NCBI RefSeq assembly: GCF_001005315.1
Contig: NZ_LBMG01000055.1
Coordinates: 1 to 33,226 of the forward strand
Length of the DNA stretch: 33,226 nt
DNA from: Kordia jejudonensis
GTDB taxonomy: Bacteria; Bacteroidota; Bacteroidia; Flavobacteriales; Flavobacteriaceae
Direction: 5' to 3'
The notes under the pieces are model-generated. The model was not told where the DNA came from, made no database searches, and worked only from the letters and a program-made list of their open reading frames with translations. This document shows positions 1 to 33,226 of the stretch, piece by piece. Numbering within the stretch: the stretch's first letter is position 1; the number at the start of each line of letters is the position of its first letter. The translations under genes were made by a program, and so were the position numbers.

Positions 1-31
1 AACGAATTACTTAACCTTTACAGAAATGACG
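1..31. repeat. Left copy of window-end inverted repeat
   Basis: The first 31 bases are the reverse complement of the last 31 bases of the window, with one mismatch at base 26. I found no further copy inside the window. It could be one copy of a dispersed repeat at which a contig or window was cut, or one arm of a genuine inverted repeat. Confidence 0.8.
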
Positions 32-44
32 TTTTGAGAATATT

Positions 45-133
45 TAGTTCAACAGTCTAAGAAGTCTAAAAGCAAAGTGTTTAACAGCAAAGCGAGTCCA
101 AAAGTGAAACGTTCTAAAAGCGTAGCGATCTAA
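45..133. repeat. Degenerate short-unit repeat 3' of btuC
   Basis: This noncoding stretch holds degenerate copies of a unit like TCTAAAAGCaaAGTG (tctaagaagtctaaaagc, gtccaaaagtgaaacg, ttctaaaagcgtagcg). It lies directly downstream of the btuC stop codon. No open frame or clear terminator was seen. Confidence 0.5.
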
Positions 134-135
134 TT

Positions 136-1167
136 TTAAAAAATCATCTTACGCTTTCGTACCAACAACCAAATCACAACCGGCGCGCCAATAATAGACG
201 TAATTGCGTTGATAGGTAACGTAATTTCATAAAAAGGAACTTGTGCAATGCTATCGCAAAGTAACATTAAAATTCCACCAATTAAGCAGACACTTGGCAC
301 TAAAATTCGATGATTGGTTGTGTTGAAAAATAATCGTGTAATATGTGGAACCGCCAAACCAACAAAGGCAATTGGTCCAACAAAAGCAGTACAACTTCCT
401 GCCATTAAGCTAGTTGCTATAATAATTAGTAATCGCGATTTGTGAATGTTTACGCCTAAACTCCGTGCATAATTTTCACCCAACAGAAAAGCGTCCAAGG
501 ATTTTATTGCCCAAATACTAAATGCAATACCAAGAATGACCAAAAATGCTAAAATACTCAATTCTTGCCCGTCTAAATTTCCTAATGAACCTAATGTCCA
601 CATCATAAATTGTTTTAATTCGTCAGCATCACTAAAATAGGTCAACACGCTTACAATTGCGCCAGTAATACTACCAAACATCAATCCGATAATTAAGATA
701 GACATGGTATCTTTTACACGATACGAAACTGCCATAACGGTCAATAAAACTAAAAAACTACCAATACTTGCCGCAATAACCAAACTATAACTTGACAGCA
801 ATAAAGTGCCAAAAAAACCACCAAAAACCGATGCGCCCATAATAAGTAAGGCAACACCCAAACTTGCACCTGAACTCAAACCTAGCACAAAAGGTCCTGA
901 AAGCGGATTTCTAAATAATGTTTGCATTAATAAACCACTTAGCGATAATCCGAAACCAACTAAAACGGCAGCAATAGCTTTTGGTAACCGAATGCTTAAA
1001 ATAGTAATTCGCCACGTTTCTTTGTCAATTTCGCCACCTGTAAACGCTGTAAAAATTCCTTTTAAGGGAATCGCAACCGAACCCAAACTAATATTCATCA
1101 GAAAACAACTGATTAATACCAAGCTAAGTATCGCAAAAGTAAGGCTGTATGACGTTTGTTTAGGCAA
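136..1167 (-). CDS. btuC: FecCD-family ABC transporter permease, probable B12 permease BtuC
   Basis: Inner-membrane permease of a type II ABC importer (BtuC/FecD/HmuU family), which would carry cobalamin, or possibly haem or a siderophore, across the cytoplasmic membrane. At 343 aa it is normal family length, with about ten hydrophobic segments. Family-typical stretches are RLPKAIAAVLVGFGLSLSG near residues 60-78, NPLSGPFVLGLSSGASLG near 87-104 and FVGPIAFVGLAVPHITR near 263-279. The start codon lies directly next to the btuF stop, so the two genes form one transcription unit. The cobalamin assignment comes from context: a B12 riboswitch and btuB lie divergently beside it. The ATPase (BtuD) is not in the window; it may lie beyond the left edge, or elsewhere. 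Confidence 0.85.
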   Translation of the reverse strand: MPKQTSYSLTFAILSLVLISCFLMNISLGSVAIPLKGIFTAFTGGEIDKETWRITILSIRLPKAIAAVLVGFGLSLSGLLMQTLFRNPLSGPFVLGLSSGASLGVALLIMGASVFGGFFGTLLLSSYSLVIAASIGSFLVLLTVMAVSYRVKDTMSILIIGLMFGSITGAIVSVLTYFSDADELKQFMMWTLGSLGNLDGQELSILAFLVILGIAFSIWAIKSLDAFLLGENYARSLGVNIHKSRLLIIIATSLMAGSCTAFVGPIAFVGLAVPHITRLFFNTTNHRILVPSVCLIGGILMLLCDSIAQVPFYEITLPINAITSIIGAPVVIWLLVRKRKMIF

Positions 1168-2346
1168 CTATAATAATGGTTTAAAAAAATAAGGTTCGTA
1201 ATCAGGCAGAACGGTTGGATGAATGGCTTTTATAATATCTTTTAAGACAATATCTGGTCGTGTTGGCGCCAATTCATAATACATAATACCGCCAGTTTTC
1301 CCAACGGTATTGGCAACAGTAACGATCTTTTTATTTTTAAAAGGAGCAAATTCCGTATATGTTTGACTCGCTTTTTGAAGTTCTTCATAGGTTTTGAAAC
1401 GTCCAGGACCAATCCAAATATCTGCCGTTGCAGCTTTGTCTAACACACTTTCAATGCTCAACGATAAACTTCCTGTGCCTTCAGAATCTGCCCAAATATA
1501 ATTTGCATTTGCATCTTTTAAATATTGTGCTTGGAAACTTTCGCCAGCAGGCAAATACCAAATATCTTTATACATAGCGCCTGCTAAAACCTTTGGTTTA
1601 TGAGTTGCTTTTAACGCCAATTCTTTGGCTTCCATATAGTTTTTCTCAATCGTATTAAATAACTGAGTTGCTTTGGCTTCTTTCTGGAAAAATGGTGCGA
1701 AAAACTTAATCCATTCTGCTCTTCCCAACGGCGTCGCTTCTGTCCAATCGCCATTATAAATCACAGGAATGTTTACTTTTTCAATCTTTTTATAAGTCGG
1801 ATTTGAATTATTTATAGAAAAACCAATGACCAATTCAGGTTGCAAATCTACCAGCAATTCCAAGTTTATTTGATCGTTCTGACCAATATCTTTTACACTT
1901 TCTGTAGCAATTAATGCTCTTGTTTTTTCTGAAGAAATATAATCGGTATCAGGAAAACCCACTAAAGTATGTTCCACATTTAGCATTTCAAGTGTTGGAA
2001 TATGTGTCGTTGATGTCACAACAATTCGTTCTACAGGAGTTAAAACAATTGCGTCATAGGCATCGCGTGGAAGCGTTATTGAAGCTGCTTTTTCCCTAGG
2101 AATTAAAGCATATGTAAAATTTTGATCCGCATCTGGCCATGGAGAAAATACTTTAATTACGGTTACATCTCCTGTTTTTTCAATGGAAAACTTTTTGGCA
2201 TGTTTTAAAATATCATCAGTTTGCTTTGCATCTTTTGTTACAGGTAATGATTCCGTTGGTATTGCGTCTTTTTTTTCTGTTTTGCACGAAAAAGAAAGTA
2301 CAGAAAGTACAATAAGTAGACAATAAATTGATTTTAAAGATTGCAT
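1168..2346 (-). CDS. btuF: Periplasmic B12-binding lipoprotein (BtuF-like)
   Basis: Substrate-binding protein of an ABC importer that would take the ligand from the outer-membrane receptor to the permease. It begins with a lipoprotein signal peptide (LSVLSFSC, lipobox Cys21), so it should be tethered to a membrane facing the periplasm. The mature part has the helical-backbone binding-protein fold: RIVVTSTTHIPTLEMLN near residue 107 and NLELLVDLQPELVIGF near 160 are the usual first-lobe signatures. It is 392 aa, longer than Escherichia coli BtuF, as is usual for Bacteroidota versions. It is followed without a gap by btuC and is divergent from the riboswitch-btuB unit. The riboswitch is on the opposite strand, so it does not control this gene directly. 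Iron-chelate or haem binding is the alternative; cobalamin is favoured by context. Confidence 0.82.
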   Translation of the reverse strand: MQSLKSIYCLLIVLSVLSFSCKTEKKDAIPTESLPVTKDAKQTDDILKHAKKFSIEKTGDVTVIKVFSPWPDADQNFTYALIPREKAASITLPRDAYDAIVLTPVERIVVTSTTHIPTLEMLNVEHTLVGFPDTDYISSEKTRALIATESVKDIGQNDQINLELLVDLQPELVIGFSINNSNPTYKKIEKVNIPVIYNGDWTEATPLGRAEWIKFFAPFFQKEAKATQLFNTIEKNYMEAKELALKATHKPKVLAGAMYKDIWYLPAGESFQAQYLKDANANYIWADSEGTGSLSLSIESVLDKAATADIWIGPGRFKTYEELQKASQTYTEFAPFKNKKIVTVANTVGKTGGIMYYELAPTRPDIVLKDIIKAIHPTVLPDYEPYFFKPLL

Positions 2347-2392
2347 AAATGGTTTCAGCTAGTTTTTTTCAAAAGTAATATTATTTCATCTT

Positions 2393-2426
2393 TTTGTAGT
2401 TAGAATATTTAGAATGTTTACTTTTG
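2393..2426 (+). promoter_or_regulatory. Promoter of the riboswitch-btuB transcript
   Basis: A TTTG at 2393-2396 and an exact TAnnTTTG box (TACTTTTG) at 2419-2426 are 22 bases apart, matching the -33/-7 promoter described for the Bacteroidota primary sigma factor. Transcription would start near 2431, just before the riboswitch. Confidence 0.6.
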
Positions 2427-2435
2427 CACTGAATT

Positions 2436-2645
2436 TTGGTTTCAAGCATACAATAGTATGTGCGAATTAAAAGGGAATCAAGTGAAAAGGCAACACGCCT
2501 TCATTCTTGAACTGTTCCCGCAACTGTAAACATGTGCTGAACATTGTTCAGTACCTCATTTTAAAAATGAGTTGCTATAACTACATGACCACTGAATATT
2601 CGGGAAGGTATATAGCAAATTGTAAGTCAGGAGACCTGCCACTTT
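2436..2645 (+). ncRNA. Cobalamin riboswitch
   Basis: All the usual cobalamin-aptamer landmarks occur in order: GGGAATC..GTGAAAAGGC at 2473-2491, the core CCCGCAACTGTAA at 2517-2529, ACCACTG..CGGGAAGGT at 2588-2609 and the B12 box AAGTCAGGAGACCTGCC at 2624-2640. It lies in the leader of btuB, so B12 binding should lower receptor expression. Confidence 0.95.
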
Positions 2646-2682
2646 TCAACATTAATGTCAAACTTTCGGGATAAAAGTTTGC

Positions 2683-2703
2683 GTATGGAAACCCATACTT
2701 TTT
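2683..2703 (+). terminator. Possible riboswitch expression-platform terminator
   Basis: GTATGG / CCATAC forms a 6-bp stem with an aaac loop and is followed by five T, between the aptamer and the btuB start. A second hairpin (CAAACTTT / AAAGTTTG) lies just before it. Together they could switch transcription. The stem is short, and a block on translation is possible instead. Confidence 0.4.
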
Positions 2704-2721
2704 CCCATAATACGAAAACAA

Positions 2722-4584
2722 ATGAAAAAAACTGTACTATCAGTTGGTACCTTGTTATTGGCTTGTACTGCCGTATTTGCGCAACAACAAGATGAAAATG
2801 AGCAACTTGAAGAAGTTGTTATTTCAGATTCACGTCACGAATTGAAACGTGAAAACTCTGGAAAAACGGTCATTTCGATCACAAGTGAAGAAATTGCAAA
2901 AAGTCAAGGACAAACAGTTGCAGATGTTATCAACACTAAAAGTGGAATTGAAATTCTAGGAAGTAGAAGCAATGCAGGACAAAACCTAAGTTATTTTGTA
3001 CGTGGAGGAAACAATCGTCAAGTATTGATTTTAATTGACGGAATTCAAGTAAATGATCCTTCATCTATTGCAAATGACTTCGATTTGCGTTTACTTTCTT
3101 TAGACAGAATTGAATCGATTGAAATCATCAAAGGAGCTTCAAGTACGTTGTATGGAAGTGGCGCGGCAACAGCTGTGATCAATATTACAACAAAAAAAGC
3201 ATCAAAAAATGATATCGCTTTAACCGTACATTCTTCTTTCGGAACCAACCAATCACAAGACGATTCTAATTATAACATCAATGATTTTTCAAACAGTGCT
3301 CGCATTGATGGAACTGTTGATAAGTTAACCTATGTAGTTGGTTTTGGACATCAAAATACAGATGGTTTATCTGCCGTTATTGGAGAAGAAAGCGATCCGT
3401 TTTCACGAATTAATACGAATGTGAAAATCGGTTACAAGTTTTCAGATGCTTTTGAAGCTAGTATTTACGGAACATTGGATAAGTTTACAGCTGATTTTGA
3501 CAGTTCATTTCCTATACAAGATGCAAACTTTCAATCGGAAAGTGAACAATATCGTTTCGGAGTGGCGCCAAAGTATACATATAAAAATGGAAGTGTAACG
3601 TTGAACGCAGCATATACATCTATTGAGCGCGCATTTGATTCAGATTTTCCTTCTAATTTTGAAGGCGAAACAATTGCACTCGATATTTTTAACAAGTACA
3701 ATTTCAACAACAAATTTTATACAGTTGTTGGTGTAAATTATATAGATAACGAAACACTATTTTCTGAAGAAGCGTCTTCGTCAATTGTTGATCCGTATGT
3801 AAATGTGGTGTATGTTTCTGAGTTTGGTTTAAATGTGAACGCTGGAGCGCGAATGAACAACCATAGCGAATATGGAAGTCACTTTACGTACAATTTTAAT
3901 CCATCGTATCGTATGGCATTAGGAAAAGGATATGTAAAAGCTTTTGCTTCATATAGTACGTCGTTTATAGCGCCATCATTATCACAATTATTCGGAAATT
4001 TTGGTCCAAATCCGAACTTAGAACCTGAAGAAAACGTAACGAGTGAAGCAGGACTAGAAGTGAAATTATCTGAAAATTTTCGCGCAAGTGTTGTCTATTT
4101 TAACAGAGAAGAGCAAAACTTTATTGATTATGTAGTAACTGATTTTGTAACTTTTGCTGGAGAATACCAAAATGTTTCTCAAGATTTTACAGTAAATGGT
4201 TTCGAACTTGAAGTTGCGGCAACACCTATTGAAAACTTAACAATTGATGCGAACTATACATTTACCGAGAAGAAAGATGTGGATGTTTTGCGTTTGCCAA
4301 AGCACAAAGCAAACTTAAATGTGGGTTATGCATTTTCACAAAATACAAATGCAGGAATATCATATCAGTTTACATCAGATCGATTGGATACTAATTTTGC
4401 AACATTTGAAAACGTAACGTTAGATTCGTTTAGTTTAATTGGAGCTAATATCAATCATAAATTTAGCAAGCGTTTTAGCGGTTTCTTAGCCGTTTCAAAC
4501 ATTTTGAACGAAGAATATACAGAAATTACAGGATTTACAACGAGAGGAACGAATGTCCGCGCTGGTTTTTCTATAAGCCTGTAA
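2722..4584 (+). CDS. btuB: TonB-dependent outer-membrane B12 receptor (BtuB-like)
   Basis: Outer-membrane gated barrel that imports cobalamin using TonB energy. A signal peptide ends near residue 20 (TAVFA|QQ). It is followed by a TonB-box-like stretch (LEEVVISDS, 29-37), the plug domain (SGIEILGSRSN, VLILIDGIQVNDPS, SIEIIKGASSTLYGSGA, residues about 74-155) and a beta-barrel that ends with a hydrophobic strand, GFSISL. At 620 aa it is close to E. coli BtuB and shorter than SusC proteins. It has no CarboxypepD_reg extension and no SusD partner. The cobalamin riboswitch in its leader is the strongest evidence for the substrate. It ends in its own hairpin terminator. Confidence 0.92.
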   Translation: MKKTVLSVGTLLLACTAVFAQQQDENEQLEEVVISDSRHELKRENSGKTVISITSEEIAKSQGQTVADVINTKSGIEILGSRSNAGQNLSYFVRGGNNRQVLILIDGIQVNDPSSIANDFDLRLLSLDRIESIEIIKGASSTLYGSGAATAVINITTKKASKNDIALTVHSSFGTNQSQDDSNYNINDFSNSARIDGTVDKLTYVVGFGHQNTDGLSAVIGEESDPFSRINTNVKIGYKFSDAFEASIYGTLDKFTADFDSSFPIQDANFQSESEQYRFGVAPKYTYKNGSVTLNAAYTSIERAFDSDFPSNFEGETIALDIFNKYNFNNKFYTVVGVNYIDNETLFSEEASSSIVDPYVNVVYVSEFGLNVNAGARMNNHSEYGSHFTYNFNPSYRMALGKGYVKAFASYSTSFIAPSLSQLFGNFGPNPNLEPEENVTSEAGLEVKLSENFRASVVYFNREEQNFIDYVVTDFVTFAGEYQNVSQDFTVNGFELEVAATPIENLTIDANYTFTEKKDVDVLRLPKHKANLNVGYAFSQNTNAGISYQFTSDRLDTNFATFENVTLDSFSLIGANINHKFSKRFSGFLAVSNILNEEYTEITGFTTRGTNVRAGFSISL

Positions 4585-4611
4585 CGTTTATTTAATAACT
4601 ATTATACGTTG

Positions 4612-4641
4612 AAAGCCATTGGGAAACCAGTGGCTTTTTTT
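4612..4641. terminator. Terminator after btuB
   Basis: AAGCCATTGG / CCAGTGGCTT is a 10-bp stem with one G-U pair and a short loop, followed by a T-run. It lies between two convergent genes and may also serve the minus-strand gene ending at 4657. Confidence 0.8.
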
Positions 4642-4656
4642 CATTTTGAAAAATCA

Positions 4657-5286
4657 TTAATCAATAAGAAAAACAATATCGAAAATTTCTAATGTTGGCA
4701 TTGTGGGTGGTGCTACAATAATCTTTTTCAAGATGGTTTCATTAGTTTGACTTTTAATAATTAGTATTTGCAAACCTCTTTCTTTCACTTCTATCTTTTT
4801 TAAAACTTTAGAACGTTGAAGGGCATCTACAAGATCGTGAGCAATATTATTATTTGAAATTTCTGAAAGTAAGTTCCTTTGATCATATACCGCTCTTCCA
4901 GGCATACGTATCGTTAGTTCTCCAGTTTTAGCCAATGAAGGATTCCTAAAAAAAGATTTCATAATACTTCGAATGGCATTATTCATACAAGCGCCAAACC
5001 AACCACCAGCTAAGATAATTTCTGAACCATGTAATGTATAAGAATTATACACTCCAGCAGGAGCATCTGCGCGCGTGACACGACTACTATTAATAGGAAT
5101 CTTAATAACCGATTTTGCGTCATCAAAGGTAGGATCTAGCCAAAAGCTAATATGTGTCTTTGCCTGCAATGCTCTTTTTACTATGGGTTCAAGTGTTGCT
5201 TTTACTATGTTTTTTAATCTGTTATTTGTCATATTAAAAAAACCTTTTTGAAAATGGAGGATGATTAAATCATTTACGGATCTCAT
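4657..5286 (-). CDS. Unrecognised protein
   Basis: I do not recognise a family. The 209-aa product has no signal peptide or clear membrane segment. Visible features are a central hydrophobic Gly-rich stretch (EIILAGGWFGACMN, about 89-102) followed by a basic segment (IRSIMKSFFRNP), and a C-terminus rich in Ile and Val (LQILIIK, IIVAPPTMPTLEIFDIVFLID). The second Met (MTNNRL, start at 5232) is a possible alternative start because residues 1-18 look less protein-like. It converges on btuB and is divergent from the GH64 gene. The long open frame with normal codon use makes it a likely real gene; function unknown. Confidence 0.6.
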   Translation of the reverse strand: MRSVNDLIILHFQKGFFNMTNNRLKNIVKATLEPIVKRALQAKTHISFWLDPTFDDAKSVIKIPINSSRVTRADAPAGVYNSYTLHGSEIILAGGWFGACMNNAIRSIMKSFFRNPSLAKTGELTIRMPGRAVYDQRNLLSEISNNNIAHDLVDALQRSKVLKKIEVKERGLQILIIKSQTNETILKKIIVAPPTMPTLEIFDIVFLID

Positions 5287-5502
5287 ATTTTTTAGATTTT
5301 AATGATTAATAATTAGATCGAAATTAGTGAGCAAATACCTATTGTACTACGCATAAAAATACGATTTTATAGCATTAGTTTGTGTGAGCAAAACTTTGTT
5401 CATCAGAAGATTCTTTCAAGTTAATGAATTACGTATAAGTACGTTCCTATATGTAATATACTTCCATTACCTTGTCGTACTAACTTTTTAAACCATATCA
5501 TA

Positions 5503-6753
5503 ATGAGTAGTCCAAATCCATTTCCAATTACAATTGTTAATAATTCAGGATCAAAAAGCGATGTTCATATTACAATTAAAGGAATGAACGCTGCTATTGC
5601 AAACAATAAAAATCAGCAGTTTTATAACCTAACCACGAAGACATGGAGTCAGGAAGCTGTTTCATTAAATATAGGAACTGCAAAAGAAACGGTAATTGAT
5701 ATTCCAAGTATAGAATCTGGTATTGTATATCTTTCTTTTGGAAGTGCTTTGGAATTTGCAAATCGTATTTCGCCACCAAATATTGGAAATCCTTCTGATC
5801 CAAGTTTTAATGTTGTTTATGATAAGTTTGAAATATCATTTTTGCCTTCAGACGGTTTTCCATATATAGATATTACCAATGTAGATTTCTTCTGTGTTCC
5901 GTTGCAATTACAAGAAAAATTACCAAATGGAACTACAAACGGACCCAAAGGATTTGCCACAAGCAGAAAAGCTATTTTTAAATCGTTTAGTGATGGACTT
6001 ACTGGACATTGGGAAAAAATTATTCAAACGCCAATAGATAAGGAAACTGGGAAGCCTAAAGAAACGATACGAATTATTGCACCAAACAAAGCATTGGTGT
6101 CAAATGATGTTTTAGATAATGATTTTGATGCGTCGAGTTTTCAAAACTATATAGATGCAGTTTGGGATTTTTATGCAGAAGGAAAAGGAAAGTCGGTTGC
6201 AGTAGATATGTCTGAAATTGCAGCTTTTAATCCAGGTTATGAAAATGTTGTATTTGAAGGAATTGTAAAAGACGGAGAATTTGTATTTTCAGAAAAAGGT
6301 GGAAGCGGAAGTTTGCCGAGTATTTCGTTTGCCAAACCATCGGGAAACAGTCAGATAAAAGGAAGTGTTTTTGGATGCGAAGATGTATTTGCTGCGCCCA
6401 ATAAAACGCCACGGTCCGTTCCTGCTAAAAACTTAGGAGCAGCATTTAATGTTGGTATTTTGGCACATCCAAATATTGAAGGAAATACATTGTTTTTAAT
6501 GCCGCCAACGACAAAAACGCAAAAAGAAAAAAACTGGACAACGTACAGATGTGATTATTATACAAATACGATGACATTAAAAGATGGAACTGTCTTAGAT
6601 TGTTTCAATGTATATTCAAAATGTATACATGAAAATGCTATTGATAGTGATGATTATGGTTTTGCTTTTGATGATGTAACACAAAGCGATTCTACACTAG
6701 CCGATAAAGATGCCATCGCAGCTATTGTTACAATACAGAACATTGAGTTGTAA
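5503..6753 (+). CDS. GH64 / thaumatin-like beta-1,3-glucanase family protein
   Basis: Probable laminaripentaose-producing beta-1,3-glucanase fold (GH64, thaumatin-like superfamily), which would cut beta-1,3-glucans such as laminarin, curdlan or callose. Typical features: an N-terminal FPITIVNNSG strand (7-16), the WEKIIQTP..IRIIAPNKAL region (about 169-199), NYIDAVWDFYAEGKG (about 215-229), a CEDVFAAPN motif (about 287-295) and a C-terminal block, IHENAIDSDDYGFAFDDV (about 375-392), close to the HE/D..GY.FPYDDV block of the family. At 416 aa it matches the catalytic module alone, with no carbohydrate-binding or T9SS domain. No signal peptide is seen, and no in-frame ATG exists between this start and the upstream stop at 5425-5427. 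The protein may be cytoplasmic or leave by a route I cannot see. Family call from memory of motifs, not from a search. Confidence 0.72.
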   Translation: MSSPNPFPITIVNNSGSKSDVHITIKGMNAAIANNKNQQFYNLTTKTWSQEAVSLNIGTAKETVIDIPSIESGIVYLSFGSALEFANRISPPNIGNPSDPSFNVVYDKFEISFLPSDGFPYIDITNVDFFCVPLQLQEKLPNGTTNGPKGFATSRKAIFKSFSDGLTGHWEKIIQTPIDKETGKPKETIRIIAPNKALVSNDVLDNDFDASSFQNYIDAVWDFYAEGKGKSVAVDMSEIAAFNPGYENVVFEGIVKDGEFVFSEKGGSGSLPSISFAKPSGNSQIKGSVFGCEDVFAAPNKTPRSVPAKNLGAAFNVGILAHPNIEGNTLFLMPPTTKTQKEKNWTTYRCDYYTNTMTLKDGTVLDCFNVYSKCIHENAIDSDDYGFAFDDVTQSDSTLADKDAIAAIVTIQNIEL

Positions 6754-6763
6754 AATAGTATAT

Positions 6764-6904
6764 AAAAAAAGCTGTCTAAAAAGTATAAAAAAGCGTCATT
6801 TTGAATTCAATTCAGAATCTCATCACATTAATTTTCAATGATTATGAGAAGCCGAATCAAGTTCGACTTGACGAAAATTTAGCTTTTCAGACAGCCTTTT
6901 TTGG
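6764..6904. repeat. Long imperfect palindrome in a convergent gap
   Basis: The outer arms, 6764-6783 (aaaaaaagctgtctaaaaag) and 6884-6904, pair almost perfectly. Inner arms beginning cgtcattttgaattc and ending gttcgacttgacg pair imperfectly over about 30 bases. It would fold into one long hairpin ending in a T-run on either strand, so it can act as a bidirectional terminator for the GH64 gene and the S41 peptidase. The inner sequence resembles GTCAn..TTCGAnn..TCGAGAATCT-type repeats dispersed in Flavobacteriaceae; a related copy is at 14009-14034. Confidence 0.7.
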
Positions 6905-6919
6905 TCTTTTAATATCTTA

Positions 6920-8434
6920 TTATTCTTGCGGAATCACAAGTTTATGATTTTTTAATGCGTCATCGCTATCGCCAACTTTTAAATCGATATACATACGATC
7001 TCCCGTAATTCGGCGGAGTTTTGTATCTGTAATAAAATCGATAGGAACAATTTTAAAAGTATCTAAATTATTTGGTCTTCCAGCATTAGAAATACTATTC
7101 AATGCAGCAGCTAATAAAGGTTCTGTTTCGTCTCCAAGAATTCCTAAGTTTGTCAAATCTTCTTCAATTTCGATATCAGGATTCAATCCATTTGTATAGT
7201 TTGAAAATCCAGCACTATTTTCCAAGCGTGAAATTAATGGTTGCATTGCCCATTTGTGATTTGGATTTAATTGGTCGTTATTAAATGTCCATGAAGGAGA
7301 ATCATACAATGTCACAGAAGCTTCATTTTTACCTCTTGACGTTGTTCCTACCTGAATTACTTCAATATACGGATCTAACGAATTAATAACCAATTCACTA
7401 GCAGAAGCCGTGCTTCCAGTTGTAATTACGTATACTTTTGTAAGCCCTAAACTGCTAATCCCAGCTCCTGTACTGATTCTATCTACAAAGTACCTGTTTT
7501 CTTGTGCATCAGTAAGTTGCGGCTGTATTTTATCGTTGTAACGGAATTTGGTAAATAACTGTCCTTCAAACTGACCTGTCACCATACTTCCTAGAGCAAT
7601 AGCGCTGCTTACAAAACCGCCTGGATTGTAACGAAAATCTAACACTAAATCTGTAACTCCTTCTGCTTGAAACGTTGCAAAAGCACCATTTAATTGCGTA
7701 TCGAAATCAGAAATAAATTGATTGTACATTAAATACCCAACTTTTTTTGCACCTACATCAATAGTTGTAGCGACAAGTACAGGATTTTCTGTAATGCTCG
7801 TTTTTGTTAAATCAATATTTCTTCCGTTAGGTGTAATAGAACGAACGCCACCAGTTACAGTCAAGTCTGCTAAGTTGAACGTATAATTTGTCGGATCGAG
7901 CAAATCTAAATTGTTATCTGTATCAGAGTTGAAAAATAAGCTTTCTCCATTTACACCATATACAATATCTCCACGGCGAATATCTTTTCCATCGGCATCA
8001 GAGTTTGGAATGATATAACGTACATATCCAATTACTTCTGGACTTCCGCTATTTAGAAAAATATAACTAATATCAACTCCATTAGTGTTTGAATTTCCTG
8101 ATTGCGAAGCTTGTAAAATATCATAATCACTTACAATAACACTAAAACGATCATCTGGATCACGCAAATGTTCAAATAAGTCAGCCGGATTTGGATAACT
8201 ACTTAAAAACGATATGTACTCTTCACTATTATCTAGTTTGCTATCCGCCAAATCGGCTACTTCTCCTTGCCAAAAGTACCAAAGGTTTAAACCTTTCCAA
8301 ACAAAGTCTTGCACTTCCAAATCGGAAGGTACACTAAATAAATTATCATCTTGATCTGTACAACTTACCGTAATAATGGAAGCGGCAACAAATAAGAACA
8401 GCAGCTTTTTTATATTCAAAATTTTCTTCATCAT
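6920..8434 (-). CDS. S41 (C-terminal-processing type) peptidase lipoprotein
   Basis: Ser/Lys-dyad endopeptidase of the tail-specific protease family, acting in the cell envelope. A lipoprotein signal peptide ends at Cys25 (IITVSC). A PDZ-like part follows (RYIIPNSDADGKDIRRGDIV.GVNGESL, about 138-170). The peptidase core has DLVLDFRYNPGGF (about 260-272), the nucleophile in TASASEL (Ser346) and the general base in SRGKNEAS (Lys369), a spacing close to E. coli Tsp. At 504 aa it is typical for Bacteroidota lipoprotein S41 enzymes. The start MMKK leaves a choice of two adjacent Met codons. It is divergent from the ECF sigma gene and transcribed alone. Confidence 0.88.
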   Translation of the reverse strand: MMKKILNIKKLLFLFVAASIITVSCTDQDDNLFSVPSDLEVQDFVWKGLNLWYFWQGEVADLADSKLDNSEEYISFLSSYPNPADLFEHLRDPDDRFSVIVSDYDILQASQSGNSNTNGVDISYIFLNSGSPEVIGYVRYIIPNSDADGKDIRRGDIVYGVNGESLFFNSDTDNNLDLLDPTNYTFNLADLTVTGGVRSITPNGRNIDLTKTSITENPVLVATTIDVGAKKVGYLMYNQFISDFDTQLNGAFATFQAEGVTDLVLDFRYNPGGFVSSAIALGSMVTGQFEGQLFTKFRYNDKIQPQLTDAQENRYFVDRISTGAGISSLGLTKVYVITTGSTASASELVINSLDPYIEVIQVGTTSRGKNEASVTLYDSPSWTFNNDQLNPNHKWAMQPLISRLENSAGFSNYTNGLNPDIEIEEDLTNLGILGDETEPLLAAALNSISNAGRPNNLDTFKIVPIDFITDTKLRRITGDRMYIDLKVGDSDDALKNHKLVIPQE

Positions 8435-8505
8435 AGTAATATCTTAACTTAGGGTTTCCTAATAAACACTAAAAATAGCTACATTATTGCAAAATAAAAA
8501 TTATT

Positions 8506-8533
8506 TGTAACAAATTTGTAACTGGTTCGTCTT
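8506..8533 (+). promoter_or_regulatory. Candidate ECF-sigma autoregulated promoter
   Basis: TGTAAC (8506-8511) and CGTCTT (8528-8533) are separated by 16 bases, the geometry of an ECF -35/-10 pair, and lie 36 bases before the sigma gene. A second TGTAAC is at 8517-8522. No exact TAnnTTTG box is present here. Autoregulation is inferred. Confidence 0.5.
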
Positions 8534-8569
8534 CCTTATAAGCAATCAAAAAACAAAAATAACCATAAC

Positions 8570-9079
8570 ATGAAACAGGCAGAGTTTTTAAATATCATAT
8601 TGCCGTTTAAAGATAAACTGTACCGATTGGCAAAGCGTTTGCTAGTTTCTAATGAGGAAGCTGAAGACGCAACTCAAGAAGTATTGTTGAAATTATGGTC
8701 AAAAAAAACAAAGATTGAAGCGTATAATAATGTGGAAGCTTTTGCAATGACAATGACAAAAAATTATTGTTTGGATAAATTAAAATCAAAACAAGCAAGT
8801 AATTTAAAGTTAGTGCACAGTAATTATAAAGACGAACATACGTCTTTACAAAAGGAAGTAGAATTAAAAGATAGTGTAAGCATTGTTCATCAGATTTTAG
8901 AACAATTACCAGCGCAACAAAAAATTATCATTCAGCTCAGAGATGTAGAGCAATATGATTTTGAAGAAATTGCCAAAGTAGTCAACATGAATCCGACAGC
9001 AATCAGAGTTGCATTATCGAGAGCAAGAAAGTACGTGAGAGAAGAACTTATAAAAAAACACAACTATGGAGTTAGCTAA
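8570..9079 (+). CDS. RNA polymerase ECF-type sigma factor
   Basis: Alternative sigma factor that would direct RNA polymerase to stress or envelope-response promoters. It is a 169-aa two-domain protein: region 2 (KLYRLAKRLLVSNEEAEDATQEV, about residues 16-38, then FAMTMTKNYCLDKLK) and region 4 (LEQLPAQQKIIIQLRDVEQYDFEEIAK..MNPTAIRVALSRARK, about 112-158) with its helix-turn-helix. The next gene starts 14 bases inside its 3' end, pointing to translational coupling. The leader has an ECF-like promoter, so the operon is probably self-activating. Confidence 0.93.
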   Translation: MKQAEFLNIILPFKDKLYRLAKRLLVSNEEAEDATQEVLLKLWSKKTKIEAYNNVEAFAMTMTKNYCLDKLKSKQASNLKLVHSNYKDEHTSLQKEVELKDSVSIVHQILEQLPAQQKIIIQLRDVEQYDFEEIAKVVNMNPTAIRVALSRARKYVREELIKKHNYGVS

Positions 9080-9500
9080 CATAGAAAAATTATTAGACAA
9101 GTATTTTGAAGCAACAACAACGGTTCAAGAAGAACAAGAGTTACAGTTGTATTTTTCGCAACCTAATGTGGCGCCGCATTTGCAAGAATATCAACCGATG
9201 TTTCAGCACTTTGCTAATTTACAAGGAGAACAATACACGAAAAACGTTCCATTACAACCTAGAAAAAACTATTTAAAATGGATTTCTGTAGCTGCTGTAT
9301 TTGTTTTCATGAGTGCCATTGGAATTACGTATCATCAGGATGCTCAAGATAGAGCAGCAGCAGAATTAGCGTATTTACAATTTAAAGAAAGTATGACCTT
9401 GGTTTCCCAAAGTTTCAACACAGGAGCCAGTCGCATCAATCATTTAACTGAATTTTCAGACACAACAACTAACAAAATTTTTATAACAGAAAACAATTAA
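9066..9500 (+). CDS. Putative anti-sigma membrane protein
   Basis: This 144-aa protein overlaps the sigma gene and has the usual layout of a small anti-sigma factor: a cytoplasmic N-terminal half (ANIEKLLDKYFEATTTVQEE), one transmembrane segment (about 69-87, YLKWISVAAVFVFMSAIGI) and an outer C-terminal part of about 55 residues. No zinc-binding HxxxCxxC motif is seen, so it is not a ZAS-type anti-sigma. The role is inferred from position and topology. Confidence 0.75.
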   Translation: MELANIEKLLDKYFEATTTVQEEQELQLYFSQPNVAPHLQEYQPMFQHFANLQGEQYTKNVPLQPRKNYLKWISVAAVFVFMSAIGITYHQDAQDRAAAELAYLQFKESMTLVSQSFNTGASRINHLTEFSDTTTNKIFITENN

Positions 9501-9503
9501 AAC

Positions 9504-10046
9504 ATGAGAAAGATAGTAATTTTAGTATTCTTAATGGCGTTGCCATTAGTTACATTTGGACAAAATATTTTTGAGAAATATGCAGATAACGAAGACGTAG
9601 CGTACGTTTCTATAAAACCTAGAATGTTTAAAATGCTCGCAACAATGGGACTTGATGCTGATGATCCAGAAGCAAAAGAGTTTTTAAAAATGGTCAACAG
9701 TATTACGAGCTTTAAAACAATAGCAACTAGCAATTTATCAATTGCAAACGACTTGCAAAAATGGGTTGGAAAACGTTCTAACGATTTAGAAGAGCTAATG
9801 GAAGTAAGAGAAGGCAACATGAAAATGATGTTCTATGTAAAATCGGGAAGTAGCGAAACGCAAGTAAAAGAATTATTAATGTTCATCACAGGAATGGACG
9901 AAAAAGTGAAAGTAAGATCCACAGAAATTAATACAGTTGTAGTTTCTTTAACAGGAGATATCGATTTGAATCAAATTTCGAGACTTACAAGTCAAATGGA
10001 CATTCCAGGTGGAGAACACTTAAAGAATGCGAAAAAGAAAAACTAA
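9504..10046 (+). CDS. DUF4252 family exported protein
   Basis: 180-aa protein with a cleavable signal peptide (ending near residue 19, VTFGQ) followed by the DUF4252 pattern: FEKYADNEDVAYVSIKPRMF (about 23-42), then a MKMMFYVKSGSSETQVKELLM segment (about 105-125) and VVVSLTGDIDLNQISRL near the end. Function unknown. It begins three bases after the anti-sigma-like gene, so it belongs to the ECF operon, where such proteins are common in Bacteroidota and are probably targets of the response. A strong terminator follows. Confidence 0.82.
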   Translation: MRKIVILVFLMALPLVTFGQNIFEKYADNEDVAYVSIKPRMFKMLATMGLDADDPEAKEFLKMVNSITSFKTIATSNLSIANDLQKWVGKRSNDLEELMEVREGNMKMMFYVKSGSSETQVKELLMFITGMDEKVKVRSTEINTVVVSLTGDIDLNQISRLTSQMDIPGGEHLKNAKKKN

Positions 10047-10062
10047 TAAAAGTTCCAATTTT

Positions 10063-10102
10063 AAGCGCATTAACAATTTGTATTTGTTGATGCGCTTTTT
10101 TT
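10063..10102 (+). terminator. Terminator of the ECF operon
   Basis: AAGCGCATTAACAA / TTGTTGATGCGCTT is a 14-bp stem with one G-U pair, followed by at least five T. It separates the two DUF4252 genes. Confidence 0.88.
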
Positions 10103-10109
10103 AATTTTA
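10077..10109 (+). promoter_or_regulatory. Weak candidate promoter for the second DUF4252 gene
   Basis: TTTG (10077-10080) and TAATTTTA (10102-10109, one mismatch to TAnnTTTG) are 21 bases apart. It overlaps the terminator hairpin. If used, transcription would start inside the ATCA repeat. Confidence 0.3.
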
Positions 10110-10110
10110 C

Positions 10111-10688
<578 letters not shown>

Positions 10689-10690
10689 GA

Positions 10691-10727
10691 AATTGGATAA
10701 ACGTATATTACATACATTTATCCAATT
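10691..10727. terminator. Bidirectional terminator
   Basis: AATTGGATAAA / TTTATCCAATT is a perfect 11-bp stem in a convergent gap. A and T runs on its two sides let it serve both strands. Confidence 0.75.
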
Positions 10728-10753
10728 TTATATATTCTAAAAATTATTTTTAA

Positions 10754-11296
10754 TTACCTAGAAAACAAATAAATTCCAAGAATAGCAATAAAAAAGATGA
10801 TAACGAAAAATATAATTTCGCGCATTTCTCTTTTTTTAATCGCTTCACGGTTTAAATGTTCTATTTCAACAAACTCTTTATTTGCTTGTTCGTTGTAGAT
10901 ATTTAAAAAAGAAGTTTCCAACTTTTTAATTCCTTTCATAAACTCCGCTGAGCTTACACCTTCTTTTGCTACAAAAGTACACACAAAAGTTTCATACAAA
11001 TCAAAGTTTGAAAATTCATTATTGTACTCATTAATTGACGAAAACTTATTTACATCAATTAGTGGCAATTTCAGAGAACTTTCCATGATAGTATCCAACG
11101 ATAAATGATGTAAAATCTCCTTTAGGTTATTATTCATACTACCAAAATGTACACCAGATTCGTAATTATCTTGTATATACGATTTTAGGGCTTTATTCAA
11201 AATAACCTTTTTGATTTGTAATCTTCCTGTATTTTCCTTGACAACCAAGTTCTCGTATTTTTTTGGGTTCGTTAGTTTAAAACTTAAACTATTCAT
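10754..11296 (-). CDS. Unrecognised tail-anchored protein
   Basis: I do not recognise the family. The 180-aa product has no signal peptide and one hydrophobic segment at the extreme C-terminus (about 161-178, IIFFVIIFFIAILGIYLF) ending in SR, so it looks tail-anchored with the rest in the cytoplasm. The region before the anchor is charged and helical (EIEHLNREAIKKREMRE). An exact TAnnTTTG box (TAATTTTG on the minus strand, 11321-11328) lies 24 bases upstream, between it and purB, so it probably has its own promoter. Confidence 0.65.
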   Translation of the reverse strand: MNSLSFKLTNPKKYENLVVKENTGRLQIKKVILNKALKSYIQDNYESGVHFGSMNNNLKEILHHLSLDTIMESSLKLPLIDVNKFSSINEYNNEFSNFDLYETFVCTFVAKEGVSSAEFMKGIKKLETSFLNIYNEQANKEFVEIEHLNREAIKKREMREIIFFVIIFFIAILGIYLFSR

Positions 11297-11320
11297 TCTC
11301 TACATTATTTAATAACTTAG

Positions 11321-11328
11321 CAAAATTA
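11321..11328 (-). promoter_or_regulatory. -7 box for the tail-anchored protein
   Basis: Minus-strand TAATTTTG is an exact TAnnTTTG. A TTTC 15 bases further upstream is a weak -33. The predicted leader is about 20 bases. Confidence 0.45.
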
Positions 11329-11358
11329 ACAAAAAATAATTGTGAAACTAACTTTTAT

Positions 11359-12702
11359 TTAGATTCCTGTATAATTACTTGGTTTTATGTCTTTTAATTC
11401 AGATTTAATAGCATCTGAAACGTTCAGTGTATCAATGAAAGCCGCAATTGAATGTTCCGTTATTTTTTCGTTAGTTCTAGTAAGTCCTTTTAAAGCTTCA
11501 TATGGGTTTGGATAACTTTCTCTGCGTAAAATAGTTTGAATTGCTTCTGCAACAACCGCCCAATTATCTTCTAAATCTTGCTCAAATTTTGCCGCATTTA
11601 AGAGTAATTTGTTCAATCCTTTCAAGGTAGATTGAAATCCAATAACTGTATGTCCAAACGGAACACCTACATTTCGTAACACGGTAGAATCGGTTAAATC
11701 GCGTTGCAAACGTGAAATAGGAAGCTTTGCCGCTAAGTGTGTGAAAATTGCATTGGCAATTCCTAAATTTCCTTCACTATTTTCAAAATCAATCGGATTT
11801 ACTTTGTGTGGCATTGCAGACGAACCAACTTCTCCAGCTTTGATTTTTTGTTTAAAATAATCCATGGAAATGTACGTCCAGAAATCTCTATCCAAATCAA
11901 TTAAAATAGTATTAATTCGCTTCAAACCATCAAAAATTCCAGCGACATGATCGTAATGTTCTATCTGTGTTGTTGGAAATGAATGGTGTAACCCTAAAAT
12001 TCGTTCTACAAAATCATTTCCGAATGCTTTCCAATCAATAGTTGGATATGCAACGCTATGCGCGTTAAAGTTTCCGGTAGCACCACCAAATTTTGCAGCG
12101 TGTGGAATGTCTGAAATAGACGCTACTTGTGCTTCTATTCGTGTTATGAATACTTCAATTTCTTTTCCTAAACGTGTTGGCGACGCAGGTTGTCCGTGCG
12201 TTCTTGCCAACATTGGAATGTCTGACCATTCAGTTGCTAATTCCTTTAACTTTTCCAAAACATGTATCAATTCTGGTAAATACACTTGTTGTAAAGCTTC
12301 TTTTATAGAAAGCGGAATTGCAGTATTATTGATATCTTGCGACGTTAATCCGAAGTGAATAAACTCTTTGTATTGTGAAATTTTGAGCATGTCAAATTTC
12401 TCTTTAATGAAATATTCAACTGCTTTTACATCATGATTGGTTACTTTTTCAATCTCTTTAATCGCCTGTGCATCTTCTGTAGAAAAATCTTCATAAATAC
12501 TGCGCAGATCGTCAAATAATGAAGCATCAAAATTGTCCAATTGCGGTAATGGAATATTGCACAAAGCAATAAAATATTCGATTTCTACCAACATACGATA
12601 TTTTATAAGTGATTCTTCACTAAAATAGTTGGCCAAAGCGATGGTTTTGTTACGATATCTTCCATCGATAGGAGAAATAGCATTAAGCGTAGTAAGCGTC
12701 AT
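11359..12702 (-). CDS. purB: Adenylosuccinate lyase
   Basis: Cytosolic enzyme of purine synthesis that releases fumarate from SAICAR and from adenylosuccinate. It belongs to the fumarase/aspartase superfamily, and the signature SSAMPHKVNP is at about residues 293-302. It also has LARTHGQPASPTRLGKE (about 155-171) and TSQDINNTA (about 120). At 447 aa, with the PHKVNPIDFENSEGN form, it fits the E. coli-like PurB group. It has its own -7 box 27 bases upstream, and the helical-repeat gene lies upstream on the same strand. Confidence 0.97.
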   Translation of the reverse strand: MTLTTLNAISPIDGRYRNKTIALANYFSEESLIKYRMLVEIEYFIALCNIPLPQLDNFDASLFDDLRSIYEDFSTEDAQAIKEIEKVTNHDVKAVEYFIKEKFDMLKISQYKEFIHFGLTSQDINNTAIPLSIKEALQQVYLPELIHVLEKLKELATEWSDIPMLARTHGQPASPTRLGKEIEVFITRIEAQVASISDIPHAAKFGGATGNFNAHSVAYPTIDWKAFGNDFVERILGLHHSFPTTQIEHYDHVAGIFDGLKRINTILIDLDRDFWTYISMDYFKQKIKAGEVGSSAMPHKVNPIDFENSEGNLGIANAIFTHLAAKLPISRLQRDLTDSTVLRNVGVPFGHTVIGFQSTLKGLNKLLLNAAKFEQDLEDNWAVVAEAIQTILRRESYPNPYEALKGLTRTNEKITEHSIAAFIDTLNVSDAIKSELKDIKPSNYTGI

Positions 12703-12729
12703 TGTCGTTGTATTGTTGTGTTAAGCTGA

Positions 12730-12737
12730 CAAATATA
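12730..12737 (-). promoter_or_regulatory. -7 box of purB
   Basis: Minus-strand TATATTTG is an exact TAnnTTTG, 27 bases before the purB start. The -33 is weak (TTTC at 12753-12756). No PurR-like operator was seen. Confidence 0.5.
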
Positions 12738-12785
12738 CTTGTTCCTTGTTATGAAATAAAATTTATTGTATTACATTTTAGTTAC

Positions 12786-13355
12786 TTAGCGTAGTTTTTT
12801 AATACGTTTTATTAAATCGCGTGCTCTTGCTTTAAAAGCAGCACTTTGAGAAACATAATCACGTTCTAAAATGAGAAGTAATTCTTCATGAATCCAATCA
12901 AATTCTTTTCCTAGTAAAAACAATGAACGCATGGAATAGGCTTTTACGGCTACTTTCTGATCGCTAATCATCCAATCAAAACAAGCTTCTGTAATTTTTT
13001 CACGATGAGAAACAGTCAATTTTTCTTTTGTTTCATTTGGTAATTTATGATAGTAGGCTTCAATTAAATATTCGGCGACTTTTGCCATCGGGCGAACTGC
13101 TGGATCCAAATGAACCGTTTGCATTTTTTCAATATATACATTTAAATGTGGAAGAATGGCGTCTAAACGTTCTCTAGCAACAAATTCAAATAGCCAAGCG
13201 GCTCTCGCAGAAATTTTATCGTCAACCATAAACACAACGTCAAGCAAGGTTGGAAGCAATTCAGGATTGTTTAAAACAATGGTTGCATAGTAGTTTCGCT
13301 TTTCGCGCGAATGATTCACATAATTTAATTCTGAATAAAGTTGTTCAAACGTCAT
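12786..13355 (-). CDS. HEAT-like helical-repeat protein
   Basis: 189-aa all-helical protein without signal peptide or membrane segment. Repeated helix pairs such as LPTLLDVVFMVDDKISARAAWLFEFVA.. and KVAVKAYSMRSLFLLGKEF resemble HEAT/ARM-type repeats, so a protein-binding scaffold is likely. The C-terminus is basic (RARDLIKRIKKLR). It lies 83 bases upstream of purB on the same strand; related proteins next to purB are sometimes labelled adenylosuccinate lyase by transfer of the neighbour's name, but no lyase motif is present. Exact function unknown. Confidence 0.7.
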   Translation of the reverse strand: MTFEQLYSELNYVNHSREKRNYYATIVLNNPELLPTLLDVVFMVDDKISARAAWLFEFVARERLDAILPHLNVYIEKMQTVHLDPAVRPMAKVAEYLIEAYYHKLPNETKEKLTVSHREKITEACFDWMISDQKVAVKAYSMRSLFLLGKEFDWIHEELLLILERDYVSQSAAFKARARDLIKRIKKLR

Positions 13356-13390
13356 TGTTTTTATAATTTAGACTGCTTAAAAATAACAAA

Positions 13391-13867
13391 ATGAAGATAC
13401 TTAAAAAAATAGCAGTTTTAGCACTAATTGCATTGATAATTTTACAATTTTTTGGACCTGAAAAAAATGTAGGCGATGTTGCTGATTTGCAACCTTTTTT
13501 AACCGAAACAAATCCGTCAGCTTCTGTGCAACAAACACTAAAAGCAGCTTGCTACGACTGTCATTCGAGTAATACAGAATATCCTTGGTATAGCAATATA
13601 GAGCCAATTTCATATTGGATGGATGGACACGTACAACACGGAAAAGATGAACTAAATTTTTCTGAATGGAGTACATATTCTGTGAAACGAAAAGATCATA
13701 AGTTAGAAGAAATTATTGAAGAAGTTGAAGAAGGACATATGCCAATTTCTTCCTATACTTGGACGCATGGCGACGCAACACTTACAGCAGCACAAATTAA
13801 AGAATTAGCCGATTGGGTTACGGATGCAAGAACTGTTTTGTCAATAGGAGTGGAGAAAGGGCAGTAG
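13391..13867 (+). CDS. Haem-binding domain protein (Haem_bd family)
   Basis: 158-aa protein with an N-terminal hydrophobic anchor or signal (about 5-20, KKIAVLALIALIILQF) and one c-type haem site CYDCH (residues 54-58), followed by SSNTEYPWYSNIEPISYWM, the Haem_bd (PF14376) pattern. A probable distal Met lies in EEGHMPISSY (about 114-123). It should act in the periplasm, perhaps in electron transfer; the partner is not evident. It is divergent from the helical-repeat gene (35-base gap), and a repeat-rich convergent gap follows. Confidence 0.85.
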   Translation: MKILKKIAVLALIALIILQFFGPEKNVGDVADLQPFLTETNPSASVQQTLKAACYDCHSSNTEYPWYSNIEPISYWMDGHVQHGKDELNFSEWSTYSVKRKDHKLEEIIEEVEEGHMPISSYTWTHGDATLTAAQIKELADWVTDARTVLSIGVEKGQ

Positions 13868-13878
13868 TTGGAGAATAA

Positions 13879-14091
13879 TTTAGTATTGAGAAGTTAGAAG
13901 TTAGTATTGAGAAATGAGAATTGAGTGTTGAGAAGTGAGTAGTTTTAGTACCAAATCAACGAACAACAATCAACAACAAATAAAAACCTCGTCATAATAG
14001 CGTTGCAATGTCAATTCGAGCGCAGTCGAGAATCTTTGTTAGTTTTTTAGTATTGAGAAGTTAGAAATTTAGTATCAAATCAACGAACAAC
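13879..14091. repeat. Direct repeats around a small palindrome
   Basis: The unit TTTAGTATTGAGAAGTTAGAA (13879-13899 and 14046-14066) and a second unit TTTAGTANCAAATCAACGAACAAC (13943-13967 and 14068-14091) each occur twice. Between the copies, at 14009-14034, lies a short TTCGAgcgcagTCGAGAATC palindrome. The gap lies between convergent genes and holds no other gene. Confidence 0.7.
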
Positions 14092-14111
14092 GAACAACAA
14101 ACAACCAACCT

Positions 14112-14798
14112 CTAAAGTAACTCCGCTACAACTTTTGGAACGCCCACGGAGCCTTTTTCTGCAACAACGGTTAAATCTCGATGGTAACTATTCGGTATTG
14201 CAGGTTTTGGATCAATAAAGTATACTTTGGTATGTTGAGGTACATAATCTATTAGGCTTGCCGCTGGATAGACTTGCATAGAAGTTCCGATAATAAGTAA
14301 AATATCTGCCGTATTGCATTCTTCTACAGCAGTTGGAATCATGGGAACATCTTCGCCAAACCAAACAATATGCGGACGCAATTGCGAACCGCGTTTGCAT
14401 AAGTCGCCAATTTTAATATCATCATGGCAGTCATACGTTTTGTACGGATACTGTACACCTCTCATTTTTGACAATTCTCCATGCAAATGGATGATGTTAG
14501 CACTTCCAGCACGTTCGTGTAAATTGTCTACATTTTGTGTAATAATGACAACTTCATACTTTTCCTCTAGCTTTACCAATGCTTTGTGTCCTTTGTTTGG
14601 ATGTACTTCTTTTAACTGTCTGCGTCGTTGATTGTAAAAATCGAGCACTAACGCAGGATTTTTTTCAAAACCTATTGGCGAAGCAACTTCCATAATATCA
14701 TGTCCTTCCCAAAGTCCGTCGGCATCTCGAAATGTTTTGATACCGCTTTCGGCACTGATGCCAGCGCCCGTTAATACGACTACTTTTTTTCTTTCCAT
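14112..14798 (-). CDS. cobB: Sirtuin, NAD-dependent protein deacylase (CobB/SIRT5-like)
   Basis: Removes acyl groups from lysines using NAD+. Motifs: GAGISAESGI (11-20), TFRDADGLW (22-30), TQNVDNLHERAGS (87-99), the catalytic His in LHGELS (His106) and GTSMQVYPAASL. Tyr55 and Arg58 in DFYNQRRR match the Tyr-x-x-Arg pair of class III sirtuins, which prefer succinyl, malonyl or other acidic acyl groups. Only two cysteines, Cys124 and Cys134, are seen where the zinc site normally has four; the first pair seems absent. At 228 aa it is normal bacterial length. Its start overlaps the end of the TPR gene by 19 bases, so the two are probably one operon. Confidence 0.93.
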   Translation of the reverse strand: MERKKVVVLTGAGISAESGIKTFRDADGLWEGHDIMEVASPIGFEKNPALVLDFYNQRRRQLKEVHPNKGHKALVKLEEKYEVVIITQNVDNLHERAGSANIIHLHGELSKMRGVQYPYKTYDCHDDIKIGDLCKRGSQLRPHIVWFGEDVPMIPTAVEECNTADILLIIGTSMQVYPAASLIDYVPQHTKVYFIDPKPAIPNSYHRDLTVVAEKGSVGVPKVVAELL

Positions 14799-15976
14799 GT
14801 GGTGTAAATTTCTGATGTAGGTATGTATTTCAATTCATTGGCTGTATCATCAATGAACGTAATTAAATCTTGTTTTGTGTAATATTCCTTGGTGATAAAA
14901 TCGTTTAACATGTCTATGCAGGCTTCCATCATTTGTGCTTCATCATACATGTATAATAAATTCATTCGAGCAGCTTCAAACTCAGGATATTCTATCATGA
15001 TCGCTTTGTATGCTTTTTCTGCAGCTTCGTAATCGTTGAATTCCCAAGCTAAATTTCCACGTATATATTCAACAAAAGTATCACTTGTGGCCATTTTTAA
15101 AGCATCCAAAGAAGCCATCGTCGTATTGTAATCTTTTAACATTACATAATAATCTACCGCCATTAATTGTGTTGAAGGATCTTCTGGAAATTTCTTTAAC
15201 AATTCGTCAATTGCTTCCATATAATATATTTCGTTAATGGCAGAAGCAACTTGGATTTTCATGATGTAAATTACTTTTTGATCTTTAATATCGCCTTCCA
15301 AATTGGACAATAAAGCATACGCTTCTTTGTATTTTTCTTGAGCAATTAGTTTTTGGTAATCATGAAAAAATAAAATGCTATTCGATCTATTTTCTTCCAG
15401 ATTGATGTCATCAACATACGTCCTTGGCAAATTAATCATATACAATTGCTTTACCGTATCGCTTAAATATTCTCCTGTGGTATAAATATAAATATCTTCA
15501 ATTTTGAATACTTCATTGGTATAATTTAACTGATAATCGTGATAATTTAATCCATCTTCATCAGAATAGGCTCTGAATAACAAATGATACTTACGTTGGA
15601 GTTCATCGTAATAATAATTGACAACATCATACGAAGCGTCATTTTTTATACTTTTGACAATATTTAAAGGGAAAATATCAAACTTCCCTAGAAAACCCAC
15701 TTTGAAAGCTTCATTAAAAACTTGAACTTCTTCTTTTTTAAGTGATTCTTCATCGTTTAGAATAACTTTATTTGCAAAAGCATCTCCATCAAAATTCTCC
15801 ATAAAAAATGTAGTGTCAAGTTCATACAGAGATGTTTGTAGAAGATCGGCAAATGCAATTACTTTTGAGTCATTAATGGTATCATTTACAGCAAAATTTG
15901 AGCTCGGTTCATGCGAATTTTGTGAAAATGAAGTTGACATGCAAAGTATGAGAAACAATAATGCAATGTGTTTCAT
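14780..15976 (-). CDS. Exported TPR-like repeat protein
   Basis: 398-aa protein with a signal peptide (cleavage near residue 19, TSFSQ). The second half consists of degenerate TPR-type helix pairs (YKEAYALLSNLEGD, AWEFNDYEAAEKAYKAIMIEYPEFEAARM near 310-340). A mixed N-terminal domain of about 170 residues precedes it and is not recognised. Likely periplasmic and protein-binding. It overlaps the sirtuin gene downstream and is divergent from trmH across about 100 bases. Confidence 0.75.
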   Translation of the reverse strand: MKHIALLFLILCMSTSFSQNSHEPSSNFAVNDTINDSKVIAFADLLQTSLYELDTTFFMENFDGDAFANKVILNDEESLKKEEVQVFNEAFKVGFLGKFDIFPLNIVKSIKNDASYDVVNYYYDELQRKYHLLFRAYSDEDGLNYHDYQLNYTNEVFKIEDIYIYTTGEYLSDTVKQLYMINLPRTYVDDINLEENRSNSILFFHDYQKLIAQEKYKEAYALLSNLEGDIKDQKVIYIMKIQVASAINEIYYMEAIDELLKKFPEDPSTQLMAVDYYVMLKDYNTTMASLDALKMATSDTFVEYIRGNLAWEFNDYEAAEKAYKAIMIEYPEFEAARMNLLYMYDEAQMMEACIDMLNDFITKEYYTKQDLITFIDDTANELKYIPTSEIYTTWKEKK

Positions 15977-16042
15977 TTGGTAACAATTTTTTAAAGGTTA
16001 AAGTAGTGATTTTACTCAGATTTCTCAAATGTTTTATACTAT

Positions 16043-16073
16043 TTTGCTCGAATATCTTTTTATGATAGTTTTG
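16043..16073 (+). promoter_or_regulatory. Promoter of trmH, probably leaderless
   Basis: TTTG (16043-16046), 19 bases, then TAGTTTTG (16066-16073) is a full match to the Bacteroidota -33/-7 promoter. Only four bases separate it from the ATG at 16078, so the transcript probably starts at or next to the start codon. Confidence 0.65.
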
Positions 16074-16077
16074 CAAT

Positions 16078-16737
16078 ATGATTGATAAAGATTTGTTGGA
16101 GCATCTGGAAGGATATCTTACCGAGCGCAGAAGAGGTTTGTTTACAAAAGTATTGGCACAACGTACACGTCATTTTACAGTTGCCGTAGAAGATGTGTAT
16201 CAATTGCACAATACCAGTGCGGTAATGCGCAGTTGTGATGTTTTTGGTTTGCAAGATATACATGTTGTAGAAGCACGATTGGGTAAAAAAATGGACAGAG
16301 AAATTGCCATGGGCGCACAAAAGTGGGTTGATATTCATCGGTATAATGAAACGCAACAATGTATTGATACCTTAAAAAGTCAAGGATATCGGATCATTGC
16401 GACAACTCCACATGAAGATTCTCAATACATACAGGATTTTGATATTACTCAGAAAGCCGCATTCTTTTTTGGCAAAGAAACAGAAGGTTTAAGTGAGGAA
16501 GTATTAGCGCAAGCAGATGAATTTTTGAAAATTCCAATGGTCGGATTTACAGAAAGTTTGAATATTTCTGTTTCGGCGGCAATTACCATTCAACATGTGA
16601 CAAATTTGTTGCGAAATTCAGAAATTAAGTGGCAATTTACGGAAGAAGAGAATTTAGAAAAACGATTTGATTGGTGTAAAAAAACCATCAAAAGTATCGA
16701 TGATATTTTAAAACGTTATCATGAGTTACATTATTGA
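16078..16737 (+). CDS. trmH: TrmH-family tRNA/rRNA 2'-O-methyltransferase
   Basis: SpoU/TrmH-class SPOUT enzyme, most likely the tRNA Gm18 ribose methyltransferase using S-adenosylmethionine. Motif 1 is HNTSAVMRSCDVFGL (about 43-57), motif 2 FFGKETEGLSEEVL (about 136-149) and motif 3 IPMVGFTESLNISVSAAI (about 158-175), which together make the trefoil-knot SAM site. The 219-aa length and N-terminal YLTERRRGLFTKVLAQRTRH fit TrmH rather than the longer RlmB. The start is fixed by the strong promoter directly in front and by the lack of an upstream alternative. Confidence 0.92.
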   Translation: MIDKDLLEHLEGYLTERRRGLFTKVLAQRTRHFTVAVEDVYQLHNTSAVMRSCDVFGLQDIHVVEARLGKKMDREIAMGAQKWVDIHRYNETQQCIDTLKSQGYRIIATTPHEDSQYIQDFDITQKAAFFFGKETEGLSEEVLAQADEFLKIPMVGFTESLNISVSAAITIQHVTNLLRNSEIKWQFTEEENLEKRFDWCKKTIKSIDDILKRYHELHY

Positions 16738-16783
16738 TAACAAATGATTTGTAATCTTAATTAATAACTTTACACACTTCTAA

Positions 16784-16897
16784 TTAGGACGTAATTAGTG
16801 CTTCAATTATGAAAAATACAGCCACTAATGAAGTAACTACAGTTGCGATAATAATGCTCAACGTAATGAAACGATCTTTTTTACTTAAATAAGTCAT
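16784..16897 (-). CDS. Possible 37-aa single-span membrane protein
   Basis: A short frame of 37 codons starting MTYLSKKDRFITL, followed by a hydrophobic span (about 13-35, LSIIIATVVTSLVAVFFIIEAL). Positive N-terminal residues before the span would place the N-terminus inside. The gap between trmH and the DUF1801 gene otherwise has no gene. There is no recognisable family and no clear promoter; chance is possible in AT-rich DNA. Confidence 0.4.
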   Translation of the reverse strand: MTYLSKKDRFITLSIIIATVVTSLVAVFFIIEALITS

Positions 16898-17044
16898 GAT
16901 TAATATGGTTGATTGATCAAAACAACTAAAAATAATCGCAACAATTGCATGTCTGATTGTTTCAATTTTACAATTAGATGTGTGTCAATAAAGATCGGAT
17001 TAATTGCACTTTTTGAAAGAAAAATCTTTATTTGTAAAAGTTGG

Positions 17045-17503
17045 TTACTTCTTCTTCACATTTGCTTCATACAAATCAATCCAGTCTTGAGGAGACATTT
17101 TTGTTGCCAATTCAGCAATTAAATCATACGGAATATCGTCCATTTTTTTAAATCGGATACAGCTTTTTCCCATGTCTAACTTGCGTTTGCAATGTTTTGG
17201 ATATTCGGCAATAAACCAATTCATGAGTTTAGTATTGGCGTAAATTCCCATATGATACAACGCTATAAAATTCTTTTGAGAAGCATAGCTAATAAATGGT
17301 AAAGGCAACTTTGGGTCGCAATGATAACCGTCAGGATATGTATCATGCGAAACTACAAACGAAGGCATTTTGTAATTGATTGCTTCTGAAAATCCTTCTG
17401 GTAAATTTTCTTGAAGAATAGTTCTCAGTTTTCGCATTACTTCTGTACGCTCTTCAGGAAGTTGCGCAATGTAGTCATCAATGGAATCTGCGTCGTATGT
17501 CAT
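17045..17503 (-). CDS. DUF1801 family protein
   Basis: 152-aa cytosolic protein of the DUF1801 (YdhG/YobT-like) family. Family patterns: SIDDYIAQLPEERTEVMRKLRTIL (about 7-30), EAINYKMPSF (about 40-49), the FISYASQKNFIALYHMGIY core and GKSCIRFKKMDDIPYDLIAEL near 112-132. Members share a fold with the frataxin/YdhG group; the biochemical role is not settled. It is divergent from the VOC gene. Confidence 0.85.
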   Translation of the reverse strand: MTYDADSIDDYIAQLPEERTEVMRKLRTILQENLPEGFSEAINYKMPSFVVSHDTYPDGYHCDPKLPLPFISYASQKNFIALYHMGIYANTKLMNWFIAEYPKHCKRKLDMGKSCIRFKKMDDIPYDLIAELATKMSPQDWIDLYEANVKKK

Positions 17504-17640
17504 CTTTTGATTGTTTTGAGATTTAAATGTACTAAAAAATTAAGAATTTGCTAGAAATTATGCTTCTAAGCGAAAAATCAAAAATAAAAACTATCTTTAA
17601 ATGGCTAATACCTATTCATTTAAATAAAAAAGATACGATT

Positions 17641-18006
17641 ATGGTTGCTTGGTTTGAAATTCCTGTTACGGACATGGATCGCGCTCAAAAGTTTTACGAA
17701 ACAGTTTTTAATGTCGCTCTAAAAATACAAGATTTTGGAGGTTTGTTATACGGTTGGTTTCCTCCGAATGCAGCGCCAGGAAACTGTCCAGGTGCGCTCA
17801 TTATGCAAGAATCGTATGTTCCAAGTAAAACCAATGGCGCACTTGTATATTTTGCTTCAGATGATGTTGCCAATGAGCTTGAACTCATTCCCAAAGCAGG
17901 TGGAACTGTAGTACAGGGAAAAACTCAAATTTCTCCTGAAACGGGTTATATGGCGATTTTTATTGATACGGAAGGAAATAGAGTAGCGCTGTTTTCAAAA
18001 CCATAG
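17641..18006 (+). CDS. VOC superfamily (glyoxalase/bleomycin-resistance-like) protein
   Basis: 121-aa member of the vicinal oxygen chelate fold: MVAWFEIPVTDMDRAQKFYETVF at the N-terminus and ETGYMAIFIDTEGNRVALFSKP at the C-terminus are the paired beta-alpha-beta modules. I chose 17641 as the start because the fold normally begins one or two residues before WFEIPV; the open frame extends to 17548, but the added 31 residues (basic, Lys/Ile-rich) fit no known VOC extension. The substrate is unknown. It is monocistronic and convergent with the GH13 gene. Confidence 0.85.
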   Translation: MVAWFEIPVTDMDRAQKFYETVFNVALKIQDFGGLLYGWFPPNAAPGNCPGALIMQESYVPSKTNGALVYFASDDVANELELIPKAGGTVVQGKTQISPETGYMAIFIDTEGNRVALFSKP

Positions 18007-18020
18007 TTTCGTTTATAGTT

Positions 18021-18072
18021 GCTAGTATTTAGATGTTAGTATTGAGTAGTGAGATGTTAGTATTGAGATTTG
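18021..18072. repeat. TTAGTATTGAG-type intergenic repeat
   Basis: Degenerate copies of gatgTTAGTATTGAGtagtga lie in the convergent gap between the VOC gene and the GH13 gene. The same unit occurs at 13879-14066 and 33089-33155. Next to it, at 18100-18121, an 8-base unit ACAAACTC is repeated almost three times. Confidence 0.65.
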
Positions 18073-18122
18073 GTGCTTGAAATTTAAAAAATTAACTTTC
18101 ACAAACTCACAAACTCACAAAC

Positions 18123-19763
18123 CTATTCCTGCAACAATACAATTGAAAATTCAGAGTCAATAATAACTTTACCATTTTCAACTTTCGCTGTTTTTCCTGA
18201 ATAATGATCCGTTATAGTTGTTCCGTCAGCAAATTGGTTTGAAACGGGAATTTCTTTGCTTCCTTTTGCCAAATCTAATCCAACAACAACCGCGTCATCA
18301 TCGTAATTTCTAGCAAACACATATGGATTTTTTGAGATCATTTTATGAGTTCCAGCACCAACTGCAGGATGTGCTTTTCGGAATGTACCCAGTTTTTGCC
18401 AATGTGTTAACAAAGCTTTCGTTTCAGGATCATTGATAGCTGACCAGTTCATAAACGAACGTAAAGTTGCATCGCCATTAGTGCCTTCAATTCGTAACGA
18501 ACGTTGTGTTTCATCGCCGTAATAAATTTGCGAAATTCCAGGAGTTAATAATAATTTTGTGGCAGATTCATATGTTTTTGTACGATCTTGATCGAAAGGT
18601 TCTCCGTCATCATGTGAACTGATGTAGTTCATAATACTTTTCCCTTTTAAATCATTTTGAAGAATAGAATCATACTTGAAAAATATATCTTCATAATCTT
18701 TCTTTGCATCACTTTTAAACTGGAAATTGATCAAATTATCAAAACCATTTGCATAGTAATCTACTTTTTTATCGCCAAAATCATACAAACGCTTCTGTGA
18801 AATTCCATATCCGTACAATTCGCCCAACATAAAAAAGTCATTCGTATCTAACACAGCTTCTGGATTTGCTTTTTTCCAAGCTGCAAAAGCAACTTTAGCT
18901 TCTTTGTTGAGTGCGTCCCAAGCGCCTTCTTCTACATGTTTTACAGTATCAACTCTGTAGCCATCTACGCCATATTCACGCACATAATCTGTTAACCATT
19001 TAATGATATAATTTTTAGGACTTCGAACCAATCCTGTACGTTGGAAAAATTCATCTAATTCTTTTATTTCTTGTTCGTAACGACCTTCCGCTTTCCACTT
19101 TGCCACCAACGGAGATGGTAATTCAGAAGCTTCTTCACGGTTTGTCAATACATCTGGAAGATTTTTAACCAATGTACAACTTACAGCGGTATCGTAGTTT
19201 TGATAACTACAACCAGGTTCCGTACGTACCCAATTGTTGTCCCAAACTGGATCTTTTTCGGTTACTGGACCTGTATGATTCATAACGACATCCATTAAAA
19301 TTCGAATACCGTGTTCGTGTGCCGTGTCCATTAATTCTTTAAAATCTGCTGCGGTACCAAAATTTGGATCAAAATTTGTCCAATCTTTTGTCCAATATCC
19401 ATGAAACGCATACGTATTTCCTGTTCCTTCGTCGGTGCTATCATGAATTTGTTCTAAAACTGGAGAAAACCAAATTGCATTTACACCTAATTTATCAAAA
19501 TATCCTTCTTTTATTTTTTGTGTAATTCCTGCCATATCGCCACCCATAAATCCACGTAATTTTGCAGGTTCGTTAGTTCTATCAAGTACAACATCATTTG
19601 CCGTATTTCCGTTGTTGAATCGATCTGTTAACATAAAATATACATTCGCAGCTTCCCAAACGAAAGGTTGTTCTTTTACGGCAGCTGTTTCGGCTTCAGA
19701 TGTATTCGATTTGCATCCAAAAACAAATAACGATACGATACATACGAGAGATAAATACTTCAT
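18123..19763 (-). CDS. GH13 alpha-amylase-family lipoprotein
   Basis: Glycoside hydrolase that would cut alpha-1,4-glucans or maltodextrins at the cell surface or in the periplasm. Lipobox Cys17 (FVFGC). The four GH13 regions are visible: I DVVMNHTG (about 155-162), II GYRVDTVKH with the nucleophile Asp near 270, III GELYGYG with the acid Glu near 312, and IV ISSHDDGE with the stabilising Asp near 385. Also DRFNNGNT near 49-56 and a C-terminal beta-domain. 546 aa is a normal length for secreted alpha-amylase/cyclomaltodextrinase-like Bacteroidota enzymes. It is not inside a sus-type cluster; it is transcribed alone from a TAnnTTTG box at 19809-19816. Confidence 0.93.
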   Translation of the reverse strand: MKYLSLVCIVSLFVFGCKSNTSEAETAAVKEQPFVWEAANVYFMLTDRFNNGNTANDVVLDRTNEPAKLRGFMGGDMAGITQKIKEGYFDKLGVNAIWFSPVLEQIHDSTDEGTGNTYAFHGYWTKDWTNFDPNFGTAADFKELMDTAHEHGIRILMDVVMNHTGPVTEKDPVWDNNWVRTEPGCSYQNYDTAVSCTLVKNLPDVLTNREEASELPSPLVAKWKAEGRYEQEIKELDEFFQRTGLVRSPKNYIIKWLTDYVREYGVDGYRVDTVKHVEEGAWDALNKEAKVAFAAWKKANPEAVLDTNDFFMLGELYGYGISQKRLYDFGDKKVDYYANGFDNLINFQFKSDAKKDYEDIFFKYDSILQNDLKGKSIMNYISSHDDGEPFDQDRTKTYESATKLLLTPGISQIYYGDETQRSLRIEGTNGDATLRSFMNWSAINDPETKALLTHWQKLGTFRKAHPAVGAGTHKMISKNPYVFARNYDDDAVVVGLDLAKGSKEIPVSNQFADGTTITDHYSGKTAKVENGKVIIDSEFSIVLLQE

Positions 19764-19808
19764 ATTTTGGTGTAAATTAAATTAAAGAATTACTGCAATA
19801 TAAGTGTT

Positions 19809-19816
19809 CAAATGTA
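19809..19816 (-). promoter_or_regulatory. -7 box of the GH13 gene
   Basis: Minus-strand TACATTTG is an exact TAnnTTTG about 46 bases before the start codon. No clean TTTG was seen at the -33 position. Confidence 0.45.
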
Positions 19817-20263
19817 ATTTTCATACCGTGAAATTGCGAATCTGATAAAAAATAGGAACTACATCGATTGAGTTCATAATTTTTTTAATAAAAAGTTTGT
19901 TTCAAAATCATAATTGTGATTGTTTTTACATTCTATCACTAGAATTTTACATGTATTTACCGAATGATTTTATGGTATTTAATTTCGTGAAACTGTTAAA
20001 AATCGTACTCAGAATTTTGATGTTGGAGAAGTTTATTATAGATTTGATACGATTAGTATTGTATAATTTAAGTTACTCCTTTATATGTAAATGACATCAC
20101 TTGTTTTTTATGTATATAAAAGTATGAAAATATACAACTCTTCATAGTTCCCAAACAAGATTCATATAGTAATAGCAAATGGAGACTTGACTCCATTGAA
20201 AAAAAACGGGGCGAAGCCAAAAAGCCATACGAGTAGGACAAAATAATAATAAAAAAACTAACA
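19817..20263. other. AT-rich gap with a leader hairpin before the TM2 gene
   Basis: No convincing gene is seen in this gap; a 65-codon frame at 19897-20094 has no family features or promoter. At 20179-20198, AATGGAG / CTCCATT forms a 7-bp hairpin with loop acttga. It is followed by an A-run, a GC-rich patch (cggggcgaagcc) and then the TM2 start. The conspicuous GC content suggests a structured 5' leader. Confidence 0.45.
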
Positions 20264-20602
20264 ATGGAAGCACAAAAAGTCGACATGTTCATTATGACGA
20301 ACAGCAAATTCTTTGAAGGTCACCAAATCAATGCAATTAGAGAAAAGTTAATCGCAATGGATGATTCTAAATGGGCAATGTTATCAACTATTCAGTTTAA
20401 AGATCCAACTACAACACTTATCGTATCTATCTTAGCAGGTAGTTTAGGTATTGACCGATTTATGATTGGAGATACTGGACTTGGAGTAGGTAAACTTTTA
20501 ACTTGTGGAGGATTTGGTATTTGGGCAATTATTGATTGGTTCATGATTCAAGGAGCTACAAGAGAAAAGAATATGCAAAAAATTAGACAATTTCTAAACT
20601 AA
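20264..20602 (+). CDS. TM2 domain membrane protein
   Basis: 112-aa inner-membrane protein. The TM2 domain (about 50-96) has two hydrophobic spans joined by the signature GIDRFMIGDTGLGVGKLL and closes with GGFGIWAIIDWFMI. A soluble N-terminal part of about 48 residues precedes it, and a short basic tail follows. Function of the family is unsettled. It is the first gene of a three-gene membrane-protein operon whose next gene overlaps its last codons in another frame. Confidence 0.9.
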   Translation: MEAQKVDMFIMTNSKFFEGHQINAIREKLIAMDDSKWAMLSTIQFKDPTTTLIVSILAGSLGIDRFMIGDTGLGVGKLLTCGGFGIWAIIDWFMIQGATREKNMQKIRQFLN

Positions 20603-21018
20603 GAACACTCAATAGGAATCGGCTATATGTACTTTTATGTATAGCTTGTATAACAGGGTATATTTGGATATTTTTTAATATTGCGACTGCTTCAACAGAC
20701 ACTACATCCGTTGGTGCTTGTTTCATAAAAAATATTACAAGTATACCTTGTCCTTCATGTGGAACTACACGTTCGGTTATTTCACTAATCCAAGGCAATT
20801 TTTTTACAGCAATAACTATAAATCCATTGGGTTTTTTTGTTGGAATGATATTAGTAATTGCACCATTTTGGATTCTTATAGATGTGATAACAAAACGAAG
20901 TTCTTTATTTAGTTTCTACAGAAAAATAGAAACGTATTTACAAAAAAAAATGTACGCAATACCATTGATAGTACTTATTATTATCAATTGGATTTGGAAT
21001 ATAACAAAAGGATTATGA
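20590..21018 (+). CDS. DUF2752 membrane protein without a standard start codon
   Basis: The frame encodes a DUF2752 protein: PCPSCGTTRSV (about 53-63 counted from 20590), then LIQGNFFTAITINPLGFF and three hydrophobic spans. The frame opens after a TAG at 20584-20586, yet no ATG, GTG or TTG occurs in it until TTG 20827, which lies beyond the CPSCG motif. The best available start is ATT at 20590, inside the end of the TM2 gene; -1 frameshifting from TM2 or a sequence error are alternatives. The downstream gene overlaps its stop as ATGA, so translational coupling along the operon is likely. Confidence 0.7.
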   Translation: MSKLRTLNRNRLYVLLCIACITGYIWIFFNIATASTDTTSVGACFIKNITSIPCPSCGTTRSVISLIQGNFFTAITINPLGFFVGMILVIAPFWILIDVITKRSSLFSFYRKIETYLQKKMYAIPLIVLIIINWIWNITKGL

Positions 21019-21476
21019 TACGCACAAGAGAATTTGATTATGCGCCACAAGAGCACGAAACCGAAGCTGCTTCTAATAGTTATTTAGTTTCTTTGGTTGT
21101 CATTGTAGTTGGACTTCCACTACCAATTGCAGCACTTATTGCGACAGTTATTTATTACTTTGCCAATCGAAAATCATCTTCATACTTTGTGCGCTGGCAT
21201 TGTACACAGGCATTATTATCACAGCTAAGTTTATTCTTTGTCAATAGCTTTGGATTTTGGTGGACTGTTTCAATTATCTACACAAATGTAGTCGTTACAC
21301 CCAATTATATCATATACATTTCTATTCTGTTAATTCTGAATCTAACAGAACTTATAGCAACTATTTATACAGCTATTCAAACACGTAAAGGCATTCATGT
21401 AGAATGGGTTATTTATGGAGAGCTAACGAATAAAGTGTGCAAACCAAAAATGCATAAGCATAAGTATCTAAATTAA
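21015..21476 (+). CDS. DUF4870-like membrane protein
   Basis: 153-aa protein with three to four hydrophobic spans (NSYLVSLVVIVVGLPLPIAALIATVIYYF, then YFVRWHCTQALLSQLSLFF, then a span near 95-120). The FVRWHCTQALL segment after the first hairpin fits the FH..QAL pattern of DUF4870/Tic20-like proteins. I start it at 21015 because this ATG overlaps the upstream stop (ATGA) and gives a hydrophilic N-terminus (MIRTREFDYAPQE). An earlier in-frame ATG at 20988 lies inside the DUF2752 gene. Confidence 0.75.
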   Translation: MIRTREFDYAPQEHETEAASNSYLVSLVVIVVGLPLPIAALIATVIYYFANRKSSSYFVRWHCTQALLSQLSLFFVNSFGFWWTVSIIYTNVVVTPNYIIYISILLILNLTELIATIYTAIQTRKGIHVEWVIYGELTNKVCKPKMHKHKYLN

Positions 21477-21592
21477 ATGTGAAGCGTGATAGCATAGTGT
21501 TCTATCAAATTATACATGTAAAATAAAATAGTATATCATTGAAGTTTTAATGATAACAACGTAAATTGAATGGAGTAACTGAAAGGACTAGA

Positions 21593-22375
21593 TTACTTCT
21601 TTTTCTCTCTGCTTAAGACTTTGTATTCTTCGTAACAATCGTTGATTGCATCCAAAATTTGCAGGTCGTTTGCAGTCGTTATGAATGTTTTTGAATAATT
21701 ACACAAGGAAAGAATTTCATCAATATCAACACGTTCTACTTGCAATAACTCTCGCAACATTTGACGGTCAAACTTTGAAGCGAGCAAGTTTCTAATTTCG
21801 TCATCTTCTTTCATTTGACGAAGTTTACGCATTTGTGCAGGTTTCTTACCAAATAAATTTTGCAGAAAATCACCTGGATTAAAAATAGCGCCTAAAACCG
21901 TTGAAATAGCACCAGGAGCTTTTTCTCCAGCTTCATAACCTGAGGAAAGTCCAGCAATACGATAACGATAATTTGGACGAATAGGCACGTTTTTAGCATC
22001 AATATCTAAATATCCTGTAAGTTGATATGGCGCAATGACTACTTTTTCTAAAGCATACGCAAGTTCTGTCAATCGAATTGTAGAAGAACCTTTGTATTTC
22101 AACATGTCATTCGTGACGCGAACTTTTATTGATTTAAAACCAAGAAACGAAAAGAATAACATATCATCTGCTTTTGCAGTCAATTCAAATTCTCCTTTTT
22201 CATTGGTAACAACTCCTTTGATAGTTGTTAAGTTCACAACATGTACATTGGGCATTGCTTTGTCGTCTTCATCATTGACAACTTTTGCATACAATTTGGT
22301 TTCCTTTTTTACTGTTTGTGCAGTAGTAGAGGCAATAGCAATAAATAGGATTATAAAAGTAACTACTTTTTTCAT
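21593..22375 (-). CDS. Exported CarboxypepD_reg-like protein
   Basis: 260-aa protein with a signal peptide (cleavage after about residue 19, STTAQ). A carboxypeptidase-regulatory-like beta-sandwich follows (about 26-100): DKAMPNVHVVNLTTIKGV, TNEKGEFELTAKADD and FFSFLGFKSIKVRV. The C-terminal half is helical and charged (RKLRQMKEDDEIRNLLASKFDRQML..) and not recognised. This domain also heads SusC receptors, but no plug or barrel is present here, so it is a stand-alone periplasmic or outer-membrane-associated protein. Function unknown. Confidence 0.8.
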   Translation of the reverse strand: MKKVVTFIILFIAIASTTAQTVKKETKLYAKVVNDEDDKAMPNVHVVNLTTIKGVVTNEKGEFELTAKADDMLFFSFLGFKSIKVRVTNDMLKYKGSSTIRLTELAYALEKVVIAPYQLTGYLDIDAKNVPIRPNYRYRIAGLSSGYEAGEKAPGAISTVLGAIFNPGDFLQNLFGKKPAQMRKLRQMKEDDEIRNLLASKFDRQMLRELLQVERVDIDEILSLCNYSKTFITTANDLQILDAINDCYEEYKVLSREKKK

Positions 22376-22437
22376 GTATGCAATTTTTGAAAATAGTCTG
22401 TTTGACTAAATTTAGCATAAAAATACTAAACAAAACT

Positions 22438-22465
22438 AAAAAAAGTGCGCCGAAGCACACTTTTT
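22438..22465 (-). terminator. Terminator of the DEAD-box helicase gene
   Basis: AAAAAGTG / CACTTTTT with an inner GC / GC pair and one mismatch. On the minus strand it is followed by T residues and lies 23 bases beyond the helicase stop codon. Confidence 0.8.
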
Positions 22466-22488
22466 ACTTAATATTAACAATAATGTTG

Positions 22489-24282
22489 TTATTTTCTTCT
22501 AGATCTTCCTTTGAATCCGCCACCGCTGCTTCGATCGCTTCTTCGACGTCTTCCGCCTTCAGAAGATGAGTTTTCAGTTCTTCGGCTTCTTCTACGATCG
22601 CCGCCGTCGCTTCCGCCACCTTCTCTTCGACGTCTTCCGCCGCCGCCATCTCTTCGGCGTCTTCCGCCACCGCCACCGCCAGTGTTGGTCGATTCTTCAA
22701 CATTTACAAAACGTCCATCAACTTTAAAGTCCGTGAAATGTTCTAATACACGTTCTTTTTTGTCATTATCTGTGTTAAAGAAAGAAAAACTCTCTTTTAC
22801 ATCAACTTTGTATACATCATCACGTCCTAAATCTAAGGTTTCTTTTAAGAAATCTTTTAAACGCATCCAATCGTATCCATCTTTTGAACCTACATTGATA
22901 AAGTAACGTGTACTGTGTTCGTTACTTGATCCGCGAGAAGAACTATCTTCGCTGTTTCCTTTTGGCTGATTGAGATCGCGCTTGTTTTTGTAATAGTTGT
23001 AAAATCTGTTAAATTCTACAGAAACCATACGTTTGATCAATTCTTCTTTGGAAGTATCTTCAAAGATTTCCATGATTTTTGGCAGGTATTCTTCTACTTG
23101 CTCGTTAGATTCTGTATTGTGAATTTTGTTGGCTAAGTGAAACAACTGAACTTGGCAGATTTCCATGCCTGTTGGAATGGTTTTTTGCTCAAATTTCTTT
23201 TGAATTTTACGTTCAATCGATTTTATTTTACGCATTTCACTTTTGGTAACAATAACCATAGAAACTCCTGTTTTTCCAGCTCTACCTGTACGACCACTTC
23301 GGTGTGTATAGGTTTCTATTTCATCAGGAAGTTGGTAATTGATTACGTGTGTAATATCGTCAACGTCAATTCCACGAGCAGCAACATCTGTAGCTACTAA
23401 CATTTGTATTTGACGTGTACGGAATGATTTCATCACTAAATCACGTTGATTTTGACTTAAATCTCCGTGAATTGCTGCAGCGCTGTATCCATCTTCAATT
23501 AATTTTTCAGCAACGCTTTGTGTATCACGTTTTGTTCTACAGAAAACGACTGAGAATATATCTGGATTGGCATCTGCCAAACGTTTTAAACCTAAATAAC
23601 GATCTCTACCACTTACTGTGTAGAATTCGTGACGTACAGTATCTGAACCAGAGTTACGCGATCCAACAGTAATTTCTTGTGGATTGTACATAAACTTCTT
23701 AGCAATGATAGATACTTCTTTTGGCATTGTTGCCGAGAATAACCAAGTATTTTTTTCATCTGGTGTGTGTGATAAAATAGCGGTAATGTCTTCATAGAAT
23801 CCCATGTTTAACATTTCATCTGCTTCATCTAAAATACAGTATTCTATTTTGCTAATATCAACCATACGACGGTTGATCATATCTTGCATACGTCCTGGTG
23901 TTGCCACCACAATTTGTGCACCTTTCTTTACTTGTTTAGCTTGATCGGTAATACTTGCACCACCATAAATAGCGACTACATTGATGTTTTCGTATTTAGA
24001 ATAGTTTTTAAGTTCGTTGGTAATTTGCAGGCACAATTCTCGCGTAGGCGATAAAATTAATCCTTGTGTTGTGCGACTGTCTGCGTTTATTTTTTGAATT
24101 AACGGGAAACCAAAAGCTGCTGTTTTACCAGTTCCTGTTTGGGCAAGTGCCACAATATCAGTTTCTTCATTAAGTAAAATTGGAATTGCTTTTTCTTGAA
24201 CTTCACTAGGCGTTTCAAAGCCCATATCCTGAATTGCACGCAAAAGCGAGTCTTGAAGACCTAATTCTTCAAATTTTGTCAT
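22489..24282 (-). CDS. deaD: DEAD-box RNA helicase (CsdA/DeaD-like) with Arg/Gly-rich tail
   Basis: ATP-dependent RNA helicase, likely for ribosome assembly or mRNA unwinding in the cold. Motifs: Q motif GFETPSEVQEKAIP (21-34), Walker A AQTGTGKT (47-54), PTRELC (79-84), DEAD (152-155), SAT (about 181), then HRSGRTGRAG in the second RecA-like domain. A DbpA/CsdA-type RNA-binding domain follows at about 455-535 (RYFINVGSKDGYDWMRLKDFLKE..). The last 50 residues are Arg/Gly/Ser repeats, an RNA-binding tail. 597 aa matches long DeaD proteins. The leader is over 100 bases and structured, which suits temperature-sensitive control. Confidence 0.95.
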   Translation of the reverse strand: MTKFEELGLQDSLLRAIQDMGFETPSEVQEKAIPILLNEETDIVALAQTGTGKTAAFGFPLIQKINADSRTTQGLILSPTRELCLQITNELKNYSKYENINVVAIYGGASITDQAKQVKKGAQIVVATPGRMQDMINRRMVDISKIEYCILDEADEMLNMGFYEDITAILSHTPDEKNTWLFSATMPKEVSIIAKKFMYNPQEITVGSRNSGSDTVRHEFYTVSGRDRYLGLKRLADANPDIFSVVFCRTKRDTQSVAEKLIEDGYSAAAIHGDLSQNQRDLVMKSFRTRQIQMLVATDVAARGIDVDDITHVINYQLPDEIETYTHRSGRTGRAGKTGVSMVIVTKSEMRKIKSIERKIQKKFEQKTIPTGMEICQVQLFHLANKIHNTESNEQVEEYLPKIMEIFEDTSKEELIKRMVSVEFNRFYNYYKNKRDLNQPKGNSEDSSSRGSSNEHSTRYFINVGSKDGYDWMRLKDFLKETLDLGRDDVYKVDVKESFSFFNTDNDKKERVLEHFTDFKVDGRFVNVEESTNTGGGGGGRRRRDGGGGRRRREGGGSDGGDRRRSRRTENSSSEGGRRRRSDRSSGGGFKGRSRRK

Positions 24283-24419
24283 ATTGTAATTTTAAAAAGG
24301 TTCGTACAGCTTTTTTATTCATGCTGTATTGAGAAGTTACATGAAGCGTACGACCTAATAAAATATACCTAACCGCTACATAACTTCATCCCGCTCTGGG
24401 ATTTCAAGCGGCAAAGGTA
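24283..24419 (-). promoter_or_regulatory. Long structured leader and -7 box of the helicase gene
   Basis: Minus-strand TACCTTTG at 24412-24419 is an exact TAnnTTTG, giving a leader of about 120 bases. Near its 5' end two mutually exclusive hairpins are possible: CCGCT / AGCGG and ATCCC / GGGAT. Cold- or autoregulation is inferred. Confidence 0.45.
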
Positions 24420-24464
24420 GTGTTTTATTTTTAAATAACAATATGTGATATAACTATTTGATTT

Positions 24465-25043
24465 TTAGCGGTTTTTGTTTAAAAACTCGATAAGTTGCGT
24501 TACCGCTTTTCCACGATGTCCTACACGATTCTTATCTTCAAGTGAAATTTCTGCAAATGTTTCTGTAAATCCGTCTGCCATAAATATAGGATCGTAGCCA
24601 AACCCTTTTTTGCCTTTTTTTTCTTTGATGATAGTTCCGTTGCAAATTCCTGTAAAGGTATGTTGTTCACCTTTCAGAATTAACGCAACAACCGTTTTAA
24701 AGTGTGCAGAACGATCTTCTTTGTCTTTTAAATTATCTAATAATTTGTTCATATTATCCTCTGCATTTCGTTGCGGACCTGCATAGCGCGCCGAAAAAAC
24801 GCCAGGTTCATTATTCAACGCATGTACTTCCAAACCTGTATCGTCGGCAAAACAATCGTAGCCATACTTTTCTTTTACATACTGTGCTTTTTGAATGGCA
24901 TTTCCTTCGATAGTTGGTTGCGTTTCAGGAATATCTTCTTCACAACCGATCGCTGCCAAACTTAAAATAGTAATATGATTGGGTACTAAAGATTGTACTT
25001 CGTTGACTTTGTTTTGATTGTTTGTGGCAAATACGAGTTTCAT
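24465..25043 (-). CDS. rdgB: RdgB/HAM1 inosine/xanthosine triphosphate pyrophosphatase
   Basis: Cleans the nucleotide pool by hydrolysing dITP, ITP and XTP to monophosphates. MKLVFATNNQNKVNEV (1-16) carries the SNNxxK-type nucleotide site; FADDTGLEVHALNNEPGVFSARYAG (about 65-89) contains the catalytic Asp; KKGFGYDPIF (about 144-153) and a final HRGKAVTQL are also family hallmarks. 192 aa is standard. It starts 11 bases after the rlmH stop, so it is probably cotranscribed with rlmH. Confidence 0.96.
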   Translation of the reverse strand: MKLVFATNNQNKVNEVQSLVPNHITILSLAAIGCEEDIPETQPTIEGNAIQKAQYVKEKYGYDCFADDTGLEVHALNNEPGVFSARYAGPQRNAEDNMNKLLDNLKDKEDRSAHFKTVVALILKGEQHTFTGICNGTIIKEKKGKKGFGYDPIFMADGFTETFAEISLEDKNRVGHRGKAVTQLIEFLNKNR

Positions 25044-25054
25044 AAAGTATAGTT

Positions 25055-25528
25055 TTATCGATGATGATACGGTTCGTTTCGTAAAATAGTAAAGGCTCTG
25101 TAGATTTGTTCTACGACAAATAAACGCACCATTTGATGTGAAAAGGTCATTTTTGATAAGGAAATTTTCCCTTGCGCTTTCGCGTAAACAGTCTCAGAAA
25201 AACCATACGGTCCGCCAATGACGAACACCAACGTTTTAATACCCGAATTCATGCGTTTTTGTAAATAGCTTGAAAATTCTACGGAAGTGAACTGCTTGCC
25301 GTTTTCATCTAACAAAACCAACATATCAGTTGGAGACAATTTTTTAAGAATCAATTCGCCTTCTTTTTCTTTTTGCTGTGCTTCACTTAAATTTTTAGTG
25401 TTTTTCAGATCGGGAATAATCTCCAAGTCAAATTTTACGTAGTGTGACAAACGTTTTACATACTGATCAATTAACAGTTGTAATTGTTTGTTATCTGTTC
25501 GTCCTATAGCAAGCGCTTTAATATTCAT
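25055..25528 (-). CDS. rlmH: 23S rRNA pseudouridine-1915 N3-methyltransferase
   Basis: SPOUT-class methyltransferase that modifies pseudouridine 1915 in helix 69 of 23S rRNA on the 70S ribosome. Features: LDENGKQFTSVEFSSYL (about 92-108), FVIGGPYGFSETVY (about 122-135) with the SAM-binding knot, LSKMTFSHQMVRLFVVEQIYRA and the conserved C-terminus NEPYHHR. 157 aa is standard. A TATTTTTG box lies four bases before the ATG, so the mRNA may be leaderless. It is the first gene of an rlmH-rdgB unit. Confidence 0.97.
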   Translation of the reverse strand: MNIKALAIGRTDNKQLQLLIDQYVKRLSHYVKFDLEIIPDLKNTKNLSEAQQKEKEGELILKKLSPTDMLVLLDENGKQFTSVEFSSYLQKRMNSGIKTLVFVIGGPYGFSETVYAKAQGKISLSKMTFSHQMVRLFVVEQIYRAFTILRNEPYHHR

Positions 25529-25532
25529 TTGG

Positions 25533-25540
25533 CAAAAATA
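25533..25540 (-). promoter_or_regulatory. -7 box of rlmH, probably leaderless
   Basis: Minus-strand TATTTTTG is an exact TAnnTTTG ending four bases before the ATG. A weak -33 (TTTA at 25558-25561) is 17 bases away. Confidence 0.5.
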
Positions 25541-25696
25541 GTAGATTTTTTATGAAATAAACGTGTCTAGAAATTTCAAAAGGCATTGCGATATCTTCCA
25601 AAAGTATTTTTTAAAGCTACTTTTATGATGGTTTCTCTGTAATCGAAAACAATTAGTTCTTCTTACCTTATCGTGATAACCTAAAAAAATGTAATC

Positions 25697-25843
25697 ATGA
25701 AAAAAATTCAATTAAAATCGCTTACGCTAAACAAGAAAGTAATTTCTAGAGCTCAAATTATTACCGCTAAAGGTGGTGGGCCAACTGTAGGTTCTGACTG
25801 TATTTCCCATTGTTTAGGCCACGAATGTGAAGATCATAAATAA
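25697..25843 (+). CDS. Double-glycine-leader RiPP precursor peptide 1 (3 Cys, lanthipeptide-like)
   Basis: 48-aa peptide. The leader MKKIQLKSLTLNKKVIS matches the LxLxKxxIS pattern of the three larger peptides downstream and ends in GGG at 26-28, the same position as their GG. The core is 20 residues with Cys35, Cys39 and Cys44 and Thr/Ser at 30, 33 and 37 (TVGSDCISHC). This composition allows thioether rings, but modification is not proven; a disulfide bacteriocin or signalling peptide is possible. A hairpin terminator follows 16 bases after the stop. No maturation enzyme is nearby. Confidence 0.78.
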   Translation: MKKIQLKSLTLNKKVISRAQIITAKGGGPTVGSDCISHCLGHECEDHK

Positions 25844-25859
25844 GCAATGTTTACAATAC

Positions 25860-25896
25860 AAAAGGTTGTCTAAAGTGTTTTGGACAACCTTTTGTT
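25860..25896 (+). terminator. Terminator after precursor peptide 1
   Basis: AAAAGGTTGTC / GACAACCTTTT is a perfect 11-bp stem with a 12-base loop, running into T residues. Confidence 0.85.
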
Positions 25897-26242
25897 ACTA
25901 ATTTCTACAATTTTTCTACATTCACAAGTACAAAGTAGCCAACTTAACTTCAATTAATGCTACAATTCTTTTCTTTTAAAATAATTAGGAAGGATTTATC
26001 GGAATATATTAGGCTAAACTCATCACGTTTTTAGTTGCGGACTTCACATAGGACAATCTAACCAATTTCCATTCATAACTTTTTTAGTTGCATTGATCCC
26101 TTTGTCTTAAAAAACTACCGTATTCATAATGCTTTTGCAATACTTTAGTTACAGCGTAAAACATAAAAATACATATGAAATTGTATAAAAGAATCCTGTT
26201 TTGCGAATACTTACATTAATATAAACTCAAAATTTTATTAGA
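25897..26242. other. AT-rich gap before precursor peptide 2
   Basis: I see no gene here. The phrase TTTTTAGTTGC occurs twice (near 26029 and 26080), and TACCGTATT near 26116 recurs upstream of precursor 3 (near 26919). No exact TAnnTTTG promoter was found; a promoter for the 73-aa peptide must lie here but cannot be named. Confidence 0.4.
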
Positions 26243-26464
26243 ATGAAAAAACAACAAGTAAGCTCATTAGCATTAAAGAAAAACACTATTTCAAATTTTA
26301 ATATTGAAAAAATAAATGGAGGTGTACTCACAGGCATGGGATGTAATAATGTAACCTATAATTGTGTTGACACTTTGCCTACAAATTTGTGTGAACGTAC
26401 AATTATTAATTGTCCACCATTAACTTACACGTGCTACTTATCATTACGTTGTGGTACAATGTAG
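26243..26464 (+). CDS. Double-glycine-leader RiPP precursor peptide 2 (6 Cys, lanthipeptide-like)
   Basis: 73-aa peptide. Its leader, MKKQQVSSLALKKNTISNFN, is nearly the consensus of the local family and ends in GG at 26-27. The 46-residue core has six Cys (34, 41, 50, 57, 64, 70) at spacings of 6-9 and many Thr/Ser (VDTLPTNLC, TYTCYLSLRC), so each Cys has a hydroxyl residue nearby, as in lanthipeptide cores. Peptides of this type are annotated as class I lanthipeptides in Kordia and relatives; that label rests on the leader. No lanB/lanC gene lies in the window. It has its own terminator. Confidence 0.82.
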   Translation: MKKQQVSSLALKKNTISNFNIEKINGGVLTGMGCNNVTYNCVDTLPTNLCERTIINCPPLTYTCYLSLRCGTM

Positions 26465-26488
26465 ATGCTTGTGGTTAAATTATCATAT

Positions 26489-26524
26489 AAAAGCATCTAT
26501 TTCATTTGAATAGGTGCTTTTTTT
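26489..26524 (+). terminator. Terminator after precursor peptide 2
   Basis: AAAAGCATCTATT / AATAGGTGCTTTT, 13 bp with one G-U pair, followed by T. The AAGCATC arm recurs in the terminators of peptides 3 and 4. Confidence 0.85.
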
Positions 26525-26738
26525 ACGAAGTCTTTTTACCAAATTGTGAAATAAAAAGATTTAAAATTATGTATTCGATGAAAAGTAATATCGAAGTCAG
26601 GTTAATAAGTAGTATGTAATGTAATTTTCCGAATGCATTAATGTTGTTAATGTATTTGATAACAATTACTAATATTTTTCATGCGTCATTATAATGTTAG
26701 AATGCTTAATTTTATATCAAATTGTTAAGGCTTACGCC

Positions 26739-26814
26739 ATGAAAAAGAAAAAAATTAGGAACTGCTATAACTCCTAATTCAAAGAAACATCATTCCAACA
26801 AATGATGTTTCTTT
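26739..26814 (+). pseudogene. Vestigial precursor cassette
   Basis: An ATG followed by Lys codons (MKKKKIRNCYNS, 12 codons, then TAA at 26775-26777) runs directly into a perfect 14-bp terminator hairpin (26781-26794 / 26801-26814, AAAGAAACATCATT). The start resembles the MKKK start of precursor 3, but leader and core are missing. Deleting one base of the A7 run would extend it only to 21 residues. It lies in the 498-base gap between precursors 2 and 3, where nothing else is seen. Interpreted as the remnant of a lost precursor; a regulatory leader peptide is possible. Confidence 0.4.
26781..26814 (+). terminator. Terminator of the vestigial cassette
   Basis: AAAGAAACATCATT / AATGATGTTTCTTT is a perfect 14-bp stem with a ccaaca loop. 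The T-run after it is short. Confidence 0.7.
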
Positions 26815-26962
26815 TGTTTAAGAAGTCACACTCTTTGTAAAGTCCTGATTCTTAATATGAAATTAGAAGTGACATTTTGTAAAACGTCATAACCTACGTT
26901 TTTTCTCATGTTGTAAATACCGTATTTTTAAATTACAATTATAAACCACAAAAACTTAAATC

Positions 26963-27187
26963 ATGAAAAAAAAGAATTTAAAAAAGTTACGTATTAGTAA
27001 AAACACAATTTCTGGAGTTGGAAGTACAAGTTTAATTGGAGGAATCAGTGGAGGCGCATGTCAGCCAGTAGGACCAGCGCCTGAAACTATTGGTTGTCCA
27101 CCACATTCTATTCCACACACAAATTGTATTTGTACAGGCGATAGAACCTATTTTGACAGAACTTGTGGTTCTTGTTACGATTGGTAA
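26963..27187 (+). CDS. Double-glycine-leader RiPP precursor peptide 3 (6 Cys, lanthipeptide-like)
   Basis: 74-aa peptide. Leader MKKKNLKKLRISKNTISGV with GG at 26-27 and again GG at 30-31. The core of about 43 residues has six Cys (33, 45, 55, 57, 68, 71) and is Pro-rich in the middle. The segment TIGCPPHSIPHTNC (42-55) aligns with TVGCPEPSIVRTNC in precursor 4, so the two cores are paralogous; the ends differ. C-terminal residues are CGSCYDW. A private terminator follows, and no modification gene is adjacent. Confidence 0.82.
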   Translation: MKKKNLKKLRISKNTISGVGSTSLIGGISGGACQPVGPAPETIGCPPHSIPHTNCICTGDRTYFDRTCGSCYDW

Positions 27188-27207
27188 AATTTCCAAGTAA
27201 AATATAC

Positions 27208-27241
27208 AAAAGCATCATCTTTTTTAGGTGATGCTTTTTTT
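27208..27241 (+). terminator. Terminator after precursor peptide 3
   Basis: AAAAGCATCAT / GTGATGCTTTT, 11 bp with one G-U pair, then a T-run. Confidence 0.88.
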
Positions 27242-27316
27242 ATTTCATCAAGGATGTAATTTTTTGGGTAATGAAATTTTATTTCCAACCCATGTTACTA
27301 TAACATAAAAATTAAT

Positions 27317-27523
27317 ATGATGAAAAAGCAAAAAGTAAAAGCGCTTTCTTTAAAGCGAAACACAGTATCAAATTTTAAAAGCATGACCGTAAAAGGTGGA
27401 GTAAGTGGCGGCACATGTGATGTTTCTTGTAATTGTGTTGGAATAACTGTTGGTTGTCCAGAACCTTCCATCGTACGTACAAACTGTTGTTTGTCTTATC
27501 AATTATCATGTATTTGTAATTAA
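27317..27523 (+). CDS. Double-glycine-leader RiPP precursor peptide 4 (8 Cys, lanthipeptide-like)
   Basis: 68-aa peptide with leader MMKKQKVKALSLKRNTVSNF. The second Met (27320) is the likelier start, since it puts GG at 26-27 as in the other three. The core has eight Cys (34, 38, 40, 47, 57, 58, 65, 67) in only about 40 residues, the densest of the set, and ends LSCICN. The middle TVGCPEPSIVRTNC matches precursor 3. Eight Cys against few spare Ser/Thr could also suit disulfides. It lies directly upstream of nadC, separated by a terminator. Confidence 0.82.
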   Translation: MMKKQKVKALSLKRNTVSNFKSMTVKGGVSGGTCDVSCNCVGITVGCPEPSIVRTNCCLSYQLSCICN

Positions 27524-27546
27524 TTGACACACAAAAGCAACAAATG

Positions 27547-27576
27547 AAGCATCATTCTTACGAGTGATGCTTTTTT
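27547..27576 (+). terminator. Terminator after precursor peptide 4
   Basis: AAGCATCATT / AGTGATGCTT, 10 bp with one G-U pair, followed by six T. It insulates the peptide cassette from nadC. Confidence 0.88.
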
Positions 27577-27659
27577 ATTTTCTAATAATTATACGTTTCC
27601 ATTTTGATATACAATTTAAACTTCGCAATTTTGGTATAAATACTATTTTACTAGAAAAT

Positions 27660-28520
27660 ATGATCTCAGAAACGCAATTTCAAAAAGAATTAGAGCTAAT
27701 TATTTCAAATGCTATCCGTGAAGATGTTGGAGATGGCGATCACAGTTCATTGGCTTGTATTCCAGCTACAGCAGAAGGAAAAGCAAAATTATTAGTCAAA
27801 GATGAAGGGATAATTGCTGGCATCGAATTTGCAAAAATGGTTTTTGATTATGTCGATCCAGCTATGAAAGTAGAAACGCTCATTGAAGATGGAAGCAGCG
27901 TGAAATATGGTGACATCGCTTTTTATGTTACGGGAAAATCACAATCGATCTTAAAAGCGGAACGTTTGGTGCTAAATGCCATGCAACGTATGAGTGCCAT
28001 TGCAACCAAAACAAATATGTTTGTAAAGCTACTTGAAGGCACAGGTACAAAAATTCTTGATACGCGTAAAACAACTCCAGGAATTAGAGCATTGGAAAAA
28101 TGGGCTGTAAAAATTGGCGGCGGCGTCAATCATCGGTTTGCATTGTATGATATGATTATGCTAAAAGACAATCATATTGATTTCTGTGGCGGCATCACGC
28201 AAGCGATCACGCAAACAAAAAATTATCTTCACGAAAACAATCTCGATTTAAAAATTATTGTTGAAGCACGTAATTTGCAAGAAATAGAAGAAATATTACA
28301 AACAGATGGTGTTTACAGAATCCTAATTGACAATTTCAATTATGAAGATACGCGAAAAGCTGTCAAAATGATTGGCGATACTTGTTTGACAGAATCTTCA
28401 GGTGGCATCAATGAAAAAACCATTCGTGATTATGCCCTTTGTGGTGTCGATTATATCTCATCAGGTGCTTTAACACATTCTGTATACAACTTAGATTTAA
28501 GCCTAAAAGCTGCAGAATAA
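27660..28520 (+). CDS. nadC: Nicotinate-nucleotide pyrophosphorylase (carboxylating)
   Basis: Makes nicotinate mononucleotide from quinolinate and PRPP in de novo NAD synthesis, in the cytosol. Features: REDVGDGDHSS near residues 21-31, ERLVLNAMQRMSAIAT, DTRKTTPGIRALEKWAVKIGGGVNHRF (about 138-164), MLKDNHI, IIVEARNL and a final DYISSGALTHS. I start it at 27660 (MISETQFQKEL), giving the usual 286 aa; the frame is open further upstream, but that part overlaps the terminator of peptide 4. Its stop overlaps the next start as TAATG, so it is coupled to the YihY/BrkB gene. Confidence 0.95.
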   Translation: MISETQFQKELELIISNAIREDVGDGDHSSLACIPATAEGKAKLLVKDEGIIAGIEFAKMVFDYVDPAMKVETLIEDGSSVKYGDIAFYVTGKSQSILKAERLVLNAMQRMSAIATKTNMFVKLLEGTGTKILDTRKTTPGIRALEKWAVKIGGGVNHRFALYDMIMLKDNHIDFCGGITQAITQTKNYLHENNLDLKIIVEARNLQEIEEILQTDGVYRILIDNFNYEDTRKAVKMIGDTCLTESSGGINEKTIRDYALCGVDYISSGALTHSVYNLDLSLKAAE

Positions 28521-29470
28521 TGTCTAAAGACATCGAAGACAAATTAGCCAAAATTCCACTACTAAATGTCATAGTAGACGTACTCAAGAGAATAAAACTT
28601 CCAGGACTTGAAGGTTTATCGTTGTATGATTTAATAGAAATGTATATTCTAGGAATCATCAATGGAGCGTTGACGTCTCGCGCTGGTGCAGTCGCATTTA
28701 GTTTTTTCATGGCTATATTTCCGTCTTTACTATTCTTGCTCAATTTATTACCATATATACCAATTGAAAACTTTCAGGCAGACTTTATAAGGACAATCAC
28801 ATCACTATTGCCTAATGAAACGGCAGCATTTTTAAATGAAATCATTGTAGATATTGTAAAAAACAAGCGTGTAGGATTACTTTCTACAACATTTTTTCTC
28901 TCTATATTTTTAATGGCAAATGGTGTAAACGCAATATTTGCAGGCTTTGAAAGCTCCTATTACATTCAAAAACGGCGAAGATTTTTTCAACAATATTTGT
29001 ATGCATTAAGTGTTGGACTCATCTTGGCACTGTTATTGATTTTTACTATTGTAGTATTAGGATATGTAGAACTATATGTGATTCCATACATAAGTGATTT
29101 TGCAGGAAAAACTACGGGCATACAAGTTGCAAGTGGTAATGAAATTGCGGTATACATTGCAAAATTCCTCTTTATTATTCTTATGGTATATATTGGAACA
29201 GCAATTTTATACTACTTTGGAACGCACCAAGGAAGACGCGCAAAATTTTTCTCGCCAGGTGTGTTACTAACCACAGTACTCATTGTATTGACATCATATT
29301 TGTTCGGAATTTACATTTCAAACTTTTCTCAATACAACGAATTATATGGTTCTATTGGAGCGTTATTAATTTTAATGATGTATATATGGTTGAATGCTAA
29401 TATATTACTCTTAGGATTCGAATTAAATGCTTCATTAGATATGTTAAAAAAGAATAAGCAGGCAACGTAA
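28520..29470 (+). CDS. YihY/virulence factor BrkB family membrane protein
   Basis: 316-aa inner-membrane protein with about six spans and the family motif TSRAGAVAFSFFMAIFPSLLFLL near residues 53-75, then SLLPNETAAFLNEI, a GTHQGRRAKFFSPG loop and LYGSIGALLILMMYIWLNANILLLG near the end. The family is often called BrkB or, wrongly, ribonuclease BN; its transport role is unsettled. I start it at 28520, where ATG overlaps the nadC stop; the open frame before that lies inside nadC and is not used. Confidence 0.92.
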   Translation: MSKDIEDKLAKIPLLNVIVDVLKRIKLPGLEGLSLYDLIEMYILGIINGALTSRAGAVAFSFFMAIFPSLLFLLNLLPYIPIENFQADFIRTITSLLPNETAAFLNEIIVDIVKNKRVGLLSTTFFLSIFLMANGVNAIFAGFESSYYIQKRRRFFQQYLYALSVGLILALLLIFTIVVLGYVELYVIPYISDFAGKTTGIQVASGNEIAVYIAKFLFIILMVYIGTAILYYFGTHQGRRAKFFSPGVLLTTVLIVLTSYLFGIYISNFSQYNELYGSIGALLILMMYIWLNANILLLGFELNASLDMLKKNKQAT

Positions 29471-29536
29471 TTTATTATGTTTGCATAATAAAAAATAGTA
29501 TATTACAACACGAATTATAAATAAACCCAATATAAA

Positions 29537-30103
29537 ATGAAAAAGACAATTTATGCGTTATTCGCTTTTCTAATCGTAGGAATGAGTGTTTCACAAGCAC
29601 AAATAGAAGTAGGTTCAGCGACACTTCCTGAAACAGTAAATTTTGAAGGTCAGGAACTTGTGTACAATGGAGCAGGCGTTAGAAAAAAAGCTTGGTTTAA
29701 GCTATATTCAGGCGGATTATATCTAACAAAAAAATCAAGTGATGCAAAAGATATCATGGAAGCTGATGCGTCAATGGCTATCAAATTACACATTACTTCG
29801 CGTTTAATTTCTAGTAAAAAAATGATCAATGCTGTAGATGAAGGTTTTGACAATTCTACAAATGGAAATACAGCGTCAATTGCTACAGAAATAGAAAAAT
29901 TTAAAGGATTTTTTAGTGATGAAATCAATGACGGAGATATCTTTGACATTGTATACATCAAAGGAACTGGCGTAATGGTGTACAAAAACGGAACAAAAAA
30001 AGGAAGTATTTCTGGATTGGAATTCAAAAAAGCACTTTTTGGAATTTGGTTGTCAGACAAGCCTGCTGATAAAAAACTAAAAAGTGGAATGTTAGGAAGC
30101 TAA
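29537..30103 (+). CDS. Exported chalcone-isomerase-like protein
   Basis: 188-aa protein with a signal peptide (cleavage near residue 21, VSQAQ) and a chalcone isomerase-like fold: VYNGAGVRKKAWFKLYSGGLYL (about 42-63) begins the domain, LHITSRLISSKKMINAVDEGF is in the middle and FKKALFGIWLSDKPADKKLKSGMLG closes it. Bacterial members are not flavonoid enzymes; ligand binding in the periplasm is likely. It lies 66 bases after the YihY/BrkB gene, and DUF2147 follows after 19 bases. Confidence 0.88.
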   Translation: MKKTIYALFAFLIVGMSVSQAQIEVGSATLPETVNFEGQELVYNGAGVRKKAWFKLYSGGLYLTKKSSDAKDIMEADASMAIKLHITSRLISSKKMINAVDEGFDNSTNGNTASIATEIEKFKGFFSDEINDGDIFDIVYIKGTGVMVYKNGTKKGSISGLEFKKALFGIWLSDKPADKKLKSGMLGS

Positions 30104-30122
30104 CTAGGATACATTCATATTC

Positions 30123-30554
30123 ATGAGAAAATCACTTTACATATTTACAACATTGCTTTTGCTAAGTGTTCAAACAATCGTAGCGCAAAGTATAGAAGGA
30201 AAATGGAAAACCATTGATGACGAAACAGGAGAAGCAAAATCTATTGTAGAAATCTATCAAAAAGATGGAAAAATCTACGGGAAAGTAGTTCAAATTCTAA
30301 ATCCTGAAAAGCGCGATGGTGTATGTGAAGAATGCAAAGGAGATCGAAAAAACAAGCCCGTTTTAGGAATGGTTATCATTGATGGACTTTCCAAAGATGA
30401 TGACGAATATAAAGGCGGAAAAATTCTTGATCCTGAAAAAGGAAAAGAATACAAATGTAAACTTTGGCTTGATAAAGATGACAAAAACAAACTATACGTT
30501 AGAGGTTATATAGCGTTTCTATATCGAACTCAAAACTGGTATCGCGTAGAATAA
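30123..30554 (+). CDS. DUF2147 family exported protein
   Basis: 143-aa protein with a signal peptide (cleavage near residue 21, IVAQS). The DUF2147 pattern is clear: GKWKTIDDETGEAKSIVEIYQKDGKIYGKVVQIL (about 26-59), a CEECKGD loop with two Cys, PVLGMVIIDGL and a closing FLYRTQNWYRV. A lipocalin-like beta-barrel is expected; the ligand is unknown. It probably shares a transcript with the chalcone-isomerase-like gene, and a terminator follows. Confidence 0.9.
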   Translation: MRKSLYIFTTLLLLSVQTIVAQSIEGKWKTIDDETGEAKSIVEIYQKDGKIYGKVVQILNPEKRDGVCEECKGDRKNKPVLGMVIIDGLSKDDDEYKGGKILDPEKGKEYKCKLWLDKDDKNKLYVRGYIAFLYRTQNWYRVE

Positions 30555-30573
30555 CCATCAATGTAAAACACAT

Positions 30574-30605
30574 AAAAGCCACTCTAAAAAAGAGTGGTTT
30601 TTTTG
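30574..30605 (+). terminator. Terminator after the DUF2147 gene
   Basis: AAAAGCCACTCT / AGAGTGGTTTTT, 12 bp with one G-U pair, followed by T. The priA -7 box begins just after it. Confidence 0.82.
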
Positions 30606-30616
30606 TATAAAGTATT

Positions 30617-30624
30617 TACCTTTG
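30617..30624 (+). promoter_or_regulatory. -7 box of priA, probably leaderless
   Basis: TACCTTTG is an exact TAnnTTTG ending four bases before the ATG at 30629. The -33 is poor: the nearest TTTG (30602-30605) is only 11 bases upstream. Confidence 0.5.
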
Positions 30625-30628
30625 AACA

Positions 30629-33082
30629 ATGTCTTATTTCATTGATGTCATATTACCAATTCCGCTGCAGCGACTATTTACCTATAGTATTACAGAAGCT
30701 GAATCGCAATTTCTACAACAAGGAATGCGTGTGGCTGTTCCGTTTGGAAAAAGTAAGGTATATACGGCGTTGGTTTATAAAATTCATCAAACGGCTCCAG
30801 AAGTATATGAAGCCAAAGAAATTCAGCAAATACTTGATGAAGAACCGATAATTACACAGCAACAATTGCAACATTGGGAATGGATTTCAAGCTATTATAT
30901 GGCAAGCTTAGGGGAAGTATTTCGTTCGGCAGTGCCAAGCGCTTTTCTCTTGGAAAGTGAAACCATTATTTCCAAAAATGAAACTAATGAAGTTGATGAA
31001 AGTGAATTAAAAGATGACGAATTTTTAATCTTTGAAGCTCTGCAGCATCAGTCATTACTGAAAATTCAGGAAATCAGCAGTATTCTAGAAAAGAAAAATG
31101 TATTGCCCGTTTTAAAACGTTTGATCGATAAAGGCATTATTCAAGTATACGAAGAAATTTACGAGCAATACAAACCAAAATTTGTACGTTATGTAAAGCT
31201 TCATTCACACTACACAAGCGAAGAAAATTTACAAGCACTACTAGATTCGCTCAGCAGAGCAAAAAAACAGCGTGAAGTTATCCTGACACTTTTCTCGCTT
31301 GCGGCAACAACAAAAAAACCAATTTCTGTCAAAGAACTTACAAAGGAAAGCAATACGAGTTCAGCGATTATCAAAACGTTAATTGACAAAAAAATACTAG
31401 AGGAATATTACATCCAAAAAGATAGAATTGAGTATAACGGAGAAGACACAGAAGCTTCAAAACAACTTAATCCATATCAAGCGGAAGCTTACGAAACGAT
31501 AAAAAAAGCTTTTACCACACAAGATGTTTGCTTGCTCTATGGTATCACATCTTCAGGGAAAACCGAAGTATATGTAAAGCTTATTGAAGAAATCATCGCA
31601 ACAGGAAAACAAGTCTTGTATCTGTTGCCAGAAATTGCATTGACAACGCAACTCATTTTGCGATTGCAACAATACTTTGGTGAAAAAGTAGCCATTTATC
31701 ATTCAAAATACTCAGTACATGAACGTGTTGAGGTTTGGAACAATGTTTTGCAAAAGAAACCAAAGGCACAAATAGTTTTGGGCGCGCGTTCGTCATTACT
31801 CTTACCATTCTCAAACTTAGGTGTAATCATTGCTGATGAAGAACACGAAACTTCGTTCAAGCAATTTGATCCTGCGCCACGTTATCATGCGCGTGATGCG
31901 GCAATTGTATTGGCAAAATTGCATCAAGGGAAAATCATTCTCGGTTCGGCAACACCAAGTGTAGAAAGTTACCACAATACAAAAACAAACAAATACGCGT
32001 TAGCCACAATAACAAGACGTTATGGCGATGTTTTATTGCCAGATATGGAATTAGTCGATATCAAAGAAAAGCATCGTAAAAAGCGTATGAAAGGGCATTT
32101 TTCAGATCGTTTGTTAGAAGAAATTGAAGAAACATTAGAAAATGGAGAACAAATCATTTTATTTCAAAACAGACGTGGGTACGCGCCAATAATTGAATGC
32201 AATACTTGCGGACATTCGCCACAATGTCCAAACTGTGATGTAAGCTTGACGTTTCATCAATACAAAAATCAATTGCGTTGCCACTATTGCAGTCATCACA
32301 TTGCCATGCAACAACAATGTTTGGCGTGCGGAAGTCACGAGTTAGATTCCAAAGGGTTTGGAACGCAACAAATAGAGGAGGAGTTAAAAGAATTATTGCC
32401 AAACATAAAAGTTGGGCGAATGGATTTAGACACTACACGCGGAAAATACGGCTATCAAAAAATCATTTCAGCGTTTGAGCAACAAGAAATTCAAATTTTG
32501 GTTGGTACGCAAATGTTAACCAAAGGACTCGATTTCAGAAATGTAAACTTAGTCGGAATCATGAATGCGGACAGTATGCTCAACTTTCCCGATTTCAGAG
32601 CGCATGAACGTAGTTTTCAACTCATTCAGCAAGTTGCCGGTCGCGCCGGAAGAACCAAAAAACGTGGAAAAGTTATTGTGCAAACCTACAATCCATATCA
32701 TCAAATATTGCAACAGGTTTCGGTAGGAAACTACGAAGGAATGTTTACGGATCAAATCAATGACAGGCGACAATTTCACTATCCACCATTCTACAGATTG
32801 ATCAAAATTACACTCAAACACAAAGAATACAATCGTGTCAATGAAAGTGCGGCTTGGTTTGCAAAATCGCTTCGAAACAGTTTTGGTGACAACGTACTTG
32901 GTCCAGAATTTCCGCCTGTGGCACGCATTCGAAATTTATACCTGAAACATATTCTGTTAAAAATTCCAAAACAGCAATCACTAGCAAAAACCAAAGATGT
33001 TATTTCGCGAATACAAACGAGTTTTCTCTCCATTTCACATTACCGAAGTGTTCGTGTCATTATTGATGTTGATACGGTTTAA
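30629..33082 (+). CDS. priA: Primosomal replication restart helicase PriA
   Basis: 3'-to-5' helicase that reloads the replicative helicase at stalled forks. Order of domains: the 3'-DNA-binding domain (1-105, YFIDVILPIPLQRLFTY), a winged-helix part (about 125-270), helicase lobe 1 with Walker A GITSSGKTEVY (about 305-315) and DEEHETSFKQ (about 402-411), a zinc module with CNTCGHSPQCPNC..CHYC..CLAC (about 527-570), lobe 2 with GTQMLTKGLDF and QVAGRAGR, and a C-terminal domain ending VRVIIDVDTV. At 817 aa it is typical of Bacteroidota PriA. A TAnnTTTG box four bases upstream fixes the start. Confidence 0.97.
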   Translation: MSYFIDVILPIPLQRLFTYSITEAESQFLQQGMRVAVPFGKSKVYTALVYKIHQTAPEVYEAKEIQQILDEEPIITQQQLQHWEWISSYYMASLGEVFRSAVPSAFLLESETIISKNETNEVDESELKDDEFLIFEALQHQSLLKIQEISSILEKKNVLPVLKRLIDKGIIQVYEEIYEQYKPKFVRYVKLHSHYTSEENLQALLDSLSRAKKQREVILTLFSLAATTKKPISVKELTKESNTSSAIIKTLIDKKILEEYYIQKDRIEYNGEDTEASKQLNPYQAEAYETIKKAFTTQDVCLLYGITSSGKTEVYVKLIEEIIATGKQVLYLLPEIALTTQLILRLQQYFGEKVAIYHSKYSVHERVEVWNNVLQKKPKAQIVLGARSSLLLPFSNLGVIIADEEHETSFKQFDPAPRYHARDAAIVLAKLHQGKIILGSATPSVESYHNTKTNKYALATITRRYGDVLLPDMELVDIKEKHRKKRMKGHFSDRLLEEIEETLENGEQIILFQNRRGYAPIIECNTCGHSPQCPNCDVSLTFHQYKNQLRCHYCSHHIAMQQQCLACGSHELDSKGFGTQQIEEELKELLPNIKVGRMDLDTTRGKYGYQKIISAFEQQEIQILVGTQMLTKGLDFRNVNLVGIMNADSMLNFPDFRAHERSFQLIQQVAGRAGRTKKRGKVIVQTYNPYHQILQQVSVGNYEGMFTDQINDRRQFHYPPFYRLIKITLKHKEYNRVNESAAWFAKSLRNSFGDNVLGPEFPPVARIRNLYLKHILLKIPKQQSLAKTKDVISRIQTSFLSISHYRSVRVIIDVDTV

Positions 33083-33088
33083 AAAAGT

Positions 33089-33155
33089 ATTGAGATATTA
33101 GTATTGAGTATTGAGTATTGAGAAGTTAGTAGTTAGAAATGAGAAGTTAGAAATG
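33089..33155. repeat. TTAGTATTGAG-type repeat downstream of priA
   Basis: Tandem degenerate units (agtattgagatattagtattgagtattgag, then gttagaaatgagaagttagaaatg) directly follow the priA stop. Same family as the repeats in two other 3' gaps of the window. Confidence 0.65.
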
Positions 33156-33195
33156 AACACAGTTTTAATTCTTCAATCTTTCAATCAATTTTGTT

Positions 33196-33226
33196 CGTCA
33201 CTTCTGTAAAGGTTAAGTAATTCGTT
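33196..33226. repeat. Right copy of window-end inverted repeat
   Basis: Reverse complement of bases 1-31 with one mismatch. It lies just beyond the priA-flanking repeats. Confidence 0.8.

What the first reader, a model, noticed from the sequence alone, without database searches (positions are those of the whole stretch)
25697..27523. Array of four double-glycine-leader Cys-rich peptides with no maturation genes nearby
Seen: four short genes in one 1.8-kb stretch share an MKK..L.L.K.(T)(I/V)S leader and a GG at residues 26-27 (allowing for the MM start of the fourth), while their cores differ in Cys number (3, 6, 6, 8) and length. Each is followed by its own terminator. Known: leaders of this kind are annotated as class I lanthipeptide precursors in Kordia and relatives. 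Inference: these are separately expressed substrates of a shared remote modification and export system, i.e. a diversifying precursor bank.
Basis: partly seen in the sequence, partly recalled or inferred. Interest (0 to 1): 0.75.

Follow-up and report, generated by a model that had tools for sequence, protein, structure and literature searches.

The report
Kordia's scattered lanthipeptide precursor bank
Four small cysteine-rich peptide genes in this stretch belong to a bank of about 180 similar genes scattered over one marine bacterium's genome, apparently served by a single distant set of lanthipeptide-making and export genes; some members sit beside likely membrane sensors.

Summary
In detail: four short genes (25697-27523, + strand) share an MKK..L.(L/I).(K/R)...(I/V)S leader ending in GG, have 3, 6, 6 and 8 Cys in their cores, and each is followed by a hairpin. 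They are a fragment of something larger. The genome (genus Kordia) carries at least 181 such genes in 85 loci on 42 contigs, but one class I dehydratase (split LanB N and C), clustered with LanC, a C39-peptidase ABC exporter and HlyD on another contig. All 11 Kordia genomes held have exactly one LanB and 84-150 leader matches (150 scored at most). Ser/Thr are placed 3-6 residues before Cys, as lanthionine rings need. Cores that can be matched between species are conserved, so 'diversifying bank' is half right: genes come and go at a locus, many cores are kept. In print already: Kordia as a RiPP-rich genus and up to 176 precursors in a Bacteroidota genome (2024). New here, as far as I read: the one-machinery layout across the genus, and nine regulators of a TPR-AraC family each followed by a leader peptide; at the LanB cluster that peptide's core evolves fast, a possible lanthipeptide pheromone/receptor system. 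No chemistry was tested.

The parts
25055..25528 (-). rlmH-like gene that flanks the slot on the left (flank, not part of the system)
   Evidence: ORF of 157 aa; found in 10 of 11 Kordia genomes and used as synteny anchor; the name RlmH is recalled, not from a call
25697..25843 (+). precursor 1, 48 aa, leader to GG at 26-27, core with 3 Cys
   Evidence: NF038153 14.4 bits, under cut-off; similar core in four other Kordia at the same place
25858..25895 (+). hairpin after precursor 1 (17 pairs)
   Evidence: -22.0 kcal/mol, z -5.4; no clear T run
26243..26464 (+). precursor 2, 73 aa, GG at 26-27, core with 6 Cys
   Evidence: NF038153 17.6 bits, under cut-off
26489..26521 (+). terminator-like hairpin after precursor 2
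   Evidence: -17.2 kcal/mol, z -5.5; T run; not in the list
26739..26814 (+). 12-codon ORF MKKKKIRNCYNS (26739-26777) plus its own hairpin (26781-26814), possibly an eroded precursor
26963..27187 (+). precursor 3, 74 aa, GG at 26-27, core with 6 Cys
   Evidence: relative at the same slot in genome G004
27208..27238 (+). terminator-like hairpin after precursor 3
27317..27523 (+). precursor 4, 68 aa (67 aa from the second ATG at 27320), GG, core with 8 Cys
   Evidence: relative at the same slot in G005
27546..27573 (+). terminator-like hairpin after precursor 4
27660..28520 (+). nadC-like gene that flanks the slot on the right (flank)
   Evidence: 286 aa, tblastn matches beside rlmH in eight other Kordia loci; the name is recalled, not from a call

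Best explanation
The four genes are members of a genome-wide bank of class I lanthipeptide precursors, each probably its own transcription unit. The shared basic leader (MKK..L.L.K...IS) is recognised by one split dehydratase (LanB N plus LanB C) and the LanC cyclase encoded on contig C143. These dehydrate Ser/Thr and join them to Cys lying 3-6 residues further on. The C39 domain of the neighbouring ABC exporter cuts after GG and exports the ringed core with the HlyD protein. Shown: gene anatomy, number and scatter of precursors, the single LanB, the cluster, the ring-compatible spacing, conservation of matched cores. Inferred: separate transcription, recognition, dehydration, ring formation, cleavage, export. 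What the products do is unknown; the kept cores suggest that many have a job of their own.
For: At least 181 leader-plus-Cys genes; all 181 kept have a Cys in the core; GG in 135 of the 140 found by the leader model or the finding and in 37 of 41 found by a regular expression that asks for G[GQMAS]. One LanB in 11 of 11 Kordia genomes. C143 cluster: Lant_dehydr_N 506 bits, Lant_dehydr_C 247, LANC_like 158, Peptidase_C39 130 with ABC domains, HlyD (a 140-aa part scanned, 42 bits), two precursors. Leaders over cut-off go with LanB in 299 family genomes: 13 of 14, against 12 of the other 285 (Fisher P 4e-15; relatedness not corrected). Genome G003, one contig, has one LanB, one LanC-like gene and 87 leader matches; 19 of its 21 weakest are real precursors. 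More Ser/Thr at -3 to -6 than at +3 to +6 of Cys in 116 of 129 untied non-redundant cores. PMC7268733 (passages) describes LxLxKx5L leaders ending in GG with C39 proteases in Bacteroidetes class I clusters.
Against: None of the four window leaders reaches the NF038153 cut-off. The last L of LxLxKx5L is A, F, V, F in the four; gene 3 has I for the second L and gene 4 R for K (read). Ser/Thr are also enriched at +2 of Cys (z 8.9), which I put down to CP[S/T] repeats. Other LanC genes (C160 with a nucleotidyltransferase, C2 with HopA1/APH, and two weaker, C156 and C146) could serve some precursors. Most other Kordia genomes have further strong C39 proteins. Family genome G199 has a leader over cut-off and no LanB. 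No chemistry, expression or mass data.
Confidence: 0.82

Rival explanations
1. The peptides are exported by the C39 transporter as disulfide-bonded, otherwise unmodified Cys-rich peptides; the LanB/LanC cluster acts only on the precursors beside it.
For: C39 exporters also carry unmodified double-glycine bacteriocins (general knowledge). Of the precursors, only those at C143 are physically linked to LanB.
Against: Leaders and LanB co-occur across 299 genomes. Ser/Thr sit at -3 to -6 of Cys (z 4.4 to 6.8) and are depleted at +4 to +6 (z -1.9 to -2.7), which disulfides do not ask for. The clustered and the scattered leaders match one model.
Confidence: 0.1
2. Several enzyme sets share the bank: the C143 LanB/LanC for many, the C160 nucleotidyltransferase-LanC pair and other enzymes for some.
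For: The own genome has five LanC-like matches; a precursor lies beside the C160 LanC and nucleotidyltransferase, an association already noted for Kordia in PMC11118758 (passage).
Against: G003 keeps 87 leader matches with only one LanC-like gene. In the fetched regions (about 7% of the genome) tblastn finds LanB, LanB C and the nucleotidyltransferase once each, and LanC relatives only at C143, C160 and C2.
Confidence: 0.35
3. The scattered genes are mostly decaying duplicates with no function.
For: Locus content varies between species, with none in two of the nine slots bounded by both flanks; a possible remnant lies at 26739.
Against: dN/dS 0.17 in the cores of 16 cross-species pairs, chosen for alignable cores out of 36; hairpins after all four window genes; 145 of 146 model matches have no stop inside.
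Confidence: 0.04

Closest known systems
Prochlorosins / synechococsins (ProcM, SyncM; picocyanobacteria)
   Same: One lanthipeptide synthetase with many precursors whose genes can be scattered (29 for ProcM, PMC12328550, passage; 79 for SyncM and scatter, PMC10783134, passages), leader ending in GG, variable core
   Different: There class II LanM and Nif11-type leaders; here class I split LanB plus LanC, short basic leader, at least 181 precursors, and cores that can be matched between species
Bacteroidetes class I lanthipeptides with LxLxKx5L / GG leaders (PMC7268733, passages; PedA15.2 of Pedobacter lusitanus, named in a passage of PMC12328550)
   Same: Leader type, GG site, C39 protease, LanB and LanC
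   Different: That survey looked only within seven genes of LanC, so scattered genes like those of the window were out of its reach
Kordia as a RiPP-rich genus (PMC11118758, section 7 read; passages)
   Same: Same genus; up to 176 RiPP precursors in a Bacteroidota genome; Kordia lanthipeptide clusters, one with LanC plus nucleotidyltransferase
   Different: Precursor counts by machine learning; the parts I read do not report one LanB per genome, locus turnover, ring spacing or paired regulators; its supplements were not open to me
NCBIfam NF038153 lant_leader_L1a
   Same: Leader model that finds the bank
   Different: The four window members fall under its cut-off

Membership tests
class I lanthipeptide precursor (LanA) | leader matches NF038153 at its curated cut-off | tested here: not met
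   14.4, 17.6, 8.5 bits and none against 22; 27 of 146 matches elsewhere in the genome pass
class I lanthipeptide precursor (LanA) | LxLxKx5L leader motif of Bacteroidetes class I | tested here: inconclusive
   L9, L/I11, K/R13 present; the last L is A, F, V, F (alignment; motif from PMC7268733)
class I lanthipeptide precursor (LanA) | GG at the end of the leader | tested here: met
   G26 G27 invariant in the four
class I lanthipeptide precursor (LanA) | core with Ser/Thr placed N-terminal to Cys | tested here: met
   tested for the bank, not for the four alone: 116 of 129 untied cores
class I lanthipeptide precursor (LanA) | LanB and LanC encoded in the genome | tested here: met
class I lanthipeptide precursor (LanA) | LanB and LanC beside the precursor | tested here: not met
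   no match in the window; the cluster is on contig C143
class I lanthipeptide precursor (LanA) | (methyl)lanthionine in the product | not testable with these tools
   needs mass spectrometry
prochlorosin-like system | one synthetase with many scattered precursors | tested here: met
   1 LanB, at least 181 precursors in 85 loci; that LanB acts on them is inferred
prochlorosin-like system | class II LanM enzyme and Nif11 leader | tested here: not met
   the enzymes are Lant_dehydr_N, Lant_dehydr_C and LANC_like; no Pfam hit for the window peptides
C39 double-glycine exporter (PCAT) | C39 peptidase, ABC membrane and ABC ATPase domains in one chain | tested here: met
   130, 100 and 96 bits in L035:6757-8961

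The most novel reading that the evidence does not exclude
Part of the bank is a set of peptide pheromones with cognate one-component receptors: regulators with a periplasmic TPR domain, one transmembrane helix and a cytoplasmic AraC-type HTH, each followed by a leader peptide that is exported through the lanthipeptide machinery and sensed by that regulator. The genome would hold about nine such private circuits, a lanthipeptide signalling network in a Gram-negative bacterium.
Probability: 0.3. Interest if true: 0.87.

Novelty: new variant of a known kind. Interest (0 to 1): 0.64.

Why it matters
If one LanB/LanC pair really handles about 180 different cores, it would exceed the largest substrate set that I met in the passages read (79 for SyncM), and it would be a class I case, of which I saw none of this size there; the enzymes would be a tool for making libraries. 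It also shows why mining near enzyme genes undercounts: most of these precursors lie far from any. The paired regulators make a testable case for peptide signalling in Bacteroidota.

Tried and rejected
Considered and rejected: chance ORFs (0 of 14 control genomes over cut-off); enzymes hidden beside the scattered genes (one search finds LanB, LanB C, LanC or nucleotidyltransferase relatives only at C143, C160 and C2; two weak hits of the exporter, 26-28% identity, at L057 and L088); decay of unused copies. The idea that all precursors share one operator failed: the inverted repeat TACGGT-N3-ACCGTA (up to 2 mismatches) is upstream of 17 of 181, and 8 of the 25 sites in the fetched DNA are not upstream of a kept precursor; 1 of 51 in other Kordia. 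The Bacteroidota box TANNTTTG (recalled) is only mildly enriched, 33 of 181 against 21 (sd 4.5) in shuffles, though 20 of the 33 sites lie 30-49 bp before the ATG; none of the four window genes has it. A tRNA check of seven loci found none. Literature searches for a TPR-AraC peptide receptor showed nothing to the point among the titles and abstract starts listed (15 of 21 papers, 12 of 60).

Rows dropped before counts: of 146 model matches, 4 were never fetched (C157, C24 twice, C68), 4 were dropped because the frame did not start with M or ran over 160 aa, and the 2 in the window were re-added together with the other two window genes, giving 140. Of 50 further ORFs found by a leader regular expression in regions already fetched, 9 were dropped by hand (5 that do not look like precursors, 3 second starts, 1 doubtful), giving 41. 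Two of the 181 (C163:6564, 7027) have a different leader type. The regulator-distance test counts the C143 regulator, which was the query and whose region was fetched for LanB; without it 13 of 31. Its null is uniform placing, which ignores islands. The 16 pairs are best core matches with a score of at least 60 out of 36 precursors, not reciprocal, precursor 1 four times; this favours conserved cores. The seven structural precursors compared were picked by hand, one per locus.

Full report
What is in the window. Four ORFs on the + strand at 25697-25843, 26243-26464, 26963-27187 and 27317-27523 lie between an rlmH-like gene (25055-25528, -) and a nadC-like gene (27660-28520, +) (both names recalled). 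Alignment shows M1 K2 K3 L9 S17 G26 G27 invariant in all four. The cores hold 3, 6, 6 and 8 Cys. Hairpins follow all four; the scan lists those after genes 3 and 4. Pfam finds nothing at E up to 10; NCBIfam finds only NF038153 'class I lanthipeptide' leader, below its cut-off, in three of the four. Between genes 2 and 3 lies a 12-codon ORF MKKKKIRNCYNS with its own hairpin (26739-26814).

The genome-wide bank. The window is contig C169 of a 5.36-Mb, 217-contig genome. It has 146 matches to NF038153 at E up to 10, 27 over the cut-off; the first look had 220 candidates and scored only 150, so this is a floor. Controls: 5 of 14 well-known genomes ring at that E-value, none over the cut-off. I fetched the DNA around 140 of the 144 matches outside the window, kept 136 and added the window's four; a leader regular expression in the same regions gave 41 more after 9 of 50 were dropped by hand. 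The 181 lie in 85 loci (gaps over 3 kb) on 42 contigs, are 33-102 aa long (median 67), and all have 1 to 11 Cys in the core. The cores are 12% T, 12% C, 7% S; the leaders have almost no Cys.

The machinery. The genome has one match to Lant_dehydr_N and one strong C39 match (E 1e-38; two others are weak, E 2e-4 and 1e-3). Both lie on contig C143, about 7.4 kb apart. The cluster reads: C39-ABC exporter (735 aa), HlyD (a 140-aa part scanned), two precursors, a 73-aa leader peptide, a TPR-AraC regulator (570 aa), LanB C (305 aa), LanB N (751 aa), LanC (405 aa), then a TPR protein and an ECF sigma factor. The genome has four more LanC-like matches, on C2, C160, C156 and C146.

The genus. A contig of genome G002 has 5,033,129 bases, the length of the Kordia algicida OT-1 record found by the LanB scan, and G000 is in the same genus as G002, so the window is from Kordia. 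Its LanB is 87-97% identical to eight Kordia records. All 11 Kordia genomes held have exactly one LanB, a C39 protein within 10 kb of it, and 84-150 leader matches with at most 150 scored. Only G000 and G010 have a single strong C39 match; the other nine have one to four further ones. Genome G003 (one contig) has 87 matches; I read the 21 weakest and 19 are clear precursors. G003 has one LanB and one LanC-like gene, so there the clustered pair is the only one of its kind on offer. Over 299 genomes drawn from the family, 14 have a leader over cut-off and 25 have LanB (one of these a 34-bit fragment); 13 of the 14 are among the 25 (Fisher P 4e-15; two of the 13 are Kordia, and relatedness is not corrected). 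Outside Kordia the highest counts at E up to 0.1 are 22, 17 and 7 (G297, G204, G087; at most 25 scored).

Ring-compatible cores. In the 181 cores Ser/Thr are enriched 3, 4, 5 and 6 residues before Cys (z 6.5, 6.0, 6.8, 4.4 against shuffles of each core) and depleted 4-6 after it (z -2.6, -2.7, -1.9). At +2 they are enriched too (z 8.9), which I put down to CP[S/T] repeats; +3 is near expectation (z 1.1). In 146 cores with near relatives removed, 116 have more Ser/Thr at -3 to -6 than at +3 to +6, 13 fewer, 17 tie. This is what rings closed from Dha/Dhb to a later Cys would need; it is indirect evidence.

Turnover and selection. Ten of 11 Kordia genomes have the rlmH match, and in nine of these nadC is beside it on the stretch fetched. 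The slot holds 4 (own), 1, 2, 1, 1, 0, 3, 0 and 1 precursors in these nine; G003, where nadC was not on the stretch, has one near rlmH and another further on (by a leader regular expression, so divergent ones may be missed). Precursor 1 is the most kept: a core like GPTVGSDCxSHCLGHECxxHK occurs in five of the ten, with mean core identity 0.72 and leader identity 0.60. Over 16 cross-species best matches (of 36 precursors examined) mean identity is 0.70 in cores and 0.65 in leaders, the core being the more conserved part in 11; dN/dS is 0.17 and 0.27, with dS 1.4 and 1.0. So many cores are kept, and change is largely by gain and loss of whole genes.

Regulators beside leader peptides. The C143 regulator has an N-terminal hydrophobic stretch, TPR repeats, a hydrophobic stretch at 388-408 and an AraC-type HTH at 481-562. 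The inner hydrophobic stretch was also seen in the two others checked (C142); for the rest the membrane layout is assumed by homology. The genome has 32 relatives at E up to 1e-15. Fourteen of 32 lie within 600 bp of a kept precursor, 1.8 expected for random places (P 6e-10), and nine have a leader peptide on the same strand 90-144 bp downstream of the match. These nine partner peptides have fewer Cys (median 2 against 5, P 7e-4). In all nine Kordia LanB loci examined, the regulator is followed at 84-90 bp by such a peptide (ending in GG or AG), and in four of six Aquimarina LanB loci with a regulator hit one follows at 128-393 bp, judged by eye; six other loci had no regulator hit at E 1e-20. 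Across the nine Kordia loci, mean identity is 0.50 in the TPR part, 0.87 in the HTH, 0.65 in the partner leader and 0.28 in the partner core, while structural precursors of the same cluster (seven loci) keep 0.68 in the core. A fast sensor with a fast core beside slower neighbours is what pheromone/receptor pairs look like; HTH domains are however usually slower than sensor domains, and no co-divergence test was made.

A shared operator in a minority. TACGGT-N3-ACCGTA with up to two mismatches stands upstream of 17 of 181 precursors, 16 of them 47-64 bp before the ATG; shuffles give 0.44 sequences. One site at 54 bp was found among 51 precursors of other Kordia, 0.1 expected. Two window genes have only half sites (near 26113 and 26915).

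What is known. PMC7268733 (passages) described the leader motif and GG in Bacteroidetes class I clusters but looked within seven genes of LanC. [quoted passage not shown] PMC10783134 and PMC12328550 (passages) give 79 and 29 precursors for SyncM and ProcM. Two searches for Kordia with lanthipeptide or RiPP precursor listed 5 and 7 papers. Of these I saw passages of PMC7477175, PMC10734526, PMC11118758, PMC9248904 and PMC13101523 and only the listing of the others; none of what I saw reports one LanB serving the bank or the regulator pairs. Subscription papers and supplements were not open to me.

Verdict. Observation confirmed; interpretation partly supported: a shared remote system is very likely, 'diversifying' is half right. 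New variant of a known kind.

Noticed in passing
L139:1095-8079 (own genome, contig C2): Another LanC locus: a 478-aa protein with repeated GPTGTxGC units in the 70 residues seen, an APH-family kinase, a HopA1-family protein, LanC and a radical SAM protein; a possible repeat-type RiPP, without LanB.
   Followed up: partly
L039:3187-5773 (own genome, contig C160): LanC (390 aa), nucleotidyltransferase (272 aa) and a leader peptide side by side without LanB; the association is mentioned in PMC11118758 (passage).
   Followed up: partly
upstream of 17 of 181 precursors in the own genome: Inverted repeat TACGGT-N3-ACCGTA, 16 of 17 at 47-64 bp before the ATG; binding protein unknown.
   Followed up: partly
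26739-26814: 12-codon MKKKKIRNCYNS ORF with its own hairpin between precursors 2 and 3, possibly an eroded copy.
   Followed up: partly
contig C163, starts at 6564 and 7027, - strand (in L065): Two Cys peptides with another leader, MKxNILNIKGATAISKxEQSxINGG, perhaps a different double-glycine family.
   Followed up: no
L128: A LanB 51% identical to the query on an 8-kb contig binned as Candidatus Aminicenantes: transfer or a binning error.
   Followed up: no
G199:C1:425735-425800: A leader over cut-off in a family genome with no LanB match.
   Followed up: no
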